Source of the DNA: Phycisphaerales bacterium
Lineage (GTDB): Bacteria > Planctomycetota > Phycisphaerae > UBA1845
NCBI GenBank assembly: GCA_013140575.1
Contig: JABFSN010000150.1
Span: 1-53,022 of the forward strand
Direction: 5' to 3'
Length of the DNA stretch: 53,022 bases
Positions within the stretch are counted from its first letter, which is position 1. Each line of letters begins with the position of its first letter. Shown here in pieces: positions 1-53,022 of this stretch. The position numbers and the translations under genes were made by a program. A model generated the notes under the pieces. The model had not been told where the DNA came from and searched no databases. It worked only from the letters and a program-made list of their open reading frames with translations.

Positions 1-482
1 AGGCGGGGGCGCGGCGGCGGGCATTATGCTGTTTTCTCGCGCGCCCGGCACACGATGCCACGTTGCGGCACCGACGCATTGCGTGACGATGACGCGACGA
101 TCGGCGCGTCGTTGTTCAGTCTATCGACGAATTCGCGTATAACGCACGTCGTCGATTGCATCGTCTACAATGCGTCTGCCATAGTCATTCCAAACGTCGG
201 GCAAACTCGGGCGAAACCCGCCGCAGAGTCTTGCGATAGACTGTGCAGACTACAATGCCCGTCGGCAATTGGCGCGTCAGATGTTGCAGACGATGCCGCT
301 CGTCGGCCAATGGGGCGTTAGACGTTGCAGACCGCGACGCGGACCTACGATAGACGCGCGACTATGCGACCGATAGACGGGCGCCGTCGTGTCGATTAGA
401 CGCGCGAATCGTCAATGGCGCGTCTGTCTTTGCCACAACCCACCGGTTGTAGAAAAAACTGCGCAAAGAGCGCGAATTCTGT
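1..482. other. Gene-free left flank with degenerate repeats
   Basis: I see no convincing gene here. The possible reading frames lack family motifs, and their base use does not show the strong third-position GC of the genes further right. The stretch is rich in short recurring words (CGATAGAC, GTTGCAGAC, CAATGGCGCGTC), and part of it is an imperfect tandem repeat listed separately. It ends at a promoter-like site. It may be the degraded flank of a mobile element or the outside of a neighbouring integrated element. Confidence 0.5.
260..339. repeat. Imperfect 41-bp tandem repeat
   Basis: The words starting at 260 and 301 (both CGTCGGC) begin two copies with a period of 41 bp. About 26 of the first 31 positions agree, including the shared word GTTGCAGAC. 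Further single words of the same type (GATAGAC near 235, 350 and 371, and ATTAGAC near 395) lie around it, so the array decays outward. No function is assigned; iteron-like binding sites or remnant satellite DNA are possible. Confidence 0.45.
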
Positions 483-511
483 TTGACATAGTGACAAGGG
501 TGTGTCACAAT
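483..511 (+). promoter_or_regulatory. Sigma-70-like promoter with a dyad between the boxes
   Basis: A perfect -35 box TTGACA (483-488) is followed by a 17-nt spacer and CACAAT (506-511), four of six matches to a -10 box. Between and overlapping them lies a perfect dyad, GTGACA (491-496) and TGTCAC (503-508) with a six-base centre, placed as a repressor operator would be. A strong ribosome binding site and short reading frame follow at 577-622, so the site looks used. This is inferred from spacing and matches only. Confidence 0.5.
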
Positions 512-592
512 AGGGGCGTGTCGTGAATAGTGCCGGCGCGATGCTATCAACATCCGCCGCCGTGGCCAACCACTACGAAGGAGTGATTGACG

Positions 593-622
593 ATGACCAT
601 TCTAAGTGACCTTTCACAATGA
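593..622 (+). CDS. Nine-codon leader or truncated gene start
   Basis: GAAGGAG at 577-583 sits nine bases before an ATG at 593, which opens a reading frame of only nine residues (MTILSDLSQ) ending in TGA at 620-622. The promoter upstream and the good ribosome binding site suggest a genuine start. The early stop suggests either a leader peptide or a host gene cut off by insertion of the IS630-like element that follows. An ATG overlaps the stop but leads into a frame without recognisable content. Confidence 0.3.
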   Translation: MTILSDLSQ

Positions 623-685
623 TTGATCCCTTTGCATCCGGCGTGTCGAAATTACTTCTGACGGCGGAGCCGTCGGGAGGTTGCC

Positions 686-1069
686 ATGTCGCGCCATTCG
701 AGGATTCGGCTGACGGACGAGCAAACCGACGAGTTGGACACTTTTCGAATGCGGGCCAGGACGCCGGCCACGTACCGCAATGCCACCATCATCCTGATGT
801 CCGACGCGGGCCGCAGCAAAGCGTCGATTGCCGAGGCCCTGGGCTGCGGCACGGCCACGGTCGAGCGCGTGCGCCGGCTGTATTCGACGATGGGCATCGT
901 CGGGCTGACACCGATCAAGCCGCCTGGCCGACCTTCGCGACTGAGCAACGCCTTGCGCGAACCGGTGTTGCAGGCCATCCAAGTCGACCCGCGTACCCTG
1001 ATACCGGTTCCGATGTTAGTCACAGACGGGCGCGGCGGTCCTGCGGGACCGGGGCCCGCTCGGCTGTGA
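686..1069 (+). pseudogene. IS630-type transposase, N-terminal fragment
   Basis: The first about 110 residues look like the N-terminal helix-turn-helix DNA-binding part of IS630 family transposases: a basic start, a helix-turn-helix around SKASIAEALGCGTATVERVRR, then the linker with the GRPSRL motif. The start has a GGGAGG ribosome binding site a few bases upstream. The DDE catalytic domain that should follow (about 200 more residues) is absent. After about residue 108 the frame continues only into unrelated sequence and stops, so the gene is broken near 1015-1020, just where the structured leader of the IS110 element begins. I infer a truncated, non-functional element, probably interrupted by IS110 insertion or by a deletion at that junction. 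Confidence 0.7.
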
Positions 1070-1353
1070 GTAACTCGGCGGCGGCTGTGATATCTTCGGA
1101 GGGTTCCGTTTTGGCGGCGGAGGTAGAATGCCGCAAGGATCGCAACGCCCCGGCATCGACACGGTCACGCAGCCCTGCTCCTGCGAGGAGCGAGCCCAGA
1201 TCACCGGTCGGGTCGGCGGCGCCTGCCCTAACGTCTGAGAGGGTGAAGGCGACCGCGGAGGGAGCCTGAACGCCTCACGAAGGCTCCTGTATCAGGTTGA
1301 CGCGTGGCAGGCCTTTGGCGTTGGAGCGGTCCTTTTTAGGGAGGACGCCAAAG
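1021..1353 (+). ncRNA. Candidate IS110 bridge RNA / structured leader
   Basis: IS110-group elements are known to encode a bridge RNA upstream of the transposase that pairs with donor and target DNA. This 333-nt stretch has no gene but four clear hairpins. The first is nested at 1021-1068 (CACAG/CTGTG, GGGC/GCCC, CGGTCC/GGACCG round a TGCG loop). The others are GCTCCT/AGGAGC at 1177-1191, GGAGCCT/AGGCTCC at 1261-1287, and CTTTGGCGT/ACGCCAAAG at 1313-1353. Position, length and folding fit a bridge RNA, but the guide loops cannot be assigned without the element ends. Confidence 0.5.
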
Positions 1354-2616
1354 ATGGGGAACGAGAATGCCGCGCGTTGGAGCGAACGGATCGCGTTCGC
1401 GGGATTCGATTGGGCCGGCGATCATCACGACGTGGTGGTGGTGGATGTCGGCGGGACCGTGGTCGAGGATTTCCGCATCGACGACAGTGCCGCGGGCTGG
1501 CAGCAATTGCGGAAGCGCCTGTCGGCGTATGCGGATCTGGCCGTCGCCGTCGAAACACGCAGCGGGGTGGTGGTCGAGCGTCTGCTGGAGGCGGGATATG
1601 CGGTGTTCCCGGTGAACCCCATGGCGGCCAAGCGTTATCGGGAGCGCAAGGCGCCCAGCGGGCACAAGACGGATCGGGTGGATGCCTGGAGCATGGCCGA
1701 CGCGTTGCGGACCGACGGTCACGCGTGGCGAGCGTTGCGACCGGACGATCCGCTGACCGTGGAGTTGCGGGTTTTGTGTCGCGACGAGGTGGCGCTCATC
1801 GGGCAACGGACGGCGTTGGTCCACCAGCTTCAGGCGGCCTTGCGGGAGTATTATCCCGTGGCGTTGCGGGCCTTCGAGGATTGGACGATGCGTTCGTCGT
1901 GGGCATTTGTGGAGCGCTTCCCCACGCCGGCTGCGTTGATCCAGTCCGGCAAGCGTCGCTGGGAGAAGTTCCTGCACACGCAGAAGCTTTATCGTCCCGA
2001 GACCTATGCCGAGCGTTTGCGTTTGTTCGCGACGGCCGAGGAGTTCTGCGGAAGCGTCGCGTTGATCCAGGCCAAGAGTCTGCTGGCGACGGGACTGGCC
2101 ATTCAACTGCGGACTCTTCAGGACCATCTGGATCGCTACCGGGCGCGGATCGAGGAATTGTTCGCACGCCACCCGGATCATGATCTGTTCGGTTCATTGC
2201 CCGGCGTGGGGCCGAAGCTGGGGCCGCGCCTGCTGTCGGAACTGGGTGATGATCGCGGGCGCTTCGATTCCGCCGAGGGACTGCAGTGCTACGTGGGAAC
2301 AGCCCCGGTCACCCATCAGAGCGGCAAGATGCGGACGGCGCGGTTCCGGCGAGGCTGCAACCCGCGGCTGCGTCATGCGGTTCACCTGTGGGCCGGTCAA
2401 AGCCTGCGGGTCTGCGCGTGGGCCCAAGTGTATTACGAGAAAAAGCGTTCGGAAGGCAAGAGCTACGCCTGTGCCTTGCGTTGCCTGGCCCAGCGCTGGC
2501 TGAAGATTCTATGGAAAATGTGGCAGACCCGGACGCGTTATGACGCCGAGCGCCACCACCGCAACCAAGTGCGTCACGGCGGTTGGGTTCTGGCCCTGAG
2601 GCCTGTGAAATCCTGA
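1354..2616 (+). CDS. IS110-family transposase (420 aa)
   Basis: This is a recombinase that moves IS110 elements through an RNA-guided, serine-assisted mechanism. The N-terminal RuvC-like domain shows the DEDD acidic set: Asp19 (FAGFDWAG), Glu67 (AVAVET), Asp107 and Asp110 (HKTDRVDA). A coiled middle part follows. The C-terminal Tnp20 domain (from about residue 285) has the helix-hairpin-helix-like LFGSLPGVGPKLG and then APVTHQSGKM, whose Ser323 is the probable catalytic serine. The length is typical and the gene looks intact. I chose the ATG at 1354 because AGGGAGG lies at 1338-1344; an in-frame codon at 1297 would start inside the leader hairpin. The ribosome binding site lies in the hairpin 1313-1353, so translation may be repressed by RNA folding. 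Confidence 0.93.
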   Translation: MGNENAARWSERIAFAGFDWAGDHHDVVVVDVGGTVVEDFRIDDSAAGWQQLRKRLSAYADLAVAVETRSGVVVERLLEAGYAVFPVNPMAAKRYRERKAPSGHKTDRVDAWSMADALRTDGHAWRALRPDDPLTVELRVLCRDEVALIGQRTALVHQLQAALREYYPVALRAFEDWTMRSSWAFVERFPTPAALIQSGKRRWEKFLHTQKLYRPETYAERLRLFATAEEFCGSVALIQAKSLLATGLAIQLRTLQDHLDRYRARIEELFARHPDHDLFGSLPGVGPKLGPRLLSELGDDRGRFDSAEGLQCYVGTAPVTHQSGKMRTARFRRGCNPRLRHAVHLWAGQSLRVCAWAQVYYEKKRSEGKSYACALRCLAQRWLKILWKMWQTRTRYDAERHHRNQVRHGGWVLALRPVKS

Positions 2617-2741
2617 CGGAGAATCGCGAACCCGCTCGGCCCCCCAAACCCGGGCAAAAGGGGGACGACAATTTCGGAGAGGCGCCATGAAAATCCCAAA
2701 AAAGCGATTGCAAACCCAGAGAACATCTGGGCTGGAGGACG

Positions 2742-2761
2742 AGGCCCCTTCAGGGCCTTTT
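2742..2761 (+). terminator. Hairpin plus short T run after the IS110 gene
   Basis: AGGCCC (2742-2747) and GGGCCT (2753-2758) form a six-pair stem with a five-base loop, followed by four T. It lies between the transposase and the next gene and could end transposase transcription or shield the downstream gene. The T run is short, so the terminator would be weak. Confidence 0.4.
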
Positions 2762-2893
2762 CGCAGCCCGCCAAATCTGTCATAGACCCCGGCTCAGCCG
2801 GCGACCGGCATCGACGAGCCGAGGGCTTCTACGGACCGGTCGTGGCGGATCGCGACCGTTGCAATTTCACTTGGACCATTTCAATATAGGACT

Positions 2894-5800
2894 ATGCCGA
2901 ACGCAAAAGATTCCACTCCGCGCCATTACCCCGGCGTCATGGTCTCCAGCACGTTCACTGACCTGGAGCAACACCGGGCGGCGCTGATCAAAGCCATACG
3001 AGGCCAGGGGCTTGCCGATGTCGCCATGGAAAACGACTCGGCAAAACCGGATGTCGATGTGATCGATTCCTCTCTTCAAATGGTCCGCGACGCGTCGGCC
3101 TACATCGGCGTCATCAGCTTCAAATACGGTCAGACGCCGCAATGCCCCAACCGCAATCCCCGCGGGCTATCCATCACCGAACTTGAGTTCAATGAGGCCC
3201 AGCTACTCAATCGGCCTATTCTGCTTTTCATTATGGGAGAGAAACATTACGTCCTCCCGGCGGACGTCGAATCGGACCCGGCCAAAAAAGATAAGCTGAA
3301 CGCGTTTCGCGAGCGAGCCAAGCAGTTGAAGCCGGATTCGCCGGTGCATCGCGTGTATTGCACATTCCACAGCCTCGAGGAATTCGCCCGCCAGGCCACC
3401 CAATCGGTCGCCGACCTTCGCCGTCATCTCGATGAAAAGACCGCTGCCTCCATCACGCCGCCAATCCCAGTTCCGACTCCGCCGTACACCACGGCCGAGC
3501 CCGACCCCATCCCCACACCGCCCGCGTTCTACGCCGAGCCGCGTTACATCGGGTCGCACCGGTTTGTTGGCCGTCAGGCCCAGCTCGACGTGCTGGACGA
3601 TTGGGCCGTGCCGGCCGACCCGCACCCCGTGCTCCTGTTCGAGGCCATCGGCGGCGCGGGCAAAAGCATGCTCACCTGGGAATGGACCACCACACACGCC
3701 GCCGGGGTCCGTGGGGACTGGGCGGGGCGCTTCTGGTATTCCTTCTACGAACGCGGCGCGATCATGGCCGACTTCTGCGGCCGGGCGCTCGCCTACATCA
3801 CCGGCAAGCAGTTCGATGATTTCCGCAGGAAGAAGACTCCTGTACTCGCCGAACAACTCCTGCACCACCTTCAGGCCCGCCCCTGGCTGCTCGTTCTCGA
3901 CGGCCTCGAGCGCGTGCTCGTCCACTACCATCGATTCGACGCCGCGTCGCTTCCCGACGAGGCCGCCGACCGGCCCACCGACCAGATCGCCCACCGCGAC
4001 CCTTGCGCCGCCATCCGCCCCGAGGACGACGACCTGCTCCGCGCCCTCGCCGCGGCCGCCCCGTCGAAACTGCTCATCACCTCGCGGCTGGTTCCCCGCG
4101 TGCTGCTCAATGCGGCGAGCCAGCCCATCCCCGGCGTTCTCCGCGTGTCCCTCCCCGGCCTGCGTCCGAGCGACGCCGAAGCGCTGCTCCGCTCCTGCGG
4201 CGTGATCGGCGGCTCGCAGGCCATTCAGGATTACCTCAAGAGCCATTGCGACTGCCACCCGTTGGTTACCGGCGTCCTGGCCGGGCTGGTCAACGACTAT
4301 CTTCCCGACCGAGGGAATTTCGACGCCTGGGCGGCCGATTCCGCGGGCGGCGGCCGGCTCAACCTCGCCGACCTCGACTTGGTCCAGAAGCGCAACCACA
4401 TCCTCCAGGCCGCGCTCGACGCCCTTCCGGAGAAGAGCCGCCAACTCCTTTCCACGCTGGCGCTCCTGTCCGAGGCCGTGGATTACCCCACGCTCAGCGC
4501 CCTCAATCCCCACCTGCCCACTCCGCAGGAACTGTCAACAACCGTTCGTGATATCGAGCGCCGGGGCCTGCTGCAATACGACGGTCAGCACAAGCGCTAC
4601 GACCTGCATCCCGTCGTCCGCGGAATAGCCGCCGGGGGCTTACGACCCGAGGAAATAGACCGCTACGGCCAGCGCGTAGTGGATCACTTCTCCCGACAGC
4701 CCCACGGTCCCTACGAGCAGGCGGAGACTCTCGAAGACCTCCGCAACGCCCTACAGGTTGTTCGCACCCTGCTCAACATGGGACGATACCAGCGGGCCTG
4801 CGATGCTTACACGGGTGACATGGCCAGCGCCCTCCTTGCGAATTTGGAGGCATACCCGGAGACTTTGTCTTTGCTGCGGCCTTTCTTCCCTCGAGGCTGG
4901 GCCTCCCTACCCAATAGTGTGGATAAAAGAGCCCGCTCCAATCTGGCACACAATGTCGCCGTGGCTTTGAGTTTCAGTGACGAGCCGCAGAAAGCCCTTG
5001 CTGCCCACGGTGCATCCCTACTCACCGACTTGGGAGCGGCGGATTGGGCAGGCGTCGTAGCAAAATTGACTGGCATTTCGATGACGCTCTCCACTCAGAA
5101 CCGCTTGGCGAGCGCGGAACGCTGCCTGCTTCTGGCCCTTGACCTTGCCGGTTTGACGGACGACGAAGGCCATCTCTTCCGTGCCCTGCTGGATCGCTTT
5201 CGGCAACTTGTCCATATTGGCCAATGGGTAGATGCCGAGGCTTTGTGGCAGTTACTCGACCCTATGGGCCGCGAATGGTCTCGCGACATCTACCGTCCCG
5301 GCTACGCAGAGTATGGCCACGCCCTGTTCCGGTTCTGGCAGGGGCAATTGAAGGAAGAGGATCTCGCCCATGCTGAACAACTGGCCAAGAAAGGCAAGAA
5401 CCGCGGTGCCATCCGCTACCTCCACGGTCTTCGCGGGCTATGGCAGCTTGAGCAAGGCCAGTGGGCGATCGCCGCAGAGAGTCTCCACGAGGCCGTGCGT
5501 ATGGCCCGCGCCGTCGGGAAGATCGACACCGCGGCGGAGACCCAACTCGCACTCGCCAGGTTCCGCCTTGGTCAGCTCTCCGACCCCCGGCGCGAGGCGG
5601 AGCAACTCGCCAATGCAAGGCGGCCGGCCCACCGCGCTCTCGCGGAGCTGTGGTTGGCCATCGGCGACCGGGTGCAGGCGAAGCAGCACGCCCTCGCGGC
5701 CTACACGTGGGCCTGGGCCGACGGCAAGCCTTACGTTCACCGTTACGAACTGAACAAGGCCACCGCCCTGTTGAAGCAACTCGGCGTGGAGATTCCCAAC

Positions 5801-5956
5801 CTGCCGCCCTACGACCCGGCCAGGGACGAAAAGTTCCCCTGGGAGGACGAAGTGGCCGCCGCCATCGAAAAACTCCGCGGCGAGAAGGAAGAGGAAAAGC
5901 GCAAGGAAGAGCCCGAAAAAAGCAAGAGGGAATCCGGGAATCGCGAGAAGGGGTAG
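2894..5956 (+). CDS. DUF4062 - STAND NTPase - TPR protein (1020 aa)
   Basis: This is a large signalling NTPase of the STAND class, an NLR-like architecture. Residues 1-185 form a DUF4062 domain (starts GVMVSSTFTDLEQHR; contains ASAYIGVISFKYG and ITELEFNEA), a Rossmann-like module often placed before sensor NTPases. A Pro-rich linker follows. The NB-ARC/NACHT-type ATPase spans about residues 220-500, with Walker A GGAGKS (253-258), Walker B WLLVLDGLER (Asp336) and a sensor-like LLITSR. A winged-helix part comes next, then TPR-like helical repeats (about 600-960) and a charged Glu/Lys tail. Such proteins sense a trigger through the repeats and oligomerise. Many bacterial STANDs act in phage defence, so defence is plausible but not shown. 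The gene stands alone next to insertion sequences. No effector nuclease is visible; DUF4062 may be the effector. The ATG start has only a weak AGGA upstream. Confidence 0.85.
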   Translation: MPNAKDSTPRHYPGVMVSSTFTDLEQHRAALIKAIRGQGLADVAMENDSAKPDVDVIDSSLQMVRDASAYIGVISFKYGQTPQCPNRNPRGLSITELEFNEAQLLNRPILLFIMGEKHYVLPADVESDPAKKDKLNAFRERAKQLKPDSPVHRVYCTFHSLEEFARQATQSVADLRRHLDEKTAASITPPIPVPTPPYTTAEPDPIPTPPAFYAEPRYIGSHRFVGRQAQLDVLDDWAVPADPHPVLLFEAIGGAGKSMLTWEWTTTHAAGVRGDWAGRFWYSFYERGAIMADFCGRALAYITGKQFDDFRRKKTPVLAEQLLHHLQARPWLLVLDGLERVLVHYHRFDAASLPDEAADRPTDQIAHRDPCAAIRPEDDDLLRALAAAAPSKLLITSRLVPRVLLNAASQPIPGVLRVSLPGLRPSDAEALLRSCGVIGGSQAIQDYLKSHCDCHPLVTGVLAGLVNDYLPDRGNFDAWAADSAGGGRLNLADLDLVQKRNHILQAALDALPEKSRQLLSTLALLSEAVDYPTLSALNPHLPTPQELSTTVRDIERRGLLQYDGQHKRYDLHPVVRGIAAGGLRPEEIDRYGQRVVDHFSRQPHGPYEQAETLEDLRNALQVVRTLLNMGRYQRACDAYTGDMASALLANLEAYPETLSLLRPFFPRGWASLPNSVDKRARSNLAHNVAVALSFSDEPQKALAAHGASLLTDLGAADWAGVVAKLTGISMTLSTQNRLASAERCLLLALDLAGLTDDEGHLFRALLDRFRQLVHIGQWVDAEALWQLLDPMGREWSRDIYRPGYAEYGHALFRFWQGQLKEEDLAHAEQLAKKGKNRGAIRYLHGLRGLWQLEQGQWAIAAESLHEAVRMARAVGKIDTAAETQLALARFRLGQLSDPRREAEQLANARRPAHRALAELWLAIGDRVQAKQHALAAYTWAWADGKPYVHRYELNKATALLKQLGVEIPNLPPYDPARDEKFPWEDEVAAAIEKLRGEKEEEKRKEEPEKSKRESGNREKG

Positions 5957-6070
5957 CGGGTCAATCTGGACGGCTGCTCTGCTCTGAAAATGGGCAAGGA
6001 TGCAACGTACAGTCGATACAATCTACCCGGTTTTTCATCCGTCATGGCGAGGGCCGCCATCGTGGGTCCT

Positions 6071-6165
6071 GGTGCGAGAATCCCTTCTCGCACCCACTCT
6101 TCGCGGGAATGCGGCTGGTGCGAGAATCCCTTCTCGCACCTCATTTTGCGGGAATCCCTTCCCGC
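6071..6165. repeat. Cluster of three palindromes with core GAATCCCTTC
   Basis: GGTGCGAGAA and TTCTCGCACC round TCCC form a perfect ten-pair hairpin at 6071-6094, and the same 24 bases recur at 6117-6140. A related seven-pair hairpin (GCGGGAA, TCCC, TTCCCGC) follows at 6148-6165. A half copy (GCGGGAATGCGG) lies between the first two. A variant, GCGCGAGG-ATCC-CCTCGCGC, is at 14493-14512. These behave like REP-type palindromic repeats. Confidence 0.75.
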
Positions 6166-6320
6166 TACTCCTCCGCGCCCGAACCGAACTCCGGGCCGGC
6201 CGCCCCTCATCCTCCTCGATCGGTGCAATCAGTGGATCCCTCCCCCCGTTTCGACGTTTCAGTTTTTCCGCTTTTCCCCTTCGCGCCCTTTGCGCCTTCG
6301 CGTGAGACCACTCGCCGTCT

Positions 6321-6398
6321 GTGTCCATCTGTGTTCTCTGTGGATTGTGTTCTCCCGTTTCGCCTTTCCCTCCGTCCCTCCGTCCCTTCGTCCCTTTC
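6321..6398. repeat. Low-complexity dispersed repeat block
   Basis: This block joins three words found again far away. GTGTCCATCTGT (6321-6332) is the reverse complement of 22461-22472. The 40 bases at 6329-6368 match 22786-22825 with few differences. The 26 bases at 6373-6398, with repeated GTCCC, are identical to 29100-29125. The block does not code for anything recognisable. It belongs to a family of T/C/G-rich intergenic repeats. Confidence 0.7.
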
Positions 6399-6604
6399 TT
6401 CATTGGCCTATCCTCCGGCCTCCACTCGACTTACGTCGCGCCCCGAATTTTCCGCTTGACTCCCCGCTATGTACGGTGTATGTTAGGTTATGACGCCGCC
6501 CTCGGAAGGGCGGCCGGACGCCTTGAAACGGGTGACCGCGTGAAAGGGGTGATCGCATGACGCGGGGCGCCGCGTGACAAGATTGGTTTCCGGCCCCTGG
6601 GGTT

Positions 6605-6750
6605 GACCTCCCGTGTATGGGGTAGTGTCTCCGAGTGGCACGAGCATCTTGCCCGTGGTTCGCGTGGCACGGACATCTTGTCCGTGTTGGTTCGAACCCG
6701 GGCGTCCCGCCCGTGTGCTTGTGCAGACCTCCCGTTCACGGGGTAGTGTC
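6605..6750. repeat. Direct repeats framing three small palindromes
   Basis: GACCTCCCGT and GGGGTAGTGTC, with a variable four-base centre, occur at 6605-6629 and again at 6726-6750. Between them lie hairpins of the type CGGACATCTTGTCCG (near 6670) and a weaker CGGGCGTCCCGCCCG (near 6699), plus a related GGCACGAGCATCTTGCCCGTG. Similar CACGG/CCGTG palindromes recur at 19073-19180. The arrangement suggests one composite repeat element. Confidence 0.6.
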
Positions 6751-7039
6751 CTCGAGGGGTGTCGCCGGTTGGGGTGGCATGGCCCACGCTCGCGTGGCCA
6801 TGTCTTCCGCGTGTGTGCGTATCAATGGTTGCACAACGCTCCCGGCGCGCGGCCGTTCGCGTTCACAGGACGCGCCTGACCGTCGACGTCCTTTCGAGCC
6901 ACGCGCGCAAGGCAACACATCGCATCGGATAACCGAATAATGACGACCGGTGGACGTATTGCCGTTCGGCGTCGCCTCGGCGTGGAGGCTCGTGTCCCTG
7001 CCTCCGTGAAGGTCGGGCCCCCGTGTTGGCGTCTTCGCC

Positions 7040-8305
7040 CTACTTCATGTGGTTGATGACCGCGTCGCCGAATTCGCTGCATTTGAGCAGCTTGGCGGTG
7101 GTGCCTTCCGCTTCCAACAGGCGGTGGAAGTCGTACGTGACCGTGCGGGCGGCGATGGCGCCGCTGACGCCGTTCAGGATCAAGTCGGCGGCCTCGTGCC
7201 AGTTCATGTAACGCAGCATGGCCTCGCCGGAGAGAATGACCGATCCGGGATTGACCTTGTCCTGGCCGGCGTATTTGGGCGCGGTGCCGTGGGTGGCCTC
7301 GAACACGGCGTGACCGGTGACGTAGTTGATGTTGCCGCCGGGGGCGATGCCGATGCCGCCGACCTGCGCGGCCAGCGCGTCGGAAATGTAATCGCCGTTC
7401 AGGTTGAGCGTGGCGATGACGTCGAATTCGTCGGGCCGGGTCAACACCTGCTGAAGGGCGATGTCGGCGATGACGTCGCGGACCAGCAGTTTGCCGCCGG
7501 GTTCACCCTTGCAGTCGTCCCAGCTAACGGCCCGATCGGCGAATTCCTCGCGGACCAGTTCGTAACCCCATTCGCGGAAGCCGCCCTCGGTGAATTTCAT
7601 GATGTTGCCCTTGTGCACCAGCGTGACACTCTTTCGCTGATGGGCGAGGGCGTATTGGATGGCGGCGCGGATCAGGCGTTTCGAGCCTTCGATGCTGACC
7701 GGCTTGATGCCGATGGCGCTGGATTCGGGGAAACGGATATTCTTGACCCCCATGGCCTCCTGCAGCCAGGCGATGACCTTTTTCGCTTCCCGCGATTTGG
7801 CGGCCCATTCGATGCCCGCGTAAATGTCCTCGGTGTTCTCGCGGAAGATGACCATGTTGATGAGATCGGGCCGCTTGACCGGCGAGGGCACGCCCTTGAA
7901 GTAGTGCACCGGGCGCAGGCAGACGTACAGGTCGAGAATCTGCCGGACGGCCACGTTTAGCGAACGGATGCCGCCGCCGATGGGCGTGGTCAGCGGACCC
8001 TTGATGCCGACGAGGTAGGTGCGGAACGCTTCCAGGGTGTCGTCGGGGAGCCACGTCCCATATTTGTCGTACGATTTTTGACCGGCGAACACTTCGAACC
8101 AGCAAAGCCGCCGTTTCTGCCCATAGGCCTTGGTCACCGCGGCGTCGAACACGCGGACGGCCGCCCGCCAGATGTCCGGACCGGTCCCATCGCCCTCGAT
8201 AAAGGGTACAATGGGGTCGTCGGGGACGTGCATGCCGGTGTCGCGTTTGGTGATCGGGGTGCCGTGGGTCGGCAGTTTGAGGTTTTGAAAGGCCGGGGCG
8301 GGCAT
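7040..8305 (-). CDS. Isocitrate dehydrogenase, NADP-dependent (421 aa)
   Basis: This enzyme oxidatively decarboxylates isocitrate to 2-oxoglutarate in the TCA cycle, in the cytosol. The N-terminus carries [15 protein letters not shown]. The middle has [16 protein letters not shown], the substrate-contacting region, and later [19 protein letters not shown] with the conserved metal-binding Asp residues. The C-terminal part has [20 protein letters not shown], the nucleotide-binding loop typical of the bacterial homodimeric NADP enzymes. Length and motif order match the E. coli-type family. The start Met gives an N-terminus of the usual length before the FIEGDG motif. The gene is monocistronic, converges on the repeat gap downstream, and has a 365-bp gap upstream. 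Confidence 0.96.
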
Positions 8306-8670
8306 TACGAATAATCCTGCTACGGGGACATCGCGGGATCGGCATCGTGGACGAACGAGTCCATTCCATCGGATCGGCTTTTGAGGTTAGGCGGGATTGA
8401 CGGTACTGTCAACGTGACTGGTGGTCCGACCCACCCGAGTAATTGGGTCGGGCGCCCGGATCAGAACCCGCCACGCGAGTGGCGGGTGGCACGCAACGGA
8501 GGTCGGAACACGGAGCGTACACGAGCCCGTTTCCAGTCGGCCCCGGACTTGCGTCCGGGGTTCTCGAGTCGGCGCTGCGACACGGAAACTCATTCGTGCC
8601 CGGCCACCCGGCGTCGGTGGACGGGACGGCGCCTGCGATTTTGACGCCCACCGGGCGCGGGAGAAGTGCG
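8306..8670. other. Divergent gap with three palindromes
   Basis: This is the region between icd and the DUF547 gene, which diverge, so it should hold both promoters; none is clear. It contains three palindromes in a row: CCGACCCA/TGGGTCGG (8426-8451), CCCGCCAC-GCGA-GTGGCGGG (8467-8486), and CCCCGGAC-TTGC-GTCCGGGG (8541-8560). Sixteen bases of the last one recur at 20780-20795. Confidence 0.6.
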
Positions 8671-9636
8671 ATGAGCATGACGTATCGGATGGTGGTGCTG
8701 GCGGTCGGGGTGGTGTCGGCGGGGGTCGCATGGGGCAAGGACATCGAGCCGCCCAGGAAGGTCGACCGGTTCCAGGACGAATGGGACAAGGTGAACTTCA
8801 GTCACGCGCTGTTGACTGATGCCCTGCACGAGTTCGTCGATCAGGACGGGTTGCTGGATTACGATGGTCTGCGCAAGAACCGCAAGTTCAACGAGTACCT
8901 GTACCGCCTGGCCAACACCGATGCGGCCGGATTGCCGTCGTCGGAGGCCAAAATGGCATTCTGGATCAACGCGTACAACGCGTTGACCATCAAGGGGGCC
9001 ATCGAAACCCGGGGGTTTGACCATCGCTTCTGGTCGGACTACAGTGTCAAGCGTGTGTTTCCCATGGACGTGGACGAGGCCGACCGGACCTTCTTTCGCG
9101 GTCTGAAGTTCGTGGTCGGCGGGGAACGTTACACGCTCGACGAAATCGAAAAGGGCGTCCTGCTCGGCGATGCGGCGGCGGCCGGCGAGCGGCTGTCGTT
9201 GTTTCAGGCGGCCGGGCCGACGGGGCGTGATTCGCGGATCCATCTGGCGCTGGTCCGCGGAGCGCTGGGCTGCCCGCCGTTGTCGCGGGATGCGTACGAG
9301 GCGGACAAGCTCGACGCCCAGTTGACCGAACGGGCGAAAGCGTTCGTTCTGGACAAATTGCGGTGCCGCATCGACGCGGCCAAAAAACTGGTGGAGATCA
9401 GCCAGGTTTTCGAATGGTATGCGGCGGATTTTTCCAATCCGCAGGTGGCGCCGAACGTGAAGTCGGTGTTCGAGTTCCTGGCGAAGTATGTGGATGACCC
9501 GGTGCTGCGCAAGTCGTTGACGGAAGAGCAGTGGCAAATGACCTATATTCCGTTCGACTGGATGACCAACGACAAGGGGCATCTCAAGACGCAGACGCCG
9601 GGTGAGGGGGGTGCGGAACAGCCGCCGCGCCCCTGA
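8671..9636 (+). CDS. Secreted DUF547 protein (321 aa)
   Basis: A signal peptide is visible (MSMTYRMVVLAVGVVSAGVAWG). The mature part is a DUF547 domain: the signature KMAFWINAYNALTIKGAIE lies at about residues 90-108, followed later by RIHLALVRGALGCPPL, where the conserved Cys sits. The function of DUF547 is not established; the fold has been likened to thiol-protease or transglutaminase-like proteins, which would suit a Cys/His active site. The chosen ATG has GGGAGAAG eight bases upstream; codons further upstream run through palindromic repeat DNA. The stop overlaps the start of the following GT2 gene (TGATG), so the two are probably co-translated, which hints at a joint role in envelope glycans. 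Confidence 0.85.
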   Translation: MSMTYRMVVLAVGVVSAGVAWGKDIEPPRKVDRFQDEWDKVNFSHALLTDALHEFVDQDGLLDYDGLRKNRKFNEYLYRLANTDAAGLPSSEAKMAFWINAYNALTIKGAIETRGFDHRFWSDYSVKRVFPMDVDEADRTFFRGLKFVVGGERYTLDEIEKGVLLGDAAAAGERLSLFQAAGPTGRDSRIHLALVRGALGCPPLSRDAYEADKLDAQLTERAKAFVLDKLRCRIDAAKKLVEISQVFEWYAADFSNPQVAPNVKSVFEFLAKYVDDPVLRKSLTEEQWQMTYIPFDWMTNDKGHLKTQTPGEGGAEQPPRP

Positions 9637-11216
9637 TGTCGGTTCCATTGTTCGACTACGTGGTCATCGCATTATTCCTGGCGGCGTCCGGCGCCCTGGC
9701 GGTCTACGGCCTGCACCTTTACGTGCTGGTCTGGCTGTTCTGGCGGCGGGCGCGCGGCGTTCGCGCGAGCCAGCAGCGGACCATCGCTGATTATGTTGCG
9801 ACCACGCCCGACGATCGTTGGCCGATCGTCACCAGTCAGATCCCCCTCTATAACGAGATGGACGTGGCCGAGCGGGTGATTCGCGCCGCGGCGGCGATGG
9901 ACTACCCGGCCGGTCGGCACGAGGTTCAGATTCTCGACGACAGCGACGACGACACGGGTCCGCTGGTCGACGGTGTGGTGGCGGAATTGCGGGCCGCGGG
10001 CGCCGAGGTGACCGTGGTTCGGCGCCGCGATCGCGAGGGGTACAAGGCCGGCGCGTTGGCGAACGGTCTGAACCACGCCCGAGGCGAGTTTCTGGCCATT
10101 TTCGACGCCGATTTCGTGCCCCCGGGGGATTTCCTGCGCCGGGCCGTTCCGTTGTTGGCGTCCGCGCCGGACCTCGCCTGCCTTCAGGGCCGGTGGGATC
10201 ATTTGAACCGCGAGGAATCGTGGCTGACCCGCGCTCAGGCGGTGGGCATCGACGCCCACTTCGCGATTGAACAGGGCGCCCGGGCGTGGAACGGTCTGCT
10301 GATGAATTTCAACGGGACGGCCGGCGTCTGGCGCCGTGCCGCGATCGAAGACCCGAACGTCGGCGGATGGCAGGGGGACACTCTGACGGAAGACCTCGAT
10401 TTGTCTTATCGAGCGCAGTTGGGCGGTTGGCGGCTGGATTACTGCGTCGATCTGGCCGTTCCCGCGGAACTGCCCGCACACATCGGCGCGTTCAAGAGCC
10501 AGCAGCGGCGCTGGGCCACCGGCTCGATTCAGGTCGCGGTCAAATTACTGCCGAGAATCTGGCGATCCCCGCGGACATGGGCGCAACGCATCGAGGCCAC
10601 GCTGCACTTGACGCATTACAGCGCGTCCCTCTGGATGTTAATTCTCGCTCTGGTGGCGCGTCCGATCCTGTTGGTCTTCATGGAGGGCGGACGGATCGGC
10701 GGCTGGATCTGGTTCGTCTGGGCCGTGGTCTTCGCGTCCGCGATCGCGCCGCCTCTCGCGTATTCCTACGCCCGGTGGAGCTTGGGAGGGGGCACGTCCG
10801 CGGTCCGAATGATTCCACAGTTGCTGCTCTTGGGCTGCGGAATGTGCGCGAACAACTCCGTGGCGGTGGTTCGCGGATTGTTTTCGCGCGGCGGTGAATT
10901 TGTTCGCACGCCGAAATCCGGGACGGCGCCGGCGGCGAGTAAGACGAGCGGTTATGCTCCCATCCACACGCACTTGTGGATTATCGAGATTCTGCTCGGC
11001 GTCTATGCGCTGGTCAGTCTGGCGCGGTTCATGACGTATTCAAAATGGGCGGTCAGCGTCTTTCTGCTTCTCTACGGACTCGGTTTCCTGACCGTCGGCT
11101 GGTTGTCCCGACCCGCGCGGCCACGAACGCCGCCGACCGCCGCCATGCCCCCTACGCCGTCCGGCGCCATTCCGTCGGTCATCGACTCCGGCGGATCGGT
11201 CATCGCCACGCGGTGA
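9636..11216 (+). CDS. Membrane GT2 glycosyltransferase, cellulose/mannan synthase-like (526 aa)
   Basis: This is a processive-type family 2 glycosyltransferase that would polymerise or transfer sugars from nucleotide sugars at the cytoplasmic membrane. One N-terminal membrane helix (about residues 8-36) precedes the catalytic domain. The nucleotide-binding Asp pair is at 101-102, DAD at 157-159, TED at 251-253 (catalytic base), and QQRRW at 289-293 (acceptor site). At least four C-terminal membrane helices follow. The motif set D, DxD, ED, QxxRW fits CesA/CslA-like enzymes. A PilZ domain is not seen. The gene is coupled to the DUF547 gene by a one-base overlap. The product (glucan, mannan or a glycolipid) cannot be told from sequence. 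Confidence 0.88.
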   Translation: MSVPLFDYVVIALFLAASGALAVYGLHLYVLVWLFWRRARGVRASQQRTIADYVATTPDDRWPIVTSQIPLYNEMDVAERVIRAAAAMDYPAGRHEVQILDDSDDDTGPLVDGVVAELRAAGAEVTVVRRRDREGYKAGALANGLNHARGEFLAIFDADFVPPGDFLRRAVPLLASAPDLACLQGRWDHLNREESWLTRAQAVGIDAHFAIEQGARAWNGLLMNFNGTAGVWRRAAIEDPNVGGWQGDTLTEDLDLSYRAQLGGWRLDYCVDLAVPAELPAHIGAFKSQQRRWATGSIQVAVKLLPRIWRSPRTWAQRIEATLHLTHYSASLWMLILALVARPILLVFMEGGRIGGWIWFVWAVVFASAIAPPLAYSYARWSLGGGTSAVRMIPQLLLLGCGMCANNSVAVVRGLFSRGGEFVRTPKSGTAPAASKTSGYAPIHTHLWIIEILLGVYALVSLARFMTYSKWAVSVFLLLYGLGFLTVGWLSRPARPRTPPTAAMPPTPSGAIPSVIDSGGSVIATR

Positions 11217-11590
11217 CCGCGGGCGCTGCGGGTAATGCCGACTCGGCCCCGTGTACGCGGGATGGTGCCATCCGCCGCCGTAGGAATCGCTCAACAATAA
11301 CGTGGACGATTTCAAATGGACATGATTTACATGATGGACAAGATGAATGCGTCCGCAGCCCGAGAAGACCGGACCACGCCAATCCTGTTAATCCTGTCCA
11401 TTGCGAGCGAATCTGTTCAGGCTGTTCCCGATCGCGCCGCTGGCCTTTTGTTTTGAGCCAACCGGGATCGCGCGGTCGGGCGGGTGGCGAACACCGGAAT
11501 GGGTCCGCTACGGCGTCCACGGACCATTCGTTTTGACCTGGTTGTGGGCGATTCTGCAAACGGTTCGCGGCGCTGCGGACGCACCGCCGG
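11217..11590. other. Gap between convergent genes, with a dispersed repeat
   Basis: No gene is supported. Positions 11311-11400 hold a low-complexity repeat (GATGGACAAGAT, then CGCCAATCCTGTTAATCC at 11377) that resembles 18750-18820. The gap separates the GT2 gene from the convergent Mla operon, but no strong terminator hairpin with a T run is visible. Confidence 0.55.
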
Positions 11591-12718
11591 CTACGGTTCC
11601 GTGTCCGGTACTTTGATGGCCGCCCGATGACGGAACGGTCCCACGGGCACGTTCACCTTGATCTCGCCGTCCATTTCAAACTTGGCGGTCAGCCGTTGAA
11701 CGGTGTCCACCATTTCCGTTAATCGTTGCATGGTCAACAGCATGGCCTCGTACAGACGCGGGTCGTTCACCAGCATTCCCGCGGTGCCCCTGCCCTGTTC
11801 CAACGCCGTTGAGATGCGAACGAGGGCGGCGCTCAATTGGGCCGTGTGCGCCAGGGTGGGCCGCAATGCGTCCACGATTTCATGGATGCTCTGATTCGTC
11901 TCGTCCAGACCCTTTCCAAGCTTGCCGCTCAGAACCTGAATGTCTTGGAGCAGTTCGACGGTCAATGTGTTGATTCTGGCGAACGCCTCACGCCCGTCGA
12001 TGCTCATCTGCCTGACGTTCTTGACAATCTCGATCCAGCCGGCGCGCGTTTCGGGGTCGCCCAGCGTCTCATTGAACGCCTTCAACGTGCCGTCGACGCG
12101 CTGGACGACCGTGTAGAGGTTGGCGGTCAGTCGTTTGGGGTCCCCCTCGGGCCGCTCCACGTCTTCGATCGTGGCCCTGGTCATCAAGTCGTGGAGGTCT
12201 TCGGCGACCGGCGTCAACTCTTCCACGAAATTGCCCAACTGGGCGGCGGCTTTCTCCACGGTGATGAGCAGCGTATCCGGAATCACGCCCTGGAACACAC
12301 TTCCCATTTTCCCGGCAAGCTCGCCGTCCGGCGGAACCGGCGCGCCCGGCACTCCCTCGGGAACCTCGATGTTGACGTGCCCGCGACCGATGCCGAAACC
12401 CGCCGGCTGAACCACGGCGGTCGCGTTCCGCGGTATGCGGTATTGCTCCTCGATCGAGCCGACGATATGGACGCCCTCTTCCACGCTCGCCGGGTTCCTG
12501 AACTTCAATTCGGTGACGCGGCCGATCTGCACGCCGCTCAAATAGATGGGCGCGCCCTCGCCGATTCCGCTGGGCTGGGTGACCGCCATTTTTATGTCGT
12601 ACTGCTTGCCGCCCAGAAACGCGGGCAACTCGCCGAACGAGGTCATCAGCCAGGAGAGCGCCACCAGCCCCAGCACCATGAACCCGCCCACCATTGTGTT
12701 GCGACGTGCCTCGTTCAC
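11591..12718 (-). CDS. MlaD-like MCE lipid-binding protein (375 aa)
   Basis: This is the periplasmic substrate-binding part of an Mla-type transporter that carries phospholipids between the outer and inner membranes. One N-terminal membrane helix (VGGFMVLGLVALSWLMTSF) is followed by one MCE domain (about residues 35-115), with GEGAPIYLSGVQIGRV and the GFGIGRGHVNIEVP strand. The long C-terminal part has helical, coiled-coil-like stretches, as in the longer MCE proteins. I start at a GTG (12716-12718) because AAGGAG lies just before it and the ATPase gene ends two bases upstream. It is the last gene of the mlaE-mlaF-mlaD set. Confidence 0.88.
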   Translation of the reverse strand: MNEARRNTMVGGFMVLGLVALSWLMTSFGELPAFLGGKQYDIKMAVTQPSGIGEGAPIYLSGVQIGRVTELKFRNPASVEEGVHIVGSIEEQYRIPRNATAVVQPAGFGIGRGHVNIEVPEGVPGAPVPPDGELAGKMGSVFQGVIPDTLLITVEKAAAQLGNFVEELTPVAEDLHDLMTRATIEDVERPEGDPKRLTANLYTVVQRVDGTLKAFNETLGDPETRAGWIEIVKNVRQMSIDGREAFARINTLTVELLQDIQVLSGKLGKGLDETNQSIHEIVDALRPTLAHTAQLSAALVRISTALEQGRGTAGMLVNDPRLYEAMLLTMQRLTEMVDTVQRLTAKFEMDGEIKVNVPVGPFRHRAAIKVPDTEP

Positions 12719-12720
12719 GA

Positions 12721-13533
12721 CTACTCCTTTTCCGTCGGACCGCTCAAGTCGGCCGCCGCCGCGCGCCCCTCGATGAACCGCCGCACCTGCTCGTCGCCGC
12801 TGCTTCGGATCTCGTCGCACGTGCCCTCGAAATGGACGCGGCCTTCGTACAACATGATGACCCGGTCGGCCACCTTATACACGCTGGGCATGTCGTGGGT
12901 CACCACGATCCCGGTCACGCCCAGCTCGCGCTGCAGTTTCAGGATCAACTCGTTGATCACGTCCGCGCGGATGGGGTCCAGACCCGTCGTGGGCTCGTCG
13001 TACAGAATGACGGCGGGGTCCAGCGCGATGGCCCGCGCCAATGCCACCCGCTTTTTCTGTCCGCCGGACAGTTCCGCGGGCATTTTGTCCTGCAAGCCGT
13101 CGAGCCCCACCATGCCCAGCTTGCTGCCCACAATCGCGTCGATTTCCCGCCGGCTCTTCCGCGTCTGCTGGGTCAGCGGAAAACCCACGTTCTGCCCCAC
13201 GGTCATCGAATCGAACAACGCGCTCAACTGAAATAGAAAACCGAATTGCCGCCGGATCGGCGTCAGCGCCCGGTCCGGCAACCGGTCGACGCGCTGCCCC
13301 TGAAAAAAGACGGCCCCCTCGTCGGGCTTCAACAGGCCGATGATGTGCTTCAGCAATACGCTCTTGCCCGTCCCGGACGCCCCGATGATCACGTGGGTCT
13401 TGCCGCGTTCAATCTTCAGGTTGATGCCGTGCAGCACGCGCAGCGCGCCGAACCGCTTGTGAACATCGACCAGCTCGATGATGGTCCCGTTCTGCCGCCG
13501 CCTTGCGGTCGCGTGTTCTTGTTCCGCGATCAT
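12721..13533 (-). CDS. MlaF-like ABC ATPase (270 aa)
   Basis: This is the cytoplasmic ATPase that powers the MCE transporter. Walker A is GASGTGKS (51-58), the Q-loop is FLFQLSALF (Gln102), the signature is LSGGQ (155-159), and Walker B ends in DE (179-180), followed by PTTGLDPI and the switch His in VVTHDM. The wording LSALFDSMTV and the DEPTTGLDP run are typical of MlaF/Ttg2A proteins. Translation starts at ATG 13533, eight bases after the permease stop. The frame is open much further upstream, but that part lies inside the permease gene and is not real. Confidence 0.93.
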   Translation of the reverse strand: MIAEQEHATARRRQNGTIIELVDVHKRFGALRVLHGINLKIERGKTHVIIGASGTGKSVLLKHIIGLLKPDEGAVFFQGQRVDRLPDRALTPIRRQFGFLFQLSALFDSMTVGQNVGFPLTQQTRKSRREIDAIVGSKLGMVGLDGLQDKMPAELSGGQKKRVALARAIALDPAVILYDEPTTGLDPIRADVINELILKLQRELGVTGIVVTHDMPSVYKVADRVIMLYEGRVHFEGTCDEIRSSGDEQVRRFIEGRAAAADLSGPTEKE

Positions 13534-13541
13534 CGCACGTC

Positions 13542-14357
13542 TTAAAGAAGCGGTTGGAAACCCCACACCGCATTGTATATGTCCTGCATCATCCGCAGCA
13601 GATAGAAATCCGTGATCAGAATCACGATAAAGCTCGTCACGAACGAACTCGTGCACGCCCGTCCCACCCCCGCCGCCCCCGCCCGGCAGGTGAAGCCCTT
13701 GAAACAGCAGATCAGCCCGATCGACCCACCAAACACCACCGCCTTGGCCAATCCGACGAACAGGTCCCACTTTTCCACCGCCTCGGCCGTGTAATATCCG
13801 TATGGCTCCCCGGGGATCGATTCCATGACCACGGCCACGAACCATCCGCCCCACGCCCCCAGGATATCGCAATAGAGCGTCAGTATCGGCGCCAGCAGGA
13901 CGCACGCCAGGAATCGCGGCACGACCAGGTAGCGGATGGGATCGGTGCCCATGGCCCGCAGCGCGTCGATCTGTTCGGTAACGTTCATGGTGCCGAGTTC
14001 GGCGGTCAACGCCCCGCCGACGCGCCCGGCCAGCATCACGCCGGCAAGCACCGGGCCGAGTTCCTTGATGAGCGCCAGGTTGACCAGCACGCCCATCCGC
14101 TCCTCGAGGCCCGCCGATTTCAGTTGGGCGGCCGCTTGGGCCGCCAGCACCAGCCCCACGAACACGCCGGTGATCATCATCACCGGTACGGTTCGCACGC
14201 CGACCTCGAAAAACTGGGGCATGACCAACGCCCAGTCGCGCCGCCGCATCGCCGTGCCCGGCAGAAGCGCGATCGCCCGGCCCGAAAACCGCCAGAATGC
14301 GCCGAACGAACCCAACGAACCGATGGTGGACGAACCGATGTTGGCCAGAATGGACAT
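13542..14357 (-). CDS. MlaE-like permease (271 aa)
   Basis: This is the integral membrane subunit of the MCE-type lipid ABC transporter. It has about five membrane helices and the family signature ELGPVLAGVMLAGRVGGALTAELGTM in the middle, followed by EQIDALRAMGTDPIRYLVVPR, the coupling region that contacts the ATPase. Length and motifs match MlaE/YrbE. It is the first gene of the three-gene minus-strand operon, with mlaF eight bases and mlaD further downstream. A 175-bp divergent gap upstream should hold its promoter. Confidence 0.95.
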   Translation of the reverse strand: MSILANIGSSTIGSLGSFGAFWRFSGRAIALLPGTAMRRRDWALVMPQFFEVGVRTVPVMMITGVFVGLVLAAQAAAQLKSAGLEERMGVLVNLALIKELGPVLAGVMLAGRVGGALTAELGTMNVTEQIDALRAMGTDPIRYLVVPRFLACVLLAPILTLYCDILGAWGGWFVAVVMESIPGEPYGYYTAEAVEKWDLFVGLAKAVVFGGSIGLICCFKGFTCRAGAAGVGRACTSSFVTSFIVILITDFYLLRMMQDIYNAVWGFQPLL

Positions 14358-14490
14358 GACCGCCTACCCGTCTCGCGACGCCGACCGCACGCCGCGGCCC
14401 AAGATTCACGATCCCGACGCCAGCACTTCGGTCGTTGTAACGACACCGGTATTGGTGTCAATTGCACAACGGTGCCGGCCGTGCAAGCGC

Positions 14491-14526
14491 GGGCGCGAGG
14501 ATCCCCTCGCGCAAACCCTTCGCGCC
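14491..14526. repeat. Palindrome related to the 6071-6165 cluster
   Basis: GCGCGAGG-ATCC-CCTCGCGC at 14493-14512 forms a perfect eight-pair hairpin, a variant of the GCGAGAATCCCTTCTCGC repeat near 6.1 kb. An outer inverted pair (GGGCGCGA at 14491 and TCGCGCCC ending at 14526) encloses it. It lies only seven bases before the start codon of the next gene, so it could affect that gene's expression. Confidence 0.6.
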
Positions 14527-14532
14527 CATCGT

Positions 14533-15261
14533 ATGATACCCGCCGTGTCCGCCGTGGTTCCGCCCATTTCCATCATCGTGCCCACTTATCGCGAGGCCGC
14601 CAACGTCGCGCCGCTGGCCGAGCGCGTTTTTTGCGCCCTCGCCGCCGCGGGAATCGGCGGCGAGTTGATCATCGTCGATGACCAATCCGACGACGGCACG
14701 CCCGACATCGTCCGACAGCTTGCCGTCGACCGCCCGATTCGCCTCGTCCAACGCACGGGCCCGCGGGGGCTCGCGTTGGCGGTAATCGACGGTTTCGCCG
14801 CCGCCCGGCACGACGTGTTCGTGGTCATGGACGCCGACCTGCAACACCCGCCGGAAGGCATCCCCGAATTGCTACGGCCGATTTTCGACGGACGGGCCGA
14901 TATGGTGTTCGGTTCCCGCCACGCTCCCGGCGGGCAAATCGACGATCGCTGGTCCCTGAACCGCCGCGTCACCAGCCGGCTGGCCACGCTGCTGACACGC
15001 CCGCTGCTGCCGACCGTGACCGACCCGCTAAGCGGCTTTTTCGCGCTCCGCCGCTCGGTCTGGTTGAACGCCGCCGGTCTGCAACCCCGGGGCTACAAAA
15101 TCGGTCTGGAACTGGCCGTCAGATGCCGCGGCGCCCGCATTTCCGAGGTGCCGATCACGTTCGCCTGCCGCCGCGCCGGGCGCAGCAAGCTCGGCGTTGC
15201 TGCCAAACTGGCGTTCGTGCGGCAGTTGATTCACCTTTACGCACACCGAAAAGAAATGTGA
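14533..15261 (+). CDS. Polyprenyl-phosphate sugar transferase, DPM1-like GT2 (242 aa)
   Basis: This is a soluble or peripheral family 2 transferase that would load a sugar onto a polyprenyl phosphate carrier. It has ISIIVPTYREAANV at the start, Asp49-Asp50 in IIVDDQSDDGT, DAD at 100-102 (VVMDADLQHPPEG) and FGSRHAPGG, all as in dolichol-phosphate mannosyltransferases. It ends without the C-terminal membrane helices of the longer group. The ATG at 14533 follows a palindrome without a clear ribosome binding site, so a GTG a few codons downstream is possible. The next gene is a GT-C transferase of the type that uses polyprenyl-phosphate sugars, which supports a shared pathway. Confidence 0.85.
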   Translation: MIPAVSAVVPPISIIVPTYREAANVAPLAERVFCALAAAGIGGELIIVDDQSDDGTPDIVRQLAVDRPIRLVQRTGPRGLALAVIDGFAAARHDVFVVMDADLQHPPEGIPELLRPIFDGRADMVFGSRHAPGGQIDDRWSLNRRVTSRLATLLTRPLLPTVTDPLSGFFALRRSVWLNAAGLQPRGYKIGLELAVRCRGARISEVPITFACRRAGRSKLGVAAKLAFVRQLIHLYAHRKEM

Positions 15262-15408
15262 TCGACCCGGCAACAACCGCCACTCTCCGGGCACGACCGC
15301 AGCATCCATGGCATCGCCGCAAACGAAACCCATGGCCTCCTTCAGTGCGCTCCGCCAACGTCCGATTATCGATTTGCGAAGCCACGGAGAATTCCAATCG
15401 AGAACTCG

Positions 15409-17112
15409 ATGCCCAACCGTTCCCTTCCATGGGGGATTCCCGCCGGGCTCGGCGATGCCGGGGCTGATCGATCCGCGCCGGCCGGCGTAGGTGCGGCTCG
15501 TTGGCACGGGTCGCGCTGGGCGATCGCCGCGGGGGGTCTATGGCTGGTGCTCGCGCTGTTGTACCTGACCGGTCCCGTGGCGTCCGACGACGTGCTGTAC
15601 CTTGAAATCGCCCGCGATCCGACGCCGCCCGCGGACCCCGCGCAGATGAGCCACGGCTACGGTCGCGTGGGGTTCTGGCTGCTGCTGGGGCTGTCGCGGT
15701 CCCTGTTCGGTGAATCGTGGATCACGTTTCTGCCCGTCCCGCTTTTGTCCGCGGCCGGAACGCTGTGGCTGACGGCCCGGCTGGCGCGGCGATGGATGAA
15801 CGGGCGCGCGGCCGCCGCGAGCGCGCTGTTTTTGGGTCTGTTGCCCCTGTTCATTGTCTATTCGACGATCAGTCTGCCGGACATCACGGCCGCATTCGTC
15901 ACCATGGCGGCGTTGTCGCTTCTGGCCCCGCCCCTGCTGAACCGTGATCACCGGCGATCGACGGTACAGTGCCTGCTCGGCGGATTCGTCGTCGGTGCGG
16001 GGTTTTCGGTCAAGGAATCGGTCATTTTCTTGTGTCCTAGTCTGGCACTATTTGTGCTGTTGACCTGGCCGCGATGCGCTTGGGCGTGGCGACGTCTGTT
16101 CTTGATCGCCGTGGGCGCGGCGCTCGGTCTGTCGGCCGAAATGGCGGTTCTGTGGTACACCACCGGCAACCCACTGTACCATTTTGAATCGATTCGCGTC
16201 AGCCAGGAAAACGCCGGAACGCCTGTTGCCGACAACACGTGGCGCACGATTCTTTTTCATTCCACCGAGTACGTCCGCATGCTCGCAACCGGACGCGACT
16301 TGTTCGGTGCGTGGGGGCCGCTCTATCTGGCGGCCGCGGGCTATGCGCTGGTGCGCGGCACGCACTGGGCGCGATTGCTGCTGTGTTGCCTGTTCGTCGT
16401 CGGCAGTTATCTGTCCGTCGGAACGAGCGACCTGAAACACTACTTCCCGCTGTATCATCAAGCCCGTTATCTGATCCCGCTGGCCCCTCCAGCTGTGCTG
16501 TTGACCGTGCATTTGATCGTAGACGTCCTGTCCCACAGACCGCGACTGCGCAAGATGGGCATTGTCGCACTGGCGGCCATTGCGGCCCATTCCATGTGGC
16601 TGCCCAACGGCGCGGCGGGCAACGCCTATCTTGCCGGCACTTTTCGCGCGGCCGAACTGCTTTTCGCGGAGCCGTTCGCGGCCGCCGATCCGTCGTCCGG
16701 TATCGTGGCCTCGTCGCAATCGACGAAACGCATCTGGTTGACGGCGGCGCAGGCGGGTGCGGGTTCACCCGAAATCGTGACCGATCCGTCGCCGGGAACG
16801 TCCGACGCGTGGACGGCCCGCTACGGCGGCCGATGCGTATGGGTGACGGCGTTGGACCGCGACAGGGATCGGCAGCGGCGCGGGGGGGTGTTGACGTTCG
16901 ATTCGCAGGCCGCGTTGCAAGAATTCGAATTGGTGGTCTCCGCCGCACCGCCGCGGAACCGACTGAATGCCGTTTTCGCGTGGCTGGGCCTTGTCGATCC
17001 GCTATTCGATGCCCGTCAACGGATCGACGTCTACCGCATCCCGATGCCCGACGCCGCGACGCCGACCGGGCAATTCAAGCGGACGATTGCACCGGCCACC
17101 GGTTGTCAATAA
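15409..17112 (+). CDS. GT-C membrane glycosyltransferase, PMT/ArnT-like (567 aa)
   Basis: This is a polytopic transferase with roughly ten membrane helices. After the first helix (IAAGGLWLVLALLYLTG) a periplasmic loop carries VASDDVLYLEIARDP, matching the acidic first loop of GT39/PMT_2 enzymes that bind the polyprenyl-phosphate donor. Further helices follow to about residue 400, then a soluble C-terminal domain. Such enzymes move one sugar from a lipid carrier to a lipid or protein on the outer side. The acceptor is unknown. The gene directly follows the DPM1-like gene, which would make the donor. The start is uncertain, as there is no clear ribosome binding site. Confidence 0.75.
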   Translation: MPNRSLPWGIPAGLGDAGADRSAPAGVGAARWHGSRWAIAAGGLWLVLALLYLTGPVASDDVLYLEIARDPTPPADPAQMSHGYGRVGFWLLLGLSRSLFGESWITFLPVPLLSAAGTLWLTARLARRWMNGRAAAASALFLGLLPLFIVYSTISLPDITAAFVTMAALSLLAPPLLNRDHRRSTVQCLLGGFVVGAGFSVKESVIFLCPSLALFVLLTWPRCAWAWRRLFLIAVGAALGLSAEMAVLWYTTGNPLYHFESIRVSQENAGTPVADNTWRTILFHSTEYVRMLATGRDLFGAWGPLYLAAAGYALVRGTHWARLLLCCLFVVGSYLSVGTSDLKHYFPLYHQARYLIPLAPPAVLLTVHLIVDVLSHRPRLRKMGIVALAAIAAHSMWLPNGAAGNAYLAGTFRAAELLFAEPFAAADPSSGIVASSQSTKRIWLTAAQAGAGSPEIVTDPSPGTSDAWTARYGGRCVWVTALDRDRDRQRRGGVLTFDSQAALQEFELVVSAAPPRNRLNAVFAWLGLVDPLFDARQRIDVYRIPMPDAATPTGQFKRTIAPATGCQ

Positions 17113-17196
17113 TCGGGTTCCGGAATATGCTCGGTTGCGGCGGGTCCGATTCCGGCACAGCGCCCGCCGAGACCTCTGCTGAAAGGGAGGGCAACC

Positions 17197-17595
17197 TTGA
17201 ACCGTCCGTTTCATTTTGAAATCCATGTGACCGATCCGGCCAAGTCGCAGGCGTTTTTCGAAAAAGTGTTCGGCTGGAAGTTTTCCAAATGGAACGGGCC
17301 GGAAGAATTCTGGCTGGTCAACACCGGTGAATCCGGCAGCGGCATAAACGGCGGGTTCCTGCGCTCCCGCGACGGTCAACCGCGGACGGTCAACACCGTG
17401 GAGGTCGTGTCCGTCGACGAGGCGTGCGACAAAGTGAAGAAGGCCGGCGGCCAGGTCGTCGTGCCCAAAATGCCCATCCCCGGAATTGGATGGCTGGCGT
17501 ACTGCACCGATCCCGGCGGCGTGTTGTTCGGGGTGTCGCAATTGGACACCGCACGCGCATCGACACCGCCGGGCGCCAACGAATTGCCGGCATGA
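17197..17595 (+). CDS. VOC (glyoxalase-like) protein (132 aa)
   Basis: This is a small vicinal-oxygen-chelate domain protein. It opens with FHFEIHVTDPAKSQAFFEKV, the first beta-alpha-beta unit of the fold with a possible metal His. The second module ends in WLAYCTDPGGVLFGV, the conserved DPDGN-like turn. Such proteins bind a divalent metal and act as glyoxalases, dioxygenases or resistance proteins; the substrate is not clear here. The start is a TTG (17197), chosen because AGGGAGG lies at 17184-17190 and the frame gives a complete domain. A site-2-type protease gene follows after less than 100 bases. Confidence 0.85.
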   Translation: MNRPFHFEIHVTDPAKSQAFFEKVFGWKFSKWNGPEEFWLVNTGESGSGINGGFLRSRDGQPRTVNTVEVVSVDEACDKVKKAGGQVVVPKMPIPGIGWLAYCTDPGGVLFGVSQLDTARASTPPGANELPA

Positions 17596-17682
17596 CGCGA
17601 GTTGGACCCTGACCATCGATCGCCACGGCGCGGCCGCATTCGTGCGGTCGATCGCCTGCCGCGCCATGGGAAGATTTCTCAC

Positions 17683-18702
17683 GTGCCGCAATCCCTCGAC
17701 AACCCCATCAACTGGTCGTTCAACATCGGCCGGGTGTTCGGCATCCGACTGCGGATGCACCTCCTGTTCGTTCTCGGCGCGTTGGTCCTGATTGCCCGCG
17801 AAATGCGCGGCGGGGGGGGTTGGTCGGGCATGCAGTTCGCCATCGGCCAGATCGCCCTGCTTTTCGTCATCGTTCTGCTGCACGAGTTCGGGCACTGTTT
17901 CGGCGCTCGATCGGTCGGCGGGTCGGCCGACGAGATTCTGCTGTGGCCGCTGGGCGGACTGGCCTACACGAACCCGCCGCATCGGCCCGGCGCCCACCTG
18001 GTGACCGTGGCGGCCGGTCCCGCCGTCAATGTCGCGTTGATGTTGATCACCGGCACGGTTCTGATCGTCTGGCATGGGACCGTTCGGGCCGTTCCGTTGA
18101 ATCCATTCGATCCGTTCCGATCCGGTGTGCCGGTCTCCGGCATGACGCATTACTGGCTGGTGGTGTTTTTCGGGCTGAACATGATGCTGCTGGTGTTCAA
18201 TCTGGCCCCGGTGTTTCCGTTCGACGGCGGGCGGATCTTGCAGTGCCTGCTGTGGTACCGTCGGGGATTCGCGCGGGCCACGCAGGTGGCCACGGGCGTG
18301 GGCATGGTGGGCGCGATGGTCATCGGGGTGCTGGGCGTCTTCACGGAGGCGTTCCTGCTGATCGGCATCGCGTTTTTCGGCTACGTCACGTGCTGGCAAC
18401 AGCGGCAGATGCTGCGTTCGGGCATGTTCGAGGCCGACAACGAATTCGGCTACGATTTTTCACGCGGGTTCACGTCATTGGACGGCGACGAACCGGTTGC
18501 ACGCAAGCCGTCGTGGTTCCAGCGGCGCCGGGCCGCCCGGGCCCTGGCCCGCGAAGAGCGCGAACGCCGCCGCCTCGACCAGCGCCGCGAACGCATCGAC
18601 GCCGTTCTCGAAAAGGTCCACCGCCACGGCGTCGCGTCGTTGACCCCGCCCGAACGCCGCCTGCTGGAAGAAGAAACCGAACGCCAGCGCACGGCGCGCT
18701 AG
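17683..18702 (+). CDS. Site-2-type M50 metalloprotease (339 aa)
   Basis: This is a membrane zinc protease that cleaves within membrane helices. HEFGH at 67-71 gives two zinc ligands and the catalytic Glu. The third ligand is Asp182 in NLAPVFPFDGGR (174-185). About six membrane helices are visible, and the overall form is like the SpoIVFB/Rip group without a PDZ domain. After residue 265 there is a basic, Arg-rich tail (RRRAARALAREERERRRL) ending in VASLTPPERRLLEE, a short motif also seen at the end of other membrane proteases of planctomycetes. The GTG at 17683 is my choice; an upstream in-frame start would add a basic non-conserved stretch. The substrate is unknown. Confidence 0.85.
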   Translation: MPQSLDNPINWSFNIGRVFGIRLRMHLLFVLGALVLIAREMRGGGGWSGMQFAIGQIALLFVIVLLHEFGHCFGARSVGGSADEILLWPLGGLAYTNPPHRPGAHLVTVAAGPAVNVALMLITGTVLIVWHGTVRAVPLNPFDPFRSGVPVSGMTHYWLVVFFGLNMMLLVFNLAPVFPFDGGRILQCLLWYRRGFARATQVATGVGMVGAMVIGVLGVFTEAFLLIGIAFFGYVTCWQQRQMLRSGMFEADNEFGYDFSRGFTSLDGDEPVARKPSWFQRRRAARALAREERERRRLDQRRERIDAVLEKVHRHGVASLTPPERRLLEEETERQRTAR

Positions 18703-18720
18703 TGACGTAGCTCGCGAGTA

Positions 18721-18822
18721 ACATGAACAGTTTGAATCAGGCATGACTTCCAAGATGGACAGGATAAAAGAGTCCAGCATCCGTGCGTACCGGATCCCGC
18801 CAATCCTCTGAATCGTGTGAAT
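18721..18822. repeat. Low-complexity dispersed repeat, second copy
   Basis: CGCCAATCCTCTGAATCGTGT at 18798-18818 agrees at 18 of 21 positions with 11377-11397, and GATGGACAGGAT at 18754 matches GATGGACAAGAT at 11334. Both copies lie just downstream of a plus-strand gene, so they may be the same repeat inserted twice. Confidence 0.55.
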
Positions 18823-18904
18823 CCAGGTCCGTGGCTTCCCCACGACGGAAGCGAGGAAGTCGAGAACGAGATCGATCCGCAGCCCCGCCAGGGGCGCTGG
18901 TGGT

Positions 18905-19040
18905 TAGCCCACGGCGGAAGAATGAATCGCGACCCTCCCGTTCGAAGCCCCGGTAGGGGCTCAAGCCTGAACCCGGCCGCCCCTGCCGGGGCTTGGGAGG
19001 GGGCGTTGCGATTCATTCCCACGGCTTCCGCCGTGGGCTA
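18905..19040. repeat. Long imperfect inverted repeat with arms of about 56 bp
   Basis: The left arm (18905-18960) begins TAGCCCACGGCGGAAG and continues AATGAATCGC to AAGCCCCGGTAGGGGC. The right arm (18979-19040) is its reverse complement with a seven-base insertion (CCGTGGG) and a few changes. The whole would fold into one long hairpin. Its right end shares TAG with the start of the next inverted-repeat element. Confidence 0.75.
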
Positions 19041-19215
19041 GTGCTCCGTCACACCTAATTCTTCGGGGTGGCACGGGCAAGCGTACTCGCTTGCCCGTGG
19101 TCTTCGACTTTCGGCGTGGACTGCGATTTCGACGTCCCGACCGGTCGCACACGGACAACGGAGTACCGTTGTCCGTGCCACCCAACCCGAATCATTAGCT
19201 GCGACGGAACACTAG
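19038..19215. mobile_element. MITE-like element, 178 bp, with about 40-bp terminal inverted repeats
   Basis: It begins CTAGTGCTCCGTC (19038) and ends GACGGAACACTAG (19215). The inverted match continues inward through CTAAT, TTCGGG and GGTGGCACGG for about 40 bp with few changes. Inside are two further palindromes (CACGGGCAAG/CTTGCCCGTG and CACGGACAAC/GTTGTCCGTG). It has no gene. The TA at each border could be the TA duplication typical of IS630/Tc1-type transposition, but this is inference. Confidence 0.65.
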
Positions 19216-19488
19216 CGACGGTCGCCCCTGCAGGGGCTCGGGAGCGTAATGACTGTTTGCGACTTTTCCGCGCCGCGATTGCTTCTTTCCGTGCCGCTAC
19301 CGTTCCGGTCGCGTAACCCAGTCCGAACGGTTATCGGGACGTGGGCCGACGCGCTGGAATGGCCGAATCGTATATTGCATACGGGACGATTCCGCGCCCC
19401 GGGAGGCATCACCCATGAATCAATCGCAGGCCGTAACAGTTCAGCCGATTTCCGCGCCGTCAGAACGGAACCTGCCATCCTACAGACC

Positions 19489-19561
19489 GGTAGGGCGGGT
19501 TTCACCCGCCGTTTGCCCGGCGGAACCGAGCCGCGCGGCGGCGGGTGAAACCCGCCCTACC
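19489..19561. repeat. Perfect 22-bp inverted repeat
   Basis: The arms at 19489-19510 and 19540-19561 are exact reverse complements (start GGTAGGGCGGG). Each arm is itself partly palindromic (GGCGGGTGAAACCCGCC). It lies just upstream of the pseudopilin-like gene and would be translated if that gene started early, which argues for the later start. Confidence 0.8.
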
Positions 19562-19600
19562 CTCCGTTTGTCGGTCGTGCCCACCATTCTGGCATTGCGG

Positions 19601-20716
19601 ATGGATGAACAGGTTCCGCAAACGGGTCGAATGGTCGCGCAGCGCCGTCGTCGGCCGGGCTCCACGCGGCGAGCGTTTACGCTGATCGAACTGGTCTTGA
19701 GCGTCACCATCAGCACGCTGCTGCTGGGCGGGATCGCGTCGGCCATGCTCATCGCCAGCCGGGCCGTTCCGGGCAATCAGGACAAGATGCACGACGTGGT
19801 GGAGGGGCACGAGGCGCTGGCCGGAATCACCCACGAACTGTATACGCTGCTCACCGTGCCGGACGCGCAACTGCACTCGATGGCCTTCACCGTTCCCGAT
19901 CGCACGGGCGATTCGCTGGCCGAGACCATCCGCTATGCGTGGTCGGGCACGTCCGGCGATCCGCTGACCCGGCGGTACAACGCGGGGAACACGGTCAACG
20001 TGCTGGAAGACGTGTACGCGTTTGACATCGACTACCTGACCAAGGCCGTCACCGAAGCAGGTCCTCCGCAGCCGACGGCCGGACCGGAACAGGTGATCAT
20101 GGCCAATTCGACGCCGGTCAACGGCCAGAACGGTGATCTGGACAGCTCACTATGGCATGGGCAGTATTTCAAGCCGACGTTCCTGTTGTCGCCGACGCCG
20201 GTGTCGTGGCAGGTCACCAAGGTGCGTATCATGGCCACGCCCAAGGGATCGTCGGTCGGCCAGTTCCTGGTGCAGCTTCGTCGCCCCGACGCGTCGGATC
20301 TGCCGTCAGCGACGATTCTGGCGCAGGTGACGGTCAACGAGTCGTTGTTGCCGGGCACTTTGGGATGGTATCCGGTGACGTTTGCGAGTCCGCCGACGCT
20401 CCTGCCGACGGAAGGCGTCTGCCTGGTGCTGCAGCACGTCAGCGACGCCGACTCGGCGAGCGTGCAGTACGACCGGGGCCCGCTCACGATTCCGCACTCC
20501 CAGCGGCTGCAATACAACGGCGCGGTGTGGACGCAGTTCGCGACGCAGGCGCTGGTCTACGAGGCCTACGCGACGGTCACCACGGATTCGGCGAGCCAGC
20601 AGCCGGTGGAATATCTGTTGTCGGTCGGCGTGACGGCCCAGGTGGGCGCGGACGCGGGCTCGAAACTGTGGACCGGGGTCACGACGGTCAACGTGCCGAA
20701 GATTGTTCCGCCGTAG
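19601..20716 (+). CDS. Prepilin-type N-terminal domain protein, pseudopilin-like (371 aa)
   Basis: The N-terminus has a basic leader and the type IV prepilin signature RRAFTLIELVLS, with Ala in place of the common Gly before the Phe, then one membrane helix to about residue 52. A prepilin peptidase would cut before Phe. The remainder (about 320 residues) is a large exported domain with beta-rich, Ser/Thr-rich sequence and is not assigned to a named family; by size it is like GspJ-type minor pseudopilins. I start at ATG 19601 (a second Met is at 19631) because anything earlier reads through an inverted repeat. No ribosome binding site is clear. No other secretion gene lies nearby, so it is an orphan. 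Confidence 0.75.
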   Translation: MDEQVPQTGRMVAQRRRRPGSTRRAFTLIELVLSVTISTLLLGGIASAMLIASRAVPGNQDKMHDVVEGHEALAGITHELYTLLTVPDAQLHSMAFTVPDRTGDSLAETIRYAWSGTSGDPLTRRYNAGNTVNVLEDVYAFDIDYLTKAVTEAGPPQPTAGPEQVIMANSTPVNGQNGDLDSSLWHGQYFKPTFLLSPTPVSWQVTKVRIMATPKGSSVGQFLVQLRRPDASDLPSATILAQVTVNESLLPGTLGWYPVTFASPPTLLPTEGVCLVLQHVSDADSASVQYDRGPLTIPHSQRLQYNGAVWTQFATQALVYEAYATVTTDSASQQPVEYLLSVGVTAQVGADAGSKLWTGVTTVNVPKIVPP

Positions 20717-21069
20717 CCAGGCACGCACGCGGTCGGCGCGGAACCAAGGCGCGCCCGACGTTGGACGCCGATTCCGGAACCCCGGACTTGCGTCCTGTAC
20801 GTGTTTAGCGTTTACACTGGTTGCCTGCCACGGGCAGGCATGAATGTAGCCCCGCGTTTCAACGCGGGGCACGCCGGCGACTTGATGAAACCAAGTCCCG
20901 AAGGGACGGCTGAGACGCCGCCATCTGTTTCAGCCGTCCCTTCGGGACTAGCGGAAACGACAACGGGCCGCGATCCCAGCACTGAAGTGCTGGGCTACAT
21001 TCACCGCGTCCCGGCGGGACGCTAAACACGTACTGCGCCCGCGGCTCTGATCGGCGCGCGGCCGGCGTG
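20717..21069. other. Gap occupied by a nested palindromic element
   Basis: Two genes converge on this 353-bp gap. Most of it is the 237-bp element at 20797-21033. Just before it, 20780-20795 repeats 16 bases of the palindrome at 8541-8560, but without its second half. Confidence 0.6.
20797..21033. mobile_element. Nested palindromic MITE-like element, 237 bp
   Basis: The outer ends are perfect 15-bp inverted repeats (GTACGTGTTTAGCGT at 20797-20811 and its complement at 21019-21033). Further in, both arms carry TGAATGTAGCCC followed by a small GC hairpin (20852-20869 and its counterpart at 20974-20998). The centre is a perfect 20-bp inverted repeat (20894-20913 and 20930-20949, beginning AGTCCCGAAGGGACGGC). 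The element has no gene. The three symmetric layers suggest a mobile or structural unit. Confidence 0.75.
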
Positions 21070-22434
21070 CTATTCGTGCCGGAGGGCGTCGATGGGGTGG
21101 AGGATGGCGGCCTTGAACGCGGGGATGATGCCGAACAGGATTCCGATGCCGGCCGAGAACGCCAGGGCCAACGCGACCACCCACGGGGGCACGACTATGG
21201 GCACCATGCTGGGGTGCTTCGACGCGACCGCGCAGATCGCGTAGCCCAGCGCGATGCCGATGGCTCCGCCAGCCATGGCCAGCACCACGGCCTCGGTCAG
21301 GAACTGGGCCAGGATGTCGCGCCGCCGGCCGCCGACGCTCTTGCGCAGCCCGATTTCGTGGGTGCGTTCGCTGACCGAAATCAACATTACGTTCATGATT
21401 CCGATGCCGCCGACGACGAGCGAAATGCCCACGATGCCCGACAGCACGCCGGTGGCGGCGGTCTTGACCGATTCGAGATCGCGGATGAATTCGTCCTGGC
21501 GCAGGATGCGGAAATCGTTGGGCGCCCCGGGTTGGATGTCGTGCCGCTCGCGCAGCACCTGGGCGATCTGCAACGACGCCTCGTCCACGTCGCTCTCGCT
21601 GGTCACCTCGAGCACGAAGGGCATGAACACGCGGGCCCACGGATTCAGTTGGATGGCGGTGGTGAACGGAATCACCACCAGGTCGTCGAGCGTCTCGCCC
21701 ATCATGCTGCCCTTGGCTTCGAGCAATCCCAGCACCAGGAAGCGCAACCCGCCCAGGTAGACGTAGTCGCCGACGATCTTCTCGTCGCATTGCAGCTTCC
21801 GCAGGACTTCGCGGCCCAACACGCAGACGTGGGCCGCACCGTCCACATCGATGGCGCTGAAAAATCGCCCCCGGTCCACGTCGTAGCGACGGATGGTCTG
21901 CCACTGCTCGGCCACGCCCTGCAACTCGACGCTGTCGGACTTTTCCCGGCCGTACTCGATCGACACGTTGGTGAAGGACAGCGGCGATATGCGGCGGACC
22001 TTGTCGCATTGGGCGGTGACGGCGCGTACGTCGTGGATGTCCATCTGCACGCGGCCGAGCATTCGCCCGCGCATGCCCGAACCGAATTCGGGGATGACGA
22101 AAATCATGTTGGTTCCGAACCCGCGGAGCATGTCGGTCACGTGGTTTCCGAAGCCCTGCACGAACGACACGACCGTTATTGTCGAGGTCACCGCGATGAT
22201 GATGCCGAGCGTGGTCAGCAGGGATCGGGCCTTGTGAACCCACACCTGCACCAACGCGGTCACGATGTTTTGCACGTGCCGGTCGGCCGACGCGATTCCC
22301 CATCGGACGATCCGCCCCGGCAGTCCGATGGCCCGACGCCAGCGCGGCGTCGCACGTAACCCGGCGCCCGGCGGCCCCATGCCGCGTGGAATCTCGTTTA
22401 TCACTCCCGCCATCGACGACATCAATCCGTCCAT
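21070..22434 (-). CDS. MacB-type ABC permease, copy 2 (454 aa)
   Basis: This is a membrane subunit of the MacB/FtsX type. The N-terminal helix is in LLTTLGIIIAVTSTITVVSFVQGFGN. A large periplasmic domain follows (about residues 100-320), then three C-terminal helices with GIVGISLVVGGIGIMNVMLISVSERT, EIGLRKSVGGRRRDIL and the end PAFKAAILHPIDALRHE, all diagnostic. It has the same layout and ending as the next permease (22908-24185) but differs throughout, so it is an old duplicate. It has an N-terminal extension of about 55 residues. It has no ATPase of its own and probably shares the one at 24182-24958. A repeat-filled 473-bp gap separates it from the rest of the cluster. Confidence 0.9.
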   Translation of the reverse strand: MDGLMSSMAGVINEIPRGMGPPGAGLRATPRWRRAIGLPGRIVRWGIASADRHVQNIVTALVQVWVHKARSLLTTLGIIIAVTSTITVVSFVQGFGNHVTDMLRGFGTNMIFVIPEFGSGMRGRMLGRVQMDIHDVRAVTAQCDKVRRISPLSFTNVSIEYGREKSDSVELQGVAEQWQTIRRYDVDRGRFFSAIDVDGAAHVCVLGREVLRKLQCDEKIVGDYVYLGGLRFLVLGLLEAKGSMMGETLDDLVVIPFTTAIQLNPWARVFMPFVLEVTSESDVDEASLQIAQVLRERHDIQPGAPNDFRILRQDEFIRDLESVKTAATGVLSGIVGISLVVGGIGIMNVMLISVSERTHEIGLRKSVGGRRRDILAQFLTEAVVLAMAGGAIGIALGYAICAVASKHPSMVPIVVPPWVVALALAFSAGIGILFGIIPAFKAAILHPIDALRHE

Positions 22435-22530
22435 TCGTGAAGAATTAATCCACAGATTTCACAGATGGACACAGATGGGTCCATTCGCCCGGCCAATTAG
22501 GAACCCACAAATGCGAAACCGAGATTCGTC

Positions 22531-22712
22531 CGCCCTCCGGGCGGGGGGAAAAATAGGGTCCGCATCCAGGGGCTGAAGCCCCTGGCTACGATCGTGCGCC
22601 CTCCGGGCGAAGATTGGTCGGCGCCCTCCGGGCGGGGGGACGAATAGGGCACGCATCCAGGGGCTGAAGCCCCTGGCTACGATCGTGCGCCCTCCGGGCG
22701 AAGATCAGTCGG
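22531..22712. repeat. 91-bp tandem duplication with internal hairpins
   Basis: Two head-to-tail copies start at 22531 and 22622 and differ at about six positions. Each contains CGCCCTCCGGGCG twice, framing the hairpin CCAGGGGCTGAAGCCCCTGG. The near identity points to a recent duplication. Confidence 0.85.
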
Positions 22713-22723
22713 CACACTGGAAT

Positions 22724-22762
22724 CGGTTTCCCTGTCCGGTTTCCCTGTCCGGTTTCCCTGTT
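22724..22762. repeat. Three copies of a 13-bp unit
   Basis: CGGTTTCCCTGTC is repeated at 22724 and 22737, and once more at 22750 with a final T. It is a short minisatellite directly after the 91-bp duplication. Confidence 0.85.
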
Positions 22763-22785
22763 CGGTGGTCCTATTCAGCTTTTCT

Positions 22786-22887
22786 CTGTGTTCTCTGTGG
22801 CTGGTCTTCTCCCGTTTCGCCTTTCGCCTCTGCCCTTCCCATCCTTCTCCTTCTTCTCTCCGCGTCCTCCGCGCCTCTGCGGTGAAC
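22786..22887. repeat. Low-complexity dispersed repeat block
   Basis: Positions 22786-22825 match 6329-6368, and 22855-22887 match 27450-27481 (CTCAGCGCCTC-type words ending GCGGTGAAC). It abuts the stop of the permease gene at 22908. The block is thus a mosaic of words shared with two other gaps. Confidence 0.75.
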
Positions 22888-22907
22888 TTTTTTCTTCGTG
22901 CCTGCTT

Positions 22908-24185
22908 CTATTCATGCCTCAGCGCATCGATCGGATTCAGGATCGCCGCCTTGAACGCGGGAATGACGCCGAACACGATACCCGTGCCCGCCGAACATCC
23001 CAGCGCGGCGGCCACCGCCCACCACGGAACCTCGGCCGGCACCATACTCGGGTGCATGGACGCCAGTTTCGACAGCCCGTATCCCAGCGCCACGCCGATC
23101 AGTCCGCCGAACGTACACAACACGACGGCCTCGGTCAGGAATTGCAGCAAAATGTCGCGCCGCCGCGCCCCGATGCTCTTGCGCAAGCCGATTTCGGCCG
23201 TCCGCTCGGTCACCGACACCAGCATCATGTTCATGATTCCGATGCCGCCCACGAGCAGTGAAATGCTGACGATGCCCCCCAATATCCCCGACGAAATGTT
23301 CCGAATCTCCTCGAAACTCTGCAACGACTGGTCCTGACGCTCGATGTAGAAATCGTCGGGCTGTTCGACCGTCAGTCCGTGGCGTTGCCGCAGCGTGCGC
23401 TGGATCTGCGCGTAGGCCGCGTCGATGTGGTCCTCGTCCGTGGCCTCGGCCAGAAACGACATGGATCGCGTACGGTCGGGGTACATGCGGATGGATCGCG
23501 TGTACGGAATCATGATGGTCTTGTCCTGGTCGCCGTCGCCGAAACTGCCCTTTTCGGCCAGCAGCCCGACCACCAGGAACCGCGTATCGTCGATGTAAAT
23601 GTAGTCGCCGATGATCGACTCGTCGCATTCCAGCAACGTCAACAGCGTCCGCCCCAGCACGGCCACCGGCTCGGCGTTGTCGACGTCCACCGGTCCGAAA
23701 AACCGGCCCGCGTCGGCCGGGAAATTGCGGATTAACTGGTATTCCTCGGCCACGCCGCGGATCGGAATCTCCTCGGCTTTCTCCCGGCCGTACGACACCA
23801 CGGCGTTGTGTGTGAACACGAAGGGCGTGATGCGGCGGACGTCGGGACACTCTCCGCGCACCGCGGTGATGTCGTGGATGTCCAGCGTGGGCTCGCGCAT
23901 GCCATGACCGTGCCGCTCACCTTCGTACCACGGGTGCACGACGATAAACGAGGTGCCGTAGCCCCGCACCATGTTGGTCATGTAATTGCCGAACCCCTGC
24001 ACCACCGAAATGACGGTGATGATGGAGGTGACCGCGATCACGATCCCCAGCGTGGTCAGCACCGATCGCCCCTTGTTCGCCCAGATTTGCACGGCCGCGG
24101 TGGCCACGTTTTGTGCGTTGCGCGACGCGGCGCTGACCGCCCAGCGGAACGGCCGACGTACGATGTTGATGGGATGGAATCTCAT
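22908..24185 (-). CDS. MacB-type ABC permease, copy 1 (425 aa)
   Basis: This is a membrane subunit of a MacB-like exporter. The first helix is in LTTLGIVIAVTSIITVISVVQGFGN. The periplasmic domain spans about residues 75-290. The C-terminal helices carry GGIVSISLLVGGIGIMNMMLVSV, EIGLRKSIGARRRDIL and PAFKAAILNPIDALRHE. The start ATG (24185) overlaps the ATPase stop (ATGA), so the two are translationally coupled and surely form one complex. The upstream genes supply the fusion protein and the outer-membrane channel. Confidence 0.94.
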   Translation of the reverse strand: MRFHPINIVRRPFRWAVSAASRNAQNVATAAVQIWANKGRSVLTTLGIVIAVTSIITVISVVQGFGNYMTNMVRGYGTSFIVVHPWYEGERHGHGMREPTLDIHDITAVRGECPDVRRITPFVFTHNAVVSYGREKAEEIPIRGVAEEYQLIRNFPADAGRFFGPVDVDNAEPVAVLGRTLLTLLECDESIIGDYIYIDDTRFLVVGLLAEKGSFGDGDQDKTIMIPYTRSIRMYPDRTRSMSFLAEATDEDHIDAAYAQIQRTLRQRHGLTVEQPDDFYIERQDQSLQSFEEIRNISSGILGGIVSISLLVGGIGIMNMMLVSVTERTAEIGLRKSIGARRRDILLQFLTEAVVLCTFGGLIGVALGYGLSKLASMHPSMVPAEVPWWAVAAALGCSAGTGIVFGVIPAFKAAILNPIDALRHE

Positions 24186-24958
24186 ACCGCGATCGCGTTC
24201 TGCATTGGCGGCGCGACCGCTTCGGCGATCGCAGCCCTGCCGGGCAACGGCGCAATCGGAATGCGCCGGCCCCGCCGCTCGTCCGACATGACTAAACCGT
24301 CGCGCAGGCGGATGACCCGATGGCAATGCTCGGCGATGTGCTCCTCGTGCGTGACGACGATGATGGTCTGCCCCTCGGCGTGCAGCGAATCGAATATGCG
24401 CATGATGTCGTCGCCGGTCTGGCTGTCCAGATTCCCGGTGGGCTCGTCCGCCAGAATGATGTCCGGCTCCTGGGCCAACGCCCGGGCGATCGCCACGCGC
24501 TGTTTCTGGCCGCCGGACAATTGATTCGGTCGATGGTGGGCGCGGTCCATCAGCCCCACCTTTTCCAGCGCCGCCACCGCCCGCCGTTTCTTGTTCGACA
24601 TCTGCGCGTACAACATCGGCAGTTGCACGTTTTTCAACGCCGTGGTCCGCGACAACAGCTCGAACGACTGAAACACGAAACCGATCTGCCGCCCGCGGAT
24701 GCGGGCCAGCTTCGATTGCGACAATCGGGCCACGTCCTGGTTTCGCAGCAGGTAGTTGCCCTTCGTCGGGATGTCCAGACACCCCAGGATGTTCATCATC
24801 GTGCTCTTGCCCGAACCGCTCTGCCCCATGATGGCCACGTATTCGTTCACGTCGATCGCCAGCGAGACGCCGCGCAGGGCGCGCACGATCTCCGTGCCCA
24901 CACGGTAGTGCTTGTGCAGGTCCACCAGTTCGATCAGATGGTCGCCGCCGTCGGTCAC
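24182..24958 (-). CDS. MacB/LolD-type ABC ATPase (258 aa)
   Basis: This is the ATPase of the tripartite exporter. Walker A is GQSGSGKS (45-52), the Q-loop is FVFQSFELLSRTTALKNV, the signature is LSGGQ (147-151), Walker B ends DE (171-172) in LADEPTGNLDS, and the switch His is in VVTHEEH. The pattern belongs to the MacB/LolD/FtsE group. It ends with a short C-terminal extension of about 30 residues. Translation begins at a GTG that overlaps the stop of the fusion-protein gene (GTGA), and it ends overlapping the permease start, so the three genes are tightly coupled. Confidence 0.95.
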   Translation of the reverse strand: MTDGGDHLIELVDLHKHYRVGTEIVRALRGVSLAIDVNEYVAIMGQSGSGKSTMMNILGCLDIPTKGNYLLRNQDVARLSQSKLARIRGRQIGFVFQSFELLSRTTALKNVQLPMLYAQMSNKKRRAVAALEKVGLMDRAHHRPNQLSGGQKQRVAIARALAQEPDIILADEPTGNLDSQTGDDIMRIFDSLHAEGQTIIVVTHEEHIAEHCHRVIRLRDGLVMSDERRGRRIPIAPLPGRAAIAEAVAPPMQNAIAV

Positions 24959-26379
24959 GGCTTGCCTCCGTCGGCCGACGCCACCTTCTGATCCGCCGCC
25001 GGTGGATCGGCATCGCCCGCCTTCTTCCCGCCCTCCGCGGTCTTGGTTTCGACATTGGCCGCGTCGCCCGTCTTGCCCGCTTCCGGCTCCAGAATTTTCT
25101 TGCTGGCGTCGCTCAACTGCACACTGCGTCCGTCCTTCAACTGGTCCAGACTGCGGTACGGTCCGGTGATGACCACGTCGTCCATGCCCAGACCGTCCGC
25201 GATTTCGACCCGCCGCGTGTCCGCGATGCCCGGCTCAATCAACCGAATTTCGGCCTTTAACTCTTTCTTGACGTACAACACCTTGATGTATTGCGCCTGC
25301 CTCGCCCGCTCCGAAACGTCCATTTCCGACTGCTTCGCGTCGTATGCCTTCACGATGCCTTCGGGCAACTCCTTGCGCAACCGGTGCACCACCGCCTCCA
25401 CCGGCACCGTAATGGCCTGGTCCCGACGCGCCACCTCAATCTCCACGTTGGCCGACATCCCCGGCATGACGCTCGGATCGTTCCCCAACACCTCCAGAAG
25501 CGTCTCAAACGTCACCACGTCGCGACCCACCGCCTTGGTCCCTTTCGTGGCCACGCGCACGACTTTCGCGGCCACCGCCTTGTTTGAATCCGACTGCAGA
25601 TAGACCCGCGCCGGCTGCTCCGCACGCACGCGTGGAACGTCCACCTCGTCCACCCGCGCTTTCACCTGCATCCGCGACAGGTCGCTGATGGACATGATCA
25701 CCGTCCCCGGGTTGTTCATCGTGCCCGTCACCACCACTTCGCCCTGCTTGGCGTTGATCTTCGACACCACGCCATCGATCGGCGATTCGATGACCGTTCT
25801 CTTCAAATCCTCGGTCAGCCGCTTCATCTGCGCATGCGATTCCACCAGCTCCTGCCGGCGCACCTCCACCATCGCCTGCGCCTTTTTCATCGTCGTCAGA
25901 TACTCGGCCAATTCCAGCGGGTTGGTCAGGTCCCGTTCCGACAACTCCTGCTGCCGCGCGCAGTCGCGCAACGCCTTTTCCAGGTCCACCTCCGCCTGAA
26001 CCTTGCCCGCCTCCAACTGCGCGATCCGCGCCTCGGCCGATTCCACCGCCGCCACCAGCGGGGCGTCGTCCAATCGGCACAACAGGTCGCCCGCCTTCAC
26101 CACGTCCCCCTCTTCGACCGGCATCTCCTCGATCTTGGCCACGATCTCCGAACTGATCTCCACCTCCAGAACCGCCTCGACGTCCCCGGGCGCCTGAACC
26201 AATCGGATAATGTCGCTCCGCTCCGGCTTGGCCGCGTCGACGGTCAACGCCACCTCCTCGGCCACGTGGATCAGCGGCTTCTTGTCGTCCGCCCGTTTCA
26301 CTTTTCCCAACGCGAACAGCCCGGCGCTGATGCCCACCAGCAAAACCAGCGTAACGATGCCCTTCATGATTCCGCTCAT
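24955..26379 (-). CDS. Periplasmic membrane fusion protein, HlyD/MacA-like (474 aa)
   Basis: This is the adaptor that links the inner-membrane ABC pump to the outer-membrane channel. The N-terminal anchor is IVTLVLLVGISAGLFALG. A lipoyl-type half with EMPVEEGDVVKAGDLLCRLDD precedes a helical hairpin (about residues 115-185, coiled coil). The second lipoyl half has IESPIDGVVSKINAKQGEVV, followed by beta-barrel and membrane-proximal domains. A Lys/Ala/Asp-rich tail (last 50 residues) looks disordered. Its stop overlaps the ATPase start. The Yip1-like gene lies 25 bases upstream, so one operon is likely. Confidence 0.92.
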   Translation of the reverse strand: MSGIMKGIVTLVLLVGISAGLFALGKVKRADDKKPLIHVAEEVALTVDAAKPERSDIIRLVQAPGDVEAVLEVEISSEIVAKIEEMPVEEGDVVKAGDLLCRLDDAPLVAAVESAEARIAQLEAGKVQAEVDLEKALRDCARQQELSERDLTNPLELAEYLTTMKKAQAMVEVRRQELVESHAQMKRLTEDLKRTVIESPIDGVVSKINAKQGEVVVTGTMNNPGTVIMSISDLSRMQVKARVDEVDVPRVRAEQPARVYLQSDSNKAVAAKVVRVATKGTKAVGRDVVTFETLLEVLGNDPSVMPGMSANVEIEVARRDQAITVPVEAVVHRLRKELPEGIVKAYDAKQSEMDVSERARQAQYIKVLYVKKELKAEIRLIEPGIADTRRVEIADGLGMDDVVITGPYRSLDQLKDGRSVQLSDASKKILEPEAGKTGDAANVETKTAEGGKKAGDADPPAADQKVASADGGKP

Positions 26380-26404
26380 GTCATTATCCGCCTTGCATTT
26401 CCAT

Positions 26405-27136
26405 TCATGCCGATCGCGTCGATATCCCGATCGCCACGTGAATCCCCACGCTCCCCAGGCACATCACCGTCCCGGTGATGATCGCCGCCCGCCGGCTCAA
26501 CTGCTCCGTCACCACCAGCCCCATGGTCACCAGTATCCAGAACCAGATTCGAAACGGATCGACCGCTCCCAGAATCGTCGCGGACACGCCCTCCCCCAGA
26601 ATTCTCAACGACGTGTCCATGTCCATGCTGCGGTAATGGACCATCATGCCCAACTGCAATCCCATGGCGACCAATTCAATGAACGCCGCGTAGACGCAGA
26701 TGGACATCAACGTGTGGTATTCGGGCTTGCGCCCCAGCAGCGCCACCACCGCGTACAGAAACGACGCGATCAGCAGCAACGACCCCAGCATCAGCACCGG
26801 GTTCAGCCCGATCACCGTTATCTTCGACAGCACTTTCTTGAATTCGCCCTGCTTGCGGGCGTCTTCAATCTTCTGCTTCAACTCCAGCCGATCCACCAAG
26901 TCGGTCTGCGCAGACTCGACCTGCGACAGTTCCCGTTCGGTCTCCACATCCACCAGCCGATCGATCAGTCCAGTCTGAAATTGCAAATATCCCAGCAGCG
27001 TGACCAGCAACAACAACGCCGCCAACGCTCCGCCGTACGCCCCCGTATCCTCGACGCGACGAAACAGGCTCGCCGGCGCCGTGAACACCAGCAGCGCGTG
27101 CCGCATTCCCAGTTTGGCCTCGTGGCTGGACGACAT
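26405..27136 (-). CDS. Yip1-like multi-pass membrane protein (243 aa)
   Basis: The protein has about five membrane helices (first near residue 35, others from about 115 to the end) and a charged coiled segment between the first and second helix (LVDVETERELSQVESAQTDLVDRLELKQ). The helix layout resembles Yip1-domain proteins of bacteria, but the match is loose and no function is known. The ATG at 27136 is chosen because it gives a short cytosolic N-terminus ending at the helix; an in-frame start 20 codons upstream is possible. It is the first gene of the exporter operon after the outer-membrane gene, so it may be an accessory subunit. Confidence 0.6.
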   Translation of the reverse strand: MSSSHEAKLGMRHALLVFTAPASLFRRVEDTGAYGGALAALLLLVTLLGYLQFQTGLIDRLVDVETERELSQVESAQTDLVDRLELKQKIEDARKQGEFKKVLSKITVIGLNPVLMLGSLLLIASFLYAVVALLGRKPEYHTLMSICVYAAFIELVAMGLQLGMMVHYRSMDMDTSLRILGEGVSATILGAVDPFRIWFWILVTMGLVVTEQLSRRAAIITGTVMCLGSVGIHVAIGISTRSA

Positions 27137-27502
27137 GGGTGCACCGTCTTGACGCGAAACGCCATCGTCCTGGCGACGACCCGATCGACCGACCACCGGC
27201 GACCGCCTCGCGCGCAGTCCGATCCCAACGCAATGGGATTCGCTCGACAGCCGAATATATTAACCAGTCACGACCCACTTGCGGAGATGCGCCACAACAA
27301 TTGACAGATTGTCACGATTTGTCGCCCGGATGCCGCGAATGCCACTTCCCCCCGGCGTCCGTTCCGTCACCCCGCGCGCCATCACGCTTTCGCACCCTTC
27401 AAATCTTCACACTCTTCATATTCTCATTCGCCCCGTCGCCCCCCCATTCCTCTCTGCGTACTCAGCGCCTCCGCGGTGAACTCTTCCTCGCCGTCCCCCC
27501 GA
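27137..27502. other. Gap with a dispersed repeat
   Basis: No gene is supported. Positions 27450-27481 match the block at 22855-22887 (ends GCGGTGAAC), followed directly by the stop end of the TolC-like gene at 27503. The rest may hold a promoter for the exporter operon, but no clear boxes are seen. Confidence 0.55.
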
Positions 27503-29140
27503 TCATGGTTCTCCAACTTGGATGACCCCGTTCGCCGCGTCCTCCCCCAGATATTCGAAGAATTTCCCCGTGGCCGCGCACAACTCGGCCACGTTCGCCC
27601 CGATCAGAAACGTGTGGTCCGCAACCAGCAGCTCCTGCTCGTACCACGTCACCCGCCGCTTCAGCAGGTCGTCGATGTTCAACCGGGCGGCCGCGTATTC
27701 CGCCACTCCGAATTCGTAGTCATCTTCGTATTTCGGCAGGTTGGCGATCAGTTCGTCGCGGCTTTGGCCGATGGTCTTGATTCGCACCAGCGGCTCCAGC
27801 GTATCCACGAAAATCGTGTTCTCCCGCGCCACGATCGCCTGCTGGAACCGGTTGATCCGTCCCTGCGCCTGCCGCGCCAGGCTCTCCGTCACGCGCGGAT
27901 CGACCTGGCTCAGCTCGAACCCCATGGACACCGACCAGTCCGATTCGCCGTCGTTCTCTCCCCGCCCCTCCAAATCCGACCGCCCGTCCATCAGCAACGC
28001 AACGTCCCACGTCCCCCGCCGCGCCAGGTCCAATTGCACTTGCGCGTTCTGCACTTCGTTCCGCAGCGTCGCGATCTCCGGGTCGGTCTCGATGCTCAAC
28101 TGCATCCACGTCGCGTGATCGCCTTCCGTGAACGGGTTGAACGGCTCGTCGTCCAGCGTCGCCTCCGCGTAGAACGGAATGCCGCACGACGCCTTGAATC
28201 GTTGCAGGTCGATTTCGTATCGCCCGGTCTGGTTCCGCAACAACGCCGTCACCCGGCTCAATTCGGCCTCCACACGCAATCGGTCAGTCGTCACATCGCG
28301 ATTCTGAATGCCCTGAACGGTTTCGAGCAGCGCCCGCACGTCGTCGCGCCAGCGCGTTTGGTACTCGATGTCCCGCCTCTTCATAATCACGTCGTGAAAT
28401 CGGAAGAGCGCGTTCTCCAGCCGCTCCCGAACCTCCTGAATGTAGCCCAATTGCACGTCGTTCAGTTCGTTTCGTCGGAATATGTCCTCGCTGGTCCGCT
28501 CCAGTTTCTCCCGCGACGCCCACAGCGGATACCGCACGCTCGCCGAAACGAACGGCCGATACCCCTCGGCCTCATCGAATTCATCCGCCCGGTATCCCAC
28601 GTCCACGTTCATGCGCGTCGTGTCGAAAAACAGCTTCTCCACGCCCAGCCTCGCGGTCTGTTCGCGCTCCCGCGCCACGTCGTCTTCGCCGGTGTCGCGA
28701 CTTTCGCCCAGCCTGTTGGAAACCGATAGTTGCGGCGTCAGCGCGTCCAGCGACGCGTAGAAAAAGTCGTATCGCGCCTCTTCGGATTGATACCGCTGGT
28801 AACTCGACTTGATGTCCGGCTGCAGCTCGAACGCAATCGAAATCAGCCGCCGCGGCGTGATCACGTACGCTTCACCGCCGCCCTCCGGCGTCAATCGCCT
28901 GGCCGGCGCCACCTCCAGCGCCGACCTCGGCGCCGGCAGATGCACCGTCCGCTCGTTTACTTTCGACGGCACCGTCCCCACGCATCCGCAGATCACCATC
29001 GCCGAACAGGCATGGATCGACAATGCCACTGCGATCGCCGAAATCCGCGGCCCGTGCCCGAACCCCGACGACCGCCGGTCCGGAGTTCCTTTGTCCCTTC
29101 GTCCCTCCGTCCCTTCGTCCCTTTCGCCCTGGACACCCAT
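27503..29140 (-). CDS. TolC-like outer membrane efflux protein (545 aa)
   Basis: This is the outer-membrane channel of the exporter. The long helical repeats of the OEP family run over about residues 90-480 (for example RLENALFRFHDVIMKRRDIEYQTRWRDDV and VQNAQVQLDLARRG). A hydrophobic segment with a possible lipobox (AMVICGC) lies near residue 55. The ATG at 29140 directly follows the peptidase stop (TGAATG) with GGAG upstream, which supports it. It makes residues 6-19 (ERDEGTEGRRDKGT) the translation of a repeat that also occurs at 6373-6398, so the N-terminus looks altered by repeat insertion. A start downstream, nearer the signal, is possible. Confidence 0.82.
   Translation of the reverse strand: MGVQGERDEGTEGRRDKGTPDRRSSGFGHGPRISAIAVALSIHACSAMVICGCVGTVPSKVNERTVHLPAPRSALEVAPARRLTPEGGGEAYVITPRRLISIAFELQPDIKSSYQRYQSEEARYDFFYASLDALTPQLSVSNRLGESRDTGEDDVAREREQTARLGVEKLFFDTTRMNVDVGYRADEFDEAEGYRPFVSASVRYPLWASREKLERTSEDIFRRNELNDVQLGYIQEVRERLENALFRFHDVIMKRRDIEYQTRWRDDVRALLETVQGIQNRDVTTDRLRVEAELSRVTALLRNQTGRYEIDLQRFKASCGIPFYAEATLDDEPFNPFTEGDHATWMQLSIETDPEIATLRNEVQNAQVQLDLARRGTWDVALLMDGRSDLEGRGENDGESDWSVSMGFELSQVDPRVTESLARQAQGRINRFQQAIVARENTIFVDTLEPLVRIKTIGQSRDELIANLPKYEDDYEFGVAEYAAARLNIDDLLKRRVTWYEQELLVADHTFLIGANVAELCAATGKFFEYLGEDAANGVIQVGEP
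29100..29125. repeat. 26-bp dispersed repeat inside a gene start
   Basis: It is identical to 6373-6398 and consists of repeated GTCCC words (CGTCCCTCCGTCCC start). Here it falls within the first codons of the TolC-like gene, read in the opposite direction. Confidence 0.8.
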
Positions 29141-30655
29141 TCAATCTCCGCCCCGCTCGCCGACTCGATCAGGCATGTCCGCCAGCACATACGCCACCAC
29201 CGCCATCGCCGCCACGTTCTTCGCCAGGTCCGCCGGATCCACTTTGTCGACGGTGTCCGCGGCCGAATGGTGGTAGTCGAAATAGCGCGCCTGATCCACG
29301 CCGTGCCCCATCAACATCACCTGCTTCGCCTTCATCGGACCCAGATCCGCCCCCGAATGACCCCGCGACACCGTCATCGGCCCCAACGGTTCCAGCAGGC
29401 TCAGCACGTCCCGCATCTGATTGGCCGCAATCGCCTCCCGATCCGCGCTTTCGCACTCCACCGAATACCCCGTCGGTTGAAACACACCCGAATCCGCCTC
29501 GATCGCCGCCACGTGGTTTGCCATCTCCCCTTCGTGGTATTGCGCGTACAGCTTCGCGCCCTGCAACCCGTTCTCTTCGTTCGTCCACAACACCACGCGG
29601 ATCGTCCGCCGCGGCCGCAGACCCATTTTCCGCAGCACGTTAATCGCTTCCATGGCCATCACGCACCCGCCCGCGTCGTCATGCGCCCCCTGTCCCACGT
29701 CCCACGAATCGATGTGTCCGCCGATCACCACGATCTCGTCCGGTTTCTCCCGCCCGACCAGCTCGGCCATCACGTTCCCCGATTTCCGGGGCATGTTCGT
29801 GATATTGTCCATCACCAGATGTACCACCACGGATACTTGCCGTTGATAGAACCGGTGCAACAACTCCGCATCCTCGATGGTGATTGACGCGACCGGAATC
29901 CTCTTGGCCTCCTCGCCGTACTTCTGCGCGCCCGTATGCACCGTCCGCAAACTGTGCGCGGTCGTCGACCGCACCAGGCACGCCACCGCCCCATGCTCGG
30001 CCGCCCACGTCGCGCCGTTGGATCGGTACTGCACGGCGTCGCCATAGCCCGTCCCGCCCTTCGGGTCGTACTTCCGCATCGGGTAATTGAACACCACGAT
30101 CTTGCCCGGCACTTCGTCCTTGATCTTCTCCAATTCCTCCTTGTCGCGAACCACGACGACGGGCGCCGTGATGCCCTCCGGGCCGGTCCCCTTGGACGAT
30201 CCCAGCCCCAGCAGCGGCATGTCCATCTCCCGCGGCTGCATCATCCGCAACGACTCCGTGCCCCGTTCCCAAGCCGGAACCACCAGCTCTTCCGTTCGTA
30301 CGTTTTCCTGTCCATCTTTCCGAAACGTGTCTTCCGCCCATTTCAACGCGTACGTCAACTGCAGCGTGCCGCTGAAGCGCGGACCAATGTCGTCGCACAC
30401 TTGCACCAGTTTTCCGTACGCGTCGTTGCCGGACATCGCCGTCGATACGATCTTCCCGGCCGTCTCGCGGTACTGCGCCGCGATCGGACCCGCCTCCGCC
30501 GGCAACGATTTCGCCGGATCGGGATGCTGGTCCTCGCCCGCCGGTTTCACCTGTGCCGCCGGTGGTTCGCCGTTCGACGGCGAAGCCGGCGCTTGCCCGA
30601 TCGCCGCGGTTGTCAGTCCCAGTACACAGACCGTCCACCATCGTGGATGTCCCAT
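29141..30655 (-). CDS. Secreted M28 family aminopeptidase (504 aa)
   Basis: This is a zinc exopeptidase with a signal peptide (WWTVCVLGLTTAAIGQA). A PA-like insert with VVVRDKEELEKIKDEVPGKIVVF precedes the catalytic part. The metal ligands follow the M28 order: His in GGHIDSWDVG, Asp in GAHDDAGG, Glu-Glu in WTNEENGLQG, Asp in AIEADSG, and the last His in YFDYHHSAADTVDKVD. The closest known relative appears to be carboxypeptidase Q. The ATG at 30655 follows AGGAG and gives the signal peptide at once; the longer frame has none. The next gene begins right after the stop, and the DUF885 gene lies upstream, so the two may digest peptides together. Confidence 0.93.
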   Translation of the reverse strand: MGHPRWWTVCVLGLTTAAIGQAPASPSNGEPPAAQVKPAGEDQHPDPAKSLPAEAGPIAAQYRETAGKIVSTAMSGNDAYGKLVQVCDDIGPRFSGTLQLTYALKWAEDTFRKDGQENVRTEELVVPAWERGTESLRMMQPREMDMPLLGLGSSKGTGPEGITAPVVVVRDKEELEKIKDEVPGKIVVFNYPMRKYDPKGGTGYGDAVQYRSNGATWAAEHGAVACLVRSTTAHSLRTVHTGAQKYGEEAKRIPVASITIEDAELLHRFYQRQVSVVVHLVMDNITNMPRKSGNVMAELVGREKPDEIVVIGGHIDSWDVGQGAHDDAGGCVMAMEAINVLRKMGLRPRRTIRVVLWTNEENGLQGAKLYAQYHEGEMANHVAAIEADSGVFQPTGYSVECESADREAIAANQMRDVLSLLEPLGPMTVSRGHSGADLGPMKAKQVMLMGHGVDQARYFDYHHSAADTVDKVDPADLAKNVAAMAVVAYVLADMPDRVGERGGD

Positions 30656-30813
30656 CGTCGCTACTCCTCGTTCATTTTGAATGTCGCCGGCTCGGGCTTC
30701 AGGAATGCCGCCACGCCGCATCCGCGGGAATGCCGCGCGCCAACCAGCCGACGATAATGCCCGTCGAATCCTAACCGACGTGCCCGCGACGTCCAACTCC
30801 GCCGCCGTGCGAA

Positions 30814-32667
30814 TCACTCACGCGTCGGCGCCGTCGGCAGCTTCGGCGGCGACGGCTCTGTTTCTGACTCGGGCGGCCGGGACCGCTCCGCTTCCATCCA
30901 CGACTCCACGCGCTCCTCCAGCATGTCCAGCGGTATCGACCCCGCACCCAACACCACGTCGTGGAACCCCCGCACGTCGAACCGCTCCTTCAACGCCGCT
31001 TCGGCCGCCGCACGCAGCTCCCGTATCTTCAATTCGCCGATCTTGTAGCCCGTCGCCTGCCCCGGCCACGCAATGTACCGGTCAATTTCAGTGTTGACGT
31101 TCAACTCGCTCAGCGCCGTGTTCTCCATCATGAATTGCCGGGCCTGCTCGCGCGACCATCCCAGCGCGTGCATCCCCGGATCCACCACCAGCCGGCACGC
31201 CCGCCACATTTCATACAACAACCGCCCGAAATCGTCGTACGGATCCTGATAAAGTCCCATCTCGATTCCCAGGCGCTCGGCATATAACGCCCAACCTTCG
31301 CCGAACGCATTGAACCAGATGTCCCGGCGGAATTCAGGAACGCCATCCAATTCCTGCGCCAACGCGCTCTGCAAATGATGCCCCGGAACGGACTCGTGCA
31401 TGGCCAATGCGATCATCTCGTATTTCGGCCGTTGGTCGAGTTGGTACGTGTTCACATAGAAATAGCCCGGCTCCGCGTTGTCTATGTCGCCCGCATGGTA
31501 GTACCCGGTCGTCTGCGTCGGCGCCATCGCCTCCGGAATCGGGCGCACACCATACGGCAGGCGCGGCAGCATACGGAAAAACTTCGGCAGCCATGCGTCC
31601 ACCCGCTTGCAGATGTCGCGATACTGCGTCAGCATGGTCTCGGCGTCGGTGAAATAGAACCGCGGATTCGTCCGCAGGTCTTTCAGGAACGCCCGAAACA
31701 GCTCTTCGTCCGATAGCCCCTTCGCTCCGGCGTGACGTTCCATGAAATCGGTGTGGCGAATGACGCCCAGCATTTCCGCCCGAATGCGCGCCACTTCCCG
31801 CAGACCCAGTTCATGTATCTCGATCGCGGGCATGCCGGTCGTCGTGAACATTCGCAGACGATGCTCGTAAAACGCCTTCCCGTCCGGCAGTGCCGTCGCC
31901 GCGATGCTCGCCCGGCACTTCGGAATGTACTCATTCCCCACGAATTCTCCGAATGCCCTCAACGCCGCCACGACATCAGGAAGTGATTTCTCCCGGAATC
32001 GCTTCGCAAGCGCTTCCCATTCCTCGTCTCCAATGAACGCCGGACGGAATTCGAACGGCGCGCCCAGCGCCTGCAACTCTCCATCCACCATTCCCCGTAT
32101 TTGCGCCGGGATGCCCGGCATGATGATTTGCGGCGGCGTATACCCCTTTTGCATTCCGACGCGCATCAACGCCGCAATCTGCTCCATCTGAACCGGCATC
32201 TTCTCCAGCCGGGTCAGGTAGTTCCGGTAGTCTTCCACGCGGTCGAACCGCACATGGTCGGCCATCTCGGGGATGGTTTGCTGCGGCCCCGCCCGTCCCC
32301 ACACCGGATACAAAAATGTCTGAAAACGAAATTCCGCGAGCGCACCATCCAGCATGCGATCGAACACGTCGTGATCGAGCTGCGCCCGGTCGCTCAATTG
32401 CGTGTAGTCGACATGCCGCAGCCGCACCTTGTACGCTTCCGTCTCCGTTCGCCGCTCCCCGATGGCCGGCGCGCTCATGTCCGTCACCCGGTCCGCGTAG
32501 CGATAGTCCCCCCTCGCCATCGCCTGCTCCGGAAACTCCGCCATCTGCCATTCAAACCACTGGTGACACAGGTCATACAACTTCGCGTCCATTTCCTGAC
32601 CCAGCGCAGCGCCGCCCACGGCCGGCGCTACGCCGACCCACACCGCCATCAACCGCAAGTTACGCAT
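30814..32667 (-). CDS. Secreted DUF885 family hydrolase (617 aa)
   Basis: DUF885 proteins resemble metallopeptidases. Here the motif MHESVPGHHLQ supplies the zinc-binding His-Glu-His set, and FGEGWALYAERLG the further Glu. An N-terminal signal (MRNLRLMAVWVGVAPAVGGAALG) sends it out of the cytosol. Length and motif order are normal for the family, and the C-terminal tail is Pro/Glu-rich. The ATG at 32667 gives the signal directly. It heads the run of minus-strand genes toward the exporter. The substrate is not known; a peptidase role is predicted. Confidence 0.9.
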   Translation of the reverse strand: MRNLRLMAVWVGVAPAVGGAALGQEMDAKLYDLCHQWFEWQMAEFPEQAMARGDYRYADRVTDMSAPAIGERRTETEAYKVRLRHVDYTQLSDRAQLDHDVFDRMLDGALAEFRFQTFLYPVWGRAGPQQTIPEMADHVRFDRVEDYRNYLTRLEKMPVQMEQIAALMRVGMQKGYTPPQIIMPGIPAQIRGMVDGELQALGAPFEFRPAFIGDEEWEALAKRFREKSLPDVVAALRAFGEFVGNEYIPKCRASIAATALPDGKAFYEHRLRMFTTTGMPAIEIHELGLREVARIRAEMLGVIRHTDFMERHAGAKGLSDEELFRAFLKDLRTNPRFYFTDAETMLTQYRDICKRVDAWLPKFFRMLPRLPYGVRPIPEAMAPTQTTGYYHAGDIDNAEPGYFYVNTYQLDQRPKYEMIALAMHESVPGHHLQSALAQELDGVPEFRRDIWFNAFGEGWALYAERLGIEMGLYQDPYDDFGRLLYEMWRACRLVVDPGMHALGWSREQARQFMMENTALSELNVNTEIDRYIAWPGQATGYKIGELKIRELRAAAEAALKERFDVRGFHDVVLGAGSIPLDMLEERVESWMEAERSRPPESETEPSPPKLPTAPTRE

Positions 32668-32888
32668 GATTCGACCCGTTCTGATGTTACTGAACCCCGG
32701 GCGGCCGCGATCACCTCTCCCGTCGCCCGATCCGCCGACACACCGTCCCACCCGACGGTCAACGTCCGATTATCCCGAACCGCGACACCATCGCAATCGC
32801 CGGTCGATAACATCGGCTGAATCACGTGAACCGGTCACGCCCACCGGTCGATAATACCACCGGGGAATCACCCGCCGGGGACAACGAT

Positions 32889-33968
32889 ATGGGACTGTGG
32901 CAGTGGTTTTTCGATAACCTGATCGCCGGTCGATCGTCCGTCACGGAGCCCGACCGGCAATCCCGACCCGCGCGCACCGTCTCCTCGACGGCGACGGCCA
33001 CGCTCGATGAACCCTGCCCCTCCATCGACGTCCACGATGACTCCATCGGCACGAACCCCTGGTGGATTCCCGACGGCGAGGCCCTCGGTCATCCCTTCGT
33101 CATTCCCAAGCCCGACTTCACTCCCGAAGCCGAGGCCCTCGACCGCATCCTCTTCGCTCACCTCGACGGCCACGAATTGCACCTGCCTCCGCTGCCCGCG
33201 GTGGCCGAACGCGTGATCCAGAAACTCAGCAACGTCAATTACAACGCCGCCGAAATCGCCCGCGAAATCGAGGAGGATCCGGTCATCGCCGGGGCGGTCA
33301 TCCGCATGGTCAACTCCGCCATGTACGCCGGAGTTCAGCAGATCACCGCGCTGCTTCCCGCGGTCAACCGGCTCGGCGCCAACGCCGTGCGTACGCTCAT
33401 GCTTCACCAGGCCCTCCGCGCCGCCACTTTCCGGCGCCAGGGCGGCGACGACCAGCTCGCCGACATCGTCTGGAAACGCTCGCTGGCCGCCGGATGCATC
33501 ATGCGCTCCCTCGCCCCCTGCGCCGGTCTCGACGCGGAGGAAGCGTTCATCATCGGTCTGCTCCACGACATCGGCTGCGTCGTGGTGCAACGCGAGACCC
33601 AGAAGCACCAGAAGGCCCTGCACTACGACATCGAACTCGACGCCTTCGATTACCTCTGTCAGGAATACCACCAGGAATTCGGCGAGCTGGTGGCCGGGCA
33701 ATGGGGCCTGCCCGAGACGCTCCGCAAACTCATCGCGTCCCACCACGCCGTCCCCGAGCCGAACGACCCCCTCCGCAGGGAGCGCCTCCTGTTGCAACTG
33801 ACCGGGATGATCAACGGCATGGTCGGCTACGGCGTTCCCGCGATTTACCACCTGCTCGACACCGTGCCCGTCCAGGCGCTCGATCTTGTCGGCAACCGCA
33901 GGTTCACCGACCGCCTCGTCGAACTCCCCGGCCTCATCGAGCTCCACGTCGCCTCGCTGGCGTTCTGA
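32889..33968 (+). CDS. HDOD domain signalling protein (359 aa)
   Basis: HDOD domains are inactive or modified HD domains found in signalling and motility control. The domain covers about residues 96-300: LPPLPAVAERVIQKLSNV, then IEEDPVIAGAVIRMVNSAMY, and GLLHDIG (His226-Asp227), where the HD pair is kept. The N-terminal 90 residues look disordered. I chose the ATG at 32889 (MGLWQW), which has GGGGA upstream; a GTG at 32826 in the same frame is possible. The nearest genes are a cytochrome and flagellin; the flagellin makes a motility link conceivable but not shown. Confidence 0.85.
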   Translation: MGLWQWFFDNLIAGRSSVTEPDRQSRPARTVSSTATATLDEPCPSIDVHDDSIGTNPWWIPDGEALGHPFVIPKPDFTPEAEALDRILFAHLDGHELHLPPLPAVAERVIQKLSNVNYNAAEIAREIEEDPVIAGAVIRMVNSAMYAGVQQITALLPAVNRLGANAVRTLMLHQALRAATFRRQGGDDQLADIVWKRSLAAGCIMRSLAPCAGLDAEEAFIIGLLHDIGCVVVQRETQKHQKALHYDIELDAFDYLCQEYHQEFGELVAGQWGLPETLRKLIASHHAVPEPNDPLRRERLLLQLTGMINGMVGYGVPAIYHLLDTVPVQALDLVGNRRFTDRLVELPGLIELHVASLAF

Positions 33969-34193
33969 CGCCGCGACATCGAACCACCGCGCCGGTTCCG
34001 GTCCGCCTGGTCGGATTCAATCCGACCCATTCCCTGCCACCGGGCGGCTCGTCGTCGCGCCTTGTCACGCGGCGGCGCGGGGATAGACTGCCCATTCAAG
34101 GCCGCGCGCCGTGCACACCGGGTGCGCTGCGGCGGGTCAACCGGTGGCGCCGGGGTCCGTGGGCCGGACGGTACCCCCAAGGGAGGCGAAAAC

Positions 34194-34814
34194 ATGAACA
34201 ACGTGGCTCACAATCGGTTCGGGTGGCTGGCCGCACTGGCGATGGCGGTCGGAATGGGTGTCCTGGCGTCATCGGCCGTTGGCGAGGATCCCGCCTTCAT
34301 CGGCAGCAAGAAATGCAAGATGTGCCACAACCAGGAGTACAAATCCTGGGAAGAAACCAAGATGGCCAAGGCTCTGGACGTTCTGAAACCCAACGAGCGC
34401 GCCGAAAAGAAAACGGCGGCCGGCCTGGATCCCGCCAAGGACTACACCACCGACGAAAAGTGCGTGAAATGCCACGTCGTCGGTTTCGGCAAGGCGAGTG
34501 GGTACGCGATCCCCGCGGCCGGCGACGCGAAAGCGGCCAAGGAAGCGGAAAAGCTGGCCCACGTCGGCTGTGAAAACTGTCACGGTCCGGGCGGTCAATA
34601 CGAAGCCATCCACAAGGACGTCATGACCAAGTCGCGGCCCTACACCGCCGACGAAATGCACGCCGCGGGCATGACCAAGATCTCCGCGGAGACCTGTACC
34701 GTCTGCCACAACACCGACAGCCCGACCCACGATCCGGCCAAGCCGTTCGACTACGAGAAGCAGAAGCTGGAAGGCGTCCACAAGCAGTTCCCGCTCAAGT
34801 TCCGCAAGGAGTAG
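34194..34814 (+). CDS. Four-haem cytochrome c, cytochrome c554-like (206 aa)
   Basis: This is a periplasmic multihaem electron carrier. A signal peptide (about residues 1-30) is followed by four CxxCH sites: CKMCH (41-45), CVKCH (90-94), CENCH (126-130) and CTVCH (168-172). The CENCHGPGGQY segment and the spacing match the cytochrome c554 / multihaem group found in planctomycetes and others. The start has AGGGAGG eight bases upstream. No partner oxidase or reductase gene lies nearby. It ends before a strong hairpin that also serves the convergent flagellin gene. Confidence 0.92.
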   Translation: MNNVAHNRFGWLAALAMAVGMGVLASSAVGEDPAFIGSKKCKMCHNQEYKSWEETKMAKALDVLKPNERAEKKTAAGLDPAKDYTTDEKCVKCHVVGFGKASGYAIPAAGDAKAAKEAEKLAHVGCENCHGPGGQYEAIHKDVMTKSRPYTADEMHAAGMTKISAETCTVCHNTDSPTHDPAKPFDYEKQKLEGVHKQFPLKFRKE

Positions 34815-34840
34815 CCGACCGCAATCGAAACCCAAAAAAT

Positions 34841-34872
34841 GACGGACCGCGGGTTGTGGCCCGCGGTCCGTC
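34841..34872 (-). terminator. Terminator of the flagellin gene
   Basis: A perfect 13-pair stem (GACGGACCGCGGG, loop TTGTGG, CCCGCGGTCCGTC) lies between the cytochrome and the convergent flagellin gene. Read on the minus strand it is followed by a run of six T (the AAAAAA at 34833-34839), so it is a clear Rho-independent terminator for flagellin. On the plus strand it lacks a T run but may still slow readthrough. Confidence 0.88.
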
Positions 34873-34915
34873 CGTTAGGAAAGGCTCCCCCCGAACTTTC
34901 CTAAGCGCGACTCGT

Positions 34916-36388
34916 TTATCCCAGCAGGGACAGCAGTTGGGAGGCCTGCTGGTTGGCCAGACCGAGCAACGAGATGCCGCTGTTGACCAGCACGGACTGC
35001 TTGTTGAGTTCCGTGGTCGCGACCGCGAAATCGGTGTCGCCGATGATGCTGCTGGCGGTCGTCAAACCGATCTTGTTGGCCTCGAGCGACCGGGTCGCCG
35101 ACTGCACTTGGAACTTCTGGAAGGCGCCGATGCGTCCGCGCTCGGTGGCCACGTCCTGAATGGCCTTGTTGACCGTCTTGAGCGCGGTGGCCACGTCGGA
35201 ATTCAGGTCGGCGCTTTGTCCGCCGCGGAGGTCGGTCAGGAACGCCCCGGCATCGCCGCCGCCCAGTTTGACGCTCAGCAGCGAGTTGATGCCGATGGTT
35301 CGCAAACTGGTCGTGTCGGTGCCGAGCTGGAACGTCGCGCCGCCGGTGGCCTCGACACTAAACGTTTCCGTGTTGGACCGGCTGGCCGTGCGGCCGTAAC
35401 CGTAGTCTTCGGACAGGCTGTACTGCAGACTGAGGCCGTTAGCCGTGAAGTAGACGTCCAGTCCGTCGACCGTGGCCGACTGCCCGTTGACGGAAACCGC
35501 GGCGTCAACGCCCTCCGTCCGCGACGTTTCGACAATGGAGAGGGTGTTGGCGCCCAGGTTATTCTTGATGACCCCTCCGGAGAGCACGTCAACGCTGATG
35601 AACTCGTCGGTGCCGAACCCGGTGGTGTCGAATTGGATTTCGTTGCGGGCGTTGTTGATGGCGCTGATGCCCGTCTGCGACGTCGCGTTGTTGATCGCGG
35701 AGATGATCGAGCTGCGCGTGAGACCGCTTCCCAGCTCGATGACCGCGTTGCCCAGCGTTCCGGTGATGGACAGTTGCGTCGTGCCGCTGGTGTTGTAGTT
35801 CGTGCCCGCGGCGTTAAACGCCGTGGCGATAATGCCCGCGGACGCCGTCTGTGCCGACGCCGTGATCGTGGCCGTCACCGTAATCGCCGCCGTTCCCTGG
35901 GGACGCGAGAACACGCGCAGGTTGGTGACCTTGGTGCTGTCAATGCCGGAGGTATTGATGCCCAGGGTGCCGTCCAGCAGACGTTTGCCGTTGAACGACG
36001 TGGTCCGGATGATGCGGTCGATGGAATCGATCGCCTGATCGATCTGCGACTGGTTGGCCGCCACTTCCGCGGCGGACAAACCGCCCTCGTTTGCCGAAGC
36101 TGCGGTCAGCGTTTGCACTTCGCCCAGCAGCGTGCTGACCTCTTCCAGCGCGGCGTCGGCGACGGCCAGCTGCGAGTCGGTTCGCTGGTTGTTCTCGATG
36201 CCGACGTTTACGGAGTTGAGCTGGGCGTTGAGGTTCTCCAACGCGATCAGACCGGCGGGATTGTCGGACCCGCGGTTGATTTTCTTACCGGTCGACAACT
36301 GCGTCAGCGCCGCAGCCTGTTTCGCCGTCGAACGGTTGATGATGTTCAACAGGGAAAGCGTGTTGGTGTTGGTAATCGTCAGTCCCAT
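34916..36388 (-). CDS. Flagellin (490 aa)
   Basis: This is the filament protein of the bacterial flagellum. The N-terminal D0/D1 part (MGLTITNTNTLSLLNIIN, then QLSTGKKINRGSDNPAGL and IENNQRTDSQLAVADAALEEV) and the C-terminal part (ending LLGLANQQASQLLSLLG) form the coiled core. Between them lies a variable Ser/Thr/Gly-rich surface domain of about 270 residues. Length is typical. The ATG at 36388 is the family start. A terminator follows. No flagellar export or chaperone gene is in this window, so the gene stands apart from any flagellar cluster seen here. Confidence 0.95.
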   Translation of the reverse strand: MGLTITNTNTLSLLNIINRSTAKQAAALTQLSTGKKINRGSDNPAGLIALENLNAQLNSVNVGIENNQRTDSQLAVADAALEEVSTLLGEVQTLTAASANEGGLSAAEVAANQSQIDQAIDSIDRIIRTTSFNGKRLLDGTLGINTSGIDSTKVTNLRVFSRPQGTAAITVTATITASAQTASAGIIATAFNAAGTNYNTSGTTQLSITGTLGNAVIELGSGLTRSSIISAINNATSQTGISAINNARNEIQFDTTGFGTDEFISVDVLSGGVIKNNLGANTLSIVETSRTEGVDAAVSVNGQSATVDGLDVYFTANGLSLQYSLSEDYGYGRTASRSNTETFSVEATGGATFQLGTDTTSLRTIGINSLLSVKLGGGDAGAFLTDLRGGQSADLNSDVATALKTVNKAIQDVATERGRIGAFQKFQVQSATRSLEANKIGLTTASSIIGDTDFAVATTELNKQSVLVNSGISLLGLANQQASQLLSLLG

Positions 36389-36704
36389 GTCCGTGCCCCC
36401 AAAAGCGTGTGTGTCCCTCGACCTAATCTCTGCCGACGCTGGAAACCTAGAATTCACGAGTCAAGCGGGCAAATCGAAAAAAAGAAAAAAAACGACGCCG
36501 CGCGGCGGCCGGGCCGGGCGATCCGTTTTTTGCGGACACCGTCCGGATTGGTGTCGGTTCATCCGGACCGTCGGCGGCGCTGGACGAGTGTCAACCGGCG
36601 CGTGAACCACCGTTCTCGAACTGGATGGGCCACCACCACGTTTCGACAACGGGACGATTACGGGACACGCAATGATGCAACCGACAAGGCACGGTACGGC
36701 ACGA
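36389..36704. other. Flagellin leader and end of the opp operon
   Basis: A 316-bp gap. Toward flagellin it should hold the promoter, but I find no convincing sigma-28 or sigma-54 site; TTGACT near 36460 (minus strand) is a possible -35 box without a matching -10 box. An A tract (36477-36492) is the T tract of the candidate opp terminator. Confidence 0.4.
36477..36507 (-). terminator. Candidate terminator of the opp operon
   Basis: On the minus strand the short palindrome CGCCGCGCGGCG (36496-36507) is followed by eight and then seven T with one C between. The stem is only four to five pairs, but the T tract is unusually long. It sits just after the last opp gene and before the flagellin leader, where a terminator is expected. 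Confidence 0.45.
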
Positions 36705-37751
36705 TCAAGGCGCGGAAACCGTGACCGGCAGGGGCAGGTCCTGATCGGCGTAATGGCAGGCCGTCCGGTGGCGAGGGGCGGCGCCGGACCAGGAAATCAA
36801 ATCGGGAATATCGGTCCGGCAACGATCCACGGCGAACGGGCATCGCGGGTGGAAGGGGCAGCCCGACGGCGGATTCAGCGGGTCGGGGACTTCACCGGGC
36901 AGTACGAATCGACGCGTCCGGCTGTCGGGATCGGGAACGGGTACGGCGCTCAATAGCGCCTTGGTATACGGATGACGCGGATTGGCGAAGATATTCTCGG
37001 CCGAGCCGGTCTCGACAATTCTCCCGAAATACATCACGGCGACGTCGTCGCAGAATCGGCGTACGACGGTCAAATCGTGGGTGATGAGCAGGCAGGCCAG
37101 GCCGCGTTCGCGGCGCAGATCGTCCAGCAGGTTCAGGATCTGCAATCGCACCGACACGTCCAGTGCGCTGACCGGCTCGTCGCAGACGATGAATCGCGGA
37201 TCGAGGGCGATGGCGCGGGCGATGCCGATGCGTTGGCGCTGCCCGCCGGAAAAGACGTGCGGGTAGCCATCCATGTCGTCGGCGCTCAAACCGACGCGTC
37301 GCATCAGGCCGGCCACGCGTTCGCGCAGATCGCGGCCACGGGCGACGCGGTGTACCTGCAGACCCTCGCCGACAATCTCGGCGGCGGTCATTCGTGGGTT
37401 CAAGCTGGCCACGGGATCCTGGAACACCATCTGCATCTGCCGACGGACGCCGCGCAACGCCCGCCCGCGCAGCGCCAGCACATTGACGTCGTCAAACAGA
37501 ATCTCGCCGGCGGTCGGTTCGATCAACCGCAAAATGGACCGCCCGACGGTGGTCTTGCCGCTGCCGCTTTCGCCGACCAGACCCAATGTCCGACCGGCGG
37601 GGATGTCAAAACTGACGCCGTCGACGGCCTTGATGTGGTCTGCGCCCTCGGACGCGAATCGGCGACGCATCGGGAAGTGCTTCTTGAGGTCGCGCACCGC
37701 CACCAGCGCGGATTCCGAATCGTGCAATGTCGATTTGACGGCGCCGGTCAT
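36705..37751 (-). CDS. Oligopeptide ABC transporter ATPase, OppF-like (348 aa)
   Basis: This is one of two ATPases of a peptide importer. Walker A is GESGSGKTT, the Q-loop FQDPVASLNPRM, the signature FSGGQRQRIGIARA, and Walker B IVCDEPVSALDVS. The C-terminal oligopeptide extension with GCPFHPRCPFA holds Cys residues of the usual iron-sulphur or zinc site. It is the last gene of the operon. Its start ATG overlaps the OppD stop by ATGA. The frame is open further upstream inside oppD, which I reject as a start. Confidence 0.92.
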   Translation of the reverse strand: MTGAVKSTLHDSESALVAVRDLKKHFPMRRRFASEGADHIKAVDGVSFDIPAGRTLGLVGESGSGKTTVGRSILRLIEPTAGEILFDDVNVLALRGRALRGVRRQMQMVFQDPVASLNPRMTAAEIVGEGLQVHRVARGRDLRERVAGLMRRVGLSADDMDGYPHVFSGGQRQRIGIARAIALDPRFIVCDEPVSALDVSVRLQILNLLDDLRRERGLACLLITHDLTVVRRFCDDVAVMYFGRIVETGSAENIFANPRHPYTKALLSAVPVPDPDSRTRRFVLPGEVPDPLNPPSGCPFHPRCPFAVDRCRTDIPDLISWSGAAPRHRTACHYADQDLPLPVTVSAP

Positions 37752-38860
37752 GGTCTTGCGATTCCAATAGCCGCGCCGTCGTTCGCTTCCCAGCAGGCGA
37801 CGTCGTGGCCGGCCGCAACGGGGCGCAACGATGGACCGCCGATGTCCCGACCGTCGACCGGCCGAATGCAGTTTCGCAGCACGATGACGGATTCGCGGTC
37901 CCGCGGAACGACGGCGGTTTCGCGCCGACCGTCGGCTGCCAACCGTCGGGATAACACGCACCGGGGGTGGAATCGGCAGCCGTCAGGCAGGTGCAAGGGG
38001 TGCGGTACGCCGCCGGGTATCGGCTCCGCGCGCGTCGGCGACCGATCAAATCCCGCCAGGGCGGCCAGCAACGCCTGCGTATAGGGATGCGCAGGCTGCG
38101 TGAACAGCGTACGAACGTCGGCTCGTTCGACGATGCGGCCGGCGTACATGACGCACACGTCGTCGGCCATGTCGGCCACGATGCCGAGATCGTGGGTGAT
38201 GAACAGGATGGCCATGCCGAATTCGCGCTGCAGACGTTGCAACAGCTCCAGAATCTGGGCCTGGGTGGTGACGTCGAGCGCGGTGGTCGGCTCGTCGGCG
38301 ATCAGCAGATCGGGCCGACCGGCGACGGCCATCGCGATCAACGCCCGCTGAATCATGCCGCCCGACCATTCATGCGGATACTGGCGGGCGCGGCGATCGG
38401 GCGCGGCGATGCCGACGTCATCCAGCAGCTCGATCGTGTCGTGCCACGCACGACGCCGATCGACCGGGCGATGGGCGCGAATGGATTCAGCGATCTGTCC
38501 CCCGACGGGCAAGACGGGGTTCAGCGCGGTCATGGGATCCTGAAACACCATGCCGACGCGGCGACCGCGGATTTCGCGCAAACGGCGTTCGGACAGCGTT
38601 CGCAGGTCCACGGGCGGGTTGTCGTCGACCGAATGCAACCGAATCTGGCCGTCAGCAATTTCACCGGGCGGATCGATCAACCGCATGATCGACAGCGCCG
38701 TGGCGCTTTTGCCGCATCCGCTTTCGCCGACCAAGGCCAGCGTTTGACCGCGGTGGATCGAAAAACTGACCCCGTCGACGGCGCGAACGACGCCGTCGCC
38801 GGTCCGAAACCGGGTGTGCAGGTCAACGACATCCAGCATGGGCCGGTCAGGCGGCATCAT
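37748..38860 (-). CDS. Oligopeptide ABC transporter ATPase, OppD-like (370 aa)
   Basis: This is the other ATPase of the importer, with Walker [12 protein letters not shown]-loop [12 protein letters not shown], a variant signature [14 protein letters not shown] (typical of OppD/DppD), and Walker [14 protein letters not shown]. The C-terminal extension has [10 protein letters not shown]. Between that and the end is an insert of about 45 residues not usual in the family; the final Cys is in VACWE. It overlaps oppF by four bases. The oppC stop is 18 bases upstream. Confidence 0.92.
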
Positions 38861-38878
38861 GAACGACGTGCCCCCGAT

Positions 38879-39964
38879 TCATGGCGTGGCCGCCCGTTTG
38901 GGGTCGGTCGCGTCGCGCAGCGCATCGCCCACCAGATTGTATGCCAGCACGGTCAGGAGAATGGCAACCGACGGTCCCGCGATCATGGCGGGCGCAACTC
39001 CGCGATGTTCGAACGCCGATCGCAGCAGGTTACCCCATGACGGTTCGGGCCATTGCACACCGAAACCCAGCCAGCTCAATCCGGCCTCGGTCAGCACGGC
39101 CTGGGCCATACCGAATGCGATGGTCCCCCACAACGGGGACATGGCATTGGGCAGCAGGTGTCGCAGCATGATGCGCAGCGGGCCTGCGCCGGACACGACG
39201 GCCGCGGCCACGAAATCCTGGGATTTCAACCGCAGGAATTCGGCGCGGGTGTAGCGGGCGATGCCGGTCCAGCGGGTCAGGCCGATTACGACCATGACGT
39301 TGTTGATGTCGGGTTCGATCCACACCATGATCGACAGTATCAGGAAGAAAACCGGGAAGCACATCACCACCTCGATCAGACGGGAAATCAAGGCGTCGGT
39401 CCAACCGCCGAAATAGCCGGCTGCACCGCCCAGCAATACGCCGAGGACGGCCGCGATGCCCATGGACACCACGCCTACCTTTACCGAGACGACCGCGCCG
39501 TGGACCAGGCGGGCGAGCAGGTCGCGGCCCACCTCGTCGGTTCCCAACCAATGTTCGCGGGACGGTCTCGCCAGCCCGTCGGACGTGGTTTCCAACGGTC
39601 CGTAGCGTACGACGGGCCAGATGGCGGACTCGTCGTCGCCGACGGCGGTCTTGGCATCGAACCCGGCAAATCGGAACGGTTTGGATTTGTTTAGCACGAA
39701 CGACAGGAATGGAATCTTGTTGGCCACATCAACCAATGCCGGGAAATGCCATTGACCGTCGAAATGGCACGCGATCGGCTGGTTCCCTGCGATTAACGGC
39801 GCGGAGACGGCGATCAGCATCAACGTAAAGATGATCGACAATCCAAATAGACCGGTGCGATGTCTGCGGAACTGCCGCCAGGTGCGATAGGTCTGTGTTT
39901 CGCGGCGACGGCGGGGCGTGCGGTTCGCTCCTGTTTCGACCGCGCTGGACGTGTTATTGGGCAT
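38879..39964 (-). CDS. Oligopeptide ABC transporter permease, OppC-like (361 aa)
   Basis: This is an inner-membrane subunit with six helices. The first helix (LFGLSIIFTLMLIAVSAPLIAG) is followed by an unusually long periplasmic loop (about 110 residues, containing FDGQWHFPALVDVANK and EHWLGTDEVGRDLLAR), then the ABC permease core with EAGLSWLGFG and the EAA-type motif. The long loop with a WHFP motif resembles YejE, a variant for microcin C and some peptides. The ATG at 39964 lies inside the end of oppB, an 11-base overlap. Confidence 0.9.
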   Translation of the reverse strand: MPNNTSSAVETGANRTPRRRRETQTYRTWRQFRRHRTGLFGLSIIFTLMLIAVSAPLIAGNQPIACHFDGQWHFPALVDVANKIPFLSFVLNKSKPFRFAGFDAKTAVGDDESAIWPVVRYGPLETTSDGLARPSREHWLGTDEVGRDLLARLVHGAVVSVKVGVVSMGIAAVLGVLLGGAAGYFGGWTDALISRLIEVVMCFPVFFLILSIMVWIEPDINNVMVVIGLTRWTGIARYTRAEFLRLKSQDFVAAAVVSGAGPLRIMLRHLLPNAMSPLWGTIAFGMAQAVLTEAGLSWLGFGVQWPEPSWGNLLRSAFEHRGVAPAMIAGPSVAILLTVLAYNLVGDALRDATDPKRAATP

Positions 39965-40934
39965 CGTGAATCCTGGGATCGGCCCGCGCACAGGCGATGT
40001 CCGCGGCCAACGTGGACAACAACACCAGAACGGCGGATACGACCGACAGCGCCATGACCGTGGGGTAATCGCGTTGGGCGATGCTGGCGTAGAACAGCCG
40101 TCCGATCCCGGGCCAGTTGAACATGACTTCCAGGATGACGGAACCGCTGACGACCGACGGAATGGTCAGGCCCAACAACGTAATCAGCGGCACCCAAGTG
40201 TTGCGGAATGCGTGCCGGAAGATGACGCGGCAGCGTGACAATCCGTTGGCGCGAGCCGTTCGCACATAGTCCTGGCGCAGCGTTTCCAGCATGTTGTTGC
40301 GGACGAACCGCGCCTGATACGCCAGCGCCGGGTAGCTGTAGCAGATTCCGATCAGCAGTGCGTGCCGGACGACGTCCGCAATTCTGCCGCCGACCGACAG
40401 CCCGTCATAATCGTCGGAAATGGCGCCGCTGATGGGCAGCCAGTCGATGGGAATGACCGCGACGGCCGCAATCAGGGCGCCGGCCGCGACGTAATTGGGC
40501 ACGGAAAAAGCCGCGTACAGACCAACCCCCGTAATGCGATCAAACCACCCGCCCGCGCGGACGGCCATGATGACGCCGATGGGGATGGCCAACGCCAGCG
40601 TGGCCCCCAACGATGCCACGGCCAGCCCGACGGTCCACGGCAGCTTCTCGGCGATCTTGTCCCAAACCGGACGGTGATCGACGAACGAATGGCCGAAATC
40701 GAACGTTACCAGCCGTGCCAGCCAGCCGGCGTATTGCCGGTGCAACGGTTGATCGAGGCGCCAGTACGCACGTAGTTGTTCGTGGAGGCGCGCGGAATCG
40801 CCGCCGGGCGTACCGTCCAGCTGCATTGCGGCGGGATCGCCGGGGGCCAAACGTACAACCGCGAATGTCACGATGGTGATGCCAAGAAGCGTGGGGACGG
40901 CCAGCAGCAGACGCTTGACCACGTAGCGGGTCAT
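39954..40934 (-). CDS. Oligopeptide ABC transporter permease, OppB-like (326 aa)
   Basis: This is the other membrane subunit. It begins MTRYVVKRLLLAVPTLLGITIVTFAVVRLAPGDP, the family's standard first helix, and carries the EAA loop YVRTARANGLSRCRVIFRHAFRN before the last helices. Length is normal. It stands after the solute-binding protein gene and before oppC, as in the classical order. Confidence 0.95.
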   Translation of the reverse strand: MTRYVVKRLLLAVPTLLGITIVTFAVVRLAPGDPAAMQLDGTPGGDSARLHEQLRAYWRLDQPLHRQYAGWLARLVTFDFGHSFVDHRPVWDKIAEKLPWTVGLAVASLGATLALAIPIGVIMAVRAGGWFDRITGVGLYAAFSVPNYVAAGALIAAVAVIPIDWLPISGAISDDYDGLSVGGRIADVVRHALLIGICYSYPALAYQARFVRNNMLETLRQDYVRTARANGLSRCRVIFRHAFRNTWVPLITLLGLTIPSVVSGSVILEVMFNWPGIGRLFYASIAQRDYPTVMALSVVSAVLVLLSTLAADIACARADPRIHDAQ

Positions 40935-41000
40935 ACGCCGTCCATCCCGTTTCGAATGGCCGCGGCGGGTACGGATGGGTGACCGCGAAATGCGGACGTG

Positions 41001-42785
41001 TCAATCATCCGCCGTGACCGGGTCGTTTCGGTGCGTCCACCAGTTACGCACGCCGGGAAAAAAATGGACCGGTCCGCGGGGGCTGAACGCCACGCCGCGA
41101 ATATGCCGATTGAACGCCCACAACGTGGGCACGTTGGCGATGAACGCGTAGGGGGCGTCGTCGTAAATGATCCTGCTAATTTCGGCGTAGTGCGCCGTCC
41201 GCTGTCGTTCATCGAAACATTGCCGGGCCTTCTCGAACAGTTCGTCGACACGCGCATTACTGTAACCACCGTAATTGCGGCCGTCGCGATAGGATTCCGT
41301 TCGCCACAGGTTCCATTCGTCGTCCGGGTCCTTGCCGAACGACCATGCGGAAATCGCGGCCTCGAATTGGTGTTCGCGGTTCATCTGCGTGAACGTCGAA
41401 AACTCGAGGGACCGGGTTTCCATCTGCACGCCGATTTTGGCCAGATCGTTCTGGATGATCGCCGCGACGGCCGGCGATGTGGCGCTTTCGGCCGGTACGT
41501 TCAGCGTAAACTGGAACCGTTTGCGTTCGTCACCGTTCGGCGTCGGCGTGGTTTTGTATCGCCAGCCATCGTCGTCGCTGCGGATCCAGCCGGCGCGATC
41601 CAACATCGCCGCGGCCTCGTTCAGATCAAACTCGAATGGTCCGATTTGGGGATTGAACATCGGCGCCGACGAGTGATGAATGCCGTGGGACCGTTCATAC
41701 AATCCGTCGTAGGCCTGTTGCAGGATGCGGTCGTAATCGATCGCACGACAGATCGCCCGGCGTACGTCGCGGTCGGCGAAAAACGGATTCGACCCGTCCT
41801 GATTCCAGCAGATGTAGATGTATTTCCATTGCGGGGCCGTGCCACGAACGCCGACGGCGCGGAATCCTTCGGAATCCGTTTCCCGCGCGAATTGCAACGG
41901 CGTCGTTTCGAATTCGTGAATCAGACCGCGTTCGAACATCCGCAGGCGCGCCGATGGATCGGGCACGATGCGCAGAATGACGCGGTCAAAATGCGGCCGG
42001 GGACCACGATAGCCGTCCCAACGAGCCAGTTCGATCCGATCGTCGGACAACCAGCGCACAAACCGATAGGGGCCGTTGCCGATCGGTTCCCGATTCTGTT
42101 TCACATAGTATTCGTCCCGCGTCAACGTGGGGTCGGCGGCCTTGTGCTGCTCGTAGATGTGCCGCGGGATCACCGGAACGGCCGCATACCAACGGTTGGT
42201 GGGCATCGCCCGCGCGAACCGGAACCGGACGGTCAATCGATCCGGCGCGTCGCACGATACGATCTGGTCCGTCCCCGTTCGGGCGGCCGGGCAGGGCACG
42301 CGATCGTCCATGATCTGCTGATAGGAAAAAACCACGTCGTCGGCCGTGAACGGGCGCCCGTCGTGCCACGTCGCGCCGTCGCGAAGTTTCAATTCGGCCG
42401 ACAGGTGGTCGTCCGATTCACGATACGATTCGACCAGCGCATCGTTGATCGCCCATTCCAGGCGATCGTTGAACGTGAACAGCGGGTCGTAGATCAGCTC
42501 GCGGACCCGGTTGTCCGGGTCCGACGACATCAAGATGGGATTCAGCGTCCGCGGGTTCGCCTTCAAACATAAATACAACGTCGCGTCATCAGCGACCAAC
42601 GACCGGTCGGCCGGCGCCGGTTCGGACAACGACGGCGGATTGATGGGCGCGCCGCCGACGTCGGGCTCGACGGCCGCCGATTGCATGGTGAATAGCGAGG
42701 CCGCTGTGGTCGCTACGAACCCGCCCAACACGACGCCGAATCGATCGTGGAGTCGGCGATGAGATGTTGTGGAGCGTAATCCCAT
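41001..42785 (-). CDS. Extracellular solute-binding protein, OppA-like family 5 (594 aa)
   Basis: This is the substrate-binding protein of the peptide importer, anchored or free in the periplasm. It has an N-terminal hydrophobic signal (VVLGGFVATTAASLFT). The SBP_bac_5 domain follows, with LNPILMSSDPDNRVRELIYDPLF, the family loop DGRPFTADDVVFSYQQ and GNGPYRFVRW. A lipobox is not clear. The ATG at 42785 is chosen; a TTG two codons earlier is possible. It is the first gene of the operon. The ligand is probably oligopeptides, though this family also includes opine, nickel and sugar binders. Confidence 0.92.
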   Translation of the reverse strand: MGLRSTTSHRRLHDRFGVVLGGFVATTAASLFTMQSAAVEPDVGGAPINPPSLSEPAPADRSLVADDATLYLCLKANPRTLNPILMSSDPDNRVRELIYDPLFTFNDRLEWAINDALVESYRESDDHLSAELKLRDGATWHDGRPFTADDVVFSYQQIMDDRVPCPAARTGTDQIVSCDAPDRLTVRFRFARAMPTNRWYAAVPVIPRHIYEQHKAADPTLTRDEYYVKQNREPIGNGPYRFVRWLSDDRIELARWDGYRGPRPHFDRVILRIVPDPSARLRMFERGLIHEFETTPLQFARETDSEGFRAVGVRGTAPQWKYIYICWNQDGSNPFFADRDVRRAICRAIDYDRILQQAYDGLYERSHGIHHSSAPMFNPQIGPFEFDLNEAAAMLDRAGWIRSDDDGWRYKTTPTPNGDERKRFQFTLNVPAESATSPAVAAIIQNDLAKIGVQMETRSLEFSTFTQMNREHQFEAAISAWSFGKDPDDEWNLWRTESYRDGRNYGGYSNARVDELFEKARQCFDERQRTAHYAEISRIIYDDAPYAFIANVPTLWAFNRHIRGVAFSPRGPVHFFPGVRNWWTHRNDPVTADD

Positions 42786-42855
42786 GGGCAAAACCGCAGG
42801 CCCCGGTTCCGTACCGTTGCGATGCGTCCTATACCATGAATCCCGTTCGTCGGCG

Positions 42856-43656
42856 CTATCCCGGCGCCAATACGTTCACAATTGATGCGCCAAATCGGCC
42901 CAACCCGCGCGCGATCCGATGGCCGGCCAGTTGATCCATCCGTCGTTCGATCCAGCCGGCCGCCCTGTAGCCGGGGATGAACCGTCCTCCGATTTTCAGG
43001 GGCCCGAAACCGTGCCCACGGTAGTCGATCCGCCGCAGCCCCGCGCCGCGGGCGATGCGGGCGAATTCGCCGGGACCGAACTGCCGCGCGTCCAGTCCCG
43101 ACCAGGTGTGTTCGATTCGACGACCGATCGTTCCACGCAGCAGGTGTTTCATCGCCACACGGTTGGTGATCTGCACAACCGCGATTCCAGTACTGGCAAG
43201 CAGGTTCCGGATGCGTTCTAGGACGGCCGACGGGTCGTCGAAATACTCGATGAAACCCAACGCCACGATCAGATCAAACGTGCGCGGGGCCAGGCCCAGT
43301 TCAAAAAAATCGGCGGACAAAAACCGGCAACGATCGGACAAATCCCGTTCCGCTGCGAGCCGGTCGGCGGTCGCGATCATGGATGGCGAAATGTCGATGC
43401 CGATCACCTGGTGGCCCGTCGCAGCCAATGCGATCGCCGCCGGGCCCGCGCCACATCCCAAATCCAGCGCGTGTCCGGCTCGCAAAACATGGCGTCGGCA
43501 CAACCGCAACGCCAAGTCCAAACGCGATCGGAAAATGATCCCGGATCTGTCGGCCGCATCGTAGTATCGATTCCAGTCGTCATGCGCCGCGTCGAAATGG
43601 GCCGTCACGGCCAGCCGTTGCGATTGACACGCCGGGGTGGGAATCGTCGCCGTCAT
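42856..43656 (-). CDS. Class I SAM methyltransferase (266 aa)
   Basis: This is a SAM-dependent methyltransferase with motif I ALDLGCGAGPAAIAL (about residues 63-77), an acidic loop (VIGIDIS), then FDLIVALGFIEYFDDP. It belongs to the UbiG/Methyltransf_25 type, with a C-terminal part that could bind a sugar or lipid. Its start overlaps the stop of the GT4 gene (ATGA), so it belongs to the same transcript and probably methylates the polysaccharide or its precursor. The substrate is not known. Confidence 0.88.
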   Translation of the reverse strand: MTATIPTPACQSQRLAVTAHFDAAHDDWNRYYDAADRSGIIFRSRLDLALRLCRRHVLRAGHALDLGCGAGPAAIALAATGHQVIGIDISPSMIATADRLAAERDLSDRCRFLSADFFELGLAPRTFDLIVALGFIEYFDDPSAVLERIRNLLASTGIAVVQITNRVAMKHLLRGTIGRRIEHTWSGLDARQFGPGEFARIARGAGLRRIDYRGHGFGPLKIGGRFIPGYRAAGWIERRMDQLAGHRIARGLGRFGASIVNVLAPG

Positions 43657-44885
43657 CGGGGCGCCCCCACCGTCACGCCGGGCATCGGTCCGGTCCAACG
43701 GCGCGCCGGCGTCGAATGAAACGAATCCGTGCCGGCGGCCGCAACGGCAGAGCGCAGGACGACCGCCGTTTCACGTCCGACATCATCCCACGTGCGAACG
43801 GCATTGGTCACCACGCTGCCGTGATCAGGCGTCTCGATCATGGCCGTACAGGCGCGTTCCAGCGCAACGGGATCGCCAAACGGGACGACGATGGAACGGT
43901 GCCCCGCGACGACTTCGCGATTCCCGCCCACATCGGTACAGACGATCGGCAGTCCGACGGCGGCGGCCTCGCACAGTGCGTTGCAACATCCCTCGTTCCG
44001 TGTCGGCAACACGAACACATCGCCCGCCTGCAACCATTTCGCAATTTCGTCCGGCGGAAGCGCACCTGTGAACGTGACGATTCGATCCAATCCGGCGCGG
44101 CGGGATTGCCGCCGCAGCGCGGCGCCGTAGGGCCGCTCGGCGCCGTCGTCGCCGATCACGACGTAACGAACCGCCGGCATTCGCCGAACCAATCGGGGCA
44201 ATATCTCCAGGACATGCTGAACACCCTTGCGCGGACACAAATGTCCGACCGTCACCAGAATGGTTTCATCGTCCGACCTGCCGAGCGCTGCCCGTGCGGC
44301 CGATCGATCGCCGGGTTGAAACACGTCGGCATCTACGCCGTTGGGTAGGACATGAATCCGGGCCGGGTCGATTCCCAATCCAACGGTCAGCCGTTTCAAC
44401 GAATCGGAAACGGCGATGACCGCCGCGGCGCGGCGCAACGCACGGACGATCGGACCGCGTTTCAGCCACTGCCGGCTGCAGCGCGGCAGAACCCCGCGTA
44501 ACGTCACCACGAACGGCAATCCGGTCGCAGCCGCCAGGCGCGCAACCGCGACCCCATCGGGCCAACTGAAATGCGCGTCCAGCAGATCGATTTCGCCGCG
44601 CGCCGTCCACGACCGGATCAACGGCATGACCGCGCGGGCGTATAGAACCGGGTTCCACGGTCCGGCCATGCCGGGCAGGTAGGGCATTGGAACCCGCCAC
44701 ACCGGCGGACGCTCGTCGTCATCGACCCGGACGGGCGGGCGGGGTTTCCAAATCGGCGTCGGCACGACATGGACCACGCGAACGTGTTCCGTTTTGGCGA
44801 CCGCCCGTAGGCGGGCACGCACAAACAGCCCGGCGCGCGGCCGCTCGGGCGACGGATAACACGAGCTAAGGCTGACGATGATCAT
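43653..44885 (-). CDS. GT4 family glycosyltransferase (410 aa)
   Basis: This is a retaining transferase of the GT-B fold. The N-terminal Rossmann half begins MIIVSLSSCYPSPERPRAG. The C-terminal half begins at VTVGHLCPRKGVQHVLE and has the donor-site motif NEGCCNALCEAAAVGLPIV (EX7E type). It would add a sugar to the growing polysaccharide on the cytoplasmic side. The ATG at 44885 overlaps the asnB-like stop (ATGA). Length is normal. Confidence 0.92.
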   Translation of the reverse strand: MIIVSLSSCYPSPERPRAGLFVRARLRAVAKTEHVRVVHVVPTPIWKPRPPVRVDDDERPPVWRVPMPYLPGMAGPWNPVLYARAVMPLIRSWTARGEIDLLDAHFSWPDGVAVARLAAATGLPFVVTLRGVLPRCSRQWLKRGPIVRALRRAAAVIAVSDSLKRLTVGLGIDPARIHVLPNGVDADVFQPGDRSAARAALGRSDDETILVTVGHLCPRKGVQHVLEILPRLVRRMPAVRYVVIGDDGAERPYGAALRRQSRRAGLDRIVTFTGALPPDEIAKWLQAGDVFVLPTRNEGCCNALCEAAAVGLPIVCTDVGGNREVVAGHRSIVVPFGDPVALERACTAMIETPDHGSVVTNAVRTWDDVGRETAVVLRSAVAAAGTDSFHSTPARRWTGPMPGVTVGAPR

Positions 44886-46804
44886 GCCAGCGCCGCCGCG
44901 ACGCCGGACGTCGTCTTGATGCCACGTTCGCGAACCACGGGTGCGATCGACGCGACGCGTTGCAGCCACAGTTCCAACATCAACAGCGCCCAAACGCGGC
45001 TGCCCATCCCCCGCCGCCCACCGTTCAGTTGTGTCCAGACGTCGTCAATCGCCGACGGCGCCAGCCATTCATGGATGCGCGCGGATGAGACGCATAACGT
45101 GTCCTGAACCACGTGGCGGAACGGCCCCATGATCCACGCATCCAACGGCGCCTCGAATCCCCGTTTTCGCCGGTTCACGATCGTTCGTCCCAGCCACGGT
45201 TCGACCGCCCTTCGCAACGCGAATTTGCCCCGACCGTGATCGATTTTCAGGTGATCCGGCAGCGTCGCCATGGTGGTGACGAACGGTATATCCAACAGCG
45301 GCACGCGCACTTCCAGACCGTTGGCCATTGCCGCGCGATCGGTTTTGCACAACACACCGTCGGCCAGCCAGGTCTTGATATCGACGTATTGCCCGCGGCG
45401 CAGCGCTCCCTCGGCGTCGCAGCGGTTGAAATGGCCCGCCAACACGCCGAACGGATCGTGCCCACCCAACGCCGGCAAGGCGTCGCCACCAAACAGGGCC
45501 AACGTTTCATCAGGCGAAAACCACGCAACGTTCAGGTAATGGGCGAAATCGTCGTCCCCGGTCAACTGTTCAGCGAATCCCCGCACGCGCGGACCGGCCA
45601 CGTCGGCGCACGCGCGGACGAATCGCCCGGTCCAGTCGCCGGCCAAAAAACGCCGCGCAATCCGTTCACGCTCGTGGCGCAAGTAACGGGTGTAGCCCGC
45701 GAATAGTTCGTCGCCGCCGTCGCCGGACAAAACCGCCTTGACGCGATTGCGGGCCATTTCGCTGACATAGTAGGTGGGAATGGCCGACGGATCGGCGAAC
45801 GGCTCGTCGAAACAATCGACCAGTTGCTCGATCAGTTGCGTCGGATCCGGCGTCATCAGGCAATCGACATGATCGGTTCCCAGCCGGATCGCGGTTTCCC
45901 GCGCCCCGGCGCGCTCGTCGTACATGGTTTCGCTGAAACCAATCGTATGGGTCGGCACCGGTCCCGCAGCGGACCGGGACATCGCGGCCACCACCGCGGC
46001 GGAATCGATGCCGCCGCTCAAAAAAGCCCCCACCGGGACGTCGGCCATCATGTGGGTTTCGACGGCCGACTGAATTCCGTCGCGAATCAGCGCCATCCAT
46101 TCGTCGTCGGTGCGGGTCGCATCGGCGCGCATCGACAAGTCCCAGTAGGTCTGTGCATTGTGAATGCCGTCACGAACGACCAGCCGCTGCCCAGGTTCCA
46201 GCTTCCGAACGCCTCGCAAAATGGTCCGCGGCGACGGCACGTAGTGATACGTCAAGTATTCGTGGACGGCAGCAAGGTCGATATCGCGTCCCAATTGCGG
46301 ATGCAGCATCAACGCGTCCAATCTGGACGCGAATAGGATCGAGCCGTCGAGTGCGGCGTAATACAGCGGCTTGACGCCGATCGGGTCGCGGGCCAACAGC
46401 AGCGTTCGTCGCGGTTCGTCCCAAATGGCGAACGCGAACATGCCCCGCAATCGATCCACACAAGCAACGCCGACCTCCTCGTACAGATGCAGAATGACTT
46501 CGCAGTCGCTCGCGGTGGAAAAATGATGACCCCCACTCTCCAATTCGTCGCGCAACGGAACGTGGTTGTAGATTTGTCCGTTGGCGACCATCCAGACCGT
46601 GCCGTTTTCGTTGGCGATGGGTTGGTGACCGTCGGCCGGCGAGACGATGGCCAGACGCGTGTGACCCAGCACCGCCGTTCGCCGGGTCACCATGCCCCGC
46701 CCGTCCGGTCCCCGCTGATGCAGCCGGTCCAGCATGGCCGCGACCACGAAACGGTCGTCGGGGTCTAGCGTGCGGTCGGACACGATGCCGGCAATGCCGC
46801 ACAT
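44882..46804 (-). CDS. Asparagine synthase-like glutamine amidotransferase (640 aa)
   Basis: Two domains are visible. The N-terminal glutaminase (about residues 2-200) has Cys2 as nucleophile (MCGIAGIVSD), plus the ammonia-site RGPDGRG and the loop NGQIYNH. The C-terminal synthetase has the PP-loop SGGIDS (263-268) and SGDGGDELFAGYTRY. Cys2 must be exposed after Met removal, so the start at 46804 is firm. It begins 40 bases inside the end of the preceding GT4 gene. In surface-polysaccharide loci, including those with exosortase, such enzymes are thought to amidate a sugar acid or peptide rather than make asparagine. Confidence 0.93.
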   Translation of the reverse strand: MCGIAGIVSDRTLDPDDRFVVAAMLDRLHQRGPDGRGMVTRRTAVLGHTRLAIVSPADGHQPIANENGTVWMVANGQIYNHVPLRDELESGGHHFSTASDCEVILHLYEEVGVACVDRLRGMFAFAIWDEPRRTLLLARDPIGVKPLYYAALDGSILFASRLDALMLHPQLGRDIDLAAVHEYLTYHYVPSPRTILRGVRKLEPGQRLVVRDGIHNAQTYWDLSMRADATRTDDEWMALIRDGIQSAVETHMMADVPVGAFLSGGIDSAAVVAAMSRSAAGPVPTHTIGFSETMYDERAGARETAIRLGTDHVDCLMTPDPTQLIEQLVDCFDEPFADPSAIPTYYVSEMARNRVKAVLSGDGGDELFAGYTRYLRHERERIARRFLAGDWTGRFVRACADVAGPRVRGFAEQLTGDDDFAHYLNVAWFSPDETLALFGGDALPALGGHDPFGVLAGHFNRCDAEGALRRGQYVDIKTWLADGVLCKTDRAAMANGLEVRVPLLDIPFVTTMATLPDHLKIDHGRGKFALRRAVEPWLGRTIVNRRKRGFEAPLDAWIMGPFRHVVQDTLCVSSARIHEWLAPSAIDDVWTQLNGGRRGMGSRVWALLMLELWLQRVASIAPVVRERGIKTTSGVAAALA

Positions 46805-47994
46805 TCGTTGAACTCCGGTTGCGTCGCCGCCGATCCGATCGACCGATAGAACGCCTGATATCGTTCGACGGCCGCTGAAAATCCGTGGCACGATTCAGCA
46901 CGTTGTCGAGCGGCGGCGCCCAATCGTTGTCGTTCCGCCGGGTCGTGGATCATCCGGACCAATGCCGCCGCCAGCGAGTCCGAATCGCACGGGGCGACCA
47001 ATCGCGCGCATCGGCCCGCGTTCGCCACACAACCGGCATCCCCGACCGCCGTTAGAAGAATCGGCAATCCGCAGGCCATCGCTTCAAGGACGGCATTGCT
47101 GGACTGTTCGTACCGGCTGGGGTGAACGAACAGGTCGGCCGCGTGAAGCACGCCCGCGACGTCCTCGACGCTGCCCAGAAACCGCGTTCGGACCGATTCC
47201 GGCAGCGTTTCGGCACGATTTTCCAGCGGCCCGCGCAACGGTCCGTCGCCGGCGAGCAGAATGCACACGCCGCCCAAACGCGGCGCGCTGCTCGCGACGG
47301 CGTCAAGCGCCATTCGATGGTCCTTGACCGGTGCCAGCGCGCCGACCATGGCGATGACGGTTTCGTCGGGTCGGACGCCGTATGCCGCGCGGGCAGCGCA
47401 GCGCTGATCCGCCGTCGGCGGGCGGAACCGTTCAATACTGACGCCGTTGGGCAGTACGTCGACGCGGCAGGATGGCGCGCCCAATTCGTCGACCAGTTGT
47501 TGTTTTCCGGCGTACGAAACGGCCGTGAATGGGAACCGACGCAGACGCAGCCAACGGGCGCGACGACGCTGAACGCTGGTGAATCCGCCGTCGTGTTCCA
47601 ACCCGTGGAATCCCAGCACGGTCCTGTTGATTTCGTGGCCGGCGATGCGGCGTGCCAGCACCGCGTCGCACCATGTATTGAAATTCCGCGCGTGCAGGAT
47701 ATCCGGGCGGATGCGACGGATTACGGAAGCCAGTTTGACCGCGGCCCAGCGATCGGAGCGGCGGCAGTTCAATGGAATGACGGCGACCTCGGCGGGCAGT
47801 TGATCGGCCAACGGCCCGGGCTCGCGCAGGGTGCAGACGGTGTGCGACAACGACGGCGACTGGGTCGCGCGAATTACCGCCGCCAGCGTCCGTTCCATCC
47901 CGCCGGTGCTAAGCGAATGCACGACGTGCACCACCGCCGTACGCGAGCGGGTTGTCGTCCCACCAGGCGCCCATGTCCGCCGATCGTCCGTCAT
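46765..47994 (-). CDS. GT4 family glycosyltransferase, EpsH-associated-like (409 aa)
   Basis: This is a GT-B fold transferase. It opens with VVHVVHSLSTGGMERTLAAV, a start much like sugar transferases of exosortase/EpsH-linked loci. The C-terminal domain has AMVGALAPVKDHRMALDA and the donor motif SRYEQSSNAVLEAMACGLPIL. It overlaps the 3' end of the ligase gene by 86 bases if started at ATG 47994, so a GTG within the next 60 bases is possible. The end overlaps the amidotransferase gene by 40 bases. Confidence 0.88.
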   Translation of the reverse strand: MTDDRRTWAPGGTTTRSRTAVVHVVHSLSTGGMERTLAAVIRATQSPSLSHTVCTLREPGPLADQLPAEVAVIPLNCRRSDRWAAVKLASVIRRIRPDILHARNFNTWCDAVLARRIAGHEINRTVLGFHGLEHDGGFTSVQRRRARWLRLRRFPFTAVSYAGKQQLVDELGAPSCRVDVLPNGVSIERFRPPTADQRCAARAAYGVRPDETVIAMVGALAPVKDHRMALDAVASSAPRLGGVCILLAGDGPLRGPLENRAETLPESVRTRFLGSVEDVAGVLHAADLFVHPSRYEQSSNAVLEAMACGLPILLTAVGDAGCVANAGRCARLVAPCDSDSLAAALVRMIHDPAERQRLGAAARQRAESCHGFSAAVERYQAFYRSIGSAATQPEFNECAALPASCPTAR

Positions 47995-49285
47995 CAAGCA
48001 GCACCTTTCCGTCCGCGGCTTCGGATAGCACGACGCGTTTCAGGCAGCCGGGCAGGGCCATCAGCCACCAAAACGCTTCCGTATAGAACCGATCGGTAAA
48101 AAACTGCGTCCCCGCGCTGATGACCAGCGACACCATTAGTCCGTAGGCCATGTAACGCGCCCAGGCGGGGTCGGCCGACTGTTTGGCCCGCCAATGGCAC
48201 TGCCACGCCTGCACAAAAGACGTGCCGAACAGTAGGACGAACAGGAATATCCCCTGTATGCCCAATTCAGCCCAGCACAGGAGATACGAGTTGTGGGGGG
48301 CGCGACGCCCCAGTTCGCGGTCCATCCGGGCGATCGTGGGTACGAAGTTGCCGACCCCCACGCCCAGCGGGTATCTGCGGATCATCCGCCATGCGTCCTC
48401 CCATATTTCCAGACGGGCGGACGCGGCATCGTCCTGCTGAATGGTTTTCTGACTCTTCATCGTCGCCATGCGATCCCAATAGGGTTGGTCGACCAGGAAC
48501 CAACTGCACAGCAGGACCGCGGTGGTTGCCGCATACGTCTTGAAGCGTCGCCCCTTCGGCGCCAGTAACACAACCGCCACCACCCCGCATAGGAGACCCA
48601 CGAACGCGGAACGCGTGCGGCTGAGAATAATGGTGTTGATGGTCAGGGCGCCGCTGATGAGGATGACGGGTTTCAAGAGCCAGGAACGGCAGGTCATGAA
48701 CGCGACGCCGATGATCGGCAGCATCATGGACATATGGGCTGCCAAACCCGATGCCTGCCGAAAATCGGGCCCGCCGACTTTTTCGAGGCGACCCATGGCG
48801 AACGCCCCGGGCGGCGCCGTCCAGGCGTCGTATCCGATGTACAGACTGCCCGCGACGAACGTCCAAACAATAATGGAAAAGTGCCGGCGGGTGATGACGA
48901 TCCGCGTCATGCAAAAAATGAACAGCAGCATCTTGAAGAACTTGTCCAGCAACGGCGCGGACTCGTCACCGGGGCCCAGTCCCGTGAATTCCGACGTGAC
49001 CACCACCAACGCCATGGCCAGTGCCGACATGTCCCACAGGTTCAGGGCGGGGCGGCAGGCCGGCAGACGCGGCAGGGTCAGGAGCATCCCCAGCATCATG
49101 CAGACGGCGGCCGTCATCGAATAACGAATGCCCAGCGGTTCGAGTGGAATGTGCCACCAGGCGTGTTCGGGGTAAACCTGGTAGATCATCATGTAGTTGA
49201 CGATGCCCAGAATGGGCATGATCAACGACGCGGCGCTGATGCCGAAAAAATACATCAGAAAGGCGATGCTTTTGAGCGGCAACAT
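47909..49285 (-). CDS. O-antigen ligase-like / Wzy-type membrane protein (458 aa)
   Basis: This is a polytopic protein with about eleven helices. A large periplasmic loop carries ARLEIWEDAWRMIRRYPLGV and RRAPHNSYLLCWAELGIQG, the Wzy_C signature of O-antigen ligases and polymerases. It also resembles the O-glycosylation ligases found with exosortase A. It would transfer or polymerise the lipid-linked glycan made by the neighbouring transferases. The start is six bases after the GT4 stop. Confidence 0.87.
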   Translation of the reverse strand: MLPLKSIAFLMYFFGISAASLIMPILGIVNYMMIYQVYPEHAWWHIPLEPLGIRYSMTAAVCMMLGMLLTLPRLPACRPALNLWDMSALAMALVVVTSEFTGLGPGDESAPLLDKFFKMLLFIFCMTRIVITRRHFSIIVWTFVAGSLYIGYDAWTAPPGAFAMGRLEKVGGPDFRQASGLAAHMSMMLPIIGVAFMTCRSWLLKPVILISGALTINTIILSRTRSAFVGLLCGVVAVVLLAPKGRRFKTYAATTAVLLCSWFLVDQPYWDRMATMKSQKTIQQDDAASARLEIWEDAWRMIRRYPLGVGVGNFVPTIARMDRELGRRAPHNSYLLCWAELGIQGIFLFVLLFGTSFVQAWQCHWRAKQSADPAWARYMAYGLMVSLVISAGTQFFTDRFYTEAFWWLMALPGCLKRVVLSEAADGKVLLDDGRSADMGAWWDDNPLAYGGGARRAFA

Positions 49286-49291
49286 GGTCGG

Positions 49292-50665
49292 CTACCCCGT
49301 CATCGCCAGGGATTCGCGGGGCTCCAACGCCGTGATCGTGTCCCGACCCGTGGCGGCGTCGATCGCGGCGAATGGCTCGTTTGCGTCGATTTCGCCCACC
49401 CGGTCGGAACATCCGTCGTCGGCCACGCGAAGGGGATCGTGGGCGGTGGCGCATTCCGGCGCGTCGGGCGCCGCCCCAGGCGTCGGCCCGGTCGTTGGAA
49501 GCGGCGCGCCCGCCCATAGACGTTCCAGCAATTTCGGCATCCACGAAGCGTTGCGTAGTCGCCGTGCCAGGTCGGTCGCGGCCCGGGCCATGCGGTTCCG
49601 TCGACCGGCGTCCCGCATCCGTGCGATGGCGGATCGGATGGAGGCTGCGTCGGTGCGCCGGACGACGACGCCGCATCCTGAATTCGTAACCAGCCGGTCG
49701 ACAAAACTGCCCGCGGGAACGATCGCCAGCACGGGCAGACCGATCGACACATAGTCGATCAGTTTGGACGGGAAGCACCCCATTATCTCGTCCCGGTGCC
49801 GACCATCGTCACCCAACAGAACCACGCCCACGTCGGCCGAATTCAATTCGCGCATCGCGTCGCCATGCGCGCGCCAACGCCCACCCACCTGGCGCATCAA
49901 GCCATCGCATCCGTCAGGATTGCAGTTGAAGGTGATTCGCAAATCCGGCAATCCCCGCGTTGCCTCGATAAACGGCCGCATCGCGGCCGCGTGAACTTCG
50001 TAGATCAACCCGCTGTAGATCAGATGCAATTCGCCGCGGGGTAATCCCGCGGAATACGAATCGACGCGCGTGGTGCAATGCGGCAGCACCCAGCAGCGTT
50101 CGATGCCGCGCCGGCCGTAGTGGGCCGCGAACTCGTCGGTGGGCACCAGGATCATCCACGCCCGTTTCAACGATTGACGATCGACACGCCGCCAAAACGC
50201 CCGCTGCATCGCGCCGCGGAATGGGGCGCCCTCGGCAAGCAGGTCGTGCATGTACGCCACCAGCGGCAGTTGCAGATGGCGGGCAATCCGGCTGCCCGCC
50301 CACAAACTCCATCGATGCGGATAAACGGCCAGAACGCGGGAGAAACGCCATTGCCGGTGCAGGGCGACCGCCCGTGACACCATGCCCCGGGCCGTCCAGG
50401 CCGCGTTGACGGCGGCAAACGGACCGGGCGCTCCGTCGGCGTCGGCAATTCCCACATACGTGGGAGGAATGCGCGCCGTGAAGTCACCGGGCATCGGACG
50501 GCAGTCGGCGCCGGCGACATGAACCGGTTTTCGGGTGATCACGTGGAATGCGCCGGGTGGTGCTGCCTCGAAGAGCGCCCCCAGCACACCGGCCGACGCC
50601 TTGTTGGCCGGCGGCCAGTGCCAGGAGACGATTAGCGTGCGTGGATGGTCGTCGCGCCCGGGCAT
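49292..50665 (-). CDS. GT4-like glycosyltransferase (457 aa)
   Basis: This is a GT-B fold transferase. It opens with TLIVSWHWPPANKASAGV, the GT4-type N-terminus. The C-terminal half has DEIMGCFPSKLIDYVSIGLPVLAIVP, the donor-site motif of a variant group. A further 90 residues at the C-terminus are Pro/Ala-rich and not conserved. It is the first gene of the tightly packed minus-strand set 50.7-42.9 kb. A 162-bp gap upstream may hold the promoter. Confidence 0.85.
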   Translation of the reverse strand: MPGRDDHPRTLIVSWHWPPANKASAGVLGALFEAAPPGAFHVITRKPVHVAGADCRPMPGDFTARIPPTYVGIADADGAPGPFAAVNAAWTARGMVSRAVALHRQWRFSRVLAVYPHRWSLWAGSRIARHLQLPLVAYMHDLLAEGAPFRGAMQRAFWRRVDRQSLKRAWMILVPTDEFAAHYGRRGIERCWVLPHCTTRVDSYSAGLPRGELHLIYSGLIYEVHAAAMRPFIEATRGLPDLRITFNCNPDGCDGLMRQVGGRWRAHGDAMRELNSADVGVVLLGDDGRHRDEIMGCFPSKLIDYVSIGLPVLAIVPAGSFVDRLVTNSGCGVVVRRTDAASIRSAIARMRDAGRRNRMARAATDLARRLRNASWMPKLLERLWAGAPLPTTGPTPGAAPDAPECATAHDPLRVADDGCSDRVGEIDANEPFAAIDAATGRDTITALEPRESLAMTG

Positions 50666-50827
50666 GGGATTTGATCACCCGTCAGAAGTCGTTTGGCCGG
50701 GCGCACAATCTGCGCGTCGGCGACCGACTCGATCGGGTTATCGGCGGGAAATCGCGGCCGATGGAAGATTCGGATCGATTCATCGACGAACCCCGCCGAA
50801 ACCGCCGCGTTCCGCCGATGGAACCCA

Positions 50828-51544
50828 CTAAAAATCAGCATGGAATAAATCGGGCACCAGTCGATCCGCACGCTTGCGGTACGCCGCCAGCGTGAACCAA
50901 CGCGTGCGTCGCAGACGAATGTCCGCGGTCGTCGGTCGTGCGGTGGCTAACCGCATCATTCGGCGCCACGCGCGAACCGTCGGCCAAGGTGCGAAGGCAA
51001 TTGGTGGGGGACCGATAGGATCGTACGGCTTGTGGGTTTCAATGAACCGACAGACCCGGTGGACGGACGGCAGGCAGGTGTCGTGAAACATGACCACGCC
51101 GCCGATGCGCAGCAGCAGATCGGCGTAGAAGAAATCAAGCATGGTGTGATCGAATGAATGCCAGCCGTCCACGAGAATCAAGTCAAACCGTCGCCCGTCG
51201 TGCAACAGCCGGGGCAATGCCAAATGATCGAATTCCTCGATTAATTCCAAGTGGGCATCCAGGCCGTTCGCGGCCACGCGGGCCAGGCCTGTTCCCCGCC
51301 ACCATTCGTCCGACGTCTGGAATGGATCGATGGCCACGTGACGACCGCGACCCAGGCGGTGCAACGCCCGGCAGATGACCACGGTGCTGCCGCCGTGGGC
51401 CATGCCGATTTCAAGCGTGTCGTGCGGCTTTTCCGAACGAACGATTTCGTCGAGCAGCTGGTACTCCTCGTCGCGCATGGACGCGCGCTCGCGTGGACGA
51501 TTCACCGCGGGCGCCGTCGTCGATGAGCTGATGAGCGCGTTCAC
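50828..51544 (-). CDS. SAM methyltransferase, Methyltransf_24 type (238 aa)
   Basis: Motif I is TLEIGMAHGGST near residue 45, followed by HVAIDPFQTSDEWW and the acidic FDLILVDGWHSFDHTM, then VVMFHDT. This is the type that methylates sugars in glycan and antibiotic paths. The GTG at 51544 is chosen because the frame further upstream lacks the fold; ATG at a later Met (MRDEEYQ) would leave the fold complete too. It diverges from the next gene over a 138-bp gap. Confidence 0.8.
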   Translation of the reverse strand: MNALISSSTTAPAVNRPRERASMRDEEYQLLDEIVRSEKPHDTLEIGMAHGGSTVVICRALHRLGRGRHVAIDPFQTSDEWWRGTGLARVAANGLDAHLELIEEFDHLALPRLLHDGRRFDLILVDGWHSFDHTMLDFFYADLLLRIGGVVMFHDTCLPSVHRVCRFIETHKPYDPIGPPPIAFAPWPTVRAWRRMMRLATARPTTADIRLRRTRWFTLAAYRKRADRLVPDLFHADF

Positions 51545-51682
51545 TTCAAACCTAGAACCGGTGCCGGGGCTTCCCGTACGCAGATTATCGGTCGCCGGAC
51601 TGCCGATCTGATGTTCGCCGATGTCCCGGCGACCGCGGTTGCCGTTTGAACCGCCGCCGCGCGATCGCCGATAAAACTGGGA

Positions 51683-52459
51683 ATGTCGGTCGTGACGCGT
51701 ATGTACTATCCGGTCTGTCGTTCGCGAATGGGGCACGCCATCGTCCGGGCGACCGTCGGCGGCGTGCGTCGCATGGGCGGGCTCCAGAATCCGTACCTGC
51801 CGTTCGACGCGCTGTCGATGGAATATCCGGCCTACGCGGGTCTGGCGACGTTGTGGTCGCGAATCCACTGGTCGACGGGCGATGGCATGATGCCGCAGGA
51901 TGAACTGTTGGCCGTCTATCGGCTGGCGGTTGAATGGCCCGTCGACGGCGACATCATCGAGCTGGGAGCGTGGATCGGCCTGACCACCAGCTATCTGGCC
52001 ACGGCGTGCCGCGTGCGCGGTTCGGGCAAGGTCTGGGCTGTGGACACGTTCGCGGGCACGATGGAAGGGGATCGGCAATACTCGTCCGTGGAACACCACG
52101 GCGGCAGCACGTTGCCGGAATTCCGCGGGCGGGTCGACCGGGCGGGCGTCGCGGACCTGGTCGAGGCGTTGCCGGGTCGGACGCGGGAAATGGCCGATGC
52201 CTATCCGGGACGTCCGGCGCGACTGTTGCTGATCGACGCCGACCATTCCTACGCGGGCGTGCGTGACGACTTTAATCGTTGGTTGCCGCACGTGGCGCCC
52301 GGCGGCGTGATCGTATTTCACGACTACCGGTTTCCCGACGTGGCGCGGTTCATCAACCAGGAAGTCGTATTCGACTCCCGCGTCGCGTTTTCGCCGGGAA
52401 TCATCCGGCCCAACCTTGTGGCCGTGACCAAACGCCCGCCGGACGATTCGACCGAATGA
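51683..52459 (+). CDS. SAM methyltransferase, Methyltransf_24/TylF-like (258 aa)
   Basis: Motif I is DIIELGAWIGLTTSYLATAC, followed by KVWAVDTFAGTMEGD, LLLIDADHSYAGVRDDF and GGVIVFHDYRFPDVARFI, all as in TylF-like sugar O-methyltransferases. The fold matches its neighbour at 50828, so they may be a distant pair. The stop overlaps the following gene start (ATGA), so the two plus-strand genes are coupled. Confidence 0.9.
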   Translation: MSVVTRMYYPVCRSRMGHAIVRATVGGVRRMGGLQNPYLPFDALSMEYPAYAGLATLWSRIHWSTGDGMMPQDELLAVYRLAVEWPVDGDIIELGAWIGLTTSYLATACRVRGSGKVWAVDTFAGTMEGDRQYSSVEHHGGSTLPEFRGRVDRAGVADLVEALPGRTREMADAYPGRPARLLLIDADHSYAGVRDDFNRWLPHVAPGGVIVFHDYRFPDVARFINQEVVFDSRVAFSPGIIRPNLVAVTKRPPDDSTE

Positions 52460-53022
52460 CGCCGGAACTGGTCATCCGACGCGCGGGGAATGGCGAGCGC
52501 GCGACGCAATTGAATCGGCCGGTGCGATGTTTGGTTCGGATGGCGCGATGGGCTCGGCGGCGATCGGCATTTCATGCGGGCGACGGCGTACGACGCACAA
52601 CGGACGCTGCGGCCTATTCCACCTGGCGGGCGGCGGCGCTGCACGGCCAGTTGGAATCGCATTTTTCGCCGGCCGTGTTGGCCGGCAAGGACGTGGTCGA
52701 TTTCGGTTGCGGCGGCGGCGAACTGTCCTGCGCGCTGATCCGGGATTGGGGCTGCCATAGCGTCACCGGGATTGACCGATCGGAATCGGCCGTTCACGCG
52801 GCGACGAATGCCCGCGGGCGATTGCCGGACGATCGGCGGCAGGCGTTGCGGTTCATTCGATCCGCGAGCGAAGGCCCAATCGACCTGGCCGATGAATCGA
52901 TCGACGTAGTCTGCTGTTTCGACGCCGTCGAACACATTGCCGACATTGCCGCGGCCGCGGTCGAATGGCGTCGCATGTTGCGGCCCGGCGGTCAGGTGTG
53001 GATCTGGTGGTCGCCGTGGCGG
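52456..53022 (+). CDS. SAM methyltransferase, partial, cut by the window end
   Basis: The frame from ATG 52456 stays open to the last base (189 codons). Its motif I is DVVDFGCGGGELSC (about residues 79-92), followed by TGIDRSE and ESIDVVCCFDAVEHIADI, the UbiG/Methyltransf_11 pattern, then RRMLRPGGQVWIW. The first 55 residues are basic and not conserved. It overlaps the previous stop by ATGA, which makes the start likely and places it in the same transcript. The C-terminal part is missing because the window ends. Confidence 0.82.
   Translation, partial: MTPELVIRRAGNGERATQLNRPVRCLVRMARWARRRSAFHAGDGVRRTTDAAAYSTWRAAALHGQLESHFSPAVLAGKDVVDFGCGGGELSCALIRDWGCHSVTGIDRSESAVHAATNARGRLPDDRRQALRFIRSASEGPIDLADESIDVVCCFDAVEHIADIAAAAVEWRRMLRPGGQVWIWWSPWR

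Follow-up and report, generated by a model that had tools for sequence, protein, structure and literature searches.

A predicted bridge-RNA gene in the left end of an IS110-group element from a Phycisphaerales bacterium

The window analysed here, a stretch of 53,022 nucleotides from a Phycisphaerales bacterium, contains what sequence comparison identifies as an IS110-group element with both of its ends (Table 1). The element comprises a noncoding left end (LE), a recombinase gene and a noncoding right end (RE), and is bounded by CT cores at 998-999 and 2727-2728. An earlier sequence-only reading had described the transposase as intact. Its frame does run from the ATG at 1354 to the stop at 2616, and the residues D19, E67, D107, D110 and S323 are all present at the positions claimed for them. 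The protein matches the Pfam domains DEDD_Tnp_IS110 (PF01548) and Transposase_20 (PF02371), and the two domains with their D, E, D, D and Ser residues place it in the IS110 family of DEDD recombinases. It scores 191 bits with the NCBIfam IS110 equivalog, whose cut-off is 140, and resembles two transposases whose structures have been solved, those of IS621 (E 3.2e-13) and ISCro4 (E 1.6e-12). Residues 271-391 of protein P0001 also show a sub-threshold match to a TIGR-Tas endonuclease model (37.3 bits, cut-off 100), which presumably reflects a shared C-terminal domain. Beyond the element, a 1020-aa protein is encoded at 2894-5956 on the forward strand, with an N-terminal DUF4062 domain and, by eye, a GGAGKS P-loop-like stretch; PADLOC gave no match for this protein.

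The stretch before the transposase had been described as free of genes. It has no gene of its own, but two mechanical frames overlap it: the frame of a broken IS630-type transposase continues from upstream to 1069, and a second open reading frame (619-1269) crosses the stretch. The hairpins reported at 1021-1353 are real, but the noncoding left end begins at the core CT at 998 and not at 1021. The three-layer nested hairpin described at 1021-1068 is actually one long helix, formed by 1015-1029 with 1060-1074.

Table 1. Features of the element and of its predicted bridge RNA, in window coordinates.
Feature	Positions	Strand	Remarks
5' fragment of an IS630-type transposase gene, forming the left target flank	686..997	+	Pfam HTH matches; NCBIfam IS630 at 38.6 bits, short of the cut-off of 100
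Whole IS110-group element	998..2728	+	1729 bp plus the second CT core copy; termini conserved in relatives, flanks join in the IS630-type frame
Left noncoding end (LE), encoding the predicted bridge RNA	998..1353	+	356 nt
5' stem-loop	1015..1074	+	arms 1015-1029 and 1060-1074; 12 pairs, 11 with two-sided changes
Target-binding stem-loop	1146..1221	+	outer arms 1146-1156/1210-1221, closing arms 1162-1165/1203-1206, inner hairpin 1178-1190
Left target guide with core	1167..1176	+	window's own left flank matched at chance level only, best 5 of 9
Right target guide AGCCCAG	1193..1199	+	reverse complement of the right flank CTGGGCT; 7 of 8 over the scored stretch, 7 of 7 over guide and core
Donor-binding stem-loop	1224..1309	+	outer arms 1224-1227/1306-1309, closing arms 1232-1235/1299-1302, inner hairpin 1272-1284
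GAGAG, 5' remnant of the left donor guide	1237..1241	+	GAGAGAAC in most relatives; matches RE at 6 of 10 positions
Dispersed hairpin unit of 29 nt within the donor loop	1243..1271	+	absent from the 19 other aligned left ends
Right donor guide GTATCAG	1289..1295	+	reverse complement of the LE start CTGATAC
IS110 recombinase	1354..2616	+	420 aa from ATG; intact frame, GGGAGGA ribosome-binding-like sequence upstream
Right noncoding end (RE)	2617..2728	+	112 nt, core included
TTGCAA, which may serve as a -35 box across the circle junction	2708..2713	+	putative
Right terminus AGAGAACAT with core CT, the left donor half-site	2718..2728	+	alignment of relatives

A scan of a genome collection revealed 31 loci with relatives of the recombinase, at protein identities of up to 83% in the best segment. 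Most of them (28) belong to Planctomycetota or Verrucomicrobia lineages, one to a Chloroflexi bin and two to unclassified bacteria. Alignment of the DNA upstream and downstream of these relatives made two conserved termini visible. Element ends were placed by motif in 19 elements, namely 17 of the 31 loci, in which both ends were identifiable, together with L035 and the window; the remaining loci were left out because they were cut by contig ends, truncated or, as in L060, had an unrecognisable left end. The left flank before the core is as short as 6 nt in L054 and 11 nt in L057. The left end opens with CTGATAC in 13 of the 19 elements, and AGAGAAC adjoins the right core in 16. A CT core occurs at both ends in 18 of them, L059 having CT on the left and CC on the right, and short cores of this kind are those of scarless insertion. 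The ends of the 19 elements include the stretch before the transposase. In the window element, the left end (356 nt) is longer than the right end (112 nt) and carries the predicted RNA, as is the case in the IS110 group. In the right end of 15 of the 19 elements, a TTG precedes the core by 18-21 nt, in 10 of them by exactly 19 nt.

The window element sits in the 5' part of the IS630-type transposase gene, whose reading frame is preserved when the flanks are joined at one CT. The joining extends an HTH_32 match from residues 58-103 to 58-120, a weak sign that stays below the cut-off. A search of the same genome with the IS630-type fragment found only the fragment itself. Two others were detected among 51 genomes of the family (E up to 1e-15), and both end before the insertion point; an empty site free of the element was not seen. 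Further copies of the window element were searched in its own genome, an assembly of 268 contigs, and only two matches of 31-34 bp were found besides the element itself. Joining the target flanks of L055 and L058 produces the small inverted repeat CACGC-TTTA-GCGTG, which recalls the palindromic REP targets mentioned for IS110 elements in PMC11208160.

Comparison among relatives shows that a structured RNA, with two internal loops, is encoded in the left end. The consensus fold of 20 aligned left ends consists of a 5' stem-loop followed by two stem-loops with large internal loops, and comprises 42 base pairs. Pairing is retained in 90.0% of the cells, compared with 71.1% in shuffled alignments; two-sided changes are found in 35 of the 42 pairs (21.5 in shuffles), and the covariation score reaches 0.527 (0.193 in shuffles). 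None of 500 shuffles attained the observed value on any of five structure measures. When the partners were slid by 1-3 columns, pairing fell to 32-51% and the score to 0.06-0.14, a comparison in which the structure has an advantage over its slid versions, as it came from the same alignment. The hairpins therefore covary among relatives. They had also been called stable: their pairing is conserved above chance, but folding stability alone is within chance, since the minimum free energy of 1008-1315 has a z of -1.24 and 9 of 100 shuffles reach an equally good fold. With such an unremarkable folding energy, hairpins judged by eye are insufficient, and the bridge-RNA claim is based on conserved covariation and not on hairpin stability.

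A covariance model of the two loops, with 147 positions, was searched in 20 chosen sources. The match in the window (1145-1315, 124.8 bits) belongs to a training sequence. Outside the training set, matches were obtained in L050 (94.5 bits), L104 (87), L105 (76), L067 (38.5) and L040 (32.3), as well as in the partial or damaged copies L012/L107 (38.6 bits), which is one stretch with a run of N, and L106 (29 bits). L030 and a second place in the window gave E values of only 0.91 and 0.24. A strict-filter search of 294 genomes of the phylum returned two, the genome of the window and G228 (103.1 bits). The model found nothing in L060, L038 and the truncated L064, where a related transposase is present, nor in the left-end pieces L010, L011, L015, L017, L027, L028 and L029. 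All of these pieces except L017 were noted as 5' hairpin pieces of the left end, and L010, L011, L027 and L028 lie near contig ends. Rfam gave no match at the gathering score over the whole window, nor at E up to 5 over 900-2900.

The sequences of the internal loops were compared with the targets and donors of 18 elements with both ends known. L058, which nearly duplicates L055, was omitted, and in L047 and L057 the loop segments were chosen manually ahead of the permutation. As read from these alignments, the left guide of the first loop runs in the sense of the target sequence that precedes the CT core, and the right guide is complementary to the core and the target sequence after it. The left target score was taken as the best ungapped match between the 5' side of the first loop and the last 9 nt of left flank with the core, and the right target score compared the 3' side of that loop with the first 8 nt of core and right flank. 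Left target guides matched their own target at a mean of 7.22 of 9 positions, against 4.70 for the targets of other elements, and right target guides at 6.94 of 8, against 4.35. On neither side did any of 20,000 permutations equal the observed sum. The left guide matches at all 9 positions in L035, L044 and L055, and is weak (5 of 9) in the window and in L046. The right target guide of 7 nt, core included, is exact in 13 of the 18 elements. Among elements outside the 18-element test, the left guide matches at 8 of 9 positions in L025, at 6 of 9 in L104 and at the chance level of 5 of 9 in L136, whose right guide matches at 6 of 8.

The second loop shows a corresponding arrangement for the donor, its left guide having, in the aligned elements, the same sense as the right terminus and its right guide being complementary to the left terminus. 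The right donor guide is complementary to the first 7 nt of LE at all 7 positions in 17 of the 18 elements, and it follows four variant termini through their substitutions: CTAATAC/GTATTAG in L053, CTGTTAC/GTAACAG in L055, CTGGTAT/ATACCAG in L052 and CTGATAT/ATATCAG in L061. In L059 (6 of 7), one base has been lost from both partners (CTATAC/GTATAG). The left donor guide repeats the right terminus at 7-10 of 10 positions in 17 of the 18 elements, the window being the exception with 6 of 10. Pairing of the internal loops with the junctions, which the sequence-only reading had proposed as a check, is found across the 18 elements, including that of the second loop with RE-core-LE.

We are therefore highly confident in reading the stretch, from sequence, as the gene for the bridge RNA of an IS110-group element. 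The candidate bridge RNA proposed before the transposase is supported by covariation and guide matching in relatives, and the observation is confirmed with corrected ends. By analogy with IS621, the DEDD/Ser recombinase would bind the predicted bridge RNA and excise a circle, and the RE-CT-LE junction of this circle would recombine with a matching LT-CT-RT target without leaving a scar. Transcription of the bridge RNA might then proceed across the circle junction.

The window copy has a particular donor loop, in which GAGAG is followed by one more G, the 29-nt unit and the inner-hairpin sequence. Because the unit splits the left donor guide after GAGAG, the window RNA would be poor at recognising its own donor, and the copy is probably poorly able to serve it. 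In addition, the inner hairpin of the donor loop is absent from the minimum-energy fold of the window sequence, where the guide-remnant bases 1239-1242 pair with 1273-1276 and displace the consensus hairpin. With an interrupted left donor guide and a left target guide that matches no better than chance, the window copy may not drive its own movement; the suggestion that RNA and transposase could form an active pair is not supported for this copy. An intact relative could still supply recombinase and RNA to move the unchanged ends of the copy, which has perhaps been moved in trans.

The window copy could accordingly be a degenerate relic of an ancestral bridge RNA, dead through the 29-nt insert and the drift of its left target guide, a reading that we consider evenly poised between right and wrong. 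The split donor guide, the chance-level target guide and the displaced inner hairpin are in line with it, and so is the genome of the window, with no second copy beyond the two short matches. The same insert was found twice in G026, a genome of another genus, and both copies are defective. In the first, the left end is missing its start, and no transposase lies nearby. In the second (L106/L069), the contig begins inside the donor loop, and a transposase without about residues 85-388 is followed by the right end; this is possibly an internally deleted, non-autonomous copy. Against a dead copy stand the intact transposase frame and catalytic residues, both ends and both right guides, as well as the presence of the same insert at three places in two genera, which fits movement after insertion. 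A relic would not conflict with the bridge-RNA gene as the main explanation, an explanation about the nature of the stretch. That the insert is more than damage seems to us doubtful, if conceivable: it would imply either a bridge RNA that functions with a rebuilt donor loop, in which the short GAGAG left guide stands beside a structured arm, or an element moved only in trans by intact relatives. In G027, three left-end pieces (L139, L142 and L145), matched over 172-240 bp and 95-96% like the first, break on their 3' side at a CT joined directly to GGGCT..., which when read by eye resembles a target right flank. The recombinase itself perhaps produced these pieces, by deleting the DNA from an internal CT to the right core of the element.

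The 29-nt unit follows the pattern N-TGA-NN-GCGACC-NNNNN-GGGAGC-N'N'-GAA-N'. Its stem pairs covary, and it has two tandem G-A/A-G mismatch steps. Among the 58 contexts gathered, a few of them from tandem arrays or counted twice, the outermost pair is complementary in 86%, and both inner N pairs are complementary in 49 (AG/CT in 31, AC/GT in 9, GG/CC in 7 and AT/AT in 2). With up to 2 mismatches and a slightly narrower pattern, the unit was detected in 34 of 114 genomes of the order, and a reversed control pattern in none. The genome of the window contains it 15 times, the window copy counted, and the control 0 times. Like the REP elements described in PMC3733652, the unit is a short dispersed hairpin; unlike the two super-families described there, it has no terminal GTAG or CGTC tag, and the mismatch steps are a further difference. 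A RAYT nearby would be expected of tagged REPs, and in the genome of the window no unit was found around six of the eight Y1/RAYT-type matches. An assignment to the GTAG- or CGTC-tagged REPs was rejected on account of the missing tag and of these six matches. A Y1 match occurs in 109 of the 114 genomes, so that its presence is uninformative about a link with the unit.

Other readings of the stretch before the transposase fare worse. The hairpins might form a cis-acting leader or attenuator of transposase expression without any guide RNA; they sit directly upstream of the gene, and earlier studies cited by Durrant et al. (PMC11208160) suggest that noncoding ends regulate recombinase expression. 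A leader, however, would have no reason to copy the host DNA flanking each insertion, as the loops do on both sides, and the loops also track the left terminus of the element through its substitutions. We regard a leader in place of a guide RNA as very improbable; the hairpins may have a regulatory role in addition to the guide function. Chance hairpins in GC-rich DNA, which the folding energy by itself would allow, are excluded by the two-sided changes and by the poor pairing of the slid controls, and deserve next to no credence. Equally negligible is an element of the IS1111 group, which is characterised by subterminal inverted repeats of 7-17 bp and a guide RNA in the right end: such repeats of 8-11 bp exist in some relatives (11 bp in L046, 9 in L051, 8 in L055 and 8 in L052), but the window has none beyond chance (6 of 11), its right end is the short one, and the reading was rejected with the guides located in the left end. 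The repeats of the relatives lie at an offset of about 15 in LE and about 35 from the end in RE, a trait ascribed to IS1111. An element's own pairs exceed shuffled pairs, 14 of 20,000 being as high, with offsets chosen after seeing the data.

The predicted bridge RNA, found in planctomycete and verrucomicrobial elements, adds a family that Rfam does not list, and a search of the open-licence literature found no paper combining IS110, bridge RNA and Planctomycet. Its natural right target guides lie at the long end of the known range, and the 19 element-target pairs with located ends can serve at once as a test set. How much of the donor guide can be dispensed with is a question for which the interrupted copy offers a natural experiment, and the interrupted donor loop, together with the dispersed unit that interrupts it, should be of interest to specialists.

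The noncoding region guides target choice likewise in ISEc21 and in the IS1111-type elements with seekRNAs (PMC11187229). The upstream position of the predicted window RNA is that of the IS110 type; unlike the seekRNAs as described there, both loops are predicted here in one RNA. The ISCro4 transposase (structure 9t56) is a distant relative of the window recombinase (E 1.6e-12), with similarity in two stretches, one per domain. Also among the closest known systems is IS621 of Escherichia coli, with a 177-nt bridge RNA and a 191-bp LE (PMC11208160). The window element resembles it, as far as IS621 is described in that source, in a predicted RNA encoded in LE, in the order of 5' stem-loop, target loop and donor loop, in the strand rules of the four guides, in the CT core, in a left target guide of about 9 nt and in a recombinase with DEDD and Ser domains. 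The left end is longer (356 nt against 191 nt), and the span from the 5' stem-loop to the donor stem measures 295 nt, compared with about 177 nt for the IS621 RNA. According to the same source, the right guide of IS621 has four bases and was extended to 7 by design, the family range is four to seven, and pairing covers 8-14 nt in six diverse elements surveyed. The right target guide of 7 nt with the core, seen here in 13 of 18 elements, is thus at the top of the reported range. Unlike the donor loop described for IS621, that of the window copy carries a 29-nt insert.
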